IMG/VR virus record: IMGVR_UViG_3300012207_000003
Coordinates: 1 to 64,000 of that record
Direction: 5' to 3' (one strand)
Source: a virus
DNA length: 64,000 bases
Shown: piece after piece, positions 1 through 64,000 of the stretch
How the letters are laid out: the number at the start of each line of letters is the position of its first letter
Numbering within the stretch: position 1 is the first letter of the stretch
Position numbers and translations under genes: made by a program
The notes under the pieces: generated by a model
Told to the model about the DNA's origin: nothing
The model's input: the letters and a program-made list of their open reading frames with translations, nothing else
The model's database searches: none

Positions 1-757
1 ATATGGAGCGCATGGGGCATTGTTGCGCTAGTTTGTCCTGCGGGGAATGACAGACACGATCAGATAACATCTTTATGCCATGATTTTTAACCATGTACGT
101 ATTGCCATTTATTTCATCTACTCTAAACTCATATGGCTTGAATAAATCATAGTCTCGTTCCATCACGTAGATTTTGAAGTCCTGGTTGTTCTTATTCTCA
201 ATGAGCAAGATAGCCTTTTGCAAGTCAGTAAAGAACAGGTAGTTATTGGCTTGTATCCTGGCTTTACGTACAACATCAGCTTCAGGAACGGTGATAGCTT
301 GCATTAAATCATCTGTCAGTTTCAAGAAGACTTCCTGTTTGATGCCTTTGATTTCAACCAGATATTTCTCATTGCCGAACTGAATAATGGCATCAGGCGA
401 AAAGTACAGGTTTTCATCTGGCAAGAAGTGAGTGAGGTCTAATTCAGGAAGTCGATTATCATCTGACAGAACGACATTGCCAAACATCCTAAACATATAC
501 TGCCATTTGCGATGCACTTCCCATCCATGCTCGTAAATGTCTTCTCGTTTCCAATCCCAGGACTTTAATTCAGGTTTTTGTACCTCATCTGGATACAAGT
601 TCATAAGCACGTAGCGGCGGGTACACCATTCACTTTCTGATTCTAAGAGATTGGCAGCGTGAAGCTCTCTATGCGGCTGTGCATCTCTTCCTTTTTGTAA
701 GTACATCTGCTGAAAGCTGAGTTTGAGAAGTTTAGCTTCTTGTTGGAAGTTATTCAT
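1..757 (-). CDS. Cas4-like PD-(D/E)XK nuclease (3' end beyond window)
   Basis: The frame is open from an ATG at 757 to the window edge (252 codons), so the C-terminus is missing. The PD-(D/E)XK core is visible: Asp122 in PDAII, then Glu135-x-Lys137 in VEIKG. Cys45 sits in a WCTRRYVL context that resembles the N-terminal cluster ligand of Cas4, and Cys236 and Cys247 lie near the C-terminal end. This is the pattern of Cas4/AddB-type Fe-S nucleases. The family resects DNA ends in recombination or, in phages, acts beside a single-strand binding protein. The start overlaps the stop of the upstream gene by 8 bases, so the two are translationally coupled. No Cas1 or CRISPR array is in the window, so a phage recombination nuclease is the better reading. 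Confidence 0.75.
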   Translation of the reverse strand, partial: MNNFQQEAKLLKLSFQQMYLQKGRDAQPHRELHAANLLESESEWCTRRYVLMNLYPDEVQKPELKSWDWKREDIYEHGWEVHRKWQYMFRMFGNVVLSDDNRLPELDLTHFLPDENLYFSPDAIIQFGNEKYLVEIKGIKQEVFLKLTDDLMQAITVPEADVVRKARIQANNYLFFTDLQKAILLIENKNNQDFKIYVMERDYDLFKPYEFRVDEINGNTYMVKNHGIKMLSDRVCHSPQDKLAQQCPMRSI

Positions 758-1025
758 CTTTACTCATCTCCCTGAAAGCCATAAAAGCACGTTGTTCCCA
801 TTCATTAGTATATTCATCCGCTATAGATTGGTGAGTGTGCCAGTGCTCAAGATAGGCGTCCTGGCTATCTTCAAACAAGTTTTGCAATCGTGTTTCAGAT
901 GGGCGCATTCTCCATTGATTCCTGTATTGGAGGAGATTATACCAAAGTATCTGACAGTCTTTACAGCCATAGACAGGCTGTTCATTTTTGAGGATGATAA
1001 CCTTTTGTGGGTACTGTAGTGGCAT
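750..1025 (-). CDS. small CxxC protein, unknown function
   Basis: A 91-residue protein with one CKDC pair near residue 21-24 and an acidic, Trp/His-rich C-terminal half. I recognise no family. It lies between the probable single-strand binding protein and the Cas4-like nuclease, and overlaps the nuclease start, which argues that it is a real operon member. A ribosome binding site (GGAAGG) lies just upstream of the ATG on the minus strand. A metal-binding accessory to the nuclease is possible but not shown. Confidence 0.65.
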   Translation of the reverse strand: MPLQYPQKVIILKNEQPVYGCKDCQILWYNLLQYRNQWRMRPSETRLQNLFEDSQDAYLEHWHTHQSIADEYTNEWEQRAFMAFREMSKDE

Positions 1026-1090
1026 GATAATTTCCCTTCCTATTAGTAAGAGAAGCGTCTAATATAGTTAGACGCTTCTCAGGACACTGA

Positions 1091-1855
1091 TTAAAACTGG
1101 GGAATGTCTCTGATTGCGCCATTTGTGGATTTAGGTTGAGCTACTACAGGTTCAGCTCCTACTATGCGAGGAGGGCAAGCATCAGAATAGATGCTGAATA
1201 CTAAGTCACGATCAAGGTACTCGACGGGGATGTCATGGAAAGCGGGGTCAAAGGTGCTTGGATCTTTTGGCTCAACTGTATAGACCGTTTCAATACCAAC
1301 TCCGGCGCGTTCAATCTTGAAATCTCTTTTTGAGATGTCATGCGATTCACTGGCTTGATAGGTTGTCAAAAGCTTATCAAGAATAGGTGAGGTTTGCGGT
1401 TTCATTTCCAGGAGTCGAGGGCCGGATACATCATGCTCTTGCTGTTCCATGTCGGTATAGGTCACTTTTTTGTTAGACTTGACTTCTACTACTGCATGAA
1501 GATAGGCAGGGAGTACAAAGCGTTCAGAGGCACGAGCTTGACGCTTGATCTTCTTTTCCTCTTTTGTATCCTCTGGTAGCGCCTCTACATCTATACAAGT
1601 TTGGCATTCCTGGCCTAAGTCCTTAGCACACTGACTACGGAATAGCCACTTTTTAGAAGTGTTATCGTAGTATTCATGCTTATGCACACGAACATACGCA
1701 TTGAGATTTAACAGGGGACGGATAAGGGCTTTTTGTCCATCTGCGATAGAAAAGAAAAACGGACGAGCTGTGAAGTCGCCTGTGTTCTCATTCTTCCTGT
1801 TCTTTGCCTCTTCTAAGTAAGCCATCGGGTCAACGGTTGGGTCGGTTACTGCCAT
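1091..1855 (-). CDS. probable single-strand DNA-binding protein
   Basis: A 254-residue protein. An ATG at 1864 is only two bases after the AAAGGAG site, so the ATG at 1855 is the better start. The N-terminal half has a beta-rich stretch followed by a possible zinc knuckle: His58/His60, then Cys76, Cys84 and Cys87. This resembles phage gp32-like binding proteins that carry a zinc cluster inside the OB fold. The C-terminal tail is flexible and ends in Pro-Gln-Phe. Its position next to a Cas4-like nuclease fits a recombination/replication role. The family call rests on the layout of cysteines and the context, not on a clear signature; a plain hypothetical protein is the alternative. Confidence 0.55.
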   Translation of the reverse strand: MAVTDPTVDPMAYLEEAKNRKNENTGDFTARPFFFSIADGQKALIRPLLNLNAYVRVHKHEYYDNTSKKWLFRSQCAKDLGQECQTCIDVEALPEDTKEEKKIKRQARASERFVLPAYLHAVVEVKSNKKVTYTDMEQQEHDVSGPRLLEMKPQTSPILDKLLTTYQASESHDISKRDFKIERAGVGIETVYTVEPKDPSTFDPAFHDIPVEYLDRDLVFSIYSDACPPRIVGAEPVVAQPKSTNGAIRDIPQF

Positions 1856-1915
1856 GTTTAACATTTCTCCTTTTGTTTTTCAACTTTTTTCAATTTCCCA
1901 TTTACAGGGCGTTTA

Positions 1916-1935
1916 CCTCTCTTTTGCAAGAGGGG
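1916..1935 (-). other. intergenic hairpin, similar to one at 14015-14032
   Basis: An 8-bp stem with one G-T pair and a four-base loop lies in the gap upstream of the binding-protein gene. A similar CCTCTC/GAGAGG hairpin followed by GGGGCAA occurs at 14015-14034, again in a minus-strand gap before a gene. It may be an mRNA processing or stability element. It has no U-tract, so it does not look like an ordinary terminator. Confidence 0.35.
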
Positions 1936-1958
1936 CAAATGTCCGGTAACGAGAGGGA

Positions 1959-2180
1959 TTAAATAGCAAATTCAAAAGTGCTGACTTCAAAAGAGAAACC
2001 AGCTAGAACATTGATATAAACCTTATCTTGTGACTGAGAAGCAAACCATCGTTTGTAATTCTCTAGTTCACTTGCCATATCTTCGTAACTCACAACCTTT
2101 TCAATAAGTCCACCGTCAACCTCTTGACGGATAATTTGTACTGCCTGGCTTGCTGCTAATAATGCTTGTCTCTTTGTCAT
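1959..2180 (-). CDS. small hypothetical protein, first gene of minus operon
   Basis: A 73-residue protein. The open frame runs further upstream, but the ATG at 2180 has an AAAGGA site nine bases before it and lies downstream of a strong promoter, so it is the likely start. The sequence is helical at the N-terminus (KRQALLAASQ) with a middle acidic helix and a beta-like C-terminal end. I recognise no family. Similar small early proteins often modulate host functions, but nothing in the sequence shows this. Confidence 0.6.
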   Translation of the reverse strand: MTKRQALLAASQAVQIIRQEVDGGLIEKVVSYEDMASELENYKRWFASQSQDKVYINVLAGFSFEVSTFEFAI

Positions 2181-2229
2181 TTTTTCAATCCTTTCAATTT
2201 TCCATCTGTCAATTTCTCTTGACAAAGGA

Positions 2230-2258
2230 ATAGTAACATAGTACACAATACTTGTCAA
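2230..2258 (-). promoter_or_regulatory. sigma-70 promoter for minus early operon
   Basis: Reading the minus strand, TTGACA (2258-2253), 17-base spacer, TACTAT (2235-2230). It lies 50-80 bases before the start at 2180, and back to back with a plus-strand promoter 46 bases away. Confidence 0.75.
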
Positions 2259-2303
2259 TACTTTTACATACTAATTTTAACATTATCAAAATATTCGTTA
2301 CTA

Positions 2304-2332
2304 TTGACAACTTCCTGATACTTTGTTATACT
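2304..2332 (+). promoter_or_regulatory. sigma-70 promoter for plus early operon
   Basis: TTGACA at 2304-2309, exact 17-base spacer, TATACT at 2327-2332, 48 bases before the first gene of the replication operon. An inverted match, ACATGTTC-like dyad, follows at about 2349-2357 (GGAACATGTTCC, 2347-2358), which could be an operator just after the transcription start. Confidence 0.8.
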
Positions 2333-2379
2333 GTCTTACAGGGAAAGGAACATGTTCCAAATAAACAAAAGAGGAAGAG

Positions 2380-2580
2380 ATGCGAGAACAAGAAGAAATT
2401 TACACGGTTGAGGAAGTAGCTGAGAAGCTGAAAGTCACGAAGACGACTGTAAGCAGGCGCATTCGTGACGGAAAGTTGAAAGCTTTTAGAACCAATGGCG
2501 ACACTGGCTCTTACAGGATTCGGGAAGAGGATTTAAGGAACTTCCTCTATGGTGACACTCCTGAATTGGTGAGTGCATAA
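2380..2580 (+). CDS. excisionase-type helix-turn-helix protein
   Basis: A 66-residue protein that is almost entirely one MerR/excisionase-type winged HTH: YTVEEVAEKLKVTKTTVSRR, then a GKLKAFR wing and a final RIREEDLRNFL helix. The family binds DNA either as recombination directionality factors or as small regulators. No integrase is present, so a regulator of this operon is the more likely role. It is the first gene after the 2304 promoter, with a GGAAGAG site before the ATG. Three relatives occur at 10300, 12499 and 14546. Confidence 0.85.
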   Translation: MREQEEIYTVEEVAEKLKVTKTTVSRRIRDGKLKAFRTNGDTGSYRIREEDLRNFLYGDTPELVSA

Positions 2581-2617
2581 GCTCACAAGAAAAACGTATG
2601 AAAGGACTTTGTAGGGA

Positions 2618-3115
2618 ATGGAAATAGCACGATTTTTTTCACATATTGCCATACAGGAAAATGGTTGTTGGCTCTGGACTGGCAGTACTAGAACTAATGG
2701 CGGGGGACAAAAATATGGGAGAACATGGGATAAGGGAAGAGGTATATCTGCTCATAGAAAATCTTATCAATTAGCCTTTGGTTCAATCCCCACAGGGTTA
2801 CACATTCTTCATAAATGTGATACCCCTCTGTGTGTTAATCCACAACATCTTTTTGCTGGCACTCCTAAAGACAACATGCAAGATTGCAAAGAAAAAGGAA
2901 GACTAGCTGACCCTGGCGGACATTTCTTTGATGGGCATAGAGGCAAGTCAGGAAGTGCTAATTCACAAGCTAAGCTCACAGAAGCCCAGGTGAAAGAAAT
3001 ACGCCAATTGTATGCCCAAGGAGTAGGCCAACATGCACTTGCAGCACAATATCACACTACAAACACAAACATTTCTTTGATTGTTTTGCGTAGAACGTGG
3101 AAAGGAGTTGCATAG
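2618..3115 (+). CDS. HNH endonuclease with C-terminal HTH
   Basis: A 165-residue protein of the phage HNH (HNH_3-like) class. The N-terminal part has the CWLWTG motif. The core has LHKCDTPLCVNPQHLFAGT, giving the metal and catalytic His/Asn cluster, followed by the usual KDNMQDCKEKGR helix. Residues 115-160 form a small HTH (LTEAQVKEIRQLY and a closing RRTWKGV) typical of free-standing homing endonucleases. It may be a selfish insertion within the replication operon. The ATG follows an AGGGA site. Its final codons contain the ribosome binding site of the next gene, and its stop overlaps that GTG start by one base. Confidence 0.9.
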   Translation: MEIARFFSHIAIQENGCWLWTGSTRTNGGGQKYGRTWDKGRGISAHRKSYQLAFGSIPTGLHILHKCDTPLCVNPQHLFAGTPKDNMQDCKEKGRLADPGGHFFDGHRGKSGSANSQAKLTEAQVKEIRQLYAQGVGQHALAAQYHTTNTNISLIVLRRTWKGVA

Positions 3116-4758
3116 TGGAAATAGAACTCCGTCCGTATCAAACCGAAAGTATCAATAGAATACTAGCTTCTTATGAACAGAATAAGCACAGTTCAGAGCT
3201 TTTAGTACTTCCAACAGGCAGTGGAAAAACGGTGATTTTTTCACAAATCATTCACCATCTATCAGAAAAATACGGCGTGAATGCGCTTGTGATTGCACAT
3301 AGAGACGAGATTTTAGATCAATCGGCTGACAAGTATCGTATGGTGAAACCTGATGCAATCATAGGCAAAGTTGGAAGTGGAATACATGAGTATGGTGGTG
3401 AAGTAACAGTAGCCTCAATTCAAACCATTAGCCGGCCCGAACACTTGAAACGCTTACAATCAATCGGATATGGGCTAGTTATCACCGATGAAGCACATCA
3501 CTCACAAGCTGAAAGCTATCAAAAAGTCTATGAAGTATTGCCAGATGCATTTCATTTATTAGTTACTGCTAGCCCAGATCGCTTAGATGGAAAGCCCCTG
3601 CTTGATGGCAAGAAACCACTTTACGAGGCAAGCATTATTGACCTGGCTACACACGAACCGGCGTATTTATGTGACATGCGGGCTATCCCCATTCAAACCA
3701 ATCTTAGTCTTGATGGAATACATACACAAGCTGGAGATTTCAAGATTGACGAATTGGAAGCGGCTGTTGATACCGCCGAGCGCAACCAGCTTATTGTGCA
3801 GAAATATCAACAGTATGCATCAGGTAGGAGAGCGGCGTGTTTTGCGGTCACAGTTGAACATGCAGAGCACATCACAGAAGCATTTAACGATGCTGGCATA
3901 GCTTCCGGCGTGGTAGTTGGTACTACTCCACTACCTGAACGCAAGAAACTCTACAAGGCATTTAGAGATGGTTCAGTGAGGGTACTTACTACCGTCAACG
4001 TGTTGAGTGAGGGTTGGGATGAACCACTCTGTGATTGCATTATTATGGCACGTCCGACACAGTCACGTGCTCTTTTCGTGCAAGCGATTGGAAGAGGGTT
4101 ACGGCTAGCTCCTGGCAAACAAGATTGCATCATCCTTGACATTACTGATAACTGCCTCAAGCACAGATTAGAACCGCAAAACTTGCGTAAGATCCTCGGA
4201 AAGCATCTCAACGATGAAGAAAGCTTGTTAGAAGCACTCGCAAGAGAAAAGTCAGAAGTAACGGTAAGTGTCCATCAGGAACGCAAGCTTAAAGAGCAGA
4301 GAAACAAAGATATTGAACTGAACTTGCTTGTCAAGCTTGACTGGCTACAAGAGCGGAACGGTATGTTTGTGCTAACAGTTGGAAGCGCAAAACACCGTAT
4401 AGCGTTAGTGCCAGATGCATATGGAGAGATGTACTCCGTTTGGGCCAGGCTCTCCCCATTTTATGAGCCTCAATTATGGCTAGAAAACGCTCCGTTGGAT
4501 TGGTGTCAGTCGTTCGCAGAGAAACGCGCTAGATTGCTTTTGAGTGATGCAAAGAATGCAGTGCTTATTGACAGAAATGCTTCCTGGCGTTCACTCCCCG
4601 CTAAGGATACACAACTTGAACGATTAGAACGTTGGGCGCATCGCTTCAATTGGTCATACAATCCTCAGACTATCACGCGTGGGGAAGCTTCAGATTTGAT
4701 TGATTATGCGCTAGGGCAATTTGAGCAGTGGAGAAATAGAAAGCAGAAAGTATCATGA
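3115..4758 (+). CDS. SF2 DEAH helicase (type III restriction/SSL2-like)
   Basis: A 547-residue superfamily 2 helicase. Start is the GTG at 3115, seven bases after AAGGAG; an in-frame GTG at 3097 lacks a site. Q motif RPYQTE at residues 6-11, Walker A LPTGSGKT at 32-39, DEAH at 125-128, and motif VI QAIGRGLRLAPGK from residue 323. Residues about 380-547 form a C-terminal extension without a recognised domain. Such phage helicases melt or remodel DNA in replication or recombination. It begins a set of four genes linked by 4-base ATGA overlaps that also includes an SNF2-like helicase and a DNA methyltransferase. Confidence 0.9.
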   Translation: MEIELRPYQTESINRILASYEQNKHSSELLVLPTGSGKTVIFSQIIHHLSEKYGVNALVIAHRDEILDQSADKYRMVKPDAIIGKVGSGIHEYGGEVTVASIQTISRPEHLKRLQSIGYGLVITDEAHHSQAESYQKVYEVLPDAFHLLVTASPDRLDGKPLLDGKKPLYEASIIDLATHEPAYLCDMRAIPIQTNLSLDGIHTQAGDFKIDELEAAVDTAERNQLIVQKYQQYASGRRAACFAVTVEHAEHITEAFNDAGIASGVVVGTTPLPERKKLYKAFRDGSVRVLTTVNVLSEGWDEPLCDCIIMARPTQSRALFVQAIGRGLRLAPGKQDCIILDITDNCLKHRLEPQNLRKILGKHLNDEESLLEALAREKSEVTVSVHQERKLKEQRNKDIELNLLVKLDWLQERNGMFVLTVGSAKHRIALVPDAYGEMYSVWARLSPFYEPQLWLENAPLDWCQSFAEKRARLLLSDAKNAVLIDRNASWRSLPAKDTQLERLERWAHRFNWSYNPQTITRGEASDLIDYALGQFEQWRNRKQKVS

Positions 4759-5081
4759 ACGAACAAATACCCTTTTATAACATCGAAACCTCCAAATTGG
4801 TTATCGAATTGAAACCAAGAATAAGACACGATTATGAACCCCTGCACTGTGCTCATGTTGCTTTAGATAAGCATGGAGAGCCAAGAGCCTGTAGAGTTGA
4901 TGGTTTTGAAGATCACTATGAATGTGCAATTTGCGGAGCGCTCTACTGCAATCAACATATCTCAGAACACACTCTGAATGTCGCACAAGGCAATGATTTA
5001 GCAATTTGCCTTGCTTGCTCAAAACTCAACAAAGATACAAGAATGGCTATTCGAGCGTTCAGATTGGAAATAAACCGATGA
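4755..5081 (+). CDS. zinc-binding protein between two helicases
   Basis: A 108-residue protein with a cross-brace-like cysteine/histidine pattern: ECAICGALYCNQH, then CLAC near residue 90, with an earlier Cys-x-His pair. This gives at least two possible zinc sites, similar in layout to small RING/B-box-like or zinc-ribbon folds. The function is unknown. It is joined by ATGA overlaps to the helicase before it (4755-4758) and the helicase after it (5078-5081), which suggests a stoichiometric partner. Confidence 0.75.
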   Translation: MNEQIPFYNIETSKLVIELKPRIRHDYEPLHCAHVALDKHGEPRACRVDGFEDHYECAICGALYCNQHISEHTLNVAQGNDLAICLACSKLNKDTRMAIRAFRLEINR

Positions 5082-6466
5082 GAGATTATCAAGACTTCTT
5101 AAAAGAAAAAAAGGTCATAGCTCAAACATCAGGCATTGATGTATCGCTTGACCAAATACACCCCCTGCTTTTTCCTTTTCAGAGGACGCTTGTGCAATGG
5201 GCTTTGAGGAAAGGACGGGCGGCATTATTCGAGGATTGCGGATTAGGAAAGACATTGCAGCAATTGGAATGGGCCAGATTAACAGGGCAAAAAACGTTGA
5301 TCTTAGCTCCGTTAGCTGTAGCACAACAAACCGTAGCAGAGGGCTTGAAGATAGGCGTTGAAGTCCATTATACCCGCTCTGGTTCTAATACTATTCCAGG
5401 TATCAACATCACGAATTATGAGATGTTAGAACACTTCAACCCAGAGGACTTTGGAGCGGTTGTGCTAGATGAAAGCTCTATCCTGAAATCGTACATGGGC
5501 AAAACTAAGATAGCTTTAGTCAATGCTTTTAAGAGAACGCCTTTTCGGTTGTGCTGTACAGCGACGCCAGCTCCTAATGATGTGATGGAGATAGGAAACC
5601 ATAGCGAATTTCTAGGCATTATGCCTAGCAACGAAATGTTAATGCGGTGGTTTATCAACGATACCATGCAAAATGGTCACTACAGGTTGAAAGGACACGC
5701 CACTAAGGATTTTTGGGACTGGGTAGCATCATGGGCTATTAGCCTACAAAAACCGTCTGATATCGGCTTTAGTGATTCCGGTTTCGTGTTGCCAGAACTG
5801 AGAATACAACATCATTCAGTTGAAGTTGATACATCTGTAGGGCAAAATGAGGGGGAATTGTTCAGGATGCCTACTATGAGCGCGACGACGCTACATAAAG
5901 AGATGCGCTTGACGGTAGGGGATAGAGCGGCGTGTGTTGCTGAGATGGTCAACAATTCAAGCGAGATATGGGCTGTTTGGTGCAATACAAATTATGAAGC
6001 GGATGCACTGAAAAGGCTCATTCCTGATGCTATTGAGGTACGTGGCTCCAATACGATTGCAGAAAAAGAACGTGCTTTGATGGACTTTTCCTCTGGAAAA
6101 ACAAGAGTCATTATCTGTAAAAGTGTGATGTTTGGATTTGGGCTAAATTGGCAGCATTGCCATAATACTGCTTTCATAGGACTTTCTTACAGTTTCGAGG
6201 CATTTTATCAGGCAGTGAGACGCTTATATAGGTTTGGACAAGATAAGCCTGTACAGTGTCATATCATAGCCGCTGAAACGGAAGGTGCTATGGTTGCAAC
6301 GCTTGAGAGGAAGATACACGCGCATATGCAGATGTCAGAACAGATGAATGCCAGTGTAGCCAAATTAAGACTACAAGAAAATTTAAACCTTACTCAGTAC
6401 AATCCGCAAATACCGATGATTGTACCTGAGTGGCTACACTCAGAAGACGAAACAAAATCAGCATGA
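5078..6466 (+). CDS. SNF2-like SF2 helicase
   Basis: A 462-residue helicase. The frame is open upstream, but the ATG at 5078 overlaps the previous stop as ATGA and is the likely start. Walker A is EDCGLGKT at residues 52-59, the DEAD-box equivalent is LDESS at 130-134, and the C-terminal lobe has VMFGFGLNWQ and QAVRRLYRFGQ. The last resembles the SNF2 motif VI (QxxxRxxRxGQ). SNF2 proteins translocate on double-stranded DNA. In phages they sit beside methyltransferases in replication modules; in bacteria, in defence systems such as DISARM. Confidence 0.9.
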   Translation: MRDYQDFLKEKKVIAQTSGIDVSLDQIHPLLFPFQRTLVQWALRKGRAALFEDCGLGKTLQQLEWARLTGQKTLILAPLAVAQQTVAEGLKIGVEVHYTRSGSNTIPGINITNYEMLEHFNPEDFGAVVLDESSILKSYMGKTKIALVNAFKRTPFRLCCTATPAPNDVMEIGNHSEFLGIMPSNEMLMRWFINDTMQNGHYRLKGHATKDFWDWVASWAISLQKPSDIGFSDSGFVLPELRIQHHSVEVDTSVGQNEGELFRMPTMSATTLHKEMRLTVGDRAACVAEMVNNSSEIWAVWCNTNYEADALKRLIPDAIEVRGSNTIAEKERALMDFSSGKTRVIICKSVMFGFGLNWQHCHNTAFIGLSYSFEAFYQAVRRLYRFGQDKPVQCHIIAAETEGAMVATLERKIHAHMQMSEQMNASVAKLRLQENLNLTQYNPQIPMIVPEWLHSEDETKSA

Positions 6467-7470
6467 ACATACTCAACCAGGCAATCGAACAAGATTATGC
6501 GCTCTATCATGGCGACTGCGTTGAAGTGATAAAAGGTATTCCAGATAATTCTATTCATTTCAATTTGTTTAGTCCGCCTTTTGGAAATTTATACATCTAT
6601 TCTGATTCAGCTAACGATGTGGGGAATAGCGTCAACGATGATGAATTCTTTGCTCACTTTGACTTCTTAATACCTGAGTTACTAAGAGTAACAATTCCTG
6701 GCCGCTTGTGTGCGATTCATTGCAAACAGCTTGTCAACTATAAAGGACGTGATGGAGCGGCGGGCTTGCGAGATTTCAGAGGCGAGATTATCAGGCATTT
6801 TAGTGATGCAGGCTGGCAGTATCACAGTGAAGTATGCATTTGGAAGGACCCAGTGATAGAGATGCAACGCACAAAAGCCCATGGCTTGCTCTATAAGCAA
6901 TTGAGAGCGGATTCTAGCTTCTCACGTCAAGGCTTGCCTGAATACTTGATTATATTCAGGAAATGGCCACAATCGGAAGCTGAAGAGCTTCTAGTAGAAC
7001 CTGTGACACATACCAAAGAGAACTTCCTCTTGGACACATGGCAGCGTTACGCTAGTCCGGTTTGGTTTGATATCAGGCAAACCTATGTGCTCAATATTGA
7101 GCAGGCCAGGGAAAGCCAAGATGAAAAACATATCTGTCCTCTGCAGCTAGATGTGATTGAACGAGCTTTAGACCTATGGACTAATCCAGGAGATACGGTA
7201 CTAGACCCTTTTATGGGTATTGGTAGCACTGGCTTTATAGCGTTGAAGATGAACCGTAAAGCAGTAGGAATCGAGCTAAAAGAATCGTACTACTTGGTAG
7301 CAAAAAAGAACCTGGAAAAGGCGACACTGGCAAAAAATCAGATCACGCTGTTTGATGGACTGTTTGAGGAAGAAACGGGCGAAAACGCAACGTTGCCAAC
7401 AATTGACCATGAGAATAGCACTATACTGCCTCCGTTGAACGGGAATAAAGCCTTTAGCTTGTTCAAGTAG
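6463..7470 (+). CDS. DNA methyltransferase (N4-cytosine/N6-adenine, beta order)
   Basis: A 335-residue N6/N4 DNA methylase. Motif IV is SPPF (residues 37-40), motif I is DPFMGIGSTG from Asp248, and the motif order IV before I defines the beta class. SPP[FY] in place of DPPY is common in N4-cytosine enzymes, so m4C is the better guess. The start at 6463 overlaps the helicase stop as ATGA. No cognate restriction endonuclease is adjacent, so self-protection of phage DNA is the likely role. The region after residue 300 is a low-complexity tail. A large hairpin region follows the stop. Confidence 0.9.
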   Translation: MNILNQAIEQDYALYHGDCVEVIKGIPDNSIHFNLFSPPFGNLYIYSDSANDVGNSVNDDEFFAHFDFLIPELLRVTIPGRLCAIHCKQLVNYKGRDGAAGLRDFRGEIIRHFSDAGWQYHSEVCIWKDPVIEMQRTKAHGLLYKQLRADSSFSRQGLPEYLIIFRKWPQSEAEELLVEPVTHTKENFLLDTWQRYASPVWFDIRQTYVLNIEQARESQDEKHICPLQLDVIERALDLWTNPGDTVLDPFMGIGSTGFIALKMNRKAVGIELKESYYLVAKKNLEKATLAKNQITLFDGLFEEETGENATLPTIDHENSTILPPLNGNKAFSLFK

Positions 7471-7475
7471 TGTTT

Positions 7476-7583
7476 GTTTCTCTATGTCATGAACACTTTA
7501 CTGACAGTAGTAAAGTGTTCATGAAACCAGATAGTAAGCTAGTTCAAGCTATTGGAAGAGTAACATGTAAGACATAGAGAAAC
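7476..7583. repeat. nested inverted repeats, possible structured RNA
   Basis: Two perfect inverted repeats are nested in the gap between the methyltransferase and RusA genes. The outer arms are 13 bases (7476-7488 and 7571-7583). The inner hairpin has 14-bp arms (7487-7500 and 7511-7524) around a 10-base loop; inner and outer arms share two bases, so they may be alternative. There is no U-tract. It could be a terminator, a switch with two exclusive folds, or a small RNA. The rest of the gap to 7681 holds only the AGAGGGG ribosome binding site of the next gene. Confidence 0.6.
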
Positions 7584-7681
7584 CTCAACTTTATTTGTCC
7601 TTTTATTCTGTATGCTTAGAAGTACATCTTCATTTTTAATCATCCATTCAAACACATAAGGGAAGTCGAAAGAGGGGAAAC

Positions 7682-8173
7682 ATGAACACAAAAGTCGCAG
7701 ATCACATTAAAATCAGTACCAAACCACTTGAAATTATACCTATGCCTGCTAAACTCTTACCTTTTTTTAGTGGCAAAATGCCTTTACCTCCCAGTGTAGA
7801 TAATGCCTATAAGATAATCACGATACGCACAAAAAACGGGACTGTCAATACATTAGGCCCGTCCCCTGCTTTGGAACAGTTTAAGATTGGCGCGGCCTGG
7901 ATGCTGACACAAGCACATGCCGATTGGTCTGTGATTGACGCTATTCGAGAAAATAAAGTCAGAAGTAAAAAAGTGCCTTTAGCGGTTTACATGCAAGTCT
8001 ATTTTGCTACGGAATGGAAGAGGGATTTAGACGGGGTATTTAAATTTGCCATCGATGCAGCTTTTCAGAAAATGCAATTAAACGATAATCTCGTGGTATC
8101 TATCGAAGCTGAGAAGCTGGTTGATGCCAGCGATCCGCGTGTTGAGATTGAAGTTAGATGCGTTGTGCGCTAA
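7682..8173 (+). CDS. RusA-family Holliday junction resolvase
   Basis: A 163-residue protein. The RusA signature is clear: LPPSVDNAYK near residue 41, KRDLDGVFKFAIDAAF at about 116-131, NDNLVVSIEAEK, and a final PRVEIEV strand. The Asp residues of RDLDG and the later DA and ND positions match the catalytic acidic residues of the family. RusA dimers cut four-way junctions produced during phage replication and recombination, and prepare branched DNA for packaging. About 40 residues precede the core, longer than usual. A ribosome binding site AGAGGGGAAAC precedes the ATG. Confidence 0.88.
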   Translation: MNTKVADHIKISTKPLEIIPMPAKLLPFFSGKMPLPPSVDNAYKIITIRTKNGTVNTLGPSPALEQFKIGAAWMLTQAHADWSVIDAIRENKVRSKKVPLAVYMQVYFATEWKRDLDGVFKFAIDAAFQKMQLNDNLVVSIEAEKLVDASDPRVEIEVRCVVR

Positions 8174-8196
8174 TTGAGCAAGGCGGGGGTATTAAT

Positions 8197-8622
8197 ATGT
8201 ACGCACTAAGTATTCAACAGCCTTGGACATGGCTTATTGCCAATGGTCACAAAGATATTGAAAATCGAGATTGGACAACAAATTACAGGGGATTAATTCT
8301 TTTACATGCAGGGAAAAAGCTAGATGTAAATGCCTTTGATGGCAATGCTTTATTTATGCCGTATTGGTATCAGAATTGCAACAAACCTGAGACTGTCTAT
8401 GCTATGCCAAAGAACAAAGAGGATTATAAAACAGGCGGTATTGTTGGCATTGCTGAATTAGTAGATGTGGTCACTGAAAGTACAAGTCCCTGGTTTCATG
8501 GCCATTACGGATTTGTCTTGAGAAACGCTAATCCGCTTCCTTTTGTTTCCTTACGAGGAAAACTTGGATTATTTGTTATGCCAGACGAATTGATAAGGCA
8601 GTGTGTATCATGGTCATTGTAG
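8197..8622 (+). CDS. ASCH/PUA-like domain protein
   Basis: A 141-residue protein beginning YALSIQQPWTWLIANGHKDI and continuing ENRDWTTNYRG with LLHAGK, the hallmark of the ASCH-like family found in phages and bacteria. These beta-barrel domains are thought to bind RNA or modified nucleotides, and some members act as RNases or in nucleotide metabolism. The catalytic role here cannot be told. The start at 8197 is preceded by GCGGGGGT; an earlier in-frame ATG at 8158 lies inside the RusA gene and has no site. Its end overlaps the next gene by 13 bases. Confidence 0.85.
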   Translation: MYALSIQQPWTWLIANGHKDIENRDWTTNYRGLILLHAGKKLDVNAFDGNALFMPYWYQNCNKPETVYAMPKNKEDYKTGGIVGIAELVDVVTESTSPWFHGHYGFVLRNANPLPFVSLRGKLGLFVMPDELIRQCVSWSL

Positions 8623-10295
8623 CGCAACCTCTCACAACACAAAAAGAGAATGAAAATACTAAGTGGTATCTTGATTTGCTGCAAGATGGATTCACAATAG
8701 AGCGGCCAGATTGCGGTAGATGGCTCCCTTTAGTCGAGCAATTAGAGGATGCTTGCGAGTCTGCTAATGGCAATCGGGCTTTTGTGTATCAGGCAATGGT
8801 CAATAGCCTTGTAGCTTCTCAAAAGTACCCTGGCTTGAAAGAGATGTTAGAGGGGAAAGAAATAGGACAGGCAAAAGGGAAAGAACAAGAAATTGACAAC
8901 TTTTCCCTTGTGTCAATTCCGGCTTTGCCTGATACCGCAATCTTACCACAAAGCCTCTCAGTAGGTGCTTGCGAATGGCTTGACAAATATATTGAATACA
9001 GCAAATTAAGGTCGCCAGAAGGGTTTGAGGACTTTCATGAAGCATGTGGTTTGTGGGTACTGAGTACGATAGCAGGAAGAAGAATCAAGATACCTTTAAA
9101 TGAGCAATATACACCACTTATGATAATACTTGTAGCTCGTTCAGGGGCATATGCGAAAACGACTACAGCCAATAAAGCTGTTGATATGTTGCAAGCATCG
9201 GGGTTACGATGGTTGTTAGGCAATGATAGAACTACTCCACAAAAGTTACTTACAGATATGGTTGGAGAACCTCCTAAACACTACGATGATTTAGATGCTG
9301 ATAAACAATTCCAACTCAATAAAAGATTGGCTATGCCTGCCCAACGTGGCTGGAGATATGGTGAGTTTGGAGAACTGGTAAAAGCCTTGGGTAGAGGCGG
9401 CGGGATTATGGATGATTTGAAAGGCTTGTTACTCCAATTAGATGATTGCCTTGATAGCTATACCTATGGGACACAGAGCAGGGGTGATGAGAGAATTGAG
9501 AAACCGTATCTAGCCTTATTAGGCGATACGACCCCTGCCAGTATCCGCTCTTGCTCTAAGTCCGGTAGTGATTTTTGGACTGATGGATTTTGGAGTAGGT
9601 TTATTTTTGTGACACCGCCGGAGGGAACTGGCAAAGACGATCCGTTTGATTTAGGCTCTTTCCCAGTTCCTTTTGATCTTTCACGACCTCTCAGAGATTG
9701 GCATGAAAGACTTGGAATACCAACCATAGCGATTGAAGTGAAGAGGGATGAAAAGAATAAGGTTACTGGCTTGAATTGTGTCCGCGGGGAATTGCCAGAA
9801 ACAACCATCAAGCTAGACCAGGAAGTCTATCAGGCATGGATTAGGTATAGAAGTGCCTTAAAGAAGATCATGGGGGAATTGCAGACAGAGGACTTTGACG
9901 GGTCGTATATCCGATTAATGATTAAGGCTGTTCGGGTTGCTGCATTGTTTGCAAGCCTGGATGGAAGTGAAACTATTCAAATCAAGCATTGGGCTAGAGC
10001 ACAAGAAATAGCGGAGAGATGGCGGACTTCACTACATCAGCTTTATTACCAAGTCAATCATAAAGCACACGAACCTACCAAAGAAAAGAGAATTGAAGAT
10101 GAAGTGCTTAGGATTATTCAGAAGTTCAAAGAGCAGAATAAGCCAGCTCCAACTATTCGCCAGTTCACGCAATATCTCAAAAATATTGATAGTGGCAAGT
10201 TGAAGATGGTTGTTTCAGATATGTGTAGAAGTGAGATTTTACAAGAAACAAAAGATGGAAAAGCAAAACGATATAGTTTGATGGAAGAAGAGTGA
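8610..10295 (+). CDS. DUF3987-like replication ATPase/helicase
   Basis: A 561-residue protein. The ATG at 8610 is preferred to a GTG at 8601 because of the spacing to AAGG. The central region resembles the DUF3987/YfjI-type ATPase core fused or linked to phage primases: a degenerate P-loop ARSGAYAKTT (about residues 175-184) in place of GxxxxGKT, a possible Walker B around LLQLDDCLDS, and PYLALLGDTTP. The C-terminal 80 residues look like a winged helix. It precedes the primase by two small genes, which fits a replicative helicase or helicase loader. The changed P-loop glycine (Ala before Lys) leaves ATPase activity uncertain. Confidence 0.72.
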   Translation: MVIVAQPLTTQKENENTKWYLDLLQDGFTIERPDCGRWLPLVEQLEDACESANGNRAFVYQAMVNSLVASQKYPGLKEMLEGKEIGQAKGKEQEIDNFSLVSIPALPDTAILPQSLSVGACEWLDKYIEYSKLRSPEGFEDFHEACGLWVLSTIAGRRIKIPLNEQYTPLMIILVARSGAYAKTTTANKAVDMLQASGLRWLLGNDRTTPQKLLTDMVGEPPKHYDDLDADKQFQLNKRLAMPAQRGWRYGEFGELVKALGRGGGIMDDLKGLLLQLDDCLDSYTYGTQSRGDERIEKPYLALLGDTTPASIRSCSKSGSDFWTDGFWSRFIFVTPPEGTGKDDPFDLGSFPVPFDLSRPLRDWHERLGIPTIAIEVKRDEKNKVTGLNCVRGELPETTIKLDQEVYQAWIRYRSALKKIMGELQTEDFDGSYIRLMIKAVRVAALFASLDGSETIQIKHWARAQEIAERWRTSLHQLYYQVNHKAHEPTKEKRIEDEVLRIIQKFKEQNKPAPTIRQFTQYLKNIDSGKLKMVVSDMCRSEILQETKDGKAKRYSLMEEE

Positions 10296-10299
10296 ATAA

Positions 10300-10629
10300 A
10301 TGTATTGTAGAAATTGTGGGATAGAAGACAAAACAAAAGCATTCTGGGAACCTGATTTATGCCTGGCGTGTCACCATTTACTGATTGTGATGACACGGTA
10401 TAACTATCTAACAGGAACACTTATGCCAAGGCAAACAGTAACAACGCTGGTACAAGAACAAGATGAACCACTTCAACTATTGACGTTCGATGAAGCGTGT
10501 TTGTATCTGAAAGTCAGTCGATCAACCGTATACAGACTCTTGAAAGATGGAAGTTTGAAAGGCTATAAAGTCGGCGATGGATCGCATTGGAGATTTACCA
10601 GGGAACAGTTGAAAGGATGTTTGAAATGA
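10300..10629 (+). CDS. zinc-ribbon plus excisionase-type HTH protein
   Basis: A 109-residue two-part protein. Residues 1-25 hold a CRNC ... CLAC zinc ribbon. Residues 57-107 form an excisionase-type HTH: LTFDEACLYLKVSRSTVYRL, wing GYKVGDGSHWRF, and a final TREQLKGCL helix. The fusion suggests a DNA-binding regulator or a replication-site protein with an extra contact module. It starts four bases after the stop of the DUF3987-like gene and overlaps the next gene as ATGA. Confidence 0.85.
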   Translation: MYCRNCGIEDKTKAFWEPDLCLACHHLLIVMTRYNYLTGTLMPRQTVTTLVQEQDEPLQLLTFDEACLYLKVSRSTVYRLLKDGSLKGYKVGDGSHWRFTREQLKGCLK

Positions 10630-10820
10630 ATATAGAGGAATGCCAGCATACTCATACCATAGAAAAAGAGGGTGAAACCTGGAATGATACAATGGGCAAA
10701 ACTCATACCATAATCTATACTAAATGCTCGTATTGCTCTAAAACCATTCGTGTGAGGCAAACAGGAAGCGATTTGCCGCGCGTGTATATGCCTCCATTTC
10801 CATTTGGCATAAAGCCATAA
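10626..10820 (+). CDS. small zinc-knuckle protein
   Basis: A 64-residue protein with His-Thr-His near the start and a CSYCSK pair at about residues 36-39, a likely single zinc site. I recognise no family. The start at 10626 gives an ATGA overlap with the previous stop and eight bases from AAAGGA; an ATG at 10617 is too close to that site. Its TAA overlaps the primase ATG by one base. Confidence 0.7.
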   Translation: MNIEECQHTHTIEKEGETWNDTMGKTHTIIYTKCSYCSKTIRVRQTGSDLPRVYMPPFPFGIKP

Positions 10821-12148
10821 TGACAACACAATCCCCTGCTCTCAACACTCTCATAGATATCCATGCGTTCTATAGCCGTTATTCCAACATAGTAGGCAAA
10901 CCTACCAATTCATCGCGTGACGGTAAGGAGTATCACGGTTCATGTCCTAAATGTGGGGGAAATGATAGATTCGTATTTTGGGAGTCAGGGCGGTTTAGTT
11001 GTTCTATCCGGTCTAGCGGTTGTGGCATTTCTGGCAGTAGTCCTTACTGGTATCTCAGGGACATAGAGGGATTGTCTCACAGAAACGCTTGTGAAGATTT
11101 AGGGATAGACCTAGATCAATTTGAAGAATGGCAAGAACAACAAAGAAACGTGTTACCACTTTTCATGACCTCCGACCAGGAACCATGCAAGAAGTGGATG
11201 GATGCTGCATCAGCATTTGTGTATAGAGCTGAAAGATATCTATGGAGTGACAAAGGTACAAAGGCTTTAGAATATTTGCATGGCAGGGGCTTAACCAATG
11301 AAACTATCAGATATGCGAAGTTGGGTTTTTGTCCTGGCTGGTATCACGAACAATTAGAGAACTGGGGACTTACATCTATACAGACGTTGGAAGAGACAGA
11401 AATTAAAATTCCCCCTGGCATAACGATTCCCTGGATCGTTGAAAATAAGATATGGAAAATCAGTGTCAAGCGTTTTGAAGATGTTGAAAAAGGGTACTTT
11501 CAGGTAGTAGGGTCTAGTGACGCGTTGTATACTATAGATACCTCACAAGGGTATGATACCCCCTGCATGTTGTTAGAATCTGAGTTTGATGCATTATCAG
11601 TTCAGCAAGAAGCGGGGGATATCATTGCAAGTGTAGCAACCGGAGGAACTAGCAAAGGGCAATCTCTGAGATGGATAAATCAATTAAAACAAGTTCCTGG
11701 AATCTTGATAGGGTTTGATGCAGATGAAGCTGGCAATGCCGGATCTGCCAATTGGTTGAAGAAAATACCTGATGCTCTCAGATGGCAACCCTGGGCGCAT
11801 GATGCTAACCAGATGTTGCAAGATAATACGCCAGTAAGGACATGGGTAGAAATGGGACTGAGAGCATTACACACGCAGATAGAAGAGCCTGTACAGCCCC
11901 CTGCTTTGTTGCCAGTGACACCTATTCCCTTGCCCTTGAAAGCAACTTGTGAAACCGATGTTAGAAAACCTACTGATAATATAAGCAAGAAAAGAACACT
12001 AGACCCCTGGATTAAACTGAATGATGCTGGTTTACCTGAATTTTGCTCAACTCCTATCTGTCGCAATCGCTCGATTGCGTGGAGGTCAAATAGTGAAATG
12101 ATGCAAGCGTATTGTGAGAAGCATAAACCTGCTCAGTTTGGATGGTAA
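10820..12148 (+). CDS. DnaG-type DNA primase (zinc finger plus TOPRIM)
   Basis: A 442-residue primase. The N-terminal CHC2-like zinc finger has Cys42, Cys45, Cys61 and Cys68 in SCPKCGGNDRF and GRFSC contexts. The TOPRIM domain shows LLESEFDAL with catalytic Glu253 and GFDADEAGNAG with Asp300 and Asp302. A second cysteine cluster (CSTPICRN and YCEKH) near residues 400-435 forms a C-terminal zinc element. The enzyme makes RNA primers for lagging-strand synthesis, and would work with the DUF3987-like ATPase upstream. Confidence 0.92.
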   Translation: MTTQSPALNTLIDIHAFYSRYSNIVGKPTNSSRDGKEYHGSCPKCGGNDRFVFWESGRFSCSIRSSGCGISGSSPYWYLRDIEGLSHRNACEDLGIDLDQFEEWQEQQRNVLPLFMTSDQEPCKKWMDAASAFVYRAERYLWSDKGTKALEYLHGRGLTNETIRYAKLGFCPGWYHEQLENWGLTSIQTLEETEIKIPPGITIPWIVENKIWKISVKRFEDVEKGYFQVVGSSDALYTIDTSQGYDTPCMLLESEFDALSVQQEAGDIIASVATGGTSKGQSLRWINQLKQVPGILIGFDADEAGNAGSANWLKKIPDALRWQPWAHDANQMLQDNTPVRTWVEMGLRALHTQIEEPVQPPALLPVTPIPLPLKATCETDVRKPTDNISKKRTLDPWIKLNDAGLPEFCSTPICRNRSIAWRSNSEMMQAYCEKHKPAQFGW

Positions 12149-12155
12149 AAGAAGA

Positions 12156-12326
12156 ATGGAAGAAACAACTATCCTGGTTCTGGATTCTGAAATATGCGAG
12201 TGCTGCGGGGATGTTCTAGGGCATTTCGGAATATGCCCTACTTGTGGATGGGAACCGCTAGAATACATTGCAGACTGGGATGAGTGCGAGTACATCGAAG
12301 AAGAGGATACTTACATCTACTACTAA
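12156..12326 (+). CDS. small acidic zinc-ribbon protein
   Basis: A 56-residue protein with CECCG and CPTCGW, a classic rubredoxin-like zinc ribbon, followed by a strongly acidic Glu/Asp/Tyr tail. The start at 12156 is chosen because it follows the primase stop and an AAGAAG stretch; the longer frame begins inside the primase gene. It may be a protein-protein adaptor. A weak hairpin (12339-12345 with 12360-12366) followed by CTTTC lies after the stop and may be a partial terminator. Confidence 0.7.
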   Translation: MEETTILVLDSEICECCGDVLGHFGICPTCGWEPLEYIADWDECEYIEEEDTYIYY

Positions 12327-12449
12327 GGTGATTTTAATGTAGCTTAAAACTTGCTGAGAAAGCTACCTTTCAGTTACTTTTGCGTTACTTCCCTCGTCAT
12401 CATGAGTTAGTATCTGTATAAAAGTGTTTCATAGTGTGTTATACTACGT

Positions 12450-12455
12450 TATAAT
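12450..12455 (+). promoter_or_regulatory. possible promoter -10 for the 12499 gene
   Basis: TATAAT at 12450-12455, with a second possible -10, TATACT, at 12440-12445. No good -35 lies at the expected distance, so this is either activator dependent or weak. It lies about 45 bases before the next start. Confidence 0.4.
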
Positions 12456-12498
12456 ATGACACAAAATGAATTATCAAGATCAAAGGAGTATGCAAGGC

Positions 12499-12714
12499 AT
12501 GATGTTAAAGATTGAGGGAGAGGAGTATTTAACGGCGGGGGAATCTGCTCAACATTTGAATGTGAGTGCGGCCACGTTTACCAAATTTCAGAAGTTGTAT
12601 AAGCTGCAATCACTGAGTAGGCCAGGCATGGGACAGCGTAAGTTTTTTAAGAAATCTGACCTGGAACCGCTCTTGCAATTTAGACCGACGAATGCAAAAG
12701 GACAGGTCGGTTAG
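12499..12714 (+). CDS. MerR/excisionase-like HTH protein
   Basis: A 71-residue protein. The start is placed at 12499, ten bases after AAAGGAG; the open frame begins earlier at 12466. It has the pattern EYLTAGESAQHLNVSAATFTK, followed by a Lys/Arg-rich wing and KKSDLEPLLQF, fitting a small DNA-binding regulator. It is the last gene of the plus-strand early block, and is closed by a strong terminator. Confidence 0.75.
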   Translation: MMLKIEGEEYLTAGESAQHLNVSAATFTKFQKLYKLQSLSRPGMGQRKFFKKSDLEPLLQFRPTNAKGQVG

Positions 12715-12742
12715 AGACATTATCCTATCTCTGTTTTCCAAT

Positions 12743-12779
12743 AAAAAAGACGCATGATTAACAGCCATGCGTCTTTTTT
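12743..12779. terminator. bidirectional rho-independent terminator
   Basis: A 14-bp perfect stem (12743-12756 with 12766-12779) with a nine-base loop. The stem base is A6/T6 on both sides, so it works as a terminator in either direction. It separates the convergent genes ending at 12714 and 12801. Confidence 0.92.
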
Positions 12780-12800
12780 GATGTGTGCTTTGATTTTTGA

Positions 12801-13103
12801 TTAATGGAAGTCTACTTCCAAATACTCAGTGACTTCTGGTCTATTTAACAAATCACGGAGTAGTCGCGCTTCCTGATATGACAGATTGATTTCCTCATGA
12901 ATGGTTGTTGGCTCTCCACATTCCATGTTAAATGTGACAAGATGCACTTCATAGTTCCCGTCGAAGTGCTGAACTGAAAGATCAACCTCTTCGCCAGGAC
13001 GATGAAAAACAAGAGTATGCTCAACTGGCGTATTGTGGTACTTGACTGTGTTCAGGTGTGATTCGGTGATAGTGGTATCGAATGCTGATAATGGAGTTGT
13101 CAA
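12801..13103 (-). CDS. hypothetical protein with TTG start
   Basis: A 100-residue acidic protein. There is no ATG near the N-terminus; a TTG at 13103 follows a strong GGGGG stretch by four bases and is the likely start. The sequence alternates short strands and ends with a helix LSYQEARLLRDLLNRPEV. I recognise no family. It is the last gene before the terminator at 12743. Confidence 0.6.
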   Translation of the reverse strand: MTTPLSAFDTTITESHLNTVKYHNTPVEHTLVFHRPGEEVDLSVQHFDGNYEVHLVTFNMECGEPTTIHEEINLSYQEARLLRDLLNRPEVTEYLEVDFH

Positions 13104-13213
13104 TTTTCCCCCAACTTTCTATTGCTGACTTATGCTAGCAATAACTACAACGCGTGACTTCAACCTACAATAACATACATTTCAACTATTTTTCAACTAT
13201 GACAAAATTGTCA

Positions 13214-13735
13214 TTATTCAGGAAATCTATAGAGAGTTCCCTGTGAAGTAACTCGTTCGAGTAAAACCTCATCGCGTACCATAAAAACAATGACTTTAGC
13301 GTTAACGTCTTCACAAACACAAACTTTTCCAAGATTGGCAAGTACCTCTTTCTCTGTAAACCAGAAGTAATCATCATCTACTTGGGGATTGGAAATCTCA
13401 AGCGTATTGGTTACAGAGTTAACAGATGCCTGGCGAAGATGTTTTTTGCTGTTGCACTTTACGCAAGCTGGTACGCAGTTCTCAGCAGTTGTACCACCTC
13501 CATATCTAACAGATCGACAATGCTCTAATATTTGATAAGGCGCTTCCAGGCAATAAGCACATTGCCAATTATACCTATCAAGAATCTCTAGCCACTGAGT
13601 CAATGTAAGAGTAGACGGATTGCCAAATTTTGATGTTCTCCTACAATTGCTCAAAACCCTATGGCGCTCTCTTGCAATCTGTTCTCTTGTGAGAGTTGAT
13701 GAATTTTTATTCATCAATATTTGTTCGTCCATCAA
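13214..13735 (-). CDS. HNH endonuclease (second copy type)
   Basis: A 173-residue protein with a classical zinc-supported HNH: CAYC, then LEHCRSVRYGGG, then NCVPACVKCNSKK (residues about 59-98). The first catalytic His is His73 in LEHC. The N-terminal 50 residues are basic and may contact DNA. The C-terminal 70 residues are of unknown type. It overlaps the previous gene by four bases. It is unlike the HNH at 2618, so the two are not simple copies. Confidence 0.85.
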   Translation of the reverse strand: MMDEQILMNKNSSTLTREQIARERHRVLSNCRRTSKFGNPSTLTLTQWLEILDRYNWQCAYCLEAPYQILEHCRSVRYGGGTTAENCVPACVKCNSKKHLRQASVNSVTNTLEISNPQVDDDYFWFTEKEVLANLGKVCVCEDVNAKVIVFMVRDEVLLERVTSQGTLYRFPE

Positions 13736-13962
13736 TCTTCAATTTCTAATTCAAGTTCAGATGACCACGCTTTTGCTTGTTGTTCAACATAACTAGGAAC
13801 GGCTTGCAGTTCATTCCACATACGTAACAATTCCTGGCAGGGGCAATCAGGCTTGCCACAATAAAAATTGTTCTCTTCTGTATGAAGTACCTCATCTTCC
13901 ATGAGTACCGGAAAGACAACTTCACCTTGAACAATAGTTGCAATTAATTCAGTATTGACCAC
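13732..13962 (-). CDS. small CxxxxCxC protein
   Basis: A 77-residue protein with YCGKPDCPCQ near residue 35-43, a possible metal site, and an acidic helical C-terminus. The start is the GTG at 13962, seven bases after AAAGGAAG; the longer frame to 14037 would translate through a hairpin and a lysine run. Function unknown. Its stop overlaps the HNH start. Confidence 0.6.
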   Translation of the reverse strand: MVNTELIATIVQGEVVFPVLMEDEVLHTEENNFYCGKPDCPCQELLRMWNELQAVPSYVEQQAKAWSSELELEIED

Positions 13963-14014
13963 TAATAAACTTCCTTTCTTTTTTTTACTACTTTCCTCGC
14001 TTCCGAGGTGTCTG

Positions 14015-14032
14015 CCTCTCCCTTTCGAGAGG
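14015..14032 (-). other. intergenic hairpin, similar to one at 1916
   Basis: A 6-bp CCTCTC/GAGAGG stem in the gap between the SWIM protein gene and the next gene. The same stem type, with GGGGCAA following, occurs at 1916-1937. Confidence 0.35.
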
Positions 14033-14056
14033 GGCAACCATCTTGGAACCTAGAAA

Positions 14057-14380
14057 CTACCGCATTGGTACGAGTCTACCGCTAGGGGCTTGGTCCATTT
14101 TGAACTCACTTTTGCGGTTCAGTGTGCCTTTCTGAGAAGTCTCAACGACGACTGGTTTCAAATTTGCTTTGATGGAAATTTGAACCGCTGCCACATGTTT
14201 ACACCTGGCTGCTTGCCCCCTGCTTGCCTGGAATTCGCCATGCTTGCATGTGCAAGTCCAATTGCTTGTGCTCTCATCGAAGCACACTTTGTACATTTCA
14301 TTGGAAGAGTCAGATGGAACCATCCAACAATTTTGACTGAGGATTTTATAGATTGCATTTGCCTTGATTTCTGTTGCCAT
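14057..14380 (-). CDS. SWIM zinc-finger protein
   Basis: A 107-residue protein with a full SWIM motif: Cys43-x-Cys45, 14 residues, Cys60-x-His62 (WTCTCKHG ... ARCKHV). SWIM domains bind DNA or proteins and occur in recombination factors and transposases. Here it stands alone with a 40-residue tail ending in basic residues. It is the first gene of the minus operon driven by the promoter at 14417-14445, with an AAGGGGAAG site before the ATG. Confidence 0.85.
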   Translation of the reverse strand: MATEIKANAIYKILSQNCWMVPSDSSNEMYKVCFDESTSNWTCTCKHGEFQASRGQAARCKHVAAVQISIKANLKPVVVETSQKGTLNRKSEFKMDQAPSGRLVPMR

Positions 14381-14416
14381 TTTTGACTTCCCCTTACGTT
14401 TTCATTTGATATAGTA

Positions 14417-14445
14417 AGTGTACTTTAGTTGTCATTGGTTGTCAA
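14417..14445 (-). promoter_or_regulatory. sigma-70 promoter for SWIM operon
   Basis: On the minus strand TTGACA (14445-14440), 17-base spacer, TACACT (14422-14417). Back to back with the plus-strand promoter at 14476. Confidence 0.65.
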
Positions 14446-14475
14446 GTGTTTTCAGTACCAATAATACGTGTTTTC

Positions 14476-14504
14476 TTGCTATTGAAAAAATTCGATGTTA
14501 TACT
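14476..14504 (+). promoter_or_regulatory. sigma-70 promoter for HTH gene at 14546
   Basis: TTGCTA at 14476-14481, 17-base spacer, TATACT at 14499-14504, 42 bases before the start. The two divergent promoters are 31 bases apart, so one bound regulator could control both. Confidence 0.7.
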
Positions 14505-14545
14505 GTAGAACAGAGTTGCTAATACATACAAAGGAGTACACGTCA

Positions 14546-14752
14546 ATGCCAGAAAAGTTACTGAATATCAAGCAAGTTGAAGAAGCTTTAGGAGTAAGCG
14601 AAAGCACTGTTTTTCGTCTCATGAGAAATAAGAAGTTGCAAGGCTTCAAGATCGGGCGAGAATGGCGATTCCAAGAAAAAGATATTGACGCTCTTATAGC
14701 ACGTCAACGTGAAGAAGCTGAGAGAAAAACACCAGAGAACGCTATAGCCTAG
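14546..14752 (+). CDS. excisionase-type helix-turn-helix protein
   Basis: A 68-residue protein made up of one excisionase-type HTH: LNIKQVEEALGVSESTVFRL, GFKIGREWRF wing and EKDIDALIAR helix, then a charged tail. The start at 14546 is nine bases after AAAGGAG; the longer frame from 14495 lies over the promoter. It sits between divergent promoters and is the obvious candidate to bind them. Related to the proteins at 2380 and 10300. Confidence 0.87.
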   Translation: MPEKLLNIKQVEEALGVSESTVFRLMRNKKLQGFKIGREWRFQEKDIDALIARQREEAERKTPENAIA

Positions 14753-14792
14753 TAGCCAACTGGCTACAAGAAAGGAGATGATAGCATATAAA

Positions 14793-14824
14793 AAATGATG
14801 CCTACTCTATGCTAGGCATCATTT
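14793..14824 (+). terminator. hairpin terminator/attenuator before ORF6N gene
   Basis: A perfect 12-bp stem (14793-14804 with 14813-14824), eight-base loop, followed by CCGTTTCCC. A short GTAGCC/GGCTAC hairpin precedes it at 14753-14768, and a third imperfect hairpin follows at 14838-14860. Transcripts into the 14892 gene would pass all three, which looks like an attenuator region. Confidence 0.6.
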
Positions 14825-14891
14825 CCGTTTCCCTGGCACATGTCGGAAATGCCGATGTGTCAAAAGATGTACAAAGAAAGTATAGCATATT

Positions 14892-15662
14892 ATGGAACAA
14901 CAACAATTCATCCTCACAACTGAACAACTCGCACAAGCATTTGGAGTAACTCCTAAAATTATTAGCAATAACTTTAATCGTCACATAGAAGACTTCCAGG
15001 AGGATATCCATTATTTTGTGGCAGAGGGCGAAAATCTCAAACCCTTTGACATCCTCTCAGAGAGGACTTCAAACCTTGAAGAGGACATTTCATCCTCTTT
15101 AAACAATGACATCCTCTCAAAGAGGACTTCAAAAAGAGGGGGAGCTAGAAAAAGATATCTCTGGACATTAAAAGGTGCATTTGTTCATGCGTGGATTTTA
15201 AAATCCCCAAGCGCAAAAACATCCTATGAAAAATTAATGGGACTTGCTGAAAATCCTCAAGTTCACTCAGATGTACAACAAGAAGTCACAAGATTAAATG
15301 CGCTCGTTGCCAAACTTCAAGATACGGTAGACATGTACATCGGAGCACTCAATCATGCAGCAGATGAAAATCAAAAACTCAAAAATCAAAAGCGACAAAC
15401 AGGACTTCCTCCAACCTCTGTTATGGACATTGAAATGATCTTAAATCGCTTGCGCCGACGCTTGAAAGAAGAGCGACTTGACACAAAAGCGATTATGCAA
15501 GATATCGCACAGTTAGATGCTAAGGTTTCAAAGACGCTAGAAATAGAAGAGTCAAGCATGGAAGACAGTATGAAACAAGCTGAATTCCGCTCAACCATAC
15601 AAGAACAATTCGCCCAACTCACTCAACCAATCACACTACCCCTGCTCGAATCCCCTCGTTAA
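14892..15662 (+). CDS. ORF6N-domain phage regulatory protein
   Basis: A 256-residue protein. Residues 8-55 match the ORF6N (KilA-N related) domain: FILTTEQLAQAFGVTPKIIS, NFNRHIEDF, IHYFVAEG. Such domains are found in phage antirepressor-like proteins and bind DNA. Residues 56-84 contain two short tandem copies of DILS[EK]RTS. A Trp-Thr-Leu-Lys-Gly-Ala core follows, then a long coiled coil from about residue 125 to 230, probably for oligomerisation. The ATG is preceded by a weak site. Likely a lysis/lysogeny or plasmid-state regulator. Confidence 0.8.
   Translation: MEQQQFILTTEQLAQAFGVTPKIISNNFNRHIEDFQEDIHYFVAEGENLKPFDILSERTSNLEEDISSSLNNDILSKRTSKRGGARKRYLWTLKGAFVHAWILKSPSAKTSYEKLMGLAENPQVHSDVQQEVTRLNALVAKLQDTVDMYIGALNHAADENQKLKNQKRQTGLPPTSVMDIEMILNRLRRRLKEERLDTKAIMQDIAQLDAKVSKTLEIEESSMEDSMKQAEFRSTIQEQFAQLTQPITLPLLESPR
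15047..15133 (+). repeat. in-gene 27-bp direct repeats with palindromic core
   Basis: Two 27-bp copies (15047-15073 and 15107-15133) differ at one base and are exactly 60 bp apart. Each contains a CCTCT...AGAGG dyad, and a third dyad (AGAGGACATTTCATCCTCT, 15080-15098) lies between them. All three lie in the ORF6N gene. Confidence 0.8.
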
Positions 15663-15681
15663 TCCCTCCAAAAATGATAAT

Positions 15682-15712
15682 GCCTTGAATATGTAGCTTG
15701 CATATTCAAGGC
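15682..15712 (+). terminator. terminator after ORF6N gene
   Basis: A perfect 12-bp stem (15682-15693 with 15701-15712), seven-base loop, followed by TTCTCTC, 20 bases after the stop. The remaining gap to 15887 shows nothing I can support. Confidence 0.75.
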
Positions 15713-15887
15713 TTCTCTCAGGATGCTCTATTGGTTGTGGATTGCGCTCTCTCCAATAGTCCTGCATTAGAACATTCAGCCCTACGGCAATCCCTTCTTG
15801 CTGGTACGTGGCTTACGCATTCTAATGGTAAGCTTTTCTTTCGATTGCTCTACTTGTTAGCTTGCCTGAATAGCATACCATAAGAAA

Positions 15888-16268
15888 TCATTGTGTGTCA
15901 AGATGTGTTTCCAGTTCCCGACTATGACCATCTATGAACTCTACAGCCGTGTGAATATCAATCCTGACGATACCGCTCCTCGCCTCTGGTGACTGGTCAC
16001 GAATGACAGTTAGCTTATCAATAGAGAGTTTTAGGTCGGCAATCATCACATCTTTTGCTGCCTCTATCACTCCGCTGGCAATAATTCGATCAACGACAAT
16101 ACGGGCTAATTCTTCTGTTGTAGCAGGCCCACCCCTAGCTGCTAACCGATCATCAAAAGGAATCAAGACACTACGCGCTGTTTTTATTTCTCTGTTTGCA
16201 ATCTGCAGATCTTGTTCCATAGCTTGTAGTTTCTGCTCAAGAACTGCCAGTTTTTCTTCAATTGTCAC
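15888..16268 (-). CDS. coiled-coil protein, unknown function
   Basis: A 126-residue protein. The N-terminal 35 residues are a heptad-rich coiled coil (EEKLAVLEQKLQAMEQDLQI), followed by a helical middle and a short strand segment. The start is a GTG at 16268 with AAGGA upstream. I recognise no family. It lies just downstream of a minus-strand terminator, so it needs its own promoter, which I could not identify in the gap. Confidence 0.65.
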   Translation of the reverse strand: MTIEEKLAVLEQKLQAMEQDLQIANREIKTARSVLIPFDDRLAARGGPATTEELARIVVDRIIASGVIEAAKDVMIADLKLSIDKLTVIRDQSPEARSGIVRIDIHTAVEFIDGHSRELETHLDTQ

Positions 16269-16310
16269 TACTAAATCCTTCCCTTGCTATACAAAAATTA
16301 CACAAGAAAA

Positions 16311-16342
16311 ACCCTGGCTAGTGGGGGAGGACTAGCCAGGGT
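16311..16342 (-). terminator. minus-strand terminator overlapping gene end
   Basis: An 11-bp perfect stem (16311-16321 with 16332-16342), ten-base loop, followed on the minus strand by TTTTTCTTG. The stop codon of the gene ending at 16332 is inside the stem. Confidence 0.88.
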
Positions 16343-16562
16343 CAAAAGAGGGTGGAAGATCACGTGGTGGAACTGGTTGGTATTTGCACTCAAAGCCTAT
16401 TCTATCCAGGCTGGCAAACAAACTTCCAGCATTGATATCACTGAGCAGGGGCAATACAGTCTTTGGATTCAATGGACAAGCGCGGTTATGGCATGCTGCA
16501 CATGGGAACTTGTACTGCCCTCTTTTTGTATGTTTTACGCGGATGAAATTGCGTTCTTCCAT
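16332..16562 (-). CDS. small cysteine-rich zinc protein
   Basis: A 76-residue protein with CAACHNRAC at residues 20-28 and a later Cys near residue 59, so a possible treble-clef-like metal site. The ATG at 16562 is used; a TTG six bases earlier is nearer to AGGAGG and is an alternative. The last codons and stop fall within the transcription terminator, which ties gene and terminator together. Confidence 0.65.
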   Translation of the reverse strand: MEERNFIRVKHTKRGQYKFPCAACHNRACPLNPKTVLPLLSDINAGSLFASLDRIGFECKYQPVPPRDLPPSFDPG

Positions 16563-16600
16563 CGGCAATACTTCCTCCTGTCACGTTGAGGGAGTGGTGT

Positions 16601-16942
16601 CTAACGGCGATAGGCGTTATCAGTGTTCCTGTACTCAGCTACATCATTCAAAGCGGTTTCTTTGAATGCTCTCAGTTGTGCTAATTCTTCTTCATACTGG
16701 CGAAGTTGTACTTTCAGCATTTTCATTTCTGCTATTGTGGCGGGGGCTTGATCGTCCTCGAATTGTTGCGCTAGATTGATATACTTCTCAATTGATTCCT
16801 CATTCGAGAGGACATCAGCAACGATAACAGAGCAAAACACGCCCTGCCCGAAGTCCTGATTCTCGCAAATATCTTGGAGCTTATTCATAGCTTCTTCTGA
16901 AAACGCTCTTCTTGAAAGTGAAACAGTACCTACTTTTGTCAT
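16601..16942 (-). CDS. coiled-coil hypothetical protein
   Basis: A 113-residue protein. The ATG at 16942, nine bases after AAAGGA, is preferred; the frame is open further upstream. The N-terminal half is mixed; residues 70-105 form a heptad coiled coil (MKMLKVQLRQYEEELAQLRA). I recognise no family. Confidence 0.65.
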   Translation of the reverse strand: MTKVGTVSLSRRAFSEEAMNKLQDICENQDFGQGVFCSVIVADVLSNEESIEKYINLAQQFEDDQAPATIAEMKMLKVQLRQYEEELAQLRAFKETALNDVAEYRNTDNAYRR

Positions 16943-17389
16943 GGTTAAAATTCCTTTCCTACGTGTACAAAAACGATAAGAAACAAGAGAAGAAAAGAGC
17001 AAGGCATGATGCGAGTCACGCACACGCTTACTTCCAAAGATGCGCTGTTCCTTGCTCTCTCCCTCTTTTTTGTGCGAGTGAGTGAAAGCTCCTCTGACTG
17101 CCGATAAGGAGAATAGGAGTCGTTCATCTGAACGTATTCTGCACAGCCTGTAGAGCTACGCCAACACGGTACACTCACTCACACATTTGGCGGTAACTTT
17201 CCAAGCCTACATACGATAGGCTTGATTGAACTTTTCATGTGTTTCGTATAACTAACTATTCAATTGTAAAGAATGGACAACGGCCTTACGGGTCATCCAT
17301 TCCGCAACGGCCCTCCTTTCTTTTTGTCTCAGGAAGAGCGTACAAATTGATCTTCCTGGCTACATCTATTCGACAAGCAAGTACGAAAT
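16943..17389. other. 447-base stretch without a supported gene
   Basis: No frame here has both a ribosome binding site and a plausible protein. Two inverted repeats are visible: 16996-17004 with 17050-17058 (9 bp) and 17202-17209 with 17217-17224 (8 bp, seven-base loop). They lie in the transcript leader of the 16942 gene and could be regulatory RNA. Confidence 0.4.
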
Positions 17390-17514
17390 GGGGGCTGGCC
17401 AGATTCGAACTGGCATCTCTGGAATGAGGGAAAGATACCTCCAGGGAATCACTCTTCCTCTCAAACCCTCCAACCTGGGGGAGTTGTGTGTTTTGCCATT
17501 TAAACTACAGTCCC
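17390..17514 (-). tRNA. tRNA-like element with outsized variable region
   Basis: On the minus strand a seven-base acceptor stem (17514-17508 with 17397-17391, one A-C mismatch) encloses a canonical D arm (GTTT, loop with GG, AAAC) and a canonical T arm with TTCGAAT loop. The anticodon arm is imperfect: CAAC/GTTG stem around a C-rich loop without a clear U33-anticodon frame. About 55 bases separate it from the T arm, where a normal variable region has 4-24, and these can form their own 10-bp hairpin with one mismatch. No CCA is encoded. It is a damaged, intron-like or specialised tRNA; isotype unknown (C-rich loop would suggest glycine). Confidence 0.5.
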
Positions 17515-17526
17515 CGCGAAAATCTA

Positions 17527-17916
17527 TCACAAAAGCTGCATTGGCGGTAAATCGCCATCACCGTCGGCAAGCGTATACAGATGAAAACTTGATAAGGCCA
17601 GGGTATCAGGATCTGTTTCATGCGCTTTTGATTGTTGCCTTAGAACTCGTGTATTGCGGCGCATAAGTGTACCTGACGGACGCAATGCCATAAGCTCCCG
17701 ATTGAGCAAACTAATACGTGACCTGGCGCGTTTTAGCTCCTGCTCTGACTCCATAGTACGCACTTCAAGCAAGCCTCTTTGCGCTTCCAGGCTCTGTACT
17801 TTCTGATAGTATTTATCATCTGCTTTTATCTGTGCGTTGCCTTGCTGATAGATGCCATATCCCAGTCCAGAACACGCCAGGATGAACAGGATAGCCATAA
17901 AAAGCGTAGATATCAT
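17527..17916 (-). CDS. membrane-anchored coiled-coil protein (Rz-like layout)
   Basis: A 129-residue protein: one N-terminal transmembrane helix (residues 3-23) followed by a coiled coil (about 35-80) and a polar tail. The layout is that of a spanin-like or membrane-tethered scaffold, but the location far from the lysis genes and beside the ATPase operon suggests a role with those membrane proteins. Its ATG follows AAGGA and overlaps the previous stop as ATGA. Confidence 0.65.
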   Translation of the reverse strand: MISTLFMAILFILACSGLGYGIYQQGNAQIKADDKYYQKVQSLEAQRGLLEVRTMESEQELKRARSRISLLNRELMALRPSGTLMRRNTRVLRQQSKAHETDPDTLALSSFHLYTLADGDGDLPPMQLL

Positions 17917-18125
17917 GGTTGAGGTTCCTTAATACTAATGCCCTCTTCACGCGCTCTCTGGCGCAATTGCGCTGGCTTAGAGTAGTATGTGTACATGTGA
18001 GGATTCAGGTCATGCAAATAATTGTCGTAGTCTTTGACGAGCTGCGCTAATACCATACAGCGTTCTCTTAAATCGCGCTCAGTGATGGAAGATGGTTTTT
18101 TATGATCTTCCTGATTTGGATTCAT
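17913..18125 (-). CDS. small hypothetical protein
   Basis: A 70-residue, helical, charged protein (ERDLRERCMVLAQLVKDYDNY, then AQLRQRAREEGI). The ATG at 18125 overlaps the upstream stop as ATGA, and its own stop overlaps the next start as ATGA. Function unknown. Confidence 0.65.
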   Translation of the reverse strand: MNPNQEDHKKPSSITERDLRERCMVLAQLVKDYDNYLHDLNPHMYTYYSKPAQLRQRAREEGISIKEPQP

Positions 18126-18298
18126 AAAGGTTTCTCTTTCTTTGGTCTGGCAACACGTACCAGTGGCTTGTTCGATTTTTGATAATAGATAGGTATTCCT
18201 CTGCATATCTCAGCACGTATGCTACACATAGTTTGATGACATTTACCGCAAATAGTACAGTGAGAAATACGGCATTTGGGATTGATACAAAGGGTCAT
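18122..18298 (-). CDS. cysteine-rich mini zinc protein
   Basis: A 58-residue protein with seven cysteines in its first 35 residues, including CTICGKC and two histidines, so one or two zinc sites. A GGA site lies six bases before the ATG at 18298. Coupled by ATGA overlap to the next gene. Function unknown. Confidence 0.65.
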   Translation of the reverse strand: MTLCINPKCRISHCTICGKCHQTMCSIRAEICRGIPIYYQKSNKPLVRVARPKKEKPL

Positions 18299-18306
18299 TA
18301 AGCTTC

Positions 18307-18417
18307 CTATCCTTTCAAATGCACACATGGCGATGAGATAGGAACAAAGCCACATAAGCCACAAAAATACTCATTTTCATGGTCACGTTTTCTAAGCCAA
18401 TTCCAGAACTTTTTCAT
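18307..18417 (-). CDS. 36-residue zinc-ribbon-like peptide
   Basis: A very short gene: MKKFWNWLRK, then FCGLCG and CVH, giving one possible zinc site. Support comes from an AAGGA site seven bases before the ATG and from an exact ATGA overlap with the stop of the membrane-HTH gene at 18414. The size is below most gene finders' limits. Confidence 0.6.
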   Translation of the reverse strand: MKKFWNWLRKRDHENEYFCGLCGFVPISSPCVHLKG

Positions 18418-19310
18418 GAAATTTTCCTTTCCTGATCCTGAACGAACAACAGAGCGGGGGGTTGTATGGAGTATCCTGGTTTAATTTTGAGAGTAGAAAT
18501 CTTCAACTTATCACCTTTTACATTTGCCTCAATTTCCCCTGCTTTCAATTGTTGTTTAAGCGTTGAAATTGCGTAGCCTGTGATGTGCGCAGCTTCCTCA
18601 AAAGTGACAAGATATTTTTGCGGACGAGTGACTTGTGAAGCCATATCAAGGCTTGAAAAACCGATTTCGTTTGTGAGTTCTTCCATCTCAAAACCAGGAG
18701 AGATTTCAGGAAGATTTTCCTCTGGTTTTTGCTTCAATTCTTGCCGCAGTTTTGGCTCCTGAAATGCTGCTTTTGCCACTTCTTTTATGTCAGAAATGGA
18801 GGTCAGAATTGAGTGCTTTTTGAGATCAGATTTGCGCACTTTTTCTGTTAATTTTGCCTCTGTTTCATCGTTGCGTTGCTTCAATTCCTCGGCTGATTCT
18901 GACTTAGAATTAAAGAGTTCCGCGACAATTGAATAGGCCAGATTTAAGAATGCAAAGGCACTTGCAAGTATCGGATTGAGCCAGTAGAAATCTGCGGCAC
19001 GGTTCAAATCTTGACTTTGGAATTGTGTTGCGTATTCCCAATTGACAATCCAGGAAAAGGCTGTAAGTCCCAAGATAAAAAGCCAGATACCTGCTAATGC
19101 CCATCCTGACATGCCTTTTCTAAAAAACATAATGCCGATAGTCAGAATCAAAGCAGTGACATCAATGCTGATAGCTAACGCATAAGAACCTGTCCAATCA
19201 GTATATGCAGGCTCAAAACTGTGGAAGAAATAGGCGATATGGCGCAAGGATGCATACAAAAATGCGCCATATGCGAAAATGAATACAACTCGGATAATAC
19301 TACGAAACAT
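18414..19310 (-). CDS. four-helix membrane protein with C-terminal HTH (DUF2637-like)
   Basis: A 298-residue protein. Four hydrophobic helices at roughly residues 5-25, 42-62, 69-90 and 108-130 resemble the DUF2637 family of actinobacterial plasmids and integrative elements. A charged linker and coiled coil follow (135-215). Residues about 228-275 contain an excisionase-like HTH (VTFEEAAHITGYAISTLKQQ). A membrane protein that carries its own DNA-binding domain could tether the element to the membrane. It is next to a HerA/FtsK-like ATPase, as DUF2637 genes often are. Confidence 0.7.
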   Translation of the reverse strand: MFRSIIRVVFIFAYGAFLYASLRHIAYFFHSFEPAYTDWTGSYALAISIDVTALILTIGIMFFRKGMSGWALAGIWLFILGLTAFSWIVNWEYATQFQSQDLNRAADFYWLNPILASAFAFLNLAYSIVAELFNSKSESAEELKQRNDETEAKLTEKVRKSDLKKHSILTSISDIKEVAKAAFQEPKLRQELKQKPEENLPEISPGFEMEELTNEIGFSSLDMASQVTRPQKYLVTFEEAAHITGYAISTLKQQLKAGEIEANVKGDKLKISTLKIKPGYSIQPPALLFVQDQERKIS

Positions 19311-19315
19311 ACCTA

Positions 19316-19483
19316 CTAGTCCCCTTTCCCTAAATATCTTTTCTTACGCTTATCATAATTAGAATCGACACCTGTATGCTCATCATGACGCATACGCAAT
19401 AGGAGTGAGATACGGCCAAACCACCAACCGATAAAAGTGCCTACAATACCACCACAGATAAAAGCAAACTCAAATTCTGGCAT
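19316..19483 (-). CDS. 55-residue single-span membrane protein
   Basis: One transmembrane segment with glycine zipper (FICGGIVGTFIGWWFG), then an Arg/Lys-rich cytoplasmic tail. The ATG at 19483 overlaps the TAA of the ATPase gene by one base and follows GGAGGG. It lies between the ATPase and the membrane-HTH genes, so probably belongs to the same complex. Confidence 0.7.
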   Translation of the reverse strand: MPEFEFAFICGGIVGTFIGWWFGRISLLLRMRHDEHTGVDSNYDKRKKRYLGKGD

Positions 19484-20940
19484 TATAAACCCTCCTCGTC
19501 TAAAACCTGTTTGATAATCTTGAATTGCTCTCCACTAAAGTGCATGGCATCTCGAATTTCAGTACGATTGAATCCTTGCTTGCGAAGTCTGATGATCTCA
19601 TTTCTGATTTCTAGTGCTACTGGTATGCTACGCTCAACTGAATCAACGATAGAAATTTCTGGCATATCATACTGAAATGGCTCTATGTCTGGTTTCACGC
19701 CATTTCTGAAATCATCAGAAATGTTTCTGATTTCTTCCTGATTTCTGAAATTTCCAGAAATGTTTCTGGAAAACAACAGGCGTATATCATCGGTTGTTGT
19801 ATCTGGAATTGCGACGATTTCAGGTTTGCGGTTTGAGGTTGCAAGCACTGCTTTTCCTGGCCCTGCGTTCTCTAAAATTGCCATCATGGACTTTGCTATA
19901 TCGTTTTCAAGTCCAGCCATTCTTGCCTGTTGTGGTGAGGTACAAAACACATAGCGGCTTGCCATTGCATCACGAACGAGCGTACCACCCAAGATGGAAG
20001 CGGGTACTCCTTGCCCTGATATCAAGGCAAACATACCAACTTTCCGACCTTCTAAGACAATACGGCGTATTGCTGGCAGTGCTTCCACAGCCATACTTGC
20101 AATAATTGGCATTTCATCGACTAATAAAAGAACAGGTTTAAAATGCGTTTGCCCCGCACGTCTGGCGCGTAACCTTTTTGTGAGATGTGCATCTAAACTG
20201 TGTGCATAGTCAATGATATCGCGTGGAGATTCGGCACATTCAAAGCTACTGCCAAGATCATCTAAGATAGATCCGTGAGGGTCAAATATAATCGGTTTGC
20301 CTCCAATTAATAGCACTTGACCGCATACATCACGTAGGAGCGTTGATTTGCCGGTACCAGGCCGTCCTACATCAAGTGTCGAAAGTAGATCAGTGATATC
20401 CCCCCATATAGGGCCTTGTGTGCCCTGCGCTAAGAAAAGGTGTCCTGGCCTGATTTGAGAGACAACAGAGCTAAATGGCGGGGCTATAGGCAAGGCGGGG
20501 GGTAGTAACTCTTGCTCGGCATGCCCCCAGTTTAGCTCTTTAATAGTTGTATTGGAGGCATTAGCCGCTAATGCAGCTTGTGGATGGATGATATTCATTT
20601 CGCTTCCATCAGCATATTTGACTTGCACAGAACAGCCTTGAAGCAACGCAAGACTAACGGTATCTCTTCTGTGCGTGCTGTCTTTGTGCTGATGCCTCAC
20701 GCTGATGTGATGCAAGCCATGCAGATGTACGGCTTTGCCTGCTTTCCAGGTGATAGGTAGCCCGACACATATACCTATCATCGCTGCGAGTGGCATACCC
20801 CAGCTATACCAGTTCAAGAGAATAAGAGAAAACAAACAAAAGAGAATCAGAAAAACCATAGCGCCTAAACCCAGCCATGTTTCAATTGGTAGTGATGTTC
20901 TGTATTCTCTCTTCTCAGATACAACTCTTTGTTCGTTCAT
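19483..20940 (-). CDS. HerA/FtsK-type DNA-translocase ATPase
   Basis: A 485-residue P-loop ATPase. Two N-terminal transmembrane helices (about residues 24-66), Walker A GRPGTGKST, IIFDPHG after it, and Walker B LLLVDEMP. The sensor-like SGQG motif follows. The C-terminal 40 residues look like a small HTH (RLRKQGFNRTEIRDAM). The family pumps DNA through membranes or septa (TraB, TcpA, FtsK). Phages rarely need one, which suggests plasmid transfer or partition. The ATG at 20940 is preferred to a GTG at 20946 by its distance to GGGG. Confidence 0.85.
   Translation of the reverse strand: MNEQRVVSEKREYRTSLPIETWLGLGAMVFLILFCLFSLILLNWYSWGMPLAAMIGICVGLPITWKAGKAVHLHGLHHISVRHQHKDSTHRRDTVSLALLQGCSVQVKYADGSEMNIIHPQAALAANASNTTIKELNWGHAEQELLPPALPIAPPFSSVVSQIRPGHLFLAQGTQGPIWGDITDLLSTLDVGRPGTGKSTLLRDVCGQVLLIGGKPIIFDPHGSILDDLGSSFECAESPRDIIDYAHSLDAHLTKRLRARRAGQTHFKPVLLLVDEMPIIASMAVEALPAIRRIVLEGRKVGMFALISGQGVPASILGGTLVRDAMASRYVFCTSPQQARMAGLENDIAKSMMAILENAGPGKAVLATSNRKPEIVAIPDTTTDDIRLLFSRNISGNFRNQEEIRNISDDFRNGVKPDIEPFQYDMPEISIVDSVERSIPVALEIRNEIIRLRKQGFNRTEIRDAMHFSGEQFKIIKQVLDEEGL
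19715..19770. repeat. in-gene palindromes in ATPase gene
   Basis: Two inverted repeats, TCAGAAA-2-TTTCTGA (19715-19730) and TCCAGAAA-2-TTTCTGGA (19753-19770), centred 39 bp apart. Further TTTCTGA half-sites lie at 19703 and 19742. They encode the repeated peptide RNIS[GD][ND]FRN of the ATPase linker. Confidence 0.75.
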
Positions 20941-21008
20941 ACTCACACATCCCCGTTTCCAGTTCGTTCTACTAGTGACGCTCTGTTAATCAATCCTACG
21001 GAGTGTTT

Positions 21009-21042
21009 AAACTGGCTTGCCATGTACATGGCAAGCCAGTTT
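21009..21042. terminator. 34-bp perfect palindrome
   Basis: Seventeen-base arms with no spacer, symmetrical ends AAA/TTT. It lies between the ATPase start at 20940 and the end of the gene at 21058, so probably terminates transcription from that gene. It could also be a protein-binding site. Confidence 0.7.
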
Positions 21043-21057
21043 GTTACTACGTTTTAC

Positions 21058-21309
21058 TTATCCTCTCCCGCAAAGTTTATCCCATAATGATGGCTCTTTT
21101 TCGACATTCGGGCCACTATTCCAATAATCACGGAATCCATCATAAAACGCTCTCGGATTGTCGCTTAAATCTTCAGACATGTGTTCAACTTGCATCGGCG
21201 AAACTTCAGCATCTACCTCTTCCAAAGTCTCTGCCCAGTCAGCACCATTATAGTAGTCGTCTGCTGAGTTAGCGTTAATAAAGTTTAATGCTGCTCGTAA
21301 AATTCCCAT
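21058..21309 (-). CDS. acidic hypothetical protein
   Basis: An 83-residue acidic protein with many Asp/Glu and aromatic residues (DDYYNGADWAETLEEVDAE), no Cys pattern and one Cys near the end. A DNA-mimic character is conceivable from the composition but not shown. An AAAGGG site precedes the ATG. Separated from the next upstream gene by two hairpins. Confidence 0.6.
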   Translation of the reverse strand: MGILRAALNFINANSADDYYNGADWAETLEEVDAEVSPMQVEHMSEDLSDNPRAFYDGFRDYWNSGPNVEKEPSLWDKLCGRG

Positions 21310-21341
21310 AGTCTTTGTCCCTTTCTGTTACACTTCTTTCA

Positions 21342-21391
21342 GATGAACATATCATCTGTGTGCTTGTTGCTTTGTCCTTTTGCAACAAGCA
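21342..21391. other. two intergenic hairpins
   Basis: AGATGA/TCATCT (21342-21358) and a 10-bp stem TGCTTGTTGC/GCAACAAGCA (21361-21370 with 21382-21391). They lie in the transcript between the genes at 21421 and 21309; they may be a terminator or a processing site. No U-tract is present. Confidence 0.5.
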
Positions 21392-21420
21392 CCATTTCTA
21401 AAACTACTACTAAAACTGCG

Positions 21421-21579
21421 CTACAACGACGCTAGAGCCTCTTCCAACCCTAAAACCCATAGTGCATCAGGTTCTTGCTTTGGCTGTGCTACAGGCTTCT
21501 TAAGCGCATAGCTAATGGCGATAATAAGCAACGTCACCGAGCCAAATAGGAAAAGTGTCGAGATAATTGAAAGGAACAT
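21421..21579 (-). CDS. 52-residue single-span membrane protein
   Basis: A transmembrane helix (FLSIISTLFLFGSVTLLIIAI region, residues 2-24) followed by a short polar tail. The ATG at 21579 follows GAGGAGGAGGG. It is similar in plan to the next protein, 15 bases upstream. Both may be accessory membrane peptides of the ATPase system or moron-like proteins. Confidence 0.65.
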   Translation of the reverse strand: MFLSIISTLFLFGSVTLLIIAISYALKKPVAQPKQEPDALWVLGLEEALASL

Positions 21580-21593
21580 ACTATCCCTCCTCC

Positions 21594-21743
21594 TCATGAT
21601 TTTTCCTGAACTGGAACAGGGACAGTAGCAGGCTTGTTCAAACGCCACTGTGCTAATGTGTGCTTGCTAATAACTACAATGGCAGCTCCGCCAGCTATCA
21701 AGAACAAATTGGTAAAAGAAATCACACAATACTCGACTAACAT
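21594..21743 (-). CDS. 49-residue single-span membrane protein
   Basis: A transmembrane helix (residues 4-26, with GGAAIVVIS) and a basic, Pro/Val-rich tail. The ATG at 21743 follows AGAGGG; the open frame extends upstream without a site. Function unknown. Confidence 0.6.
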   Translation of the reverse strand: MLVEYCVISFTNLFLIAGGAAIVVISKHTLAQWRLNKPATVPVPVQEKS

Positions 21744-21784
21744 ACACACCCTCTTTTCAAAAAAATACAGACTACACAAACATG

Positions 21785-22048
21785 CTATGGTAATTTCTCG
21801 TCAAGAATTTTGACGACTTCAACTTTGGAAGCTTCGATGATAAACGCTCCATCGATATCAAAGCTTGTCCACCATGTATCACGTATAACAGGCCTGTCAG
21901 CTCTTCCCCACTGAACCATCTCAATCTCTTCACCAAGATGAAATGTATATTCCCGATACGGGTCAACTGACCTCTTCATCGTCATCTCCTTGACACGAAC
22001 GAGAGCGCGTCTATGCCAATCATGTGATGCTATCATGTTCTCATTCAT
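21785..22048 (-). CDS. hypothetical protein
   Basis: An 87-residue mixed alpha/beta protein without recognised motifs. A GGAAAGGAT site precedes the ATG at 22048. It follows the XRE-type regulator by 26 bases, so probably the second gene of that operon. Confidence 0.6.
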   Translation of the reverse strand: MNENMIASHDWHRRALVRVKEMTMKRSVDPYREYTFHLGEEIEMVQWGRADRPVIRDTWWTSFDIDGAFIIEASKVEVVKILDEKLP

Positions 22049-22073
22049 CCTTTCCGAAATGTAGAACTACACA

Positions 22074-22301
22074 TCAGAGAATTTTCAATCCATCCAGATC
22101 ACCTACGTAAATATCTCGCTTCATGGCTTTGCTGAGTGCTTCTACAATCTTGAGTGCCGTTCGGCTAGAGCATTCATCCTGAAATATGGCTTTACTGGCC
22201 GTTCGCCAGGTGATTCTTGCTTCCCTGGCAAGCTTGGAAACATTCCAACCGAGATATTGACAATAATCCTGGAGCGTCACGAGATTATCTTCCTGATACA
22301 T
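22074..22301 (-). CDS. XRE/Cro-type helix-turn-helix regulator
   Basis: A 75-residue protein; the ATG at 22301 follows AAGAGG. The HTH is LQDYCQYLGWNVSKLAREAR, then ITWRTASKAIF as the recognition helix, as in phage Cro/CI-type and plasmid-maintenance regulators. It stands at the head of the minus operon, facing the 22.3-22.8 kb control region, and is the best candidate for a switch regulator. Confidence 0.8.
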   Translation of the reverse strand: MYQEDNLVTLQDYCQYLGWNVSKLAREARITWRTASKAIFQDECSSRTALKIVEALSKAMKRDIYVGDLDGLKIL

Positions 22302-22341
22302 AATACCTCTTATGATACGTATTTTACCTATGAATACACAA

Positions 22342-22370
22342 AGAATACCTAACAAATACAGAAAAAGCAA
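22342..22370 (-). promoter_or_regulatory. promoter for XRE-regulator operon
   Basis: On the minus strand TTGCTT (22370-22365), 17-base spacer, TATTCT (22347-22342), about 40 bases before the ATG at 22301. Confidence 0.55.
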
Positions 22371-22458
22371 GCAAACAGGCGTAAAAGAGGCAATTCAGGA
22401 AGATAAAAACAAACGTAAACGAAGTGTAGTAAACGTAGATAAAACGTTGAAAACAAAA

Positions 22459-22529
22459 ATCTACACTTCAATGAGCTTGAAAGGTTCAGCTTCTAAGCAC
22501 GAATGATAGGAAGTGTCGAAATGTAGACG
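22459..22529 (+). repeat. 71-bp composite element, left copy
   Basis: Four blocks of 11, 7, 11 and 20 bases (ATCTACACTTC; GCTTGAA; AGCTTCTAAGC; and 22510-22529) separated by 5, 6 and 11 bases. The same four blocks with the same spacer lengths but different spacer sequence occur in reverse orientation at 24247-24317. The outer blocks also pair with each other (CACTTC/GAAGTG). Confidence 0.85.
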
Positions 22530-22653
22530 CGTTTTGAACAAAGTTTTTTGAAAACCAGGATGGTTTGAGATACTTTTTGAAAGTTGTACACATTCTCAGA
22601 TAGTTTTCAACATTTCTGTGAATAAGTCCTATCTGGCGATGTGGAGATGAAAA

Positions 22654-22681
22654 AAAACGAATAATTACGAATTTTTGAAAA
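22654..22681. promoter_or_regulatory. 28-bp element shared with 59291
   Basis: Matches the reverse complement of 59291-59318 at 26 of 28 positions, centred on ACGAATAATTACGA. It lies 26 bases before the -35 of the 22707 promoter, in a position for an activator or repressor. Confidence 0.75.
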
Positions 22682-22706
22682 TTGCGAAAATTCATCTTGA
22701 AAATGC

Positions 22707-22735
22707 TTGACAATCAAGTTTGAATATGTTAACAT
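22707..22735 (+). promoter_or_regulatory. sigma-70 promoter for 22781 operon, with dyads
   Basis: TTGACA at 22707-22712, 17-base spacer, TAACAT at 22730-22735. CTTGA-3-TCAAG (22706-22718) covers the -35 and TTGAAT...ATTCAA (22720-22739) covers the -10, so operators overlap both boxes. Confidence 0.75.
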
Positions 22736-22780
22736 TCAAGTGTACCAAGAAAGTACAAAAGAAACAAAGGAGAAAACAAG

Positions 22781-23131
22781 ATGTATAGTCAGAATTTCAA
22801 ACCAGTTGCCTACCGTCGCAATGAGATCGAGGACATGAAGTCCTTCACCGAGATGGAGCAAGCACAATTCGAGCAAGAGCGCAACGAGCAGGACGCTCAT
22901 AACAACGCCAATACGCTCGTCTGGACACTCAGCAATGGGCAAGAAGTTCGCGTTCGTCCAGTCTATGACGATCATTTTGATTGCATCATGTACGCCGTCA
23001 AAATCGGCAATGCCGAGTATAGGAATTATGATCTTGAGTTAGTTCGCAATGTTCCTGGCGTCGTTGCAAAAGTCGGGCCAGTTGGCCTGACAGCAGAGCG
23101 CAAAAGCGCATTAGAGAAAATGGAGACATAA
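22781..23131 (+). CDS. hypothetical protein of control-region operon
   Basis: A 116-residue protein with a charged helical first half (residues 10-45, Glu/Gln rich) and a beta-type second half ending in a short helix. No family recognised. AAAGGAG lies before the ATG. Codon use is more GC-rich than in neighbouring genes. The stop overlaps the next start by one base. Confidence 0.65.
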   Translation: MYSQNFKPVAYRRNEIEDMKSFTEMEQAQFEQERNEQDAHNNANTLVWTLSNGQEVRVRPVYDDHFDCIMYAVKIGNAEYRNYDLELVRNVPGVVAKVGPVGLTAERKSALEKMET

Positions 23132-23478
23132 TGGAAAAGCAAGATGTTTTCGTTATATCCTCTCAAAAGGATATGGAAGCATTCAAGAAGTGGGGAGGCA
23201 AGCGTCAGGGCGCAGGTCGCCCGCATGAACACCAGGAATATCTCCTAGTTGAAGTCGTCGATTTCTACGGCGACAAGGACACGCTCATAGCAGGCATGGT
23301 TGGCAGTCGTGGCGTAGAAGCAAGAGCGCAAAGCATCGCTACCCATCATGTCAATGAGCAAGCGCTATCAGTCAAAATTGTAAAGCGTCTGTGTTGCTCC
23401 CATGGCGAGAGCGCACTAGTCGAAATCATAAAGCATGAGCAAGCAGCTATTGATATTCGCGAAGAATTGAAAAAGTAA
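23131..23478 (+). CDS. small protein with GGxRxGAGRP basic motif
   Basis: A 115-residue protein. KWGGKRQGAGRP at residues 21-32 is the basic motif found at the start of many phage and plasmid DNA-binding proteins. The rest is mixed alpha/beta with two adjacent cysteines in KRLCCSHGE. It lies between the two inverted 71-bp elements and is a candidate to bind them, which is an inference. One-base overlap with the previous gene. Confidence 0.65.
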   Translation: MEKQDVFVISSQKDMEAFKKWGGKRQGAGRPHEHQEYLLVEVVDFYGDKDTLIAGMVGSRGVEARAQSIATHHVNEQALSVKIVKRLCCSHGESALVEIIKHEQAAIDIREELKK

Positions 23479-23524
23479 CAGCCTCGCACAACAAGGTAGC
23501 CCGAAAGGGCGGAAAGGCACAAAA

Positions 23525-23770
23525 ATGGCAAATGTTAATATCCAGGGGGACGACCTGGATAATGTTTCGACAAAAATTGAAATCTCCTCGCTTGAGGAAC
23601 TAGGCAATCTTCTGGCAGCAATGCCAGAGGGTACAACGGCGAATGTGCTTGGCGGTGATTTGGACGCGGGCAATTTCGAGGTTGCCCATCTCGAAACACC
23701 AATTGGCAGTAGCATTGGCATTTTGTATTCTGGCCCTGTCGCGGAGGGCTATCAAAGCCCATTCGAGTAA
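23525..23770 (+). CDS. acidic hypothetical protein
   Basis: An 81-residue acidic protein, Gly/Asp rich, no Cys. GGAAAGG lies before the ATG, and a small GCCC/GGGC hairpin lies in the gap before it. It is the last gene of the operon and is followed by a terminator at 23800. Confidence 0.6.
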   Translation: MANVNIQGDDLDNVSTKIEISSLEELGNLLAAMPEGTTANVLGGDLDAGNFEVAHLETPIGSSIGILYSGPVAEGYQSPFE

Positions 23771-23799
23771 GCCCCTCGCTACAATCCAGCCAGCGCATG

Positions 23800-23836
23800 A
23801 CCTCTAAGAGAGCAATGTCTTAGAGGTTCTTTTTTA
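23800..23836 (+). terminator. rho-independent terminator
   Basis: Ten-base stem (23800-23809 with 23818-23827), eight-base loop, then TTCTTTTTTATTT. Ends the 22781-23770 operon. Confidence 0.9.
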
Positions 23837-24246
23837 TTTCTAGGCAGGGGTACAGTAGGGAGGCTATTTCATATAGACATAAAACTATTGTTCAGTTCAT
23901 GTGTATACAGTATTTATCTCTATATTATATGTTGAATGAAAAAATAAACTATGGGGGTATCTTAGTATCTAGTACTATATACTATAACACAGTATAGCAA
24001 TAGTACAAAAGTACTAGTATCATTTTAACCCCTGCTTAGTGAGAAGAGAACTATTAAAAATAAACTGAACAATAACACCTATCTGGAAATCTGATACTAG
24101 CCCCTGCTTTGTGGATACTCATATTTGTTACCAGGATTGAAATTCTGATGTGCTTCAGGTTCCAGGTGAGTGATAGATCATCTCAGTTAGATTTTTTAAT
24201 CCTGGCATCACAAAGAGGGCATTTTCAAAAAACTTTGCTAGAATCA

Positions 24247-24317
24247 CGTCTACATTTCGACACTTCATACTCTTTGAGCTTAGAAGCTCTACTATTCAAG
24301 CATAAGGAAGTGTAGAT
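24247..24317 (-). repeat. 71-bp composite element, right copy
   Basis: Inverse-oriented copy of 22459-22529. All 49 block positions are identical and the three spacers have identical length but diverged sequence. Total length is 71 bp in both. Confidence 0.85.
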
Positions 24318-24327
24318 TTTACTTTCG

Positions 24328-24364
24328 ACACTTCGTCAACACTTCTACACTTCCTTTACACTTG
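24328..24364 (+). repeat. iteron-like ACACTTC cluster
   Basis: ACACTTC at 24328-24334, 24339-24345 and 24347-24353, followed by a variant TACACTTG at 24357-24364. The same heptamer is in both outer blocks of the 71-bp elements. Confidence 0.7.
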
Positions 24365-24488
24365 CTTTTCATCCTCCAGACACGGTATACTTCAAGCAGT
24401 CCTTCATACTCGTACTTCGGGAAATAGGCGGTTTTTAGCAAAGAAGAGTTTTCAAAGTAGTATCCTTTCCCCACTTTGAAAGCTCTTC

Positions 24489-24517
24489 TTGTTTTTTTAC
24501 ACAAGAAACGGTATATT
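24489..24517 (+). promoter_or_regulatory. probable late promoter before terminase genes
   Basis: TTGTTT at 24489-24494, 17-base spacer, TATATT at 24512-24517. A TTCTTGT/ACAAGAA dyad overlaps the -35 (24486-24507), and AGTATTC/GAATACT (24525-24546) follows the start point. Confidence 0.55.
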
Positions 24518-24597
24518 GTGGATGAGTATTCTTGTGGGTGAATACTTACTTCATGAGCAGTGTACGTGTGTATTCAGATGTGGGGAAGAGTTAGAGA

Positions 24598-25122
24598 ATG
24601 CAAGAAAATGTATCCCTTTCCAGAAATCAAGAGCGTTTCTTGCAATTGCTGTTACTTGGCAAGAACATAACCGCCGCTTCAAAAGAAGTCGGCATTAATC
24701 CAGTCACAGCGCATCGTTGGCTCAATACTCCTGTATTCCAGGAAGAGCGCAAACGCCGTGAAGCTGAGTTATCCAAGCTTGAACAGGAAGAGATAACTCG
24801 TATTCTCACTAGTGGCTATGCTCTCATGCATCGACGTGTCGAAGCTCTTGATAAACTCTCAAAGAAGCTAGAATCCTATTTAGAAGACGAGTCAAAAATC
24901 TGGCTTGCAGATGTGAAAGCAGTAGGGCTTGAACGTGTAGATCTTGTTCAATTCAATGCTGACTTGTTCAAAGAATACCGCGCTACCTTTGCCGATCTTG
25001 CCAGCGAACTAGGCCAGCGTGTGAAGAAGACAGAGACAGAGCACAGTGGCGCAATTGATCTGACAGGCGCAAAAGATAGATTACTCGGAAAACTCGCAAC
25101 ACTTCCAGATGATGAATCCTGA
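24598..25122 (+). CDS. terS: terminase small subunit
   Basis: A 174-residue protein. The N-terminal HTH (LSRNQERFLQLLLLGKNITA, then VTAHRWLN) matches the phBC6A51-type small terminases that recognise the packaging site. A long helical middle (50-130) would form the oligomeric ring, and the C-terminal end would contact the large subunit, whose gene it overlaps by 14 bases. The packaging site may lie in the non-coding region immediately upstream. Confidence 0.85.
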   Translation: MQENVSLSRNQERFLQLLLLGKNITAASKEVGINPVTAHRWLNTPVFQEERKRREAELSKLEQEEITRILTSGYALMHRRVEALDKLSKKLESYLEDESKIWLADVKAVGLERVDLVQFNADLFKEYRATFADLASELGQRVKKTETEHSGAIDLTGAKDRLLGKLATLPDDES

Positions 25123-26479
25123 AGAATACGCGTTTTATCGCAATTTCTCAAAGAAGTCAAAAGTCGAAAAGCTCGCATTTATTGCAACGCTTACAGACGA
25201 TGAAGCAGTACGTTTACAATTTACCTGGCAAGCCTGGGCTAGGGATAAACAATTAACCCCTCCAGGGGCATGGGCAACATGGGTTATCATGGCCGGTCGT
25301 GGGTTTGGAAAAACACGAACAGGAGCTGAACAAACCCGTATCTGGGCCGAGGAAGATCCAAACGCTCGTATTGCGCTTGTAGCGAGGACAGCCGCCGATA
25401 TTCGTGATGTCATGGTTGAGGGTGAGTCTGGCATACTGGCTATATCCCCTCCCTGGTTTAAGCCACACTATGAACCATCCAAGCGTCGTTTGACCTGGCC
25501 GAATGGGGCGCAAGCTACAACCTACAGTGCAGAACAACCTGACCAATTGGCAGGGCCACAGCATACAAAGTTCTGGGCAGATGAGAGAAGTACCTGGCAA
25601 TACGATGAAACCTGGGATCAGCTTCAATTTGGTTTGAGGTTAGGCGCGAATCCGCAAGGCGTGGTCACAATGACACCTCGCCCTACCAAAGCGGTAAAGG
25701 CTCTTTTAAAAGACGAAACAACCGTTGTCACACGTGGTAGTACACGCGAAAACAAAGGGAACTTAGCAAAGCGTTTCTACCGTGAAATCACTCGTAAATA
25801 TGAGGGTACACGGCTAGGCAGGCAAGAATTAGAGGGCGAAGTCATTGAGGATGTAGACGGGGCATTGTGGAAACGCGAGGCAATGATTGAGCAGTTACGA
25901 GTCTATAAACATCCTGAATTGAAACGTATTGTTGTTGGGGTTGACCCGTCAGTGACAAGTACAGAAGAGAGTGCTGAAACTGGTATTGTCATAGCGGGCG
26001 TAGGCATAGACGATCATGGTTATGTGCTGCAAGATAGGTCACTGCTTGCAAGCCCTAACGAGTGGGCAAAGGAAGTCATAGCAGGTTACTACCTGCTTGA
26101 AGCTGACAGGGTGATAGGAGAGGTCAATAATGGCGGTGACTTGGTAGAAACGGTGTTACGTAACATCGACAAAGCTATTTCATATAAATCGGTACGTGCT
26201 ACCAGGGGGAAACAACTCAGAGCAGAGCCAGTCAGTAGCTTTTATGAACGATCTTTAATACATCATGTTGGCACATTCCCTGACCTCGAAGATCAAATGT
26301 GCTCATGGGTTCCAGGTGAGAAGTCGCCAGATAGGCTTGATGCACTCGTTTGGGCATTCACCGAGATGATGGTAGGTCAAGTACAGATAGGTGGCATGAT
26401 GGTTGATACCGATACAAGAGAGCAAGAGGAGATGGAAGATGAGCAGGAAGAGCAATCGGCATACGCACTATTCAGGTAG
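25109..26479 (+). CDS. terL: terminase large subunit
   Basis: A 456-residue packaging motor. ATPase: Walker A AGRGFGKT at residues 62-69, Walker B/catalytic FWADE with Asp158-Glu159, and a TMTPRPTK coupling motif. Nuclease domain: GVDPSVTS with Asp279, later Asp in NNGGDLV, and SPDRLDALVWA near the end, all typical of the Terminase_6C RNaseH-like fold. It drives DNA into proheads and cuts concatemers. Two possible ATG starts are adjacent (25109, 25112). Confidence 0.95.
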   Translation: MMNPEEYAFYRNFSKKSKVEKLAFIATLTDDEAVRLQFTWQAWARDKQLTPPGAWATWVIMAGRGFGKTRTGAEQTRIWAEEDPNARIALVARTAADIRDVMVEGESGILAISPPWFKPHYEPSKRRLTWPNGAQATTYSAEQPDQLAGPQHTKFWADERSTWQYDETWDQLQFGLRLGANPQGVVTMTPRPTKAVKALLKDETTVVTRGSTRENKGNLAKRFYREITRKYEGTRLGRQELEGEVIEDVDGALWKREAMIEQLRVYKHPELKRIVVGVDPSVTSTEESAETGIVIAGVGIDDHGYVLQDRSLLASPNEWAKEVIAGYYLLEADRVIGEVNNGGDLVETVLRNIDKAISYKSVRATRGKQLRAEPVSSFYERSLIHHVGTFPDLEDQMCSWVPGEKSPDRLDALVWAFTEMMVGQVQIGGMMVDTDTREQEEMEDEQEEQSAYALFR

Positions 26480-26482
26480 TAG

Positions 26483-26803
26483 ATGATAGAGCAACAAGAT
26501 GAGGCTTATCAGGCTCGTATCAAGCTTGTTGTTGGCCTTGTTGACTATTGGTTTCATCGTAAACATCCAGGTTGGTATGGACTTGACCCTGATACCATGC
26601 AACCGGAGATGACAGAAGATGAAGCACTGGCCGCTATGAAAGAAGATGCCGAGCGGTTATGGGGAATGACAGATGAGCAATTGCACACGATGATGGATGC
26701 AACCCTGAATGACCTTATGGGGGTATCACCGTTACGCAATATGTTACCACATAAATCTAAGATGACTTTTCCCATCAAGGTAAATCGATATATAGGGAGA
26801 TGA
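26483..26803 (+). CDS. hypothetical protein between terminase and portal
   Basis: A 106-residue acidic helical protein (EMTEDEALAAMKEDAERLWG). No family recognised. It lies in the packaging block three bases after the terminase, so may be a packaging or head accessory factor. Confidence 0.6.
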   Translation: MIEQQDEAYQARIKLVVGLVDYWFHRKHPGWYGLDPDTMQPEMTEDEALAAMKEDAERLWGMTDEQLHTMMDATLNDLMGVSPLRNMLPHKSKMTFPIKVNRYIGR

Positions 26804-26809
26804 TGGAAG

Positions 26810-28768
26810 ATGAGCAGGAAAAACCGACGTTCCAATTATCAACAAAATAAACCACGTCTTGTTACACAATCTCAATCATTGGATAATGAACAAATCTTCA
26901 TACAACGTGGCAATCTTGCCCTGGTTGGTGAAGCACGTCCCCGCAAAACACCTGCTCCTCCATCAGCTTCAAACAATCTCAGAAGCAAAGTACAATCCTT
27001 ATCCCTTGACTGGGATGATAATGAAGCTCTCCAGATACAAGCTCAACGTCCTTTAACAGAAGCTGAACGTAAGGAAACGCTCTATAGCGTCTATGTTGGT
27101 AACACGTGGGTATCATCCTGTGTCGATGTCATCTCGAAACGTTTCACATCGGGCGGCTGGCATTTAGAAGAAGTGGAAGAGGGCAAAGGGCAAGAAGCGA
27201 ATAAAGACATCCTTAAAAAGTTCTTGTTGGATATCAACGACGATGAAGACTTTCTACAATTCCTCCGTGGGGCAGCAGATGACCTTGATATCTATGGCGA
27301 AGCATACGCTGAAATCATCCTGGGTAGTGATGGACTGCCAGCGCAGCTCGTCTCAATTGATTGTATCACGATGACCTATGAATTAGACGAACATGGGAAC
27401 ATCACTGGCTACACACAAACGCTTGTCAAATCAAATAGAACAGTCAAGTTCAAACCTGAACAGATTATCAGATGGTGGTTTCCCTCTAAACGCGCTCGCA
27501 AAGTAGCCTTTAGTCCCATTGAAAAGATGGTCAATCCAACCTATGCCGATAAGAGCATGGTTGACTGGGTACACATGTTCTTTAAGAAAGGTACTCGACC
27601 TAGTACTTGGATTAAGCTAGGGGACGACAGTGATATAGATGATGCTCGTCAATACCTCAAATTCTACAAAGAGAACTATACAGGCGCGCAAAATGCACAT
27701 ACCCCACAAATTGCCTACGGCGGAGCTGAGATTAATGAATACGGCAAAGGCTCAATTGATGTTGACTTTGGCAAAGGTCGCTTATTCACGCGTGAAGAGG
27801 TACTAGCAGGCTATGGTGTCCCTCCAGCGTGTATCGGCATTATCGAAAGCGGTAACATTGGCAGTGGCACAGGGGAAGATCAAGACAAGGCACTCAGGAA
27901 CAATACCGTTGACCCTCTCAAACAATTGATACTCGAAAAGCTCAATCGGCGGATTGTTGTAGGGGCATTTGGCATCACCGATTGGGTTGTCACAACCAAG
28001 TATGCTGACTATCGCAGTGATGTTGAGATATCCGAAGTACAATCAAAGCGTATTCAGAATGGCCTTTCAACCCCAAATCAGGAACGCATTGATTCAGGTA
28101 AGGCTCCCTATCCAGAGACAGGCGATACCCCTACCATTATTTCAGGTCGTGAGATCATACCTCTTGAACGATTGGATGATCTAGCAGACGAACAAAGGCA
28201 AGCAGCGCAAGTTCAGATTGATACCTCGAAAGCCGCACTTGATCTGGCGCAAACACAAGCAGACAAAGCTAAACATCCTGACCCTGTAGCCCCTGCTCTG
28301 AATGGACAACAAAACAATGGACAACCTCCTATGAAAGCAGGTCAAGTGCCAGGCGCAGCGATAGCACAAGGCACGCGGGCAGGGGAAAGCAAAGAGGAAC
28401 TTCCAAAGGAACAAGAACAGCCTAAAGAAAGCGTATCTTATACCAAACGGCAACAGTTCGGCATAGGCGCATGGCAACAAGCCGATCCGATCATTCAGCA
28501 ACGGCTTACTGATATCCAATCTCGCGTCAAGCTCAAATGGAAGTTAGGCAAGAATGCCTGTTATGCTTGTCGCATGAACGCTGGTGCTATCGTTTCATTA
28601 GGTGAATCATTCCCAAGTGGCGCATTAATAGCACCGTGCCATGATGGATGTGAATGCGAAGTAGAAGAGATATTCCTTGAAGAGGGAAGCCAACACTCTT
28701 TTTTCGTGAAAGCCTCCGACAATGGAGGCAACCAATCCCAGAACAACTCAAATGCGAACAAGAATTAG
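26810..28768 (+). CDS. portal protein with MuF-like C-terminal segment
   Basis: A 652-residue portal of the HK97/PBSX-like class. After a disordered 60-residue N-terminus the core runs from VGNTWVSSCVDVISKRF to about residue 450: YGEAYAEII, IIRWWFPSKRARKVAFSPI, and the YGVPPACIGI region. Residues 450-560 are a Gln/Pro-rich linker. Residues 580-625 have CYACRMNAG ... SFPSGA ... PCHDGCECEV, a Cys/His cluster like the MuF (head morphogenesis) C-terminus. Near the end the ribosome meets a T-TTT-TTC slippery site; a -1 shift would replace the last 20 residues with a second MuF-like domain. Confidence 0.88.
   Translation: MSRKNRRSNYQQNKPRLVTQSQSLDNEQIFIQRGNLALVGEARPRKTPAPPSASNNLRSKVQSLSLDWDDNEALQIQAQRPLTEAERKETLYSVYVGNTWVSSCVDVISKRFTSGGWHLEEVEEGKGQEANKDILKKFLLDINDDEDFLQFLRGAADDLDIYGEAYAEIILGSDGLPAQLVSIDCITMTYELDEHGNITGYTQTLVKSNRTVKFKPEQIIRWWFPSKRARKVAFSPIEKMVNPTYADKSMVDWVHMFFKKGTRPSTWIKLGDDSDIDDARQYLKFYKENYTGAQNAHTPQIAYGGAEINEYGKGSIDVDFGKGRLFTREEVLAGYGVPPACIGIIESGNIGSGTGEDQDKALRNNTVDPLKQLILEKLNRRIVVGAFGITDWVVTTKYADYRSDVEISEVQSKRIQNGLSTPNQERIDSGKAPYPETGDTPTIISGREIIPLERLDDLADEQRQAAQVQIDTSKAALDLAQTQADKAKHPDPVAPALNGQQNNGQPPMKAGQVPGAAIAQGTRAGESKEELPKEQEQPKESVSYTKRQQFGIGAWQQADPIIQQRLTDIQSRVKLKWKLGKNACYACRMNAGAIVSLGESFPSGALIAPCHDGCECEVEEIFLEEGSQHSFFVKASDNGGNQSQNNSNANKN
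28699..28729 (+). promoter_or_regulatory. programmed -1 frameshift signal in portal gene
   Basis: Slippery heptamer T-TTT-TTC at 28699-28705 in the correct frame, six-base spacer, then a perfect GCCTCC/GGAGGC hairpin (28712-28717 with 28724-28729). The -1 frame is open from 28681 to 29340. Confidence 0.82.
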
Positions 28769-29340
28769 AATCACTGTTAGCTATAATTATCAAGAGTCAA
28801 CGAGATGGCAAGTCTTTTAAAGATAGACAGATAGATGATGTTATTATTCGTCATGTTGCTGAATACCTACAGCAAGCGCAGGTACTCGGCAAGCAGTATG
28901 CTGCCAAATACGTAGAATTACCTAGTCGAGAGGCTGTTATTGGTGCTGAACTAGGTAGTTCTCTCCTGGACAGAGCAAAGAATCTGATTCAACGCGCTCT
29001 TTCCTGGGCAAAGGACTTGTTTATCAGTAAAGTAGATGACCTGGGAGATGATGCCAGTTCAGATGATATTGAAAGTGCATTAGAGGATGTGTCTATCACC
29101 GTAGCTGAAACTTTGGGACTGACTGAAGTTCAAAGTGTGGTTGAAGAGACAGTTATGAATGAACTGCAAGCATCAGGCATAGCACAGGTGGAATGGGTCA
29201 ATGAACCTGGCGCATGTCCTATTTGTTTAGATAATGCCGATGCTGGGCCTATCAACATTGGTGACACGTTTCCGAGTGGTGACAGTCAAGCGCCAGCGCA
29301 TAATCGTTGTAGGTGTCATGTAGCACCTGTAGGGAGTTAA
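28705..29340 (+). CDS. -1 frameshift extension of portal (MuF-like minor head domain)
   Basis: This frame has no credible start with a ribosome binding site; the first TTG (29017) is far inside it. Read through the -1 frameshift it adds 211 residues to the portal, giving about 843. The C-terminal motif CPICLDNADAG ... DTFPSGD ... HNRCRCHV is the typical MuF/minor head ending, and resembles the cluster already present in the zero-frame portal. A minor population of extended portals would bring a MuF-like module into the head. The upstream 100 residues are helical. Confidence 0.78.
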   Translation, partial: RESLRQWRQPIPEQLKCEQELESLLAIIIKSQRDGKSFKDRQIDDVIIRHVAEYLQQAQVLGKQYAAKYVELPSREAVIGAELGSSLLDRAKNLIQRALSWAKDLFISKVDDLGDDASSDDIESALEDVSITVAETLGLTEVQSVVEETVMNELQASGIAQVEWVNEPGACPICLDNADAGPINIGDTFPSGDSQAPAHNRCRCHVAPVGS

Positions 29341-29368
29341 CAGCGAACAAGGGAGTGAGTAAAGAGAA

Positions 29369-29725
29369 ATGAGTGAATTAGGGCATTTTGGAGATAGGAT
29401 TGTATATGAGCTTCAGCGCAATGCAAATGCATTAGAGCAAAGCAATAAACGCAATCAGGAATGGATAGAACTGAATAAGCAATGGCATGAAGAGGATGTA
29501 AAGAGGCAAGAGCAATGGCATAATGAAGCCGAAACGCTGAATGAATTACGATATCAGGAACGACTTGAATTGGATAGGCAAGTCTTTTTGTATCAGTGTA
29601 AATGTCACGATGAAGCTGAACGATTAAACGAACAACGCTATCAAGAGCATCAAGAGCATGAAAGCGCATTGCTGAAAGCGTATGTTGCCAATCTTCTATC
29701 AAAAGCTACAGAATCTAAAGAATGA
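29369..29725 (+). CDS. Glu/Gln-rich coiled-coil protein
   Basis: A 118-residue protein, almost fully helical, with repeated WxEE/QRYQE elements (LNELRYQERLELD and LNEQRYQEHQEHE). It may be a head-assembly accessory; I recognise no family. Overlaps the next gene as ATGA. Confidence 0.65.
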   Translation: MSELGHFGDRIVYELQRNANALEQSNKRNQEWIELNKQWHEEDVKRQEQWHNEAETLNELRYQERLELDRQVFLYQCKCHDEAERLNEQRYQEHQEHESALLKAYVANLLSKATESKE

Positions 29726-29856
29726 AACGCTTTTATATGCCTTGCGTTTATGGCTCTGGTTTGCATCACGCGGAAGTAACACAGAGCCGTTTTCGTGGTT
29801 ATTGCATCAGTATGACATCAGAGAAGCGATATGCAAGGGGGAAGACATTTGAATGA
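29722..29856 (+). CDS. 44-residue hypothetical protein
   Basis: A short protein (MKRFYMPCVYGSGLHH start) with Cys and His residues and a basic end. Support is positional: its ATG overlaps the preceding stop as ATGA, and its stop overlaps the next ATG as ATGA. Function unknown. Confidence 0.6.
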   Translation: MKRFYMPCVYGSGLHHAEVTQSRFRGYCISMTSEKRYARGKTFE

Positions 29857-30098
29857 GTAAGAAAAAACAGAAGAAGTATTCAAAAGATACGCATTTCAAA
29901 CACTATGCAGCGCAAATCTGGCAAGACATGGAGTCAGCTTTTCGTGTAGAGAATGTGAGATTTTATGATGCCAGGGCTAGAAATGTAGCGCATGATGTAC
30001 TGGCAAAGAGCCTATACGATTTTGCGGATTATTGCACATCTAATATGAAATTTACGTTTGCTAAGGATATTCCGGATTTGAGTGAGGATAATAGATGA
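29853..30098 (+). CDS. small protein of a three-member family (A)
   Basis: An 81-residue protein with a basic start, a helix RNVAHDVLAKSLYDFADYC and an ending KDIPDLSED. The plan (helix with A-x-D-L, then [DV]PD[LF][ST]E near the C-terminus) recurs in the proteins at 49438 and 60287. Function unknown. Between ATGA overlaps. Confidence 0.65.
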   Translation: MSKKKQKKYSKDTHFKHYAAQIWQDMESAFRVENVRFYDARARNVAHDVLAKSLYDFADYCTSNMKFTFAKDIPDLSEDNR

Positions 30099-30340
30099 GC
30101 ATAGACAAGAAAGAACCTCAACCTATTATGTTTCCAGGAACACAAATCGGTATTTTAGATGTTAGTAACAGGCGTCTCACACGTGAGGATGTGCAACGCA
30201 TCGTCTTTGAAAAAGTCTCTGAGATTTTGTATCAATTGTTGCGTTCTGAAGAGCAGATAAGCATTTCCAGTATGTCCTTTGCAGACTTTGATGCATTCTT
30301 GCAGCGTGTGATGTGTACGACTACAGAAGAGGAAGTATGA
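30095..30340 (+). CDS. hypothetical protein
   Basis: An 81-residue protein: a Pro-rich start, strand IMFPGTQIGILD, then two helices (EDVQRIVFEKVSEILYQLL). No family recognised. Coupled on both sides by ATGA overlaps. Confidence 0.6.
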   Translation: MSIDKKEPQPIMFPGTQIGILDVSNRRLTREDVQRIVFEKVSEILYQLLRSEEQISISSMSFADFDAFLQRVMCTTTEEEV

Positions 30341-30654
30341 GCTTTCAGGGATTGAATGAACTTTTCAAAACAACCACATCCGATCACACTGAACCGATAA
30401 ACTGGGTTGAGCTTGATAAGATGATAGATCAAGTGAAATCTGAACAAACATCAGAACCATATAGCTTTATTATGGCTCCTTGGATGCATAAGGAGATGTA
30501 TATGCTTAATGGTTTGCAATATGTTTCTAAACATGCAACACATCCAATCCGTAAAGTACATCTAAGAAGTATTGCAGCAAGGCGTAAGGCTAGAAAGAGG
30601 CAATTAGAACGCCTGTATAATCATCGGTATGGAGTAGTAGCATATGCCAATTGA
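30337..30654 (+). CDS. hypothetical protein with basic C-terminus
   Basis: A 105-residue protein; the ATG at 30337 overlaps the previous stop as ATGA, so the longer open frame is not used. It has a short motif SFIMAPWMHKEMYMLNG and a basic helix (RSIAARRKARKRQLERLYNH). It may bind nucleic acid. Confidence 0.6.
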   Translation: MSFQGLNELFKTTTSDHTEPINWVELDKMIDQVKSEQTSEPYSFIMAPWMHKEMYMLNGLQYVSKHATHPIRKVHLRSIAARRKARKRQLERLYNHRYGVVAYAN

Positions 30655-30886
30655 TCTTATCGCTTTGTATTTGAAAATATATACGCAATGCTTGCAATCG
30701 CCAGATGGTATTTATGAATGTGATACTGCCCGTTTTTACCAGGACACAGGATTTACGACATTTAACGTGCTCTCTCCACTTCTGAAAAATGGTTCTATTG
30801 AAGTTAAAGCCGTTGGCAAAGAACATCCTGATAGCAATTATCAGATCACGGTAAAAGAGGAATTGAGACATGCTACGATTGATTAA
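30644..30886 (+). CDS. hypothetical protein, winged-helix-like
   Basis: An 80-residue protein with the order helix, helix, strand pair (TTFNVLSPLLKNGSIEVKAV) that resembles a small winged helix. GGAG lies before the ATG, and the gene overlaps the previous one by 11 bases. Confidence 0.55.
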   Translation: MPIDLIALYLKIYTQCLQSPDGIYECDTARFYQDTGFTTFNVLSPLLKNGSIEVKAVGKEHPDSNYQITVKEELRHATID

Positions 30887-31076
30887 TCAGTATTTCACCT
30901 GTCCAACATGGCATCGTCCTTTGATTGCGCCAGTTTCTAATGGCATTGAGATACGATGCAGATCATGTAAGCAAGTACATTTTATTGCTCGTTCACATCT
31001 TGAAAAAGCCTGGAATGATCTTGAGATTGCAGAAAGAGCAACCAAACCGCTACTTGCAATCGTTGTAGGCATGTAA
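30870..31076 (+). CDS. Com-like small zinc protein
   Basis: A 68-residue protein with YFTCPTWHRPL and IEIRCRSCKQVHFI. The second part matches the CxxC half of Mu Com-type zinc ribbons, and Cys/His of the first part could complete the site. Com-like proteins regulate translation in some phages; here the function is only suggested. It is the last gene before the capsid-operon promoter. Confidence 0.6.
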   Translation: MLRLINQYFTCPTWHRPLIAPVSNGIEIRCRSCKQVHFIARSHLEKAWNDLEIAERATKPLLAIVVGM

Positions 31077-31079
31077 CAC

Positions 31080-31109
31080 TTGCATTTTCCTTGATGTATA
31101 CGCTATACT
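31080..31109 (+). promoter_or_regulatory. promoter for protease-capsid operon
   Basis: TTGCAT at 31080-31085, 18-base spacer, TATACT at 31104-31109. The transcript would start about 15 bases before the leader hairpin. Confidence 0.6.
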
Positions 31110-31130
31110 AAGCGTGATAGATAATTATAG

Positions 31131-31165
31131 GCCACTCTATACGGCCATTACCGTGTAGGAGTGGC
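31131..31165 (+). promoter_or_regulatory. leader hairpin covering ribosome binding site
   Basis: A 14-bp stem in two 7-bp parts (31131-31137 with 31159-31165; 31138-31144 with 31151-31157) with one bulged base and a six-base loop. The AGGAG site (31157-31161) of the next gene lies inside the 3' arm. TTTATT follows, so partial termination is also possible. Confidence 0.6.
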
Positions 31166-31172
31166 TTTATTC

Positions 31173-32849
31173 ATGTCCACAAAAACAAAAGACGTGACCA
31201 GGGAGTACATACCCGCATCAACCCGCAAGCAGATTCCCGACGAGGATTTTGCGGGGCCTTCGCGGAGTTTTCCGATCCGCAACCAGGAAGACGTTGATAA
31301 CGCCGCTCGTCTCATTGGTCATGCTGACAACCCCGATGCAGTTAAAGTGGCTATTATTCGTATAGCTAAGAAAAAAGGGCTTTCACTGCCTGATAGTTGG
31401 CATCCTACCGATAAGAAAGAAAGCCTTGATCTTACTGAAACCTCAACTGAATCCGCTCCATTTACCCCCAAGGCGCGTGTAGCCACATTCAAAACCAAGT
31501 TCTTATCAGATGGTGCTCAATCTCGCAATAAGCGTGTGTATCCACAAGAGGCAGTTGATAGGCTAGTTCAGAGTGGACAACTAGCCTTAGAAACTCCTGG
31601 TAGTGACCCTTTAACTTGCTATATCTCCCATGGTGAAGCGGATAATGACAATTCCTTGAAGCTGGCAGGCAAGATCACAAAGCTTTGGAAACATGGCGGT
31701 GACGCATGGGCAAACATCGAAATGCCAGATACTACTACAGGACGTGAAGCTGCTGCTCTTGCCAAACATGGCTATCTCAAAACCTCCCTACGTGCTACCG
31801 GAGCTGAATTGAGGCAATCAAAAAGTGGAGGAATGCCAGAAGTAAGCGGTGAGGGTTTGCGTTTGCTCGGTATTGATTTCACGACTATTCCAGGTATCGA
31901 AACCGTCACGGTTGAAGATGTGACACTTGAAAGCTTTAAAGATTCTAATGGTGAAGAAATCCATCTCAACCCTTATAACATCAATGAAGTGTTTGAGCTT
32001 CCAACTGAATCCTTATTGCTTGAAGAAGTTGAAGAAGAGGAATATCCAACAGTAGATAGTTCAGCACATGTGGAAACATCACATGACCTTTTGATAGCTA
32101 ATAAAAATGATCTTCATATGATTCATGACCACATCGCAATGGCTCAAGGCCGTTCATGCGCTCTGGCTAGTATGTCTCCTGAATTTGCGCGAGCTATTAT
32201 AGCCGCGCTGAGAGCAACAGAATCAGGGCGTAAGTTCTCGCAAGCCACTATGAGCCAATTAGACATGGCGCATGACAAAGCCGCCGAAGTGCTAGGGATC
32301 GAATGCTCTAACGATGATATGCAAGATGGCGACGACGCCCAGGCAAATCAAGAAAACGCTACTACTCAGGAAACTGTTCCTGATGTGATTGAACATAAGC
32401 AACCTATTATTGAAATTCCACAGGAGGAAGACGACATGCCAATGACCTTAGAAGAGGCAAAGAAACTACTTGAGGAGGCAGGGCATACTGTACAGCCTCC
32501 TAAATCCGAAGCTGAGAAGCTTCAAGAAATCGTTGATGCTCGTATTGCAGCAATCCAGGAAGAGTTTGATACCAAGCTCGCTGATGCAATCAAGCAACAG
32601 GTTACTATACCTGTAACCAAAGGCCAGCGTCAGTCACTGGTTGAGGGTGCTACTACAGAGAACACACCTGCAAGCAATCCTAAGATTTATCGCAAAGGTT
32701 CGTACTTGCAAGAGCAACTCAAAGGCCAGGACTGGGCGCAACTTGCAGACCGCACGCAACCTCTGCCCGATGGTATTAACCCTGCGTATCTGTTGCAAGA
32801 ATTTGGGCATTTGTACCTCATGAAAACTGGCTACTACGACCAGGATTAA
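31173..32849 (+). CDS. prohead protease fused to scaffold domain
   Basis: A 558-residue protein. Start is the ATG at 31173, eleven bases after AGGAG; a GTG at 31161 lies within the hairpin. Residues 15-75 form a small N-terminal domain common in such proteins (RSFPIRNQEDVDNAARLIGH). The protease core (about 95-260) has NKRVYPQEAVDRL, like T4 gp21/S80-type prohead proteases, and SHGEADN with a likely catalytic His. Residues 290-530 are acidic and coiled, as expected of a scaffold that is digested during maturation. Confidence 0.8.
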   Translation: MSTKTKDVTREYIPASTRKQIPDEDFAGPSRSFPIRNQEDVDNAARLIGHADNPDAVKVAIIRIAKKKGLSLPDSWHPTDKKESLDLTETSTESAPFTPKARVATFKTKFLSDGAQSRNKRVYPQEAVDRLVQSGQLALETPGSDPLTCYISHGEADNDNSLKLAGKITKLWKHGGDAWANIEMPDTTTGREAAALAKHGYLKTSLRATGAELRQSKSGGMPEVSGEGLRLLGIDFTTIPGIETVTVEDVTLESFKDSNGEEIHLNPYNINEVFELPTESLLLEEVEEEEYPTVDSSAHVETSHDLLIANKNDLHMIHDHIAMAQGRSCALASMSPEFARAIIAALRATESGRKFSQATMSQLDMAHDKAAEVLGIECSNDDMQDGDDAQANQENATTQETVPDVIEHKQPIIEIPQEEDDMPMTLEEAKKLLEEAGHTVQPPKSEAEKLQEIVDARIAAIQEEFDTKLADAIKQQVTIPVTKGQRQSLVEGATTENTPASNPKIYRKGSYLQEQLKGQDWAQLADRTQPLPDGINPAYLLQEFGHLYLMKTGYYDQD

Positions 32850-32903
32850 CGCACTTTAAAATATTCACATAAGGGATATGTGGAAAGGGAAGAAGAAAGA
32901 ACT

Positions 32904-34358
32904 ATGGCAACTCTTGAAGACTTGAGGGAAGCGTACACAACCGGCACTGCCGGTACAGCAGCTCCTCTTATTAATAAGGTCATCGACAAACTATTGCTCA
33001 TTGACCAACGCAAATACGCGCCAATGCGTCGCGCACTCCCACGTCAAACATGGGAAACGGACATTTTCTACTTCAACGCACAGACAGCACTGCCTGCTGC
33101 TCAGATGACCATTGAGAATCCACCTACGAGTGGGACGGGTTCAGTAGCGGCTACGACTGGCTCATACACTCAGGGCAACTTTCCAATCAAGCACATGCAG
33201 GTCAACCTTGATATTCCAGCGTTCTCTCAGCAAGTCGCTCAAGCAAGTGGCAACTTGCGAGATCTGGAACTAACTGCCGCTGGTAAGTCGTATTCCTGGT
33301 TGGAAGAAATCATTCACTACTTCGGGAGTGCAACAGGTACATTGAACACGAAGCGTCCACAGTGGGACGGCTTTGATATCCAGGTTGCATCAGGCAACAA
33401 AATTGATGCTGGCACGAACCTGTTGTCACTCAGCATGATGGATTCGGCTATCGATGCCGTGAAAGGCGTTGCAGCGACTGACCTTGGAACTGACTGGTTC
33501 TATCTCATGAGCGGTAAAATGCAATCCAGGCTTAATGGCTTGTTTGTGCAACAGCAACGTTTCAACGCTGGCATGACCAAGATCTTCGCGCGTGACGACT
33601 TCGGCAATCCAAACAATGCAGTATCCGACAACTATACTGACGTTGGTATCGAGGTTGCAACCTACCGAGGTATTCCGATTGTGCTTTCAAGCTTTATGTC
33701 AAACGTTAGCACAACTGCTACTGGCTCTTTAACCAACACTTCCAATAACACAGGTTCAGCAGGTGGGCTTCTAGCAGCACATACCTACTACTACCGTATG
33801 GAAGCGGTTACCCGCTACGGTCTACTCCCCGCTAGCGCTGAGTACTCCAAGTCTCCAAATGCTGATGGCAACAGCATCATCTTTAGTTGGACAACTCCAA
33901 CGCCTAAAGACGCATTTGGCAACACCATTGATATCCTCGGTTATCGTTTATTCCGTTCTGATAATACTTCCAACGTTGAAAGCTTGTATGCACTTATCTC
34001 AGGTAAGGATGCCTCGGACGCGGCTATCACAAGCTTCACTGACACGGGACTTCCTATAACCCCAAGCGCAACTGATACAACCTCAACCTGGTGTACTGTT
34101 GCAGTTTCAGGTGCTAACGCAGTAGAGGATGGTGTGACATTCCCGCGTGTACAGGCAACTGGAACAACCGTTGAGGATATCTTCCTTGTCCCTCGTAGTC
34201 CTGAATTTGCAGTTGTGCCAGTGGTCAATGAAATGACCATGAAAGCCTTGGCACAGGTCAACGCGCGTAGCAATCAGTACGCCATGATAGGCGATCAAAC
34301 CTTTGCACTTCGTAGCGGCGCATTTGCTGCAAAAATTGGCCGTGTTCGCGCCAACTAG
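32904..34358 (+). CDS. major capsid protein with inserted Ig/FN3-like domain
   Basis: A 484-residue protein. The ATG at 32904 follows AAGGGAAG by a normal distance. Residues 1-260 have the HK97-like layout: N-terminal arm, EEIIHYFG and the IDAVKG spine helix region, MSGKMQSRL. Residues about 270-395 are a Ser/Thr-rich insert with AHTYYYRMEAV and DILGYRLFRS, typical of an FN3/Ig fold. The last 75 residues return to capsid sequence (EDIFLVPRSPEFAVVP). Position after the protease and size support the call. The insert probably decorates the capsid surface. Confidence 0.82.
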   Translation: MATLEDLREAYTTGTAGTAAPLINKVIDKLLLIDQRKYAPMRRALPRQTWETDIFYFNAQTALPAAQMTIENPPTSGTGSVAATTGSYTQGNFPIKHMQVNLDIPAFSQQVAQASGNLRDLELTAAGKSYSWLEEIIHYFGSATGTLNTKRPQWDGFDIQVASGNKIDAGTNLLSLSMMDSAIDAVKGVAATDLGTDWFYLMSGKMQSRLNGLFVQQQRFNAGMTKIFARDDFGNPNNAVSDNYTDVGIEVATYRGIPIVLSSFMSNVSTTATGSLTNTSNNTGSAGGLLAAHTYYYRMEAVTRYGLLPASAEYSKSPNADGNSIIFSWTTPTPKDAFGNTIDILGYRLFRSDNTSNVESLYALISGKDASDAAITSFTDTGLPITPSATDTTSTWCTVAVSGANAVEDGVTFPRVQATGTTVEDIFLVPRSPEFAVVPVVNEMTMKALAQVNARSNQYAMIGDQTFALRSGAFAAKIGRVRAN

Positions 34359-34386
34359 CTAACAAAAAGAAAGAGAGGATACGAAC

Positions 34387-35508
34387 ATGGCAGTAGGAAA
34401 TGCAAACAATGCAGTGCCTTTGGATGGAAATTACAAGCCTGTGAATGGGTTGTTGACTTCCCCTGGCACTGGACTTGTGATGCCACAGGGCGGGAAAGAC
34501 ATACTGACTGACCCTATCACAGGCCAACAGTACGCTCCAACTATAGCGAACATCTCGCAGACTATGCCGTCTATCGTACAAAAGGCAGTGGCTGTAAGCA
34601 CTGGTTCAGTGGCAACACTAGCCAAGGCTTTTGCAAACCCTGTTACAGCAGGGAATTCGATCGTTGTTGTCGCAGCTTGTGGTAATGGTACGGCAATGAC
34701 TGTTGCTGATTCACTTGGCAACACCTATACATCAGCAATCAATGCACCTAATAGCACAACCTTTGAAACGGCGATCTTCTTCGCGGTCAATATTCTAGCT
34801 GGCGCAAATACTGTTACCGTGACGAATGCAGGTACAGCCGCTTCAATAGCCGTAGAAATCTATGAAGTGAACGGTTTGATTGCTCAGGTACAGTCACAGC
34901 CAGATCAAACATCCATTAGCACCGGCACTGGTACAACAGGCTCTACACCGAATATCGCTGCTTCTGTCTCTAACTCGTTAGTTTTTGCAGGCGTAGCGAT
35001 AGGCACAGGCGTCGTGACCAATTTTGCAGCAGGCACAGGTTTGACCTATGACTCTAGCACTCAGCAACCTGCTACAGCAGCGGGCTTGTTCCAGTTTGCA
35101 TCGTTGTCAGGCTATCTCGGAAGTACCAACGCACTTGCGCCAAGTGCGACCTGGACAACCTCTCGTGCCTGGTCAATGGCAGTAGCCATCTTCAAGCCTG
35201 TTTCATTGGGAGTGCAAGGAACTGTTCAGATTGGTGGGTATAACTATACCCGTGTAACTACCGCTGCAACGACCCTTGTTAAGACTGGGCCTGGGGTATT
35301 GCACGCTGTTATCGTAAACAAGCCAACAGCAACCGCTACCATTGAACTTGACGATGCGATTACAAACACAACGCCAATTATTGGACTCCTGGCGGCGTTT
35401 GCTGCATCTATCGCACCGTTTAGCCTGATCTATGATGTAGCATTCACAACAGGCTTGAGTGTTACCGTTGGCACGGCTACGGTAGACGCCACTATCGTGT
35501 GGAAGTAA
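34387..35508 (+). CDS. virion surface protein with shared N-terminal module
   Basis: A 373-residue Thr/Ala/Ser-rich beta protein. Residues 8-25 (VPLDGNYKPVNGL) match the N-terminal module of the proteins at 36670 and 39226. Residues 60-275 resemble repetitive beta-sandwich or adhesin-like sequence with many GT[AG]xT patterns. The C-terminal 90 residues (VQIGGYNYTRVTT onward) look like a compact beta domain. Position after the capsid suggests a decoration or head fibre protein. Confidence 0.6.
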   Translation: MAVGNANNAVPLDGNYKPVNGLLTSPGTGLVMPQGGKDILTDPITGQQYAPTIANISQTMPSIVQKAVAVSTGSVATLAKAFANPVTAGNSIVVVAACGNGTAMTVADSLGNTYTSAINAPNSTTFETAIFFAVNILAGANTVTVTNAGTAASIAVEIYEVNGLIAQVQSQPDQTSISTGTGTTGSTPNIAASVSNSLVFAGVAIGTGVVTNFAAGTGLTYDSSTQQPATAAGLFQFASLSGYLGSTNALAPSATWTTSRAWSMAVAIFKPVSLGVQGTVQIGGYNYTRVTTAATTLVKTGPGVLHAVIVNKPTATATIELDDAITNTTPIIGLLAAFAASIAPFSLIYDVAFTTGLSVTVGTATVDATIVWK

Positions 35509-35536
35509 GCCCTTAGCAGACGTGGAGAGGGTCAAT

Positions 35537-35725
35537 ATGGGGGATAGTTTGGTTGGTAGTGATGTGATTATAGTCGTTATCCAGGAGGGGGTATTCCGAG
35601 CTCTTCCTCCTGGAGTAGCGGCTTTAGTTTGTGAAACTGAACCATATAACTATAGACTCGCTACCCCCGCTGAGTGCAACCAATACGAACAAGAGCAACG
35701 AACTAAAAGCGATTTGAGGGAATGA
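35537..35725 (+). CDS. small hypothetical protein
   Basis: A 62-residue protein: hydrophobic first part (SDVIIVVIQEGVFRALPPG), charged end. The ATG at 35537 follows GAGAGGG. No family recognised. Confidence 0.6.
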   Translation: MGDSLVGSDVIIVVIQEGVFRALPPGVAALVCETEPYNYRLATPAECNQYEQEQRTKSDLRE

Positions 35726-35731
35726 GACGAA

Positions 35732-36667
35732 ATGCCACGGCTATACCTGACAAGTGCAGAGCTTTCTGAAAGTCCATTAGGGTATTCTATGGCAGGGCCA
35801 ATAGGTGCTTTAAGTGCATCCGCTCTCTCGAAACTGCTTTTTAGAGCCAGTGAACGTGTGGATGGTTTCTGCAAGCGTCGTCTTCAAGCAATTGGTAGCA
35901 CTACCATAAGCAGTAACTCCACGATTGCAGCAGGCTCAACTTCACTTCCTGTTCTTTCAACACTCACATTTGACAACAAAGATGAACAAGCAGTAACTAT
36001 TGGAAGTGGGGGAAGCCAGGAAACAATCTTGATTCAGTCAGGTGGAGTACAGATTTCTAGTTACACAAGTCCTTATCCTGGCATACTCACACTTGATACT
36101 CCAACGCAATTTGACCATGCTGTAGGGGAGAGTGTAGTAGGTGTGTACAAAGAAGTGACTGAAGCTGGCGGGGTATCATCCGGTGATAGCTTTAGTTCAT
36201 CCTTGGTTTCACAACAGGCACAAATAGCGCAGGCACATCAACCTAAGATCAATTTTAACAATCTCACCAGAGTTGTATGGCTCAGGAATAGCCCGATTAT
36301 TTCTATCTCAGGAATAGAACACGCCTATTCATTTACCAATGGCTATCAATCTCTTCCTAGTAACGTCACAGCACAAAATAGTCATGATGGTTGGTATAGG
36401 TTCAATACAGGCTTGGTCATAACGCCTGAAGGTTTGCTGAGAACAACCTATCTGGGCGGCTATCTGGTAGTGCCAGATGATGTCAAGCAGGCTTGTATGC
36501 ACTACGCCGCCGATTTACTCCAGCAATTTATCAATCCTGGCGGGGCAATAGAGACACGGCAAGGCAAAGTTTCATTCAGATATTCCAGTGGCCAGCGTGC
36601 AAAATCTCCAAATGTGGAAGAGGCCGAGGGCATTTTAAAAGATGGGAAATATAGGAGGATAGTCTAG
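35732..36667 (+). CDS. head-tail connector (adaptor) candidate
   Basis: A 311-residue protein. The N-terminus (RLYLTSAELSESPLG) and the C-terminal helix (VPDDVKQACMHYAADLLQQF) are in the arrangement of gp6-type head completion adaptors. Residues 50-130 form a beta insert (GSTSLPVLST, VTIGSGGSQETILI). Position downstream of the capsid supports a connector role, but the sequence match is weak. Confidence 0.6.
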   Translation: MPRLYLTSAELSESPLGYSMAGPIGALSASALSKLLFRASERVDGFCKRRLQAIGSTTISSNSTIAAGSTSLPVLSTLTFDNKDEQAVTIGSGGSQETILIQSGGVQISSYTSPYPGILTLDTPTQFDHAVGESVVGVYKEVTEAGGVSSGDSFSSSLVSQQAQIAQAHQPKINFNNLTRVVWLRNSPIISISGIEHAYSFTNGYQSLPSNVTAQNSHDGWYRFNTGLVITPEGLLRTTYLGGYLVVPDDVKQACMHYAADLLQQFINPGGAIETRQGKVSFRYSSGQRAKSPNVEEAEGILKDGKYRRIV

Positions 36668-36669
36668 CT

Positions 36670-37134
36670 ATGTCATCGACTACAGATATTCCTCTGGATA
36701 GCAATTATAAACCTGTTCTCGCACTTTGGGATGATGCAACAGGCCAGATTACACCCCTGCATGTTGCCTCTAAAATAACAGGTGCTGACGGAAAAACCTA
36801 CGCAGTGCTTGATGTGAGCGGAAAACTCGGTACACCTGCCACTGACTATGGCTCTAATCCAGCACAAACCAACGCAAGCGGAGCAGATACGCTCTTCAAA
36901 TGGGGCGGTGCTGGTACAACGACAACGTACCATCAGATCATCCAAAATAACACTGGAGCGGTGGCCTATTTTGCTTACGATCAATCATCGGTCACGGCAG
37001 GCAACAAGATATTCACGCTGCAAGATAAGCAGATGGCGGTTTTTGACAAGGCGTGTACGGTATTGCATGTCTCAACACCTGCTCAACAAGACTTTGGCGG
37101 TCAGAGCGGTATCACAGTGGAGGCGTGGACATGA
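36670..37134 (+). CDS. virion protein with shared N-terminal module
   Basis: A 154-residue protein. Residues 5-58 (IPLDSNYKPVLALWDDATGQ then PLHVASKITGADGKTYAVLD) closely match the N-terminus of the protein at 39226 and more loosely that at 34387. The C-terminal 90 residues are a beta domain that could be a small decoration protein. AGGAGG precedes the ATG. Overlaps the next gene as ATGA. Confidence 0.65.
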   Translation: MSSTTDIPLDSNYKPVLALWDDATGQITPLHVASKITGADGKTYAVLDVSGKLGTPATDYGSNPAQTNASGADTLFKWGGAGTTTTYHQIIQNNTGAVAYFAYDQSSVTAGNKIFTLQDKQMAVFDKACTVLHVSTPAQQDFGGQSGITVEAWT

Positions 37135-39188
37135 GTACACTTGCAAGTGATGATTTTACCAGGGATGACAGTATCTTTTGGGGTACGTCTTCAAGTGGGT
37201 TTGTGTGGCAATTTGCCGCCGCAAACTTCATCGACAATTTCTATATCGAGAATGACACTGGGATCTTCTATGGGCTAGGCGATGGAAATTCGCAAATCCT
37301 CAATGGCGGACTGCTGCTGCTTGGGAATGTCACGTCGGGGGATACCGAGGTCTACACGGAATGCTATATGGCTCGTCCTGATGTCTCGTTCTTCGGATGC
37401 GCGGCTCGCTTTGGCGGTACGTCCGAGGATAGTTCTAGCCAAAACTTCTATTATGCAAGAGTTGGAACCCCCGTCAACCAATTTCATACCTTTGTGAATA
37501 CCCCTCCGCTCGTGTGGTTTGAGAATGATAGTTATGGGCCAACTGCTGATATCGACTTCGTACTTACCGCAGGTCATACGTATGCTATGCGATTTCGGGT
37601 GACAGGCGACACAAATCCGCTCTTGCAGGTCAAGGTATGGGACGTGCTAGACTCCGAGCCAGGAAGCTGGACGCTTGAATGGACAGATGATAATACCAGC
37701 CCTTACATCACGAACGCTCGTATCACCGGTGCTGGACGATTTGGCTTGATAGCTTGCCAGTATGATGGTGCTCGTGCCGATCTTGCTTTTAGCACGTTTA
37801 CTGCAACCGATCTCAATGCAGCAACGCCACTTGCCAACGATGACTTTACGCGCACGAATGCTTCGGACTGGGGAACTGCTGTTAGCGGAGGCGATTGGGC
37901 TGAGACGGCAACGAGCGCCACAGGTAATTGGACGATTACGAGCAATGCAGGACGCATCAACGGGGATAATGGTATCTTCCTGCTTGGCTCTGGCACGGCG
38001 GGGACGGTAGACCTTACTACGCAATCGGTCATCGTTGATCCTGATAACGATATCTTTGGGTTGATAGCCCGTTCTGCCTCAGATGCATCAACCTACTATG
38101 CCGCAAAACTCAATGCACCTGAGTCAAAACTGACGCTCGTTCGTGCGGATATATCTCCCTTTATAGGTGAACTCGCAACACTTGATTTCGTGGCTACTGC
38201 CGATACTATCTACAAGCTACGTTTTCTCGTGACAGGGCGCATCAAGCCACGTTTACGCGCGAAGGTCTGGGCAAGCACCGATACAGAGCCTGCCGATTGG
38301 ATGCTCTCTTATAGTGATAATGATGGCTTGCAACTCGAATCCGACGGGCAGTATGGTTTGTTTGGGGAGGAAGATGGTACGACAGGACACCTCAAATTCA
38401 CGTCGTTTTCTGTTGCACGTCCAACGCCACTGGCACAGGAAGATTTTACGAGAGCTGACCATGTGCCTTGGGGTTTCTCGGCAGAAGGTGATGAATGGGG
38501 GTTCAATTCGGTCGATGCCCCGATTATCGTCCCGAATTGGACGATCACCAGCAATGCGGGACAGGTCAATGGGACTGGCGGGTACTATCTGCTGGGAGGG
38601 GTAGCGGGAGACGTAGAACTGTTTACCGAATCGCCCCTAGTCAACCTCTCCGTCGACCTCTTTGGGCTCCTGGCACGTACTGAAGCACAAAGAGGGCCAG
38701 ATAGTTCTTTTCGGAATTTTACGCTGATTGACCAGGCGAAATGGACGTATAAAGATGCGAATTATGGCTATCAAGCCATTGTTGACCCGTCAGTGCCGGA
38801 ATTGCGCATCTACCGCCAAGGTGACACATCGGTCACGCTTGCCTCAACTGACTTTACGTACATCGAGAATACTATCTATCGCTTGCGTTTCCGAGTGATA
38901 GGTGATGCTGAGCCATTTTTACAGGCGAAAGTATGGGCTGCGACTGATGTAGAGCCAGCCTGGATGGTTGAAGTCGTTGACAATGACGGGAATCAACTCT
39001 CCCCTGCTAACGACTATTATGGCTCTCGTTTCGGCATCATTGGACAAGAGAACGGCGATCCTGGTCATTTGCACTTCACCTCCTTCATTGCTTCAACAGT
39101 ATCTGACGAGCCAGACGGCGATGAGGGCGGAGGCGGTTCAACGTCTTTAGCCAGCATAGGCAATGGCAGATTTGCGAGGATTGCATGA
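37131..39188 (+). CDS. three-repeat lectin-like virion protein
   Basis: A 685-residue protein made up of three tandem domains of about 220 residues (4-230, 232-455, 458-670). Each begins LA.[DE]DFTR followed by WG, and each has a YxLRFxVxGD/R stretch and a closing GRFGLI/GQYGLF/SRFGII strand. The pattern resembles concanavalin/LamG-like beta sandwiches that bind sugars. The ending is a Gly-rich linker and a short tail. Codon use is more GC-rich than in neighbours, a sign of separate origin. Overlap ATGA with the previous gene. Confidence 0.7.
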   Translation: MSTLASDDFTRDDSIFWGTSSSGFVWQFAAANFIDNFYIENDTGIFYGLGDGNSQILNGGLLLLGNVTSGDTEVYTECYMARPDVSFFGCAARFGGTSEDSSSQNFYYARVGTPVNQFHTFVNTPPLVWFENDSYGPTADIDFVLTAGHTYAMRFRVTGDTNPLLQVKVWDVLDSEPGSWTLEWTDDNTSPYITNARITGAGRFGLIACQYDGARADLAFSTFTATDLNAATPLANDDFTRTNASDWGTAVSGGDWAETATSATGNWTITSNAGRINGDNGIFLLGSGTAGTVDLTTQSVIVDPDNDIFGLIARSASDASTYYAAKLNAPESKLTLVRADISPFIGELATLDFVATADTIYKLRFLVTGRIKPRLRAKVWASTDTEPADWMLSYSDNDGLQLESDGQYGLFGEEDGTTGHLKFTSFSVARPTPLAQEDFTRADHVPWGFSAEGDEWGFNSVDAPIIVPNWTITSNAGQVNGTGGYYLLGGVAGDVELFTESPLVNLSVDLFGLLARTEAQRGPDSSFRNFTLIDQAKWTYKDANYGYQAIVDPSVPELRIYRQGDTSVTLASTDFTYIENTIYRLRFRVIGDAEPFLQAKVWAATDVEPAWMVEVVDNDGNQLSPANDYYGSRFGIIGQENGDPGHLHFTSFIASTVSDEPDGDEGGGGSTSLASIGNGRFARIA

Positions 39189-39225
39189 GCATAAATTATG
39201 AAAATAAATAGGAGGGTCGTAGGGC

Positions 39226-40044
39226 ATGGGAAATAATTCGCTTCCCCTTGACGAGAATTTCCATCCAGTTTTAGGACTGGTAAATGATGCAAATGGCAAG
39301 ATCATTCCTCTCCATGTTGCGTCAACGGTAACAGGTGCAGATGGTTTGACTTATGCTTTATTGGATATAAACACTACTGTAGCCAAAGTTGGCAGTACAA
39401 ACATTGATACCAATTCAGGCAACAAGAGTGCGGGGACGCAACGCATCGTCATTGCGACTGACCAGCCTGCTTTGACGAATGCGCAGCCAGGCAATATCAC
39501 CCAACTCCTGAGTAGTGCCTACTCGAACACAAATCCGTTTGTGACGGAAACGAACATCCAGAACTGGATACGTAATGCAAAAGGTTACGTAGCCTATGTC
39601 TCGTTCTCGGCGACGATCACAACCGCTATTCAAGGTTTGAATGTATTCAACGCGAGTGGCAACAGTAAGACGGTGATCATCTACCGCATCATGAACGTCT
39701 TAACGGTTGGCCGTGGTGCAGCTCCTACGTTCACGCTTTCTGCTCAAACGACTGATGTGGGGCCAGGCTGGACAAATGGCGTGGCACTCACGCCTGCGAA
39801 CATGTCATTAGGTGGTTCTGCAAGTGTGCTTTCCGTCTATCGTTCAGCGGCTACAAGTGGGGTATCGATTGCAGGTACAACGCTGTGGACAGGTGATGCG
39901 GGAACTGATGCGCAGGTTGAAATGTTGCAGCAAGGGCAGATAGTCACGTTGCCATCGGGTGCGTCAAACGGACTCACGATTTATGCTGATACTTCGACGA
40001 GCAGCGGGGGCTGTGCAATCGCTGTGTTCTGGGTAGAGTTCTAG
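39226..40044 (+). CDS. virion protein with shared N-terminal module
   Basis: A 272-residue protein. Residues 6-56 share the module seen at 36670 (LPLDENFHPVLGL, PLHVASTVTGADGLTYALLD). The remainder is a beta-rich domain with MNVLTVGRGAAPTFTLSAQT and a C-terminal GGCAIAVFWVEF strand, typical of small phage surface domains. AGGAGG precedes the start. The 109-base gap after it has no gene. Confidence 0.65.
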   Translation: MGNNSLPLDENFHPVLGLVNDANGKIIPLHVASTVTGADGLTYALLDINTTVAKVGSTNIDTNSGNKSAGTQRIVIATDQPALTNAQPGNITQLLSSAYSNTNPFVTETNIQNWIRNAKGYVAYVSFSATITTAIQGLNVFNASGNSKTVIIYRIMNVLTVGRGAAPTFTLSAQTTDVGPGWTNGVALTPANMSLGGSASVLSVYRSAATSGVSIAGTTLWTGDAGTDAQVEMLQQGQIVTLPSGASNGLTIYADTSTSSGGCAIAVFWVEF

Positions 40045-40153
40045 CGGTCAGGGCCGCCAAAGGCGATAGCAAGTTGTTCAAAGAAATCTTTTAGCGCGCT
40101 TAGAAGTTTTCTCATGAGAAAAGTATAACGTAGGAGGTAAGTAAGAAACAAGC

Positions 40154-41881
40154 ATGCCAGTCAATTATGCGCTCTTGCCAGGTCAACAATTGTGGAAAAA
40201 CGACGTATCTTCTTATCTCTTTGGTACAGAGGATACGACGGAGTTCTCACCGCCAAGCACTAACATTGGCAATACGCCAGCGATTCAGGCACTTGTCAAA
40301 GTGGCTGGCTTTACGGTGTTGCGTTCCTATATCCCTGACGGTAGTAGTGACGGGGTACTGGCGACACGGCTGGCAACAGCACAGGCGTGTGGATGCCCTA
40401 TGCTGATTGTGCTTCCTAATACAGCAAGTTCAACCTGGAATGCGCATGTCGTAACCTATTTCGGTGCTAATTGTCTCATGTATGAGTTTGGCAATGAACC
40501 TGATAATAGCGGCGAGCCGTTTCCTGTTTCTGCCTCAACCTACGTCACGAACTGGAATGCACAGGTACCTAACCTACGCAGTATCAACGCAAATGCTAAG
40601 TTCATCGGGCCGGTCACGGCCGGGCCGAATAGTACCTACATGACAACATTCCTGAATGGAGTTGTTACCAGTGGCGTGTATCCTGATGCACTTTCATTTC
40701 ATGAATATCCTGCTTATTTTACGACAGATGAGGGAGTAGCCTTACTTTCTTCAACCATCAACCAGATGACAACTGATCTCAACTCAACACGTACGCTTTG
40801 TATTAGTATCCTTGGTCGTGAACTGCCTCTGTGTGTCACGGAGTGGAACATCAATCCAGGCAATCCTGTACCTGAATACATGAAAGATGGCACGTTCGTT
40901 TCAACGTGGTTTCAGCAAGGCGTTTTAGCACTGATTGCAGGGGGCTGTGCGCTTGCTAGTTGTTTTGATGCCGCAAGCAACGCAGGGACATATCTGAGTG
41001 GAACCAAGGGCGCACTTGACATGATTGATACTGCTACCGCTACTCCTAAAGCGCAATACTATGCCTTACAGAATCTTATCACATTCTATCAACCGTATAT
41101 ACTTTTACCAACTGCTACTAGGCGTGGGTCAAATCTGAGCAATCACAGGTCACTTATTCTTGCAGACAATCCACAGGCATATCTTAGGATGGGAGAGCAA
41201 ACAGGCATTATTGCGCTTGACAGTTCTCCTAATCAGAACAACGCTGCGCTCTATGGAGGCTACACGCTCAAGAATACAGGGGCAATGGCAAACGATACCG
41301 ACACATCTATTTTGCTGAATGGCACATCGGGATGGATGCAACTTCCAACAACCTTGAAAACCGATGGTTGGAGCGCACTGACTATTGAAATGTGGCTCTA
41401 TCTTTCAACTGCTAGCTATAGCGGAGGCCCGCGTGTGATTGCCAACGAAGATAGTGTCACAACCAACCATATTGGCTTTAGCTTCATCCTGGCTGCAGTA
41501 AATACAGGCCAATCAGGTTTCTTTGATGTAGGCAATGGTACAACAGCGGGAGTAGCAGCGTTTGGAACTGGCACAATGGCCGCCAATATCTGGAAATTTA
41601 TCACGCTTCTATATGATGGAGGGACTGTCAGAATTTTTGTGAATGGCGTGCAAGATAACCAAACGCAAGCATTAACAGGCACGATTGGCACAGCGACACA
41701 TCCTATTTCGATAGGCCGTGACGCAGGCGCAGCGGGCGATTATTTTCCAGGCGCAATAGACGAACTGGCAATCTACAATTATGCCTTGTCCTATGCACAA
41801 ATTCAGAACCATTATCAACTTGGAACAACGGCGCGGCGTGATATGGTCATTTTACCAACAGCAATAAGGAGGCAATCATAA
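40154..41881 (+). CDS. virion glycosidase (clan GH-A-like) with LamG domain
   Basis: A 575-residue protein. Residues 1-320 form a TIM-barrel glycoside hydrolase: MYEFGNEPD with acid/base Glu115, and LCVTEWNINPG with nucleophile Glu230, the two ends of strands 4 and 7 in clan GH-A. Residues 335-560 are a LamG/concanavalin domain (LTIEMWLYL ... IDELAIYNYALS). A short repeat, LPTA[TI]RR, precedes the LamG domain and ends the protein. The enzyme could cut host surface glycans during adsorption. The substrate cannot be read from sequence. Confidence 0.8.
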   Translation: MPVNYALLPGQQLWKNDVSSYLFGTEDTTEFSPPSTNIGNTPAIQALVKVAGFTVLRSYIPDGSSDGVLATRLATAQACGCPMLIVLPNTASSTWNAHVVTYFGANCLMYEFGNEPDNSGEPFPVSASTYVTNWNAQVPNLRSINANAKFIGPVTAGPNSTYMTTFLNGVVTSGVYPDALSFHEYPAYFTTDEGVALLSSTINQMTTDLNSTRTLCISILGRELPLCVTEWNINPGNPVPEYMKDGTFVSTWFQQGVLALIAGGCALASCFDAASNAGTYLSGTKGALDMIDTATATPKAQYYALQNLITFYQPYILLPTATRRGSNLSNHRSLILADNPQAYLRMGEQTGIIALDSSPNQNNAALYGGYTLKNTGAMANDTDTSILLNGTSGWMQLPTTLKTDGWSALTIEMWLYLSTASYSGGPRVIANEDSVTTNHIGFSFILAAVNTGQSGFFDVGNGTTAGVAAFGTGTMAANIWKFITLLYDGGTVRIFVNGVQDNQTQALTGTIGTATHPISIGRDAGAAGDYFPGAIDELAIYNYALSYAQIQNHYQLGTTARRDMVILPTAIRRQS

Positions 41882-42211
41882 ATGGTCTATCAGCCAGTCT
41901 ATAAAGGGCAAACGTTTCCAGGTTGGGCTATTCCACTTGATACCGACACAGGCCATGATGATTTAACCGGAATAGATGTTACTAAATTGAGCTTAGTTTT
42001 TCGCTCAGATGGCGGGGTTGACAGAACAGGCACAGGAACATTTGCAATACGAACTGTCTATCCTGCAATGGTACTCTACAAACCATCTGTTACAGATGTA
42101 GCATCCGTGTTCAGTGGCACATTGATAGTCGAGGGGTTATTCCCACCGTCAGGAACAACAGCCGATAAAACAGTGTATAGCCCAGTAACCTTTGCCATAA
42201 CTGACGATTAA
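41882..42211 (+). CDS. baseplate-upper-protein-like (BppU N-term) protein
   Basis: A 109-residue beta protein that starts right after the glycosidase stop. KGQTFPGWAIPLD ... DDLTGIDVTKLSLVF resembles the N-terminal anchor domain of BppU-like tail proteins. AGGAGG precedes the ATG. It may attach the neighbouring glycosidase to the virion. Confidence 0.5.
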   Translation: MVYQPVYKGQTFPGWAIPLDTDTGHDDLTGIDVTKLSLVFRSDGGVDRTGTGTFAIRTVYPAMVLYKPSVTDVASVFSGTLIVEGLFPPSGTTADKTVYSPVTFAITDD

Positions 42212-42226
42212 GGAGCTTTTGAGTAG

Positions 42227-42544
42227 TTGAGCATTTATATCACTGCCAATGTGACACGTGCGAGTGTACCAATAGGCTCTACTGCTATCTCTGTGCAGTT
42301 AGACCTGATGAGCATACAGGAAGCACACGCTTATGGCGGTGCTAGTGGTGGTGAGGGGCCATATTTCAGATATAACGGGTTTACCTGGGGAGGATTGACG
42401 CTGTTGCAAGGGGATAAATTAACAGATACAACGAACACCGATCCGAAAACAGGAACGAATACTGTGTACAGGATAATTGGTGATCCTGAAGCTTTCCCAG
42501 ACTCTCATGTTGAATTTGTAGTTGACAGAGTGATAGGAACCTAG
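42227..42544 (+). CDS. small virion-associated hypothetical protein
   Basis: A 105-residue protein starting at a TTG, eleven bases after GGAG. Mainly beta. In this position (before the tail completion protein) many siphoviruses have a head closure protein; the sequence YRIIGDPEAFPDSHVEFVV could fit such a stopper. Weak call. Confidence 0.5.
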   Translation: MSIYITANVTRASVPIGSTAISVQLDLMSIQEAHAYGGASGGEGPYFRYNGFTWGGLTLLQGDKLTDTTNTDPKTGTNTVYRIIGDPEAFPDSHVEFVVDRVIGT

Positions 42545-42545
42545 C

Positions 42546-42959
42546 ATGTTTGCACTGAGTTGGGATGCCAGTTCACTTAGCAAAATAGCAGAATTAGAGG
42601 CTATGGGTGGACTGTTAGATGTTGAGATATATGACACCTTAGATTGGATAGGGCAGCTAGTTTCGACAACTGCCAAGGTCAATACCTGGACGGCATTTCA
42701 GAATCCGACAGGGCCAACAGCCGATAGCATTGGCTTTACTATGGTAAGTCCGAGTGAAGTGGCTATCACGGTAGGAGTGCCACAAGGAAGACGACTAGAA
42801 TATGGCTTTAGTGGCATGACTGACTCGCTAGGCCGTACATTTCCCTACTGGCCTGCAGAGCCATACATGCAACCTGCTTTAGATGAGGATAGAGCATTGA
42901 TAGAAGAAAAAATGATGCTTGCAATAGAAAATGTGATTGCAAGAGTGGAGGGGATATAG
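42546..42959 (+). CDS. tail completion protein (HK97 gp10-like)
   Basis: A 137-residue protein. The second half has LEYGFSGMTDSLGRTFPYWP and a final helix EEKMMLAIENVIARVEGI, the usual ending of HK97 gp10-type neck proteins. Order between connectors and tail terminator fits. Confidence 0.7.
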   Translation: MFALSWDASSLSKIAELEAMGGLLDVEIYDTLDWIGQLVSTTAKVNTWTAFQNPTGPTADSIGFTMVSPSEVAITVGVPQGRRLEYGFSGMTDSLGRTFPYWPAEPYMQPALDEDRALIEEKMMLAIENVIARVEGI

Positions 42960-42962
42960 CAC

Positions 42963-43451
42963 ATGCCAGGTACAGCAAATGCCAACACTTTATTAATAGG
43001 GCAACAAATCGCAAGTTATATGTCGGTTCTTGTGTATCCTGGCACGTCAACCATTGTCTATACCTTGGCTCAACTTGAAGCCATTAAAGACGTGATTGAC
43101 CTAACAGCAAGCGGGGGAGTGTGCTGTGAGGTTTACGGTGACACCGATGACAGCGAACGCAGAGGGTTTGGAGGGCGCATATGGGATTGCCAAACGTGGT
43201 TTGTTCTGTCTCTGTGTGCTCTTGATACCCCTGCCCATGCACAACAAATCTATTCAGTAAGGGATGCGGTAGTGTATCCATTTCAGCAACATGCTACTTT
43301 AGGCGGCAGTGTTTCCAATCTTTTTCAAGTCATGTTAAAGCCAAATATGAAATTTTTCAGAGTGCAACGCTCAGGGCAATGGCTCAGAGCGCATCTAGCC
43401 ATACTCGAAACCAAACAAGAGTGGCAAGTGCAAGGAGGAATTCAATCATGA
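42963..43451 (+). CDS. tail terminator candidate
   Basis: A 162-residue protein with an N-terminal helix and a mixed alpha/beta core, two adjacent Cys residues and a DSERRGFGGRIWD loop. Size and position (after the gp10-like protein and before the tail tube) match the tail terminator. No signature residue confirms it. Confidence 0.6.
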   Translation: MPGTANANTLLIGQQIASYMSVLVYPGTSTIVYTLAQLEAIKDVIDLTASGGVCCEVYGDTDDSERRGFGGRIWDCQTWFVLSLCALDTPAHAQQIYSVRDAVVYPFQQHATLGGSVSNLFQVMLKPNMKFFRVQRSGQWLRAHLAILETKQEWQVQGGIQS

Positions 43452-43693
43452 GTCAAGTCTATATTTTTTACGATCAAGCAGGCACTATTCCAGGTGTTCC
43501 TGGTATGTTCTCACATTGCCAGGTAGAAGTTGATGAGGATGGAAGTGTGAATGTCAATCAGCTTTCAAGAGGACAGGAAACTGTAGTCCTTGAATCAACC
43601 ATAGAACCTGTAGCAGAGGAAGTACAACCCCCTGCCTTGGAACAAGAGCAACCATTAGAACAAGAACAACAAACCGATGGAACTGAAAATTAG
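43448..43693 (+). CDS. small hypothetical protein with Glu/Gln tail
   Basis: An 81-residue protein: beta N-terminal half (QVYIFYDQAGTIPG) and a low-complexity PALEQEQPLEQEQQ tail. The ATG at 43448 overlaps the preceding stop as ATGA. It may be a tail-tube-associated protein. Confidence 0.6.
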   Translation: MSQVYIFYDQAGTIPGVPGMFSHCQVEVDEDGSVNVNQLSRGQETVVLESTIEPVAEEVQPPALEQEQPLEQEQQTDGTEN

Positions 43694-43730
43694 TTCGTAA
43701 CACACATTAAGAGAGGATAGGTAGAAGAAG

Positions 43731-45338
43731 ATGCCGTTAACACCAACATCGATTAAAGGCACATGTGGGATAATGATAGAGGGAACTAGTGGAGAAGTCA
43801 CGCTACTTGCCCCCGTAACAGCAATCGCAACCAACACAGGCATAACCGCGCCAAGTGGCTCAACAGGTATGAAATTACACATAATTTTAAATGCCTGGTT
43901 GACTTCAGGAAGTTTTACCATTAACGGAACTGGTAGCCCGAACAACACAGAAACGGTCACAGTAGCGGCTCCAACCACTCAGCAAACACAATCGCAAACG
44001 GGTTACTCATTTGAATATGTTTCAATGAATAACTACACAGCTATCACCAATGTCACCACTACAGGTGGGGTAACAGGTGCTACCCTGACCGTCAAAGGTG
44101 TTCAGGCAGCGAAGTACAATATTCCAGTTGAGGTATTCAAATCAACTCCTAAACAGCCACAATACAGCCCGAATGAGTTTAGTGGTTCACAGGCGCGTGA
44201 CAAGCGTTTGATAGCTCAATATAAGGATTGCACCATAGACAATCTGGATAGCAATTTCTATGGTGACTTGTCGATGTACTGGATTTACCTGATGCTAGGT
44301 AGTCCTCCCTCATGGACAACACTGCCAGCTTCACCACTCTCAATAGTAGCAAGTGCAACCATCGTAGCAAGTTTGACCATAGCCAATCAACCTACCGCGC
44401 CAGGCATGAAGCTGATATGTGTGTTCTCAACCTATGCATCAGGCGCGGCTATCACCATTACAGGAACACAGTATGGCTTGACGGTGAATGAAACCATCAC
44501 TCCAACTGGCAATGGTACGTACTACTCAGCGAACGTCTATAGTGCCATAACCACAATTGGCGGCTCTACCAATGCCACAACGGTTGTGATAACAGGCGTG
44601 TTTGGATGGAAAGGGACTGTTACCAGTGAAGCGACCAAGCAAACAGCAGCGATAGAACACTTTGATGGTTCAGCTTCCTGGATACATCCCTTTAGCTTTG
44701 CTTCAAATGGTTCATTTGCTGTGAATACGAAAGGCGAAGCTCTTCTGAGTCTTTCAGGTTTTGCTCAGGATAAACTGGCCATTGGCGATAGAACTACCAC
44801 GCCTTTACAGACTTCACGAGTTACAAGCTTAGGTATTCCTCTTGGTGACATTCCCCTGGCTGGCTGGCAAACGCAGGTCTACATCGACAACATCAATGGA
44901 ACGGCAGGCACAACAGTATTCACAGATCCTGAACAAGAGTTGAAGATCATGATTAATACTCCTGACGATAGGCATTGGACATTCAACAATACGCAAGCAT
45001 TCACACGTGCTTATAGCGGGAAGTATGAATGTACTGTAAGTGCAACCTATGACATTATTGACCTCCTGCAAAATGAGCAATTCAGGCAAAACTTGAAACA
45101 ATATCTTGTTGTCAAAACTGTTGGGGAGTATATCGGGACTACAGGCGGAACTGCGTACTATAAAGGCTGGCAATGGACTTTGCCAGTAAGATACGACGGT
45201 ATGTATGGACAGGAAGCGCAAACAAGCGTTGGCAATGTGTTTGCAAAGCCAGCACTACGAACAGAATACGATGCCGGCATAGCAGGAAGCTACTCAGTGC
45301 AAATTATCACGAGGCAGCCACCTAATTACACAAGCTAA
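43731..45338 (+). CDS. major tail (tube) protein with Ig-like inserts
   Basis: A 535-residue protein. The N-terminal part has IKGTCGIMIEGTSGEV, then a beta insert (40-125). ARDKRLIAQYKDCTI starts a further section, a second Thr-rich Ig-like insert spans about 200-290, and the final part has GDIPLAGWQTQVYID and NTPDDRHWTFNN. Location before the tail-assembly chaperones, length and composition support a tube protein with surface Ig domains. Confidence 0.68.
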   Translation: MPLTPTSIKGTCGIMIEGTSGEVTLLAPVTAIATNTGITAPSGSTGMKLHIILNAWLTSGSFTINGTGSPNNTETVTVAAPTTQQTQSQTGYSFEYVSMNNYTAITNVTTTGGVTGATLTVKGVQAAKYNIPVEVFKSTPKQPQYSPNEFSGSQARDKRLIAQYKDCTIDNLDSNFYGDLSMYWIYLMLGSPPSWTTLPASPLSIVASATIVASLTIANQPTAPGMKLICVFSTYASGAAITITGTQYGLTVNETITPTGNGTYYSANVYSAITTIGGSTNATTVVITGVFGWKGTVTSEATKQTAAIEHFDGSASWIHPFSFASNGSFAVNTKGEALLSLSGFAQDKLAIGDRTTTPLQTSRVTSLGIPLGDIPLAGWQTQVYIDNINGTAGTTVFTDPEQELKIMINTPDDRHWTFNNTQAFTRAYSGKYECTVSATYDIIDLLQNEQFRQNLKQYLVVKTVGEYIGTTGGTAYYKGWQWTLPVRYDGMYGQEAQTSVGNVFAKPALRTEYDAGIAGSYSVQIITRQPPNYTS

Positions 45339-45386
45339 AAGGAGATTTCATGGAAGGACTTACTGAGGGGTAGGATTGTCCATTAT

Positions 45387-45611
45387 GTGCTTTCAAATGG
45401 GCAACATAGAGCAGCGATAGTTGTTCGGGTGTTTGGGCCATATGGGAAAGAGGCTGGACTTGCTAACCTTATGGTGTTTTCCGATGGCTCAAATGATAAA
45501 GGTGTGGTTTCTGGGAATGTCTCTGAGCAAGGAGTATTCTGGGCAACATCAGCACATTATGACCCTGAAGGCACAAAACATCATACCTGGCACTGGATAG
45601 AAAAAGTATAA
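45387..45611 (+). CDS. small conserved-type phage protein (YVLSNGQHRxAIVVRV)
   Basis: A 74-residue protein beginning at GTG 45387. The sequence LSNGQHRAAIVVRV ... LMVFSDGSND ... WATSAHYDP ... TWHWIEKV is a pattern I recognise from small phage proteins of unknown function. In those, residues IVHYV come before, and these are encoded in frame here from ATT 45375, so a non-standard start is possible. It lies between the tail tube and chaperone genes. Confidence 0.7.
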   Translation: MLSNGQHRAAIVVRVFGPYGKEAGLANLMVFSDGSNDKGVVSGNVSEQGVFWATSAHYDPEGTKHHTWHWIEKV

Positions 45612-45625
45612 AAGGAGAGCAATAC

Positions 45626-46063
45626 ATGGGCGCATTTGATAGAGCAAAAGATATTCTTGTTCCAAACGATGAAAAGCCAGAAGAGGCAAAAGCTTTTCGT
45701 GAAAAATGGGGATGGGAAGCACACGAACAAATTACGCTACGAGGCAAGCTAACAGCCGGAATGCAGGAAGAGATAACCAATGCTTCGAGTGGCGTCGGGC
45801 CTGATAATACGTTTGCTTTGTTCTCTGGTAGCGGTCGCAATGTGATGTTAGAGCAGATGATAGTCAGATGGACGCTTGCCAGGAATGGCAATGTGGTTGA
45901 CGTCAACATTGATACCATACGTGAACTGCCAACTGAGTACACTATTCCTCTGTTCGAAATTTGTGACAAATTGGCAACCAAAGTCATGAATGTAGAGCAG
46001 CAAAAGGATTTTTTAGCCTCTGCAAACGGGCATACAAAAACGCGCTTGGACGTGGTGAAGTAG
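45626..46063 (+). CDS. tail assembly chaperone (G-type)
   Basis: A 145-residue protein with AHEQITLRGKLTAGMQEEIT, a typical start of phage tail assembly chaperones, followed by a helical C-terminal domain. Its place directly before the tape measure gene and the slippery site at 46009 identify it as the G part of a G/GT pair. AAAGGAG precedes the ATG. Confidence 0.85.
   Translation: MGAFDRAKDILVPNDEKPEEAKAFREKWGWEAHEQITLRGKLTAGMQEEITNASSGVGPDNTFALFSGSGRNVMLEQMIVRWTLARNGNVVDVNIDTIRELPTEYTIPLFEICDKLATKVMNVEQQKDFLASANGHTKTRLDVVK
46009..46015 (+). promoter_or_regulatory. -1 frameshift slippery site T-TTT-TTA
   Basis: The heptamer is in the right frame (GAT TTT TTA). GCCTCTG directly after it (46016-46022) is complementary to CAGAGGC at 46067-46073 and could form a long-range stem. 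Confidence 0.82.
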
Positions 46064-46218
46064 TCCCAGAGGCGATTATCAAAGCAGAGCTGTGGGACGT
46101 GTTTGGTTCCAGGACGGAATATCTTCTAGCTCCATTGGAAGAGGCTGTAGAGCAGCGATGCCGTATTATCGCAAGGCATGAAGCACAGGCAGAAAAAGAC
46201 GCAGAGGTCGATGCGTAG
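46015..46218 (+). CDS. frameshift extension of tail assembly chaperone (GT-type)
   Basis: The -1 frame after the slippery site is open for 67 codons, giving a 197-residue fusion (130 + 67). It has no start of its own. The segment has AYKNALGRGEVVPEAIIKAE and ends in a charged helix, as T domains do. In lambda and other siphoviruses the G and GT products act together in tape-measure folding. It ends 27 bases before the tape measure start. Confidence 0.82.
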   Translation, partial: SLCKRAYKNALGRGEVVPEAIIKAELWDVFGSRTEYLLAPLEEAVEQRCRIIARHEAQAEKDAEVDA

Positions 46219-46245
46219 GCAGAAGTAGTAGGGATAAAGTAGCAT

Positions 46246-48879
46246 ATGGGCGCGGGTGATATTTCCTTAGCCATCATGATAACGGCGCAAAATCAAGCCT
46301 CTTCTGTGATTCAGGGACTTGCAAGAGATTTAGGGCCATTAGGCGTTGGTATGGCCGCTATCGGTGTTGGTGCGATTGCAGCAGGCGTAGCGGCTGTCAA
46401 GATGGCCGGTGATTATCAAAGCGCAACCACTACCCTGGTAACAGGCGCAGGTGAAAGCGTCAAGAACCTTGGCTTAGTTCGTCAGGGACTCCTTGATATC
46501 TCGGTAGCTACAGGCACTTCAACCGATGCACTCGTCAAGTCCATGTTTCTAGTAGAGAGCGCGGGCTATCACGGTGCCCAGGGCTTGCAAGTAGAAACGA
46601 TTGCGGCAGAGGGGGCAAAGGTAGCTCATGCTGATTTAACCCAAACCGCTGATATTCTCACAACCTCACTGCATGATTTTAATTTGACGGCAGGGCAGTC
46701 TACGCCAGTTATGAACTCCCTCATCGTCACTGTGCAAAATGGCAAGATGACCATGGATAATCTCAACGAATCCATGAAGACTGTTTTACCTGTTGCAGGT
46801 GCTTTGCACGTTCCATTAGCCGATGTAGAAGGCGCTCTTTCTACTATGGCAATAGCAGGGGATAAGGGTTCAATAGCAGGTACGCATCTTGCCATGATGT
46901 TGAAGATGCTTGCTAATCCTGCGAGTACAGCACAAAAAGAGATGTCAGCAATGGGTATTGATAGTATCAAGCTTGCTCAAACTATGCAAACATCACTACC
47001 TGCTGCATTGCAGATGATCCAGAATGCCGTTGCACAGCACTTTGTACCTGGCTCAGTTGAGTATAACAGGGCTATTGCTACTATTCTCGGAGGCTCAAAG
47101 TCAGGTATAGCAGGTCTTGAACTCATGGGTCAAAACATGAATACCTTAGTAGCAGATACCAAGGCAGCATCCGATGCTTTCCGTAATAGTGGTAAGGACG
47201 TGCAAGGGTGGGCAATGGTTCAAGGTGACTTCAATCAAAAGATGGATGAACTTCATGCCACGTTGAATGTCGTGTTGATTGATCTTGGTGCAAAAATGCT
47301 TCCTGTTCTCACGGACATAGTACAGCACGGTCTTATTCCTTTCGTCAACAATCTTGATTATATTGTTAAGAATGGCTCACCTATTATCACGTTCTTGCAG
47401 GGAAGTTCAGTAGGTGCAACGTTACTAAGGGATGCATTGATAGGGTTAGCTGTAGCTGTAGCAGCGGTGAAAATTGCACTTCTTGTTGAGAGTATGGCAA
47501 GTTTCATTGCCTCTGTACCTGGAATGCTTTCAAATTTATTCCTTGTTCAAAGTGCGGTAACGAGTGTGGGAACAGCCACTACCGAGACAGCAGCAGCAAC
47601 CGCAACCGCATCTGCAGGCATGAGTTTTTCGCTTGCTGGTATAGCTGTAGCTTTTGCGCCATTGACACTTGCAGCTAAGTATTTGGTAGATAATCGAAGC
47701 AATATTATTGATACGATCACAGGTATTAAAAATGCAGGCTCAGGGCCGACTGGCAATGGACAGAACACAGGCTTTATTGGTAATTGGTGGCAACAGATGA
47801 ATCAGCAAGCCGCCGATGCTAAGAAAGCTGCTGACGATGCCGCCGCCGCGGCGAAGAAATCTGCAGATGCCACAAGGTATGCACTTGATCAGGTTTCGCA
47901 AGATTACATCAAATGGCTTGGCACGACGGGCATTACCTGGAAACAGTATGAACAACAGGCCATTAATGCACGTAAGCAAATCGTCGCAGATGGGTTGGCT
48001 GTGCAAAGCCAGTGGGCGCAATCCGTTGAACGTGGTGTGAGTGATATGACGACCGCAAACGACAAAATACAATCGCAATGGTCGCAATCCGTCCAGCGTA
48101 GTGTTACTACTATGATGACCGCGACGGACAAAGAGCAGAGTGCGTGGGCGCAATCAGTTGACCGCAATACGGCAAAAGTCGTTGGCGACTTTGGAAAGGT
48201 TGCACAGACAGCCGACCAGACAGTTACGCGATTAAAACAACTCAATAATCCTCTCAAGACGAGTGTTGACAATGCCGCTGTTGTGAAACTTGGGTTAGAT
48301 GCCGATCTTACACGCAAGAAACTTCTTGCCACGAATGGGCCGTACTATCCCGTTGTCAATGTGAGCAGTATCGCAGCATCAGGCAATACGGCAGACCAGA
48401 CACGCAAGAAGTTGCTTGCGATGAATGGGCCGTATTATCCTCTCGTCAATGCGGGTAGTGTTGCAGCAGCTGGCAATACTGCCGATCAAACGCGCAACAA
48501 ATTGCTTGCGCTCAATGGAAGTAGTACCTGGAATGCCTATGTCAATACGTACCAAAACGTCAGCACAAACTACCTCAATACAGGCGGGCCTGTGATTGGG
48601 CATGGTTTTGCATCAGGCGTGACGAACAATCCTATTGGTGGTTGGTATGATGTGGGAGAGCGTGGGCCTGAAAAGATGTATGTGCCTCAAGGCGCATCGA
48701 TCTTACCTCACGGTATCAATCCAACAAGTAAAGGCGCGTTTGGGTTGTCAGGGGCAATCAGTGGAAGCGATAAGACCATGAATATCACCGTCCAATTGGA
48801 TAGCAGAAATATGATGCAAGCTTTAGGTGTGAGACAAGCAAAAGAAATCAGGATACAAGGGAATTATAGAAATGGTTGA
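46246..48879 (+). CDS. tail tape measure protein (TP901 type)
   Basis: An 877-residue protein. Residues 5-330 match the TP901 core tape measure domain: AGDYQSATTTLVTGAGES, VATGTSTDALVKSMFLVES, and the LGGSKSGIAGLELMG region. Hydrophobic segments occur near 30-50 and 395-460. Two repeat groups follow: three copies of a roughly 20-residue QSQW[AS]QSV[EQ]R unit (about 585-645), and three copies of a TRKKLLAxNG unit (about 685-775). The length would give a tail of roughly 130 nm by the usual rule. The end lacks a peptidase motif. Confidence 0.9.
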   Translation: MGAGDISLAIMITAQNQASSVIQGLARDLGPLGVGMAAIGVGAIAAGVAAVKMAGDYQSATTTLVTGAGESVKNLGLVRQGLLDISVATGTSTDALVKSMFLVESAGYHGAQGLQVETIAAEGAKVAHADLTQTADILTTSLHDFNLTAGQSTPVMNSLIVTVQNGKMTMDNLNESMKTVLPVAGALHVPLADVEGALSTMAIAGDKGSIAGTHLAMMLKMLANPASTAQKEMSAMGIDSIKLAQTMQTSLPAALQMIQNAVAQHFVPGSVEYNRAIATILGGSKSGIAGLELMGQNMNTLVADTKAASDAFRNSGKDVQGWAMVQGDFNQKMDELHATLNVVLIDLGAKMLPVLTDIVQHGLIPFVNNLDYIVKNGSPIITFLQGSSVGATLLRDALIGLAVAVAAVKIALLVESMASFIASVPGMLSNLFLVQSAVTSVGTATTETAAATATASAGMSFSLAGIAVAFAPLTLAAKYLVDNRSNIIDTITGIKNAGSGPTGNGQNTGFIGNWWQQMNQQAADAKKAADDAAAAAKKSADATRYALDQVSQDYIKWLGTTGITWKQYEQQAINARKQIVADGLAVQSQWAQSVERGVSDMTTANDKIQSQWSQSVQRSVTTMMTATDKEQSAWAQSVDRNTAKVVGDFGKVAQTADQTVTRLKQLNNPLKTSVDNAAVVKLGLDADLTRKKLLATNGPYYPVVNVSSIAASGNTADQTRKKLLAMNGPYYPLVNAGSVAAAGNTADQTRNKLLALNGSSTWNAYVNTYQNVSTNYLNTGGPVIGHGFASGVTNNPIGGWYDVGERGPEKMYVPQGASILPHGINPTSKGAFGLSGAISGSDKTMNITVQLDSRNMMQALGVRQAKEIRIQGNYRNG

Positions 48880-48906
48880 GTTTAAAATAGAAAGAGGTAA
48901 GTAGAT

Positions 48907-49428
48907 ATGGGTGCTGCAACATGTCAGGCGCAAATAGGAACAGGCTCTAGCGTTTCATGGGCAAATGCTGAAAGTGGGGGAGTCTTCAATCGCGAAGATT
49001 CACTAGTGGGTACAACTCCAACGCCGATCCCCACAACTACAGGAACCAATTTCTCATACATCAAGAACTTTGTACTTGCAGTAACAGTGACAGGAACAAC
49101 AGCAATCACGAATAGGCGTATCAACATGTCAGGCGCGGCGGCTACTGGTATGCAATTGTTCTGGAAAGCTCTTGCCGTTGCCAGTTATGCTCAATCAGCT
49201 AGTGGAAATAAGCCAACTGATTCAGGTTCTAATGGTGCTACCCCTGCGGGTTATACGCTTATGACAACTTCAACTGCTCAGTACGATAATACCAGTCATG
49301 TCACAAGTGCATCAGGGCCGAATGGGACAATGGCTGTGTGTGTAGAGGGGATTGATAACACCTATACGGCGGGGGCCAGTACAAGCGCAACAACTCCATC
49401 ACTTGTTCTCAGCTACGATGAGGCTTAA
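48907..49428 (+). CDS. tail-associated hypothetical protein
   Basis: A 173-residue Thr/Ser/Ala-rich beta protein (NFSYIKNFVLAVTVTGTTAI, GYTLMTTSTAQYD). It is likely a small tail or tail-tip structural protein because it lies between the tape measure and tip genes. No family recognised. AGAGGT precedes the ATG. Confidence 0.6.
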   Translation: MGAATCQAQIGTGSSVSWANAESGGVFNREDSLVGTTPTPIPTTTGTNFSYIKNFVLAVTVTGTTAITNRRINMSGAAATGMQLFWKALAVASYAQSASGNKPTDSGSNGATPAGYTLMTTSTAQYDNTSHVTSASGPNGTMAVCVEGIDNTYTAGASTSATTPSLVLSYDEA

Positions 49429-49437
49429 TAGATAAGG

Positions 49438-49710
49438 TTACATGTGTTTATGAGGCAATTCAGTCAAATCTGGCACGTATTCAGGATAATGATATCCTGC
49501 TTTGGTTTCACTGAACGCATGATCTATAAGATCATAGGCGCGTTGAGTGACAAGTGTATGATAAAACTTTTCATCGTGATGCATCGAAGTTGGATGAGCG
49601 AATCCTTGATCTATCAATTCATCTATCAGCAATTTCGCAAAACCTTGAAAGTGCGTATTGCGTTCTTCCTGGAGTTTTTGCTTCATGGCCTCTTTACTCA
49701 TTTGCGTCAT
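49438..49710 (-). CDS. small protein of three-member family (B), antisense in late region
   Basis: A 90-residue protein on the opposite strand to its neighbours. AAAGGA lies nine bases before the ATG at 49710. The helix LVTQRAYDLIDHAF and ending EYVPDLTELP match the plan of the proteins at 29853 and 60287. A HFQGFAKLLIDEL segment also matches RFLGFANLEIDKL of the latter. Function unknown. Confidence 0.7.
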   Translation of the reverse strand: MTQMSKEAMKQKLQEERNTHFQGFAKLLIDELIDQGFAHPTSMHHDEKFYHTLVTQRAYDLIDHAFSETKAGYHYPEYVPDLTELPHKHM

Positions 49711-49743
49711 ATCTTTTATTCCTTTCAATGAGGATTATAGCAC

Positions 49744-50085
49744 ATGGATGATATTTATACATGGCGTGTCATCTACCAGGATGACACCTATACCGATGAA
49801 TTTGACGACGCAAGGCCAGATGGAAGAGGCTTTGCTGAGATTGAAGATAAAAAGGTTATCGGCATTGAACTGCATGATTTCCTGAAAGCAGTAGCCTGTG
49901 TAGCTTTGCCACATAAAGAGGATGTCAAACCTGTGTTTTTCAGGCGGCGGTACATTGCGCTAACTGGCATAGGAGAGCGCAATACCGTGCATTGTATTGG
50001 CTGGAAACGGGGAGAAAGCGCGTGTTACCTCTTTGTATTTCCTGATGGAAGCACACTTTTGACAGATGATTTACAGGCGGTTTAG
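49744..50085 (+). CDS. hypothetical protein before tail-tip gene
   Basis: A 113-residue protein, beta-rich with WRVIYQDDTYTDEFDDA at the start and DGSTLLTDDLQ at the end. GAGG precedes the ATG by ten bases. No family recognised. Starts 34 bases upstream of, and divergent from, the 49710 start. Confidence 0.6.
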   Translation: MDDIYTWRVIYQDDTYTDEFDDARPDGRGFAEIEDKKVIGIELHDFLKAVACVALPHKEDVKPVFFRRRYIALTGIGERNTVHCIGWKRGESACYLFVFPDGSTLLTDDLQAV

Positions 50086-50103
50086 GTAGGGTAGGGAGTA
50101 GCA

Positions 50104-53100
50104 ATGCCAACAATTCATGATTGGACATTTGTAGCTGACGGGCCGTTAGGTACAACCCTCGGCTTTAATAATTATTCCAGTATCCAACCCCTCGCCTCGC
50201 AAGCCTGGACGGATATAGCTGCGCTTGGTATCTCTCGTGTACGCTTGAATATCGTGACTGCCTCTTTCATGCCCACTCCTGGCTCTTTTAACTGGGGAGG
50301 GCTTGACGCGCTTGTGCAAGCCGCCAATCAGCATGGCATCAGGGTTACTTTGATAGCACGTGGGTACAAGGGTGACAGCCCTACCAACAATAACCCCGCG
50401 CCTTGTGGTTCAAATACCAACCCTCACTATTTTTCATCGGTCAATACCTATAAAACCTTAGCAATAGCCTTATGTCAACGCTATAGTGGCGATGGAAACT
50501 CCAAGAACGCCATAGCCAATGATGGTTCTGGCAAGAAACTTCAAGTTGATTGTATCGAAATTGGCAATGAAGAGTTTGATGTCTATGCAGGCACGAATGC
50601 CGATTGTCGCAACCCCCTGAGATATGTGTACTACTTGAAGCAAGTCGTCCCTGCTATGAGAGCATCAGTAGCGAGTGGTGGCGGCGGATGGAATCCATCA
50701 GGCAACTTTCAGGCCAGGATTGGCTGTTGGGGTTTATGGTGGCAGCAACAAGCGCATGTCAAGTACGTGGTCAATACGTTCTACAATCCAAATTATGATC
50801 TTTCAAATCCCTTATACAGCACATTCAACCCAACTGGCAACGGGTCAAGCGTCATTGGCTACAACAGTGGCTTAGGCGTGCAGATGCTCGACTACCTGAA
50901 CTTCCATAACTACTCTTACCCAGCGCAAAATGTCACACTGGCACAGTACGGAGTTGACCAGGAATTAATAGATATCAAGGCAGTTCAGGCTTTCTACAAT
51001 GATACACTCACTCCTATCTGGATGACAGAATTTGGAGCGGACGGGCCATGTGCGGCAACTGCTGGCAGTGGGCAAACAGCGCAAGAGGCGAGCTTAGAAG
51101 CAACGCAATCAACGTACTACGCTGCAAATGCCGATGGCTCAGGCATTGGAGCCTTAGCCACGGCTATGAACCACGGAGCGCAACACATCGATATCTTCAC
51201 GATCAATTATAATGCTCCAAATGCGACAAGTAACTATACAGGGCAAGTCAAAGCCATTGCCTGTGCTGTCTCAGGCGGTGGATTTAAGCGGTTCAAAGCA
51301 TTTACGGCGATTCAGAACTTCTTGACATCGAACGGGGCAACGTGGGCGGCGAAACCAGTTCCTAATGGGTTTGGGCCTACGTCAGCTCCTCCCTCTCCTC
51401 CCTCTTCAATCACGTTTTATTTGGGCAAGGTACTTGATACCTCACCTGCTCTGCTTGCAACATTTAATGATGTGAGTACGGCATCGGGCGGTTCTCAGGT
51501 AGGGCAAGATACGCCGATTGATGGATATACAGGCTATGGGGAATGCTACCCAAATCAAGCACTTTCCCCCTGGCCTGCATACGCTTCTGAACCTCTTGTT
51601 CCATTTTCCAATAAAGGCAATATCTGGCCCGTTGCACTTGGTAATCAAGCGATCTTAAATGGCAATTGGACTCCTACTTTAAGAGCAACAGTGATTAATG
51701 GTACAGGCAATATCACAGCCGATTTGTTAGTAAGAGTGTGGGTATGGAACAGTGTTACCAAAGTTGCTACCAAGTATGGAGTGTTGCGCTTAAACGGAAA
51801 TACCATCACGTCAACTTCAACAAACTTTGTATTTAGCGCGGCGGGTTTAGGTGTGATTGCAGGCGGGCCAGATGATTATATCGTCTTTGATACGCTGGCA
51901 AACATCACGGCCAATTCCAATCCAGCAGGCACAAAGCTACGTCTCAACTTCTCTTCTTCAAGCACACAAGGCAATGCCAACGGCCAGATAACTGCTCCTG
52001 GCATGGCTCCATCGCGTCTCATTCCTATGGCATCGGCACTACAGGGCACATTCACGCGTACTATCTCTATGGCCTCTGCCCTCTCTTTCCAACGTGTTAT
52101 CCCGATGGCCAGCGCAACATCAGGAAGTCCACATAGAGTTATCCCGATGACTTCTAGCGTGTGTGGAGCGGCTCTTGCCAATCCTTACGTGCAAACTATC
52201 GCAAGCACTGACTTTATGAGTACATCAGGGCCGCATTTGATCTATAGAGGGCAACAAATCAAGCTCTATGGAACGACTATCTACCTAGCTACTCAGGGAG
52301 GGGCTAATACCTGGTTACATACCGATGCCAGGGCGGTATTAGATGATCTTTTCACACAAGCCTATAACAACGGCATCGGCATGATTAGGATAACAGACTA
52401 CTGGGACGGTTCTAACATCACAGCATTTGACTGGCCTCAACTCTGGGCCAATATCGACTATTGCGTGACCAGAGCGCAACAACTCGGAATGTTCATTCAA
52501 ATGGACATTAGCGCCTATAAGAACGTGCTGATAGCTAATGCAATTGATTGGACGGTAGCTGCCAATTGGCATGATTGGATAACGTTTGTAGGCTATCACT
52601 TTAGGAATACCGCTACTTCCATCTGTTGGTACTCTATATTAGGAGAGCCATTTGTACCTGCAAATCAAGCAGATTGTGATGCACTCGCTTTGTTCTATGG
52701 GACGATGTGTAACACGCTCTATGCCGCTGATACGTCACATCTCATTCAGGCAGGGGGATTGACACATATTAACGATGTAGTGGGAGGTCTCACAGATCCG
52801 TCATGGTGGTATCAAGTATTTACCTTGCCTCATAATGATTTGCCTGCTTACAAAACCTACTCAACTCAGGATTGTGTCTATCTCGCAACTATGCGGTCTA
52901 TCATGACTACGTACAACATTAATAAGCCCCTGGTAAACAACGAATTTGGCAACCAGCAATCACAAGGGGATCAAGTTTTCCCTGCTTTTTCTAATACTTT
53001 GAATGGAACAATCACAGCAGGCGCAACGATAACTGCGCTTGCCTTGCATACAGCCATTTCAGGACAAACGATCATAGCAGGAACGATTATAGCCGTGTCT

Positions 53101-56100
53101 GGCACTGAGAACTATGTAGTGCTCACTGATACTTCAAGCGGTACTTCACTGCCTGTCAAGAGCGTGACTGCTCAACAGAACCATGCTAATAACGATGCTA
53201 TTTCAGCATTAGGGTTTGGAGATGAAGATCATAGTTTAGCTGATACTGCCTATAATTATTTCAGTGTGGTACTAGGCTTAACAAACACTGTTAAGCACTG
53301 GAATAAAACCGCTCGAACCATCACGATAGATTCGTGTATTGGAGGCGATCAAGCAGGGACGGTTAGCTATGTGGTATGGAATTTGGGTTACTTAGTTGGG
53401 CCAGATCACTATGACCTTTCAGCTAATACAGGCCTTCCCCAGAGTTGGGCTTTATATGGCCGCCACGCGCGTTTAGACGGTTACGTGCCTGTCATGGCTG
53501 GCACATCCTTTCAAATCACGGTTGGAGGAGTGCCTGTTGTCTTTAATGAGGATACTTTTCATATCACGTACAAAGAAAATGAAGCATGGCGATGCCAGTT
53601 TACCATTCTTGATTATGATGGAAACCTTGTATTTCCTTATCGCTCTCAGGTCAGAGTTACTGACTACAACACGCAAGGCGTCTTATTTACTGGTTTCCTG
53701 ATTGAAGATAACTTTGATAAATCCAATGCACGTCAAAACAAATTGATAGAGCATAAGATTGATTGTATAGGCAACGAATCCAAGCCTATGAAACGGACTT
53801 CCAACCGCTTGTATACAGTGCCATTTCCGGCGGCGCAAGGTGTCATGAACATGCTTGACGATGTACTCGTTGCTGAGGGTGTCACTGCCAAGTATGCCTA
53901 TAGCGAAGTGACCACCTTTCCTGATTGGATTGCAGGCACACTTTCAGGTACAACCGCTTCTACTAATCTTCCTAATGGCGATTTAGAACTGACAGCGGCG
54001 GGAAGTGTTGTTACTGTGTCAGAAGCGACAACAAGTGACTTTGCAGCAGGCACACTTACGAATGTTCAGTCTGCTTCCAACGCTTTAACGCTCAAATCAC
54101 ATACTGGCATATCGATGACTGCTACCTGTACAGGTGGAGTTGGAGATGCCCACTTATATTGGACGATCTATCCTGGCAACATCGTGCAAGCGAATGACTG
54201 GGTACTCTCTTACTACATGTGGATAGACCCCAGTAGCCCTAAGATCATGGCGGGGATAGATGTTGTGTATACCGATGGTTCCAGGTTGAATACCTTAAAC
54301 TCAGGGCTAGGGGAATTCGATCAGCATGGCATGGGTTCTAATCCTGCCAATGACCTCTCAGGTTGGGCAGATGGACGTTGGGAGTATCGTCAGATAGGCT
54401 TGCACGCCTATACTGGGAAGACGATTAACTATATCGCAATGGGGATTGAGGGAGATCAAGCGGGGAAGTATGGTGTCTACTTCCATGATGTAAAAGTGAC
54501 CTATACGAGCACAACTGAGATAGATGTGTCAGGCACGTTCACAGGCGGGGGCATTGTTTCTAACGCTGGCTACAATACCATTGTGGTAGCATCTCCAACC
54601 GTGTATGAGCAAACAGGCAATCGTGTCAGTTCATCGCATAGCTTGACGAGTGTTGGCATTTATCAGAACAGTCTTGCAAGTTGGATTGTGAATACTCCTT
54701 CAGATACCACGTTCACACTTGAAACGAGCTTTGATGGAGGGGCAACATGGCAAGCTGCTACCAATAAAGCCAAACTAGGGATAATCACACCTGGCACGTA
54801 TTTAAATGGCATCTCGCTGTTACTCAAGGAAAGCATGGCTATCACAGGGAATACCCCCCTGCTCAGTCCATCGCTCAGTCAAGTGGCGGTGTCAATTGTG
54901 CCTGGCTATACGAGCACACAAACCGATGTGAAATATACACGGACATCGGATTCAGATTTCAATGCTGGCACACTCACGAACTTAGTTGCAGCTTCTAATT
55001 CAGGATTAGGCTTAACTGGTTTCTGGCGTGACTGGAAAGATAGTGATACCAACTCGCTTTCTAGCGATCAAACCGTCTATGGAACTGCTTCACCGACGCA
55101 AACACTGAACGCCAATCAGTTGAAAGTACAGACAAACACCGGAGCAGATGCACGTGTCAAGATGGTTGGAGCAGGTGCAACATGGCAAAATTTCACGCTA
55201 TCTGTAAATGTTCAGATACCAACCGCCGGAACTGGCAACATTGGCGTAGTGTACAGAACAACAGGCTGGCAAAATAATGACAATAGCTTTGCCTATGCGG
55301 TAGAAGTCTCTTCAACGGCTGTTACTTTAATCAGAGGTACTAATTCAGGAAGTGGGGGAGGCACTCGCACACAAATAGCCACACAAGCTCTTACTTTAAC
55401 AGTTTCAGGCTTTTATACCTTGAAAGTAGTTGTCAACAGCGTTGATGCATCGCACACAAACCACACGATTTATATAGATGATGTGCCATATCTTACTTCA
55501 ACCGACAATACCTATAACGCGGCGGGTAGTATTGGTATGCGCCTCTACAATGGTTCAGGTGTGCAGATCACGGGCTATTATGGCTCTCTCGCAATTCTGA
55601 ATGCTTTAACAGGACAATATGTTTCTGAAAATCTCTCACTCAATGCAGTAGGGACGGTTGGAACTTCAAGGATATTCTGGGAAGATGTAGCCCCTGGCAG
55701 TTCTTCCAGGCTCTTTGAAACATCGATCAATGGCGGTAGTACCTGGCAAACAGCAAGCTATGGTCAAGAGATAGTAGGACTACCCGCAGGAACCAATGTC
55801 ACAGGCATCAATCTGAAAGTACGTATCACAGAAACAGCAGGAAGCGAGCAAGATCAACCTACCGTCTATGGGTATACCGCGTGGGTGACTTCGCGGTTTT
55901 CTTCATCTGGTACGTATATCTCCCCCGCTCTTTCCCTGGCTACCGTCGGGCAAGTGGGGAATACGCTTGTGAGTTGGGCGGGACTGCAACCGTCAGGAAC
56001 AACAATCACGGTTGATAGCACGATCAATAATGGTTCAAGTTGGCAAACGAATGTAGTTCCAGGTTCACAGATTGCAGCAGGAAGCAATCAATATGCGGGA

Positions 56101-57696
56101 CTTGGAACTATTGGAAATATCAATGTACAACCCGATCCAACAGTAGATGATTTTTCCTCTGATACCAGTTCTAACTATACCTCGACCAATGCGACAGGTG
56201 GAAGTGTTGCAACATGGACGCCAGATGTTACTAATAGCCGCGTAACCGCTACAGGCGGGGCAAATGCTGTCTATCTATACACAAGCATCTCTTCTCAAAA
56301 TATGGACATCTTATGCGATATGACGCAATCTGAGAGCGGGGGTTTATCCTGGTGTTATAGCAGTGGCACAAGTTATTATAGCCTTTCGGTTGCTGATAAC
56401 CAATCAACAGTACTAACTCCTAACACCATCACGCTGTATAGAGATGGTGTCTCAATAGGAAGTACATCAATCAAGTTTGTGAGAGGGATTATCTACCGTA
56501 TTCGAGTAACGAGCATAGGCGGCGTGATAAATGTGTACTTTGATGGTGTGGATGTTATTTCCTATAACGATACATCAGCTTTAGTAGCGGGGCAAGCAGG
56601 CTTGTTTACCAATGGAGGTACATCACAGTTTATCGGCGTGTGGGTTCAGCCTCTTGGGGATGATGTATCGCTTATCAATACGAAAGTTCGTATCAATCTT
56701 GCCTCAACTGACGCCTCATTTACCCCGCAGATACAAACACTTTCATTTGGCGCATATGGCCCGCAGATTAATACAGGTATTTTGATGCCAAGTGCTGACT
56801 ACAGGCAAACCTTTGTCAGTGCTAATCTTGACGATATGGCAAAACAGAGTAACTACAAATGGCATATTGACCAACTCAACGAGTTTGAATTTACACAAGC
56901 GCAAGCAAGGCCTGCACCCTGGGTACTGCAATCGAATACCCTAAGTCAACCTAGCGATATTGAACTTGATAGCAATTTGGCGATAGAGACATTAGGGGAC
57001 TTGTACAGGAACCGCCAGATTTTAACGGGCGTTTCAAACTCTGCGTTTTTTCAAGATAGTTTCACAGGAAATGGCACACAAACATCATTCCCTCTGAGGT
57101 ATCCAATAGCTCCTGGCACTATACCAGTAGTTACCCTTGATGTGAAATTGAATGACATCCCTCAAAACGTTGGCTTGAAAGGTTCTACTGGCAGTGATTG
57201 GTACTATGCTGAGAACGATTTGGTGATAGCGCAGGATGTGAATGCGCTTCCTCTTGATGCTAACGATACCTTGATTATCTCCTATACAGGCGCGTTTGTG
57301 GATGATGTGATTGTCAACAATGATGCAGCGCAAGCCGCGCTTCAACTTGTAGAGGGTGGGACGGGCATTGTAGAGGCTGTAGAGGATGTGTCAAAGAGGA
57401 ATATGAGCTTTGCAGCGGCGGTCACGTATGGCAATCAGTTATTGACGAGGTACTGTATTTCAGGTCGTACAGCCACATTTAAGACGTACAGGAATGGACT
57501 GGCAGTAGGGCAAATGCTGGCAACCAACATTCCAGAGGAGAACTTGAATTATGCACAGCTTTTAGTACATTCTGTTGACCTGGGAATGCAGACACAACCA
57601 AACAATACGGTTCTGTATAACTATGTAGTAACTTCAAGTGAGTTACCCGTACTGTCAAGTTGGTCTAAGTTGTTAGCGTCGGGCTTATTGGATTAA
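50104..57696 (+). CDS. giant tail-tip protein with two glycosidase-like domains
   Basis: A 2530-residue protein. Domain 1 (about 1-420): TIM barrel, IEIGNEE with Glu156 and PIWMTEFGADG with Glu309. Linker (430-690) with three short RxIPMxS repeats. Domain 2 (about 700-1120): a second barrel, YSILGEP with Glu848 and VNNEFGN with Glu947. Residues 1128-1270 look like a hub/Dit-like tail domain (VFNEDTFHITYKENEAWRCQ). The middle (1290-2200) holds several beta sandwiches, one like a keto-disaccharide-hydrolase/lectin fold. The final 300 residues (FQDSFTGNGTQTSFPLRYPI) are typical of phage tail hub C-termini. It probably binds and trims host polysaccharides. Confidence 0.82.
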   Translation: MPTIHDWTFVADGPLGTTLGFNNYSSIQPLASQAWTDIAALGISRVRLNIVTASFMPTPGSFNWGGLDALVQAANQHGIRVTLIARGYKGDSPTNNNPAPCGSNTNPHYFSSVNTYKTLAIALCQRYSGDGNSKNAIANDGSGKKLQVDCIEIGNEEFDVYAGTNADCRNPLRYVYYLKQVVPAMRASVASGGGGWNPSGNFQARIGCWGLWWQQQAHVKYVVNTFYNPNYDLSNPLYSTFNPTGNGSSVIGYNSGLGVQMLDYLNFHNYSYPAQNVTLAQYGVDQELIDIKAVQAFYNDTLTPIWMTEFGADGPCAATAGSGQTAQEASLEATQSTYYAANADGSGIGALATAMNHGAQHIDIFTINYNAPNATSNYTGQVKAIACAVSGGGFKRFKAFTAIQNFLTSNGATWAAKPVPNGFGPTSAPPSPPSSITFYLGKVLDTSPALLATFNDVSTASGGSQVGQDTPIDGYTGYGECYPNQALSPWPAYASEPLVPFSNKGNIWPVALGNQAILNGNWTPTLRATVINGTGNITADLLVRVWVWNSVTKVATKYGVLRLNGNTITSTSTNFVFSAAGLGVIAGGPDDYIVFDTLANITANSNPAGTKLRLNFSSSSTQGNANGQITAPGMAPSRLIPMASALQGTFTRTISMASALSFQRVIPMASATSGSPHRVIPMTSSVCGAALANPYVQTIASTDFMSTSGPHLIYRGQQIKLYGTTIYLATQGGANTWLHTDARAVLDDLFTQAYNNGIGMIRITDYWDGSNITAFDWPQLWANIDYCVTRAQQLGMFIQMDISAYKNVLIANAIDWTVAANWHDWITFVGYHFRNTATSICWYSILGEPFVPANQADCDALALFYGTMCNTLYAADTSHLIQAGGLTHINDVVGGLTDPSWWYQVFTLPHNDLPAYKTYSTQDCVYLATMRSIMTTYNINKPLVNNEFGNQQSQGDQVFPAFSNTLNGTITAGATITALALHTAISGQTIIAGTIIAVSGTENYVVLTDTSSGTSLPVKSVTAQQNHANNDAISALGFGDEDHSLADTAYNYFSVVLGLTNTVKHWNKTARTITIDSCIGGDQAGTVSYVVWNLGYLVGPDHYDLSANTGLPQSWALYGRHARLDGYVPVMAGTSFQITVGGVPVVFNEDTFHITYKENEAWRCQFTILDYDGNLVFPYRSQVRVTDYNTQGVLFTGFLIEDNFDKSNARQNKLIEHKIDCIGNESKPMKRTSNRLYTVPFPAAQGVMNMLDDVLVAEGVTAKYAYSEVTTFPDWIAGTLSGTTASTNLPNGDLELTAAGSVVTVSEATTSDFAAGTLTNVQSASNALTLKSHTGISMTATCTGGVGDAHLYWTIYPGNIVQANDWVLSYYMWIDPSSPKIMAGIDVVYTDGSRLNTLNSGLGEFDQHGMGSNPANDLSGWADGRWEYRQIGLHAYTGKTINYIAMGIEGDQAGKYGVYFHDVKVTYTSTTEIDVSGTFTGGGIVSNAGYNTIVVASPTVYEQTGNRVSSSHSLTSVGIYQNSLASWIVNTPSDTTFTLETSFDGGATWQAATNKAKLGIITPGTYLNGISLLLKESMAITGNTPLLSPSLSQVAVSIVPGYTSTQTDVKYTRTSDSDFNAGTLTNLVAASNSGLGLTGFWRDWKDSDTNSLSSDQTVYGTASPTQTLNANQLKVQTNTGADARVKMVGAGATWQNFTLSVNVQIPTAGTGNIGVVYRTTGWQNNDNSFAYAVEVSSTAVTLIRGTNSGSGGGTRTQIATQALTLTVSGFYTLKVVVNSVDASHTNHTIYIDDVPYLTSTDNTYNAAGSIGMRLYNGSGVQITGYYGSLAILNALTGQYVSENLSLNAVGTVGTSRIFWEDVAPGSSSRLFETSINGGSTWQTASYGQEIVGLPAGTNVTGINLKVRITETAGSEQDQPTVYGYTAWVTSRFSSSGTYISPALSLATVGQVGNTLVSWAGLQPSGTTITVDSTINNGSSWQTNVVPGSQIAAGSNQYAGLGTIGNINVQPDPTVDDFSSDTSSNYTSTNATGGSVATWTPDVTNSRVTATGGANAVYLYTSISSQNMDILCDMTQSESGGLSWCYSSGTSYYSLSVADNQSTVLTPNTITLYRDGVSIGSTSIKFVRGIIYRIRVTSIGGVINVYFDGVDVISYNDTSALVAGQAGLFTNGGTSQFIGVWVQPLGDDVSLINTKVRINLASTDASFTPQIQTLSFGAYGPQINTGILMPSADYRQTFVSANLDDMAKQSNYKWHIDQLNEFEFTQAQARPAPWVLQSNTLSQPSDIELDSNLAIETLGDLYRNRQILTGVSNSAFFQDSFTGNGTQTSFPLRYPIAPGTIPVVTLDVKLNDIPQNVGLKGSTGSDWYYAENDLVIAQDVNALPLDANDTLIISYTGAFVDDVIVNNDAAQAALQLVEGGTGIVEAVEDVSKRNMSFAAAVTYGNQLLTRYCISGRTATFKTYRNGLAVGQMLATNIPEENLNYAQLLVHSVDLGMQTQPNNTVLYNYVVTSSELPVLSSWSKLLASGLLD

Positions 57697-57717
57697 GTAG
57701 AGGAGGATTTAATAGTT

Positions 57718-58023
57718 ATGCCAAATAGCATCAATTCAGTGCAAGTAGCAGTTGATAGCTTACGAGCCGCTTTTGATAAGCATGTCGCAGAGGATAGGAT
57801 TGTCTACGAACGCACTGAAACCATGCAGCAAGAAGTTACCAATATCCATGCACAGTTACAGGCGCAAGCAGAACAAGCCGTTATTTTAAAGCAAGTTCAG
57901 GACACCGTTAACGGTTATGAAATGAGAATTAGGAACTTCCTGGCATTTCTCAAATGGCTTGCGACGATCATCGGCATGATACTGGCATCGGTTATCAGCG
58001 CACTTATTATTTCACACCATTAG
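57718..58023 (+). CDS. coiled-coil protein with C-terminal membrane helix (haemolysin-XhlA/holin-like)
   Basis: A 101-residue protein: heptad-rich residues 5-65, then a single transmembrane helix (75-97, WLATIIGMILASVISALIIS). XhlA-type lysis accessory proteins have this plan. It is 21 bases after the tail-tip gene and before a second membrane protein, as in holin cassettes. Confidence 0.65.
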   Translation: MPNSINSVQVAVDSLRAAFDKHVAEDRIVYERTETMQQEVTNIHAQLQAQAEQAVILKQVQDTVNGYEMRIRNFLAFLKWLATIIGMILASVISALIISHH

Positions 58024-58040
58024 AAGAAGAGGTATTTATT

Positions 58041-58319
58041 ATGCCATTTTACGCACAAGAAATTTTGCTAGGACTTATCGGCTTTGCAGCGGCCATTATT
58101 CCCCTGCTTTTACCGTCTCTTAGACCGCTCTACAGGTTTATACTGGTTGCGGGAGGATTATGTGTTGCCTGTATGCTCTCAGGTTTTCTGGCACGTCTCT
58201 TTTTTGAGACAGATTTTACTGTGTCTTTTATCAGGGCGTTCCTGATGATTGGCTTGCTACAAAATATCGCTGTGAGAATGGACGCTAATCCAGGGATAGC
58301 AGTAGTTTCAAAGGAATAA
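58041..58319 (+). CDS. three-helix membrane protein, holin candidate
   Basis: A 92-residue protein with three hydrophobic helices (residues 5-24, 32-55 and 64-80). The ATG at 58041 follows AAGAGG. Size, topology and position suggest a holin that would release the lysin encoded at 59534. No signature confirms this. Confidence 0.6.
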   Translation: MPFYAQEILLGLIGFAAAIIPLLLPSLRPLYRFILVAGGLCVACMLSGFLARLFFETDFTVSFIRAFLMIGLLQNIAVRMDANPGIAVVSKE

Positions 58320-58326
58320 GAAAAAA

Positions 58327-58350
58327 CACCCTCTCAACTGGGAGAGGGTG
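58327..58350 (-). terminator. terminator overlapping end of RHH gene
   Basis: A 9-bp perfect stem (58327-58335 with 58342-58350), followed on the minus strand by TTTTTTCTT. The stop codon of the minus gene lies in the stem. It also sits eight bases after the plus-strand holin candidate. Confidence 0.85.
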
Positions 58351-58519
58351 CCATATGCTCTTTAACAAGCTGATTAATAAATGCGCTTTTGTTTTTGATG
58401 GTTTTCAAGTACGCTTTCACTTCAGGGGAAAGTGTGATAGTCATGTATTGGTTTTTCTTTTCCTGAGAAATCTCAGGACGGCCAGGTTTGCGCTTTGGTT
58501 GGGTTGGTTGTTCTGGCAT
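58334..58519 (-). CDS. ribbon-helix-helix-like regulator
   Basis: A 61-residue protein: a KRKPGRPEIS tail like those of CopG/Arc-type proteins, a strand YMTITLSPEVKAYL, and helices with SAFINQLVKEH. RHH dimers bind operators by the beta ribbon. GGAG lies eight bases before the ATG. It could control the promoters at 59237-59318, which is an inference. Confidence 0.75.
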   Translation of the reverse strand: MPEQPTQPKRKPGRPEISQEKKNQYMTITLSPEVKAYLKTIKNKSAFINQLVKEHMAPSPS

Positions 58520-58522
58520 AAT

Positions 58523-58912
58523 TTATTCTCCAGGATAATATGACTCAGAGTAGGAGCCACCAAGTAGAATGGATGGATCAGTGTCAGCATCGGTATTATG
58601 TATTTTCTCGTCGCTATCACATGTCGGGCATTTGTAACTATTATGCTTTGTGCCGCATTCCAGGCACATCCATTTAAATGTTTTAGGCTTTACTTGCTTT
58701 GGCTGTACTACCACTTCAGCAGATGCTTGAATCAGAGTCAGCTCGGAGGGATTTTTGAATACCATCTTCGTCGGGTCACTGGTTGGATTGTCTTTTTTGT
58801 ACAGTTGAACTTCACCTGTTGAGGGCGAAACAAAATCAACGATGCAGATAACTGCGTTGCCAGATTTCTTGCTTACGAAACTTACTTCGTCGCCTTGTTT
58901 GAACTTTGTCAT
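58523..58912 (-). CDS. KOW/SH3-like plus zinc-ribbon protein
   Basis: A 129-residue protein. Residues 1-60 (FKQGDEVSFVSKKSGNAVIC) look like a small SH3-type barrel. MCLECGTKHNSYKCPTC at about 82-98 is a classic four-Cys zinc ribbon. The tail is acidic. Function unknown. Its stop is three bases before the next ATG. Confidence 0.65.
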   Translation of the reverse strand: MTKFKQGDEVSFVSKKSGNAVICIVDFVSPSTGEVQLYKKDNPTSDPTKMVFKNPSELTLIQASAEVVVQPKQVKPKTFKWMCLECGTKHNSYKCPTCDSDEKIHNTDADTDPSILLGGSYSESYYPGE

Positions 58913-58965
58913 TTTCTTTCCCTTTCAAAATGGCGGGAGGGAATGAACCCCTCCCGATTAGGTGA

Positions 58966-59193
58966 CTAAATTCTTCCATCTTGCTTGTAAGCGTACATTG
59001 GATTGGTACGAAGCCAGGGATTGCTACCTGCAACTCTTGCCATTGCATCTTCCTGGGAGTCAGCCAGGACATTCTCGAATGTGGCTTCCTGACCGAGGCC
59101 AGTATGCTTGTAGACGTACACGGTGTAGTAGCATTGCTCTACCGCTTTCAGATCATCTCCCCAAATGTCTTCGCTTATGATTGGTGCTTGCAT
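58966..59193 (-). CDS. hypothetical early-type protein
   Basis: A 75-residue protein with a strand YYTVYVYKHTG and a helix LADSQEDAMARVAGSNPWL. This shape resembles small double-stranded-RNA-like or regulatory folds; no family recognised. First gene after a consensus promoter. Confidence 0.6.
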   Translation of the reverse strand: MQAPIISEDIWGDDLKAVEQCYYTVYVYKHTGLGQEATFENVLADSQEDAMARVAGSNPWLRTNPMYAYKQDGRI

Positions 59194-59236
59194 GTATGTA
59201 ACTCACTTTCTTTTCGTTTTTTTATCTTCTATAAGG

Positions 59237-59265
59237 ATTATAATATGTATTTTTATTCTTGTCAA
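59237..59265 (-). promoter_or_regulatory. perfect consensus sigma-70 promoter
   Basis: On the minus strand TTGACA (59265-59260), 17-base spacer, TATAAT (59242-59237). Both boxes match consensus at all positions. It drives the small minus operon 59193-58334. Confidence 0.9.
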
Positions 59266-59290
59266 GGGTTTTTGTATGTATTTTAATCAG

Positions 59291-59318
59291 TTTTGAAAAA
59301 CTCGTAATTATTCGTTTT
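59291..59318. promoter_or_regulatory. 28-bp element shared with 22654
   Basis: Reverse complement of 22654-22681 with 2 mismatches. It lies 25 bases upstream of the minus -35 and directly before the plus gene at 59332, so it is placed to control both. Confidence 0.75.
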
Positions 59319-59331
59319 AAGTGAGGTTTGT

Positions 59332-59541
59332 ATGTTGCTGTGGTTCTGGTATGGTCTACTCTTTTATCTGTTTTGTAGTGAGATTATGTATGTTGTTTGC
59401 ACTCAGATTGTGCCTATCATGGCGGTACTGAGTATACTGTGCTTGTCTTATGGCTCCCTGCTCTGTATACTTGTGAGTAGAAACAAGAGTAAAGACAAGG
59501 TTGATACGTGGAAAGGGAGGGTAAATACTCCACATGACTGA
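59332..59541 (+). CDS. two-helix membrane protein, holin-like
   Basis: A 69-residue protein with two hydrophobic segments (2-24 and 27-49) and a charged tail. GTGAGG precedes the ATG. It overlaps the lysin candidate by eight bases, the usual place for a holin. It competes with the 58041 and 60577 proteins for that role. Confidence 0.6.
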   Translation: MLLWFWYGLLFYLFCSEIMYVVCTQIVPIMAVLSILCLSYGSLLCILVSRNKSKDKVDTWKGRVNTPHD

Positions 59542-60286
59542 TTTTATGGTTCATCTTCCTGGAAACTTCAGATATGTATACCAGTTCGCCTCAGGTTTAT
59601 CTCAATATCGCTGCGTAGAGGCCTCGCTTTCCATGGCGGGCCAGATAGCTTATCCAACCAGATACGCCAATCCTACACAGCTTATGTCTCAAATCTATAC
59701 TCAGTACGTCGGGCCTGATGTGAGTAGCGATACAAGAGGCACAACCAAAGAACAGGCATTAGAATGGCTCCATTCTCAGAACATCGGCTATGTCGATATG
59801 GAGCCATTGCTAGGCAACCTGGACGAGCTGCACGCTGAAATACAAGCACAGAACCGTCAAAACGTGCCTCAACTTATCACGATAGGCGATGAATCGTTCT
59901 TGCATGATGCAAAGTCAGGTCATACCTTGCACAATTGGGCTGATGCACTGAACCATGGCGCTCATACGATGCTGAGGGTAGGCTATAGCGATGTGATGGG
60001 GTATGGACTGTATGAAGAGCCGGCGGCAGCTCCTAATTTCTCGCAACCTGTAGCTATTCCCTGGCAAAACTTCTTAGAGGGGCATATTGTCGGATGTATT
60101 GCCATTATGCCTCACGGTGTCCCTACTCCGCCATCTGGCTTTTCTTTTCAGCATGGCACATGGCCTATTCCACCTAAGCCTAAGCCTGTATTTGACGCTC
60201 TCAAAGCTGAAAGCACATTAGCTGCTGCAATGGCCGCTTTAGCGTCACTACAGCACGATTTAGATGTATTGAAAACGGAGGTCTAG
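59534..60286 (+). CDS. C39-like cysteine peptidase, endolysin candidate
   Basis: A 250-residue protein. Cys27 in SQYRCVEASLSM and His144 in GAHTMLRVGYSD are placed like the catalytic Cys and His of papain-fold C39-type peptidases. A QNVPQLITIGD segment lies between them. The C-terminal 45 residues are a Pro-rich linker and a coiled coil, perhaps for cell-wall or oligomer contact. Its location with membrane proteins fits an endolysin that cuts cross-links. A tail-associated peptidase is the alternative. Confidence 0.65.
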   Translation: MTDFMVHLPGNFRYVYQFASGLSQYRCVEASLSMAGQIAYPTRYANPTQLMSQIYTQYVGPDVSSDTRGTTKEQALEWLHSQNIGYVDMEPLLGNLDELHAEIQAQNRQNVPQLITIGDESFLHDAKSGHTLHNWADALNHGAHTMLRVGYSDVMGYGLYEEPAAAPNFSQPVAIPWQNFLEGHIVGCIAIMPHGVPTPPSGFSFQHGTWPIPPKPKPVFDALKAESTLAAAMAALASLQHDLDVLKTEV

Positions 60287-60538
60287 TTACTCGTTTGGAG
60301 GAAATTCTGTAAAGTCTGGAATATCCTCTATATAATACATCCCCATCGTGAGATTGTCGTTATCATTGACAGTTTTAAGCGCATGCAATACCAGATCATA
60401 GGCACATTGAGCAAGGAGTATAGCCATATCATTTCTTAAAGACTTTGGATGGATAGGAATAAGACGCTTTTGCTCAAGTTTGTCAATTTCCAGATTGGCA
60501 AACCCTAGAAACCTGGTATCTCTTTCTTGGTTAGACAT
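60287..60538 (-). CDS. small protein of three-member family (C)
   Basis: An 83-residue protein that ends exactly next to the lysin stop. RFLGFANLEIDKL, then AQCAYDLVLHAL and EDIPDFTEFPP align with the proteins at 49438 and 29853. AAAGGA lies upstream of the ATG. Function unknown. Confidence 0.7.
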   Translation of the reverse strand: MSNQERDTRFLGFANLEIDKLEQKRLIPIHPKSLRNDMAILLAQCAYDLVLHALKTVNDNDNLTMGMYYIEDIPDFTEFPPNE

Positions 60539-60576
60539 TTTAGTAGGTTGTCCTTTCTTTTAGGAGAAATTATATC

Positions 60577-61233
60577 ATGATAATTGACTTATCACAGGTA
60601 CACACGCTTTTCCTGTTTGTACTCCCTGCCTTGCTTGGTGTACTCGCTGGTTTAATTCGACAAGATAAGCTTCCTAAGTGGCTTAATGAACTTATCTTAC
60701 TTGCCATTGTTGGACTTGTAGCACTCTCACAAGCTCTCCTGGATGGAAAACTAGGTACAAGTCCCCTTGCTGATTTTATGATACTTGGTACATATTGTAC
60801 TGCTCTTATTAAACTCACACCGATTAATGACCTTATGAAATCAGTTCAAAGTGTTACGAGCATTGGAGGTAAAGCTCCTGTCGTTACTTCCTCACCGCTT
60901 GATCTAGGTCAATTAGCGAATCGGATTGCGCCGTTTCTTGCACAGGAATTAGTCAAGTTACGCATGGCTAGTGCTATACCTGTAGTACAACCGTCACAGC
61001 AAGCCCAGTCGCCAGTACAACAGTCAAACATAGCATTTACTACTCCTGTGCCTCAACCGCCCTATGCCAATCCTGTACAGCCACAGGTGTATGGTGTGAA
61101 TAGTGGCCCTCCTGTGCAAATGCAAGCAACATTCACAGATCCAAACCAGGTGTATAATCTACAAACTCAGCAAGTGCAATCTGTTCCTGCTCAAAACTGG
61201 CAACAAGTACCACAACCTGGACAAAGCGGCTAG
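60577..61233 (+). CDS. membrane protein with Pro/Gln-rich tail
   Basis: A 218-residue protein: three hydrophobic helices in the first 80 residues (VHTLFLFVLPALLGVLAGLI, LNELILLAIVGLVALSQALL), then a disordered Pro/Gln/Val-rich C-terminus. Holin-like topology with an unusual long tail that may lie in the cytoplasm. GGAG lies eleven bases before the ATG. Confidence 0.6.
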   Translation: MIIDLSQVHTLFLFVLPALLGVLAGLIRQDKLPKWLNELILLAIVGLVALSQALLDGKLGTSPLADFMILGTYCTALIKLTPINDLMKSVQSVTSIGGKAPVVTSSPLDLGQLANRIAPFLAQELVKLRMASAIPVVQPSQQAQSPVQQSNIAFTTPVPQPPYANPVQPQVYGVNSGPPVQMQATFTDPNQVYNLQTQQVQSVPAQNWQQVPQPGQSG

Positions 61234-61271
61234 AAAAGCTGTATGATAGGAGTGCATACTTGGAACTCCTT

Positions 61272-61307
61272 GTGAACTACAACCGAAACGTGAACTACAA
61301 CCGAAAC
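61272..61307 (+). repeat. two perfect 18-bp tandem repeats
   Basis: GTGAACTACAACCGAAAC occurs twice without spacer (61272-61289, 61290-61307), between the membrane protein stop and the terminator. Only two copies and no spacers, so not a CRISPR array. Confidence 0.9.
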
Positions 61308-61312
61308 ACAAG

Positions 61313-61355
61313 ACCCTCACCGCTCGCACAGTCAATTAGGCGAAGTGAGGGTTTT
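61313..61355 (+). terminator. terminator of late plus operon
   Basis: ACCCTCAC (61313-61320) pairs with GTGAGGGT (61345-61352), followed by TTT. The 24-base loop can form inner pairs. It ends the plus-strand late region; convergent genes begin at 61416. Confidence 0.7.
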
Positions 61356-61415
61356 GTGCGTTATATAACCAGCTAACATTTTCATCTTCAAGATAAAGTA
61401 TGGAATGCCTTGAAG

Positions 61416-61691
61416 TCAAGCTTGTCGTAAAAGTACAAGGCTTGTTCCTTCTGATTGAATAATTGTTCCATCAGGAAGTGCATAAGAACCATTAATCGGG
61501 ATAGGGCAATCTGTTTCAAGCCAGTTACTTACATGTCCTTTCCCTACTGGTTGAGTATAAAAGGAAATACTTCCCTCTATAGCTCGTTCTAATGGTATCT
61601 GACACACAAATCCATTTTTTTGTAAAGCTTCAACTACTCGCTTATCAGTGATTAACCATTGTTTCATTTCTTGTTTGCTTTCCTCTTCCAT
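61416..61691 (-). CDS. hypothetical protein
   Basis: A 91-residue protein with strands (GFVCQIPLERAIEGSISFYT) and a C-terminal DGTIIQSEGTSLVLL. No family recognised. Overlaps the previous gene by 28 bases. Confidence 0.6.
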   Translation of the reverse strand: MEEESKQEMKQWLITDKRVVEALQKNGFVCQIPLERAIEGSISFYTQPVGKGHVSNWLETDCPIPINGSYALPDGTIIQSEGTSLVLLRQA

Positions 61692-62098
61692 TTGCCTACT
61701 ATTTTCTTCTTAGAAATGCCTTTCGGTCTATTGTATCGCTCTCCACAATCTAAGGCGATTTGAAGCAGCATGGATGAAAAGTCATTCTGATATGACTCCT
61801 CTGCTATCACTGCTTTAAAGCCTCTCAGGTCACGACAGGCATGTTCAGCTAAGACAAAATACCGTGAGCGTTGCGCCCAGTCAATGACCCATGTTTGATT
61901 TTGTTCCCAGTATGCCCTGGTTTTGAGTGCTTTTGTATTCAATTCCTCATTGCCAAATTCAATAAAGTAGTCGAGGATTGGTACGCACATCTCGTGCATC
62001 ACATCCCCATGTTTAGAAACAGGTTGATTTCTTTGGTAGATTGATGCAGAGATTGATGCAGGATGTAGTGATGTGATAGGTTCTTTGGGTTGTTCCAT
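61664..62098 (-). CDS. hypothetical helical protein
   Basis: A 144-residue helical protein with a basic C-terminus (KKKIVGKWKRKANKK) and aromatic-rich centre (AYWEQNQTWVIDWAQRSRYF). No family recognised. It directly follows the gene at 62099 with no gap. Confidence 0.6.
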   Translation of the reverse strand: MEQPKEPITSLHPASISASIYQRNQPVSKHGDVMHEMCVPILDYFIEFGNEELNTKALKTRAYWEQNQTWVIDWAQRSRYFVLAEHACRDLRGFKAVIAEESYQNDFSSMLLQIALDCGERYNRPKGISKKKIVGKWKRKANKK

Positions 62099-62317
62099 TT
62101 ATAATTCCTTTGCTTTAGGAATAAATGCCCAATAGAAGAAACTGATTTTATTTTCATGTTGCAAACCTTGCATAATACTATCCCAAATATAACAGTTACC
62201 GTCTGGAATAGCTGCTTCATATACTGCATGAAATCTCGTTTCCCCTGTCTTCTTAAAATCAGACATTGAAGTGGGTACAACTTCCTCTTTCAGAATAAAA
62301 ACTTCATAATAATACAC
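62099..62317 (-). CDS. hypothetical protein with GTG start
   Basis: A 72-residue protein; GTG start at 62317, seven bases after GGAG. The site lies in the last codons of the sigma factor gene, so translation is coupled. No family recognised. Confidence 0.6.
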   Translation of the reverse strand: MYYYEVFILKEEVVPTSMSDFKKTGETRFHAVYEAAIPDGNCYIWDSIMQGLQHENKISFFYWAFIPKAKEL

Positions 62318-62318
62318 T

Positions 62319-63188
62319 TTATTTCTCCAGTACTTTCCTGAGTTTCCTCATAGCTACTTCTTCAATTTGGCGCACACGTTCACGCGTGACACCAAGTTCC
62401 CTGGCTATCTCTTGTAACACGTGCGCACGGCCATCTGCGCCTATGCCAAATCTCAACTTGATAACGTGTTGCTCACGTTCTGTTAAGCAAGCAAGAGCTT
62501 TTTTGACACGTTCGGATATTTCATCTTGTTCAACATCTATCTCGGCGGTTGCTTTTTCGTCTGCAATCAGATCACCTAGGCACACATCTTCATGGTCAGC
62601 TACAGGCACGTCCAATGAAAGCATATAATACATGTGTTGCCAGATCAAGACTATCTCTCCTGGTTTTTCCCCTGCTATCTCAGCTAATTCTTCTAATCCA
62701 GGTTCATAGCCATATTGCATAGTGAAGTTGGTAAAATGCCTCTTCAGTCTATTCCGTTTCTCAACGCTATAGCAAGGGATGTGAATCATATATTCTAATC
62801 CTGGTAACGCTCTGGTGATCGCTTGCCGAATCCAGCCTGTAGCATAGGTTGAGAACTTGTATCCGAGTCGCCAATTAAAGGTTTGGGTAGCTCGCATAAG
62901 CCCTATATTCCCCTCCTGTATCAAGTCGTGCAGGGAAATATCACCTCTTTGATAATATCTGGCTACTGAAATCACAAGGCGGAGATTGGATTGTATCAGA
63001 GTTGTTCTAGCTGACTCGTTCCCCTGCTCGATTCTCTGCATCAAATCAATCTCTTCCTGTTTACTGAGCAGGGGGTATTGACGTACCTGTTCAATATACC
63101 AGGCCATATCATCAGTTAATTCAAAGCTTCTCTGTGCTGCAAAGATGCCTTGACGCTGCATAGGACGTGTTTGTGGAACTGCTACCAT
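62319..63188 (-). CDS. phage-encoded sigma-70 family factor (group 2-like)
   Basis: A 289-residue sigma factor. ATG at 63188, ten bases after AAGGAGG. Region 1.2 (MAWYIEQVRQYPLLSKQEE), region 2 core with LIQSNLRLVISVARYY and DLIQEGNIGLMRA, 2.4 YKFSTYATGWIRQAITRA, region 3, and region 4 with LTEREQHVIKLRFG and GVTRERVRQIE. All parts needed for -10 and -35 contact are present. It could redirect host RNA polymerase to phage late genes or be a captured host gene. Confidence 0.93.
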   Translation of the reverse strand: MVAVPQTRPMQRQGIFAAQRSFELTDDMAWYIEQVRQYPLLSKQEEIDLMQRIEQGNESARTTLIQSNLRLVISVARYYQRGDISLHDLIQEGNIGLMRATQTFNWRLGYKFSTYATGWIRQAITRALPGLEYMIHIPCYSVEKRNRLKRHFTNFTMQYGYEPGLEELAEIAGEKPGEIVLIWQHMYYMLSLDVPVADHEDVCLGDLIADEKATAEIDVEQDEISERVKKALACLTEREQHVIKLRFGIGADGRAHVLQEIARELGVTRERVRQIEEVAMRKLRKVLEK

Positions 63189-63334
63189 CTCTGTTACTCC
63201 TCCTTTTATTTCCACTTTTCGAGTACTGCGGTAGAATAGTTCTATAGTACCTTGAAAACAGAATAGTGCTTGTCGGTTCCAGGGTAATTCGGTTCCCTGG
63301 GTAAAAACACTACCGTGTCAACCAATGTACATCT
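63189..63334. other. sigma gene upstream region, hairpin only
   Basis: GGTTCCAGGG and CCCTGGG-type arms (63275-63302) form a hairpin. I see no convincing promoter or gene. Confidence 0.35.
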
Positions 63335-63540
63335 CTCTTTCAATTTGCCACTTGCGAGAACCATGCAAGCGATGAATACCAGACTGAGAAGCTACCGCAG
63401 GGCTTGCGGGAAGCAAATGCCTGTGGAGGCGGTGTAAGACCAAATGAACAACTTGGTGTCTGTTTGGCAACCTCCAACGAAGCAGGAAAGCCTACTTGTG
63501 AGAGTAGGAGTCCCCTGGATTTATCCAAGGGAGATGTCAA
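63335..63540 (+). mobile_element. IS200/IS605-type right-end remnant, omega-RNA-like
   Basis: The plus strand carries a degraded TnpB-tail-like frame (CENHASDEYQTEKLP, then ACGGGVRPNEQLG and EAGKPTCESRS) that passes into a GGATTTATCC-type hairpin and ends GGGAGATGTCAA, the usual end of IS605-group elements and their guide-type omega RNAs. No tnpB or tnpA is present. The opposite strand has an open frame that is often predicted as a false protein. The identification is from memory of such ends. Confidence 0.55.
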
Positions 63541-63629
63541 TCCTCCCAGTTTGTTGTCCGATCCTGAGCAAATACAATAACAAAGCCAATGATGCTGTAA
63601 ATGAAGACTCCAAGTGCTATCAAGTTCAT
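63537..63629 (-). CDS. 30-residue single-span membrane peptide
   Basis: A one-helix protein (LIALGVFIYSIIGFVIVFA, then QDRTTNWED). AAAGGA lies ten bases before the ATG, and the ATG overlaps the upstream stop as ATGA. Its stop lies inside the last bases of the IS-like remnant, so the remnant may have truncated it. Confidence 0.6.
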   Translation of the reverse strand: MNLIALGVFIYSIIGFVIVFAQDRTTNWED

Positions 63630-64000
63630 GGGATGTTATTCCTTTCTATGCGTACAACGGGTCTAAGTGAGGTTATTTCCTCGGATGTATCAGAGTTCAA
63701 CCAGTTATCATGCATGAACGCTAGTCGTGTTCTGTGCATTCCTGGAACATTTCTAACTGGTTTCATCTCTTCGGTTTCACGTGTGAATTGGTTCTGTCTA
63801 CACAAAGGACAATACAGCCAGGAACCATCTGGTTTAGGTTCTGTCTCAGTCCATAATGGCGATAAATGCAAAGGACATACAGGCATTATGAATTGCACAG
63901 GTTGTACTTTCTTGATGCCTGCGGTATGGCCTAACCTGTACGCTGCCCATAGCTGTTGTTCCAATGACAGCGTTTCATCGATAGCATTTTCAAGAGTGGT
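63626..64000 (-). CDS. zinc-ribbon protein (5' end beyond window)
   Basis: The frame is open to the window edge; a TTG at 63964 has no ribosome binding site, so the gene probably begins outside. CPLH and CPLC, about 18 residues apart, form a zinc ribbon. The rest is basic. Function unknown. Confidence 0.6.
   Translation of the reverse strand, partial: TTLENAIDETLSLEQQLWAAYRLGHTAGIKKVQPVQFIMPVCPLHLSPLWTETEPKPDGSWLYCPLCRQNQFTRETEEMKPVRNVPGMHRTRLAFMHDNWLNSDTSEEITSLRPVVRIERNNIP

Follow-up and report, generated by a model that had tools for sequence, protein, structure and literature searches.

The window (the whole stretch of 64,000 nucleotides analysed here) covers nearly all of an IMG/VR record of 64,162 bases, the ends of which overlap by 123 bases, and the phage genome is therefore circular, with a size of about 64.04 kb. 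The gene set on the right, beyond 24.6 kb, starts with the genes for the small and large terminase subunits and the portal protein. To the left of 22.3 kb the genes run leftward, and they include those for a P-loop ATPase of the HerA/TrwB type (19483-20946) and for a membrane protein (18414-19310) that has about four spans and ends in an HTH. The P-loop of this ATPase resembles those of TrwB/HerA weakly (E 0.004), and the structure prediction for the protein reached a pLDDT of 41. A small gene on the minus strand (22074-22301) codes for an HTH-like protein of 75 amino acids, for which no significant match was obtained in Pfam or PHROG. Primase-like genes are located at 8-12 kb, and the phage encodes a sigma-70 factor (62319-63215) comprising regions 1.2 to 4.

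At the divide between the leftward and the terminase-side gene sets sits a pair of inverted elements. When positions 22459-22529 were compared with the reverse complement of 24247-24317, 57 of 71 positions were identical; the four blocks of 11, 7, 11 and 20 nt agree at all 49 positions, and the spacers of 5, 6 and 11 nt agree at 8 of 22, as many as chance would give (P = 0.22). When the 4-kb region was Markov-shuffled 12 times, the best inverted 71-mer had 40 identities, as compared to 58 in the real sequence. The coordinates and the block-and-spacer layout of the two 71-bp elements had been given exactly in the preliminary description, but the pair actually measures about 160 bp, as self-blastn paired 22396-22555 with 24381-24223 over 161 nt (76% identity, E = 1.5e-26), and beyond the 71 bp it includes an additional inward common block (CAAAGTTTTTTGAAAA) and more outward half-sites. 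Element L (22396-22555, plus strand) is composed of a half-site array, a dyad core and the inward block, and element R (24223-24381, minus strand) is the inverted copy with a denser outer array containing the 19-bp tandem units AAGTGTAAAGGAAGTGTAG and AAGTGTTGACGAAGTGTCG; both were delimited by self-blastn and by a four-way alignment with the two copies of a related phage, L024 (see below). The dyad core of each element has the form TCTACACTTC..GCTTGAA..TTCTAAGC..GAAGTGTCG, and that of L (22459-22529, plus strand) reads TCTACACTTC - GCTTGAA - AGCTTCTAAGC - GAAGTGTCGAAATGTAGACG, the R core (24247-24317) lying on the minus strand. A folded RNA, one of the two explanations first put forward for this architecture, is unsupported because the two 71-bp copies fold into different minimum structures (z = -0.9 and -1.7); an Rfam search gave no match on either element. 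A DNA similarity search of a phage collection returned no match either.

Each element carries arrays of the half-site AAGTGT(C/A)G at steps of 8 or 11 bp, two 19-bp tandem units being present in R, and over all the spacing is irregular (8-12 bp). Allowing at most one mismatch, the motif GAAGTGTMGA was found 17 times in the window versus 5.8 times expected, a number reached in none of 100 shuffles, and the surplus falls within the two elements. Similarly, the top-scoring window sites of a scoring matrix built for the half-site lie almost only inside the elements. The extra half-sites noticed earlier outside the cores are real: GAAGTGTAGT is located to the left of the L core (22421-22430, plus strand), and the outer half-sites of R (24325-24364, minus strand) start at 24325, 24336, 24344 and, weaker, 24355. 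The scoring matrix also detected a palindromic half-site pair (GAAATGTAGAACTACACATC) at 22056-22075, outside the elements and between two leftward genes.

The elements bracket three genes on the plus strand (22781-23770), which occupy 22781-23131, 23131-23478 and 23525-23770 and code for proteins of 116, 115 and 81 amino acids. No known family was found for any of the three proteins, and no relatives of the first gene were found in IMG/VR or in phage records. A consensus scan placed a promoter-like site (TTGACA-17-TAACAT) at 22707-22735 on the plus strand, and an intrinsic terminator is located at 23799-23838 on the same strand (fold z -3.6); with the three open reading frames, these features make the proposed three-gene operon plausible. 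Just outside L, a putative leftward promoter, P1 (TTGCTT-17-TATTCT; 22342-22370, minus strand), was read from the sequence for the operon of the HTH and membrane-ATPase genes, its -35 element being weak. A putative late promoter on the plus strand (TTGCTT-18-TATACT; 24362-24391), which was missed by the consensus scan, adjoins the outer end of R, and between it and the gene for the terminase small subunit lies a hairpin with an 18-bp stem and a T-run (24441-24497, plus strand; fold z -4.4).

Two relatives of the phage carry comparable arrangements. In L024, for which positions refer to contig IMGVR_UViG_3300049455_000014 (the reverse complement of locus L024), the ATPase is 73% and the portal 77% identical to those of the window, and the C-terminus of the ATPase is near-identical. 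Whether the pair is conserved in relatives was examined, and it does recur in L024, at 10769-10900 and 12967-12847, again in the interval that separates the leftward operon from the terminase. There, the arrays bracket a tyrosine recombinase (10915-11874; PF00589, E 8e-29) and not a three-gene operon, so that the operon, as described, is the bracketed content in the window but is not a conserved cargo. L028 is a distant relative (portal 43%) whose recombinase is flanked by similar sites, the order being membrane-HTH protein, ATPase, sites, recombinase (4421-5362), sites with AT-rich DNA, and terminase. The membrane ATPase of the HerA/TrwB type and the adjoining multi-span membrane-HTH protein form a pair that is kept in the window (18414-20946), L024 (10001-12355) and L028 (1490-4213), resembles plasmid transfer or segregation modules and is unusual for a tailed phage. 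The P1 motif GTTTGCTTGCTTTTT has one exact match per phage in the window and in L024, where it lies upstream of the integrase. In all three phages the promoter-like sequence TTGCTT-TATACT adjoins the outer end of R and is followed by a terminator-like hairpin. In the window (24366-24515), late promoter-like sequences are arranged in tandem upstream of the terminase small subunit with the 18-bp-stem terminator hairpin between them, an arrangement that L024 and L028 have in equivalent form and that suggests control of the late genes by antitermination.

Two further features of L028 were observed. At 5440-5650, beside the tyrosine recombinase, a tRNA-Met gene is present as two halves that are inverted relative to each other, lie about 200 bp apart and have the 11-bp core AGAGCAGCGGA in common; L029 shows this as well. 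When the segment was inverted on paper, an intact tRNA was recognised by ARAGORN, which suggests that a recombinase produced the inversion at an attachment core in the tRNA. A comparison of this tRNA-Met with 400 Chloroflexota genomes gave one near match, and the relatives there are not close. The second feature is another repeat array, with about 19 copies of TGACGCA(TC) at 1350-2000, mostly in the 3' part of the membrane-HTH gene.

Within IMG/VR, carriers of the system amount to two clear phages (the window phage and L024) and the one distant relative. In pattern scans of IMG/VR with AAGTGTCGAAATGTNNAC and CCCTGCTTAGTGAGAA, the only matches beyond the window and L024 came from L032, L034, L101, L102 and L103, contigs without meaningful similarity to either phage. 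Among the terminase relatives in L006-L020 and L090-L097 that had enough upstream sequence, no inverted pair was found (L090 and L092 were read by eye). A scan of bacterial genomes with the portal gave no match, and the same scan with the terminase gave only relatives, of which the ones inspected have no pair close to the terminase.

The interior of the pair is conserved not in its genes, which are exchanged, but in a stretch of noncoding AT-rich DNA. This AT-rich core (23837-24201) is 68.6% identical to L024 12325-12690 and carries CCCTGCTYWG boxes (at most one mismatch) at 23840 (minus strand), 24030 (plus) and 24102 (plus), as well as the inverted pair TATTGTTCAGTT / AACTGAACAATA. Three CCCTGCT boxes occur in the order minus, plus, plus in the window, in L024 (12328, 12522 and 12592) and in L028 (5840, 5982 and 6079). 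The AT-richest 150 bp of L024 and of L028, and the joint AT-richest 150 bp of the window, lie between the arrays or array sites. In addition, three DnaA-box-like 9-mers are found at 22584-22625 (TTGTACACA and TTTTCAACA on the plus strand, TTATTCACA on the minus strand); they are individually weak and the motif is loose, with 114 single matches in the window, but their spacing is nearly that of L024 (12202 plus, 12222 plus, 12236 minus).

The four elements of the window and L024 can be aligned, and invariant in them are AAGTGTCGAAATGTnnAC, ACACTTC and TGCT..AA (AGCT in one element). Both L024 copies share the motif changes AAGTGTCACA and AAGTGCCGA, and one L024 core copy has about 9 bp more between its inner half-sites, which is near one helical turn. 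The identity between L and R within a phage (74% and 68%) is higher than that between orthologous elements (58% and 55%), and the spacers are random. As the spacers of the two copies are random-like, the copies must be old and not kept alike by gene conversion, and together with the greater likeness of L and R within each phage this fits co-adaptation to one trans-acting protein. Such a pattern fits neither gene conversion nor recent duplication, and its simplest reading is two sites fitting one shared protein that changed between the phages. The multi-contact protein site with fixed spacing that had been suggested as the other explanation of the architecture thus gains support, since the arrays recur in L024 and the two arrays of each phage have changed together.

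Origin iterons, a centromere and an operator pair, all named in the preliminary description, are each possible functions. Our tentative preference, held with somewhat less than even confidence, is that the element pair and the AT-rich interior constitute an iteron-like replication or maintenance origin region. Each element, as a dyad core with flanking half-site arrays at about 10-bp spacing, would be bound by one shared protein, encoded by the phage or by the host; the half-site arrays on both flanks would work as initiator-binding iterons, the AT-rich CCCTGCT-boxed stretch would serve as an unwinding element, and the bound protein could pair the two inverted arrays. The genes between the arrays, three small ones in the window and the integrase in L024, would be passengers. 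In iteron-type origins of plasmids and phage-plasmids, such as RK2, R6K and P1 oriR with incC/incA, arrays of short repeats are likewise accompanied by an AT-rich unwinding-like region; they also come with DnaA boxes, to which the window offers loose near-matches. In P1, a gene stands between two arrays that the initiator brings together. Usual iterons measure 17-22 bp; the half-site steps of the window are by contrast irregular at 8-12 bp and do not form one fixed unit. Moreover, no Rep gene was found beside the elements, the dyad core contains a second half-site type (GCTTGAA) and the interior gene varies. An iteron-type oriV is made up of iterons, DnaA boxes and an A+T-rich unwinding element (PMC6312765). 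In favour of an origin are the occurrence of the same pair in the same place of L024 around a different gene, the likeness of L and R within each phage, the concentration of top-scoring half-sites in the elements, the AT-rich core that is kept while the interior genes are exchanged and, as weak evidence, the matching spacing of the DnaA-like boxes. Against it, no Rep (initiator) family was detected among the neighbouring proteins, and because a Rep gene is missing, which is the main weakness, we have not filed the region as an iteron origin. It also counts against an origin that triplets of DnaA-like boxes are not uncommon at the tolerance used, that the R array adjoins promoter-like sequence in all three phages, that the GC skew of the window merely tracks gene direction, and that the system is present in just two clear phages and one distant phage.

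It is rather unlikely, and yet deserves consideration, that the arrays serve the membrane-anchored ATPase (a HerA/FtsK/TrwB-like P-loop protein with a C-terminal helical domain) and its membrane-HTH partner as a loading site or centromere, in which case they might tether, segregate or translocate phage DNA by analogy with known systems. Analogues would be the clt/TRS sites for TraB and parC for ParR. ParR/parC and TubR/tubC centromeres and TraB clt/TRS sites are arrays with steps of about 10 bp beside a segregation or translocase operon, and in this they resemble the window; however, no par motor was recognised in the window, and there are two inverted dyad elements in place of one array. A literature search on TraB sites and phage-plasmid iterons yielded nothing usable. 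This explanation is favoured because the membrane-ATPase operon constantly accompanies the arrays, the ATPase and the multi-TM protein with C-terminal HTH being encoded beside them in all three phages; the nearly identical ATPase C-termini of the window and L024 and the weak TrwB/HerA likeness of the P-loop agree with it. On the other hand, the HTH types of the partner protein vary among the phages despite a similar half-site, no ParA, ParM or TubZ was found among the proteins scanned, the low pLDDT of the ATPase model speaks against it, and one array would suffice for a centromere.

Similarly doubtful is an operator pair, at which a regulator bound to both arrays would control the leftward P1 as well as the late (terminase) promoter, which points rightward, and might do so by looping out the intervening 1.8 kb. 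Each of the three phages has a promoter-like sequence of the type TTGCTT-N16/18-TATACT directly at the outer end of R, and in the window P1 lies just outside L with the small HTH gene adjacent, all of which would suit such a regulator. In L024, however, the L array is located downstream of the integrase within the leftward unit and P1 is on its other side, and L is therefore not a conserved promoter-operator. Furthermore, a homologue of the small HTH gene was looked for in L024 and none was found, and an operator pair leaves the conserved AT-rich core unexplained.

Quite unlikely, in our judgement, are accessory or arm sites of site-specific recombination, whether as arms of an attP or as parts of a switch that inverts; the integrase would then have been lost in the window phage and kept in L024 and L028. 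Such sites would account for the PF00589 recombinase bracketed by the L024 pair and for the similar sites flanking a related recombinase in L028, near the tRNA-Met split into inverted halves. However, a search of the window phage for tyrosine recombinases found no PF00589 protein, and yet the blocks are perfectly kept there. A crossover site is unsupported, since it would not tolerate the additional distance of about 9 bp that separates the inner half-sites of one L024 copy. In L028 the tRNA core lies outside the arrays, the left array being about 1 kb away from it, and XerC/D-like models cover the recombinases almost from end to end. The suggestion that the elements invert the 1.8-kb segment between them did not hold up well, since the interior core faces the terminase in one and the same orientation in each of the three phages, and the longer L024 core copy and the lack of a tyrosine recombinase in the window phage also speak against it. 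Frequent inversion and a recombination crossover are thus both disfavoured.

The inverted arrays might also mark a fixed locus for gene exchange, in which one cargo gives way to another, such as an integrase to an accessory operon or the reverse, and arrays and AT-rich core stay in place, by a mechanism that would be neither Xer/dif nor transposon; we regard this as very unlikely. In the dif/pdif modules of Acinetobacter plasmids, inversely oriented sites bracket exchangeable genes as they do in the window. The pdif sites have 28 bp in an 11+6+11 layout (PMC6449649). The elements described here have 71-160 bp, and a dif/pdif (XerCD) module was rejected, as there is no 28-bp 11/6/11 layout and the core spacing is not fixed but differs by about 9 bp between copies. 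Finally, it is hardly credible that the elements are the terminal inverted repeats of a transposon or cassette with the operon as its load. Inverted repeats of this length, which hold several binding sites and enclose exchangeable genes, do recall the inverted ends of Tn7/Mu-type transposons, with several protein sites per end, but transposon ends are unsupported here because the interior genes include no transposase and the locus is conserved, with the L024 pair at the same place around a different interior and the AT-rich core inside, while the saturated spacers indicate that the copies are old, and the block was found in the IMG/VR scans only in the window phage and L024, apart from the unrelated contigs.

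If the preferred origin or maintenance reading is true, the region would be the first mapped cis-acting control or origin region for an undescribed phage lineage, and its sharply defined motif might be used as a bait for the binding protein. As the region contains plasmid-like membrane ATPase genes and the integrase has been replaced in one lineage, it may provide a handle on how these phages choose between integration and other ways of persistence.
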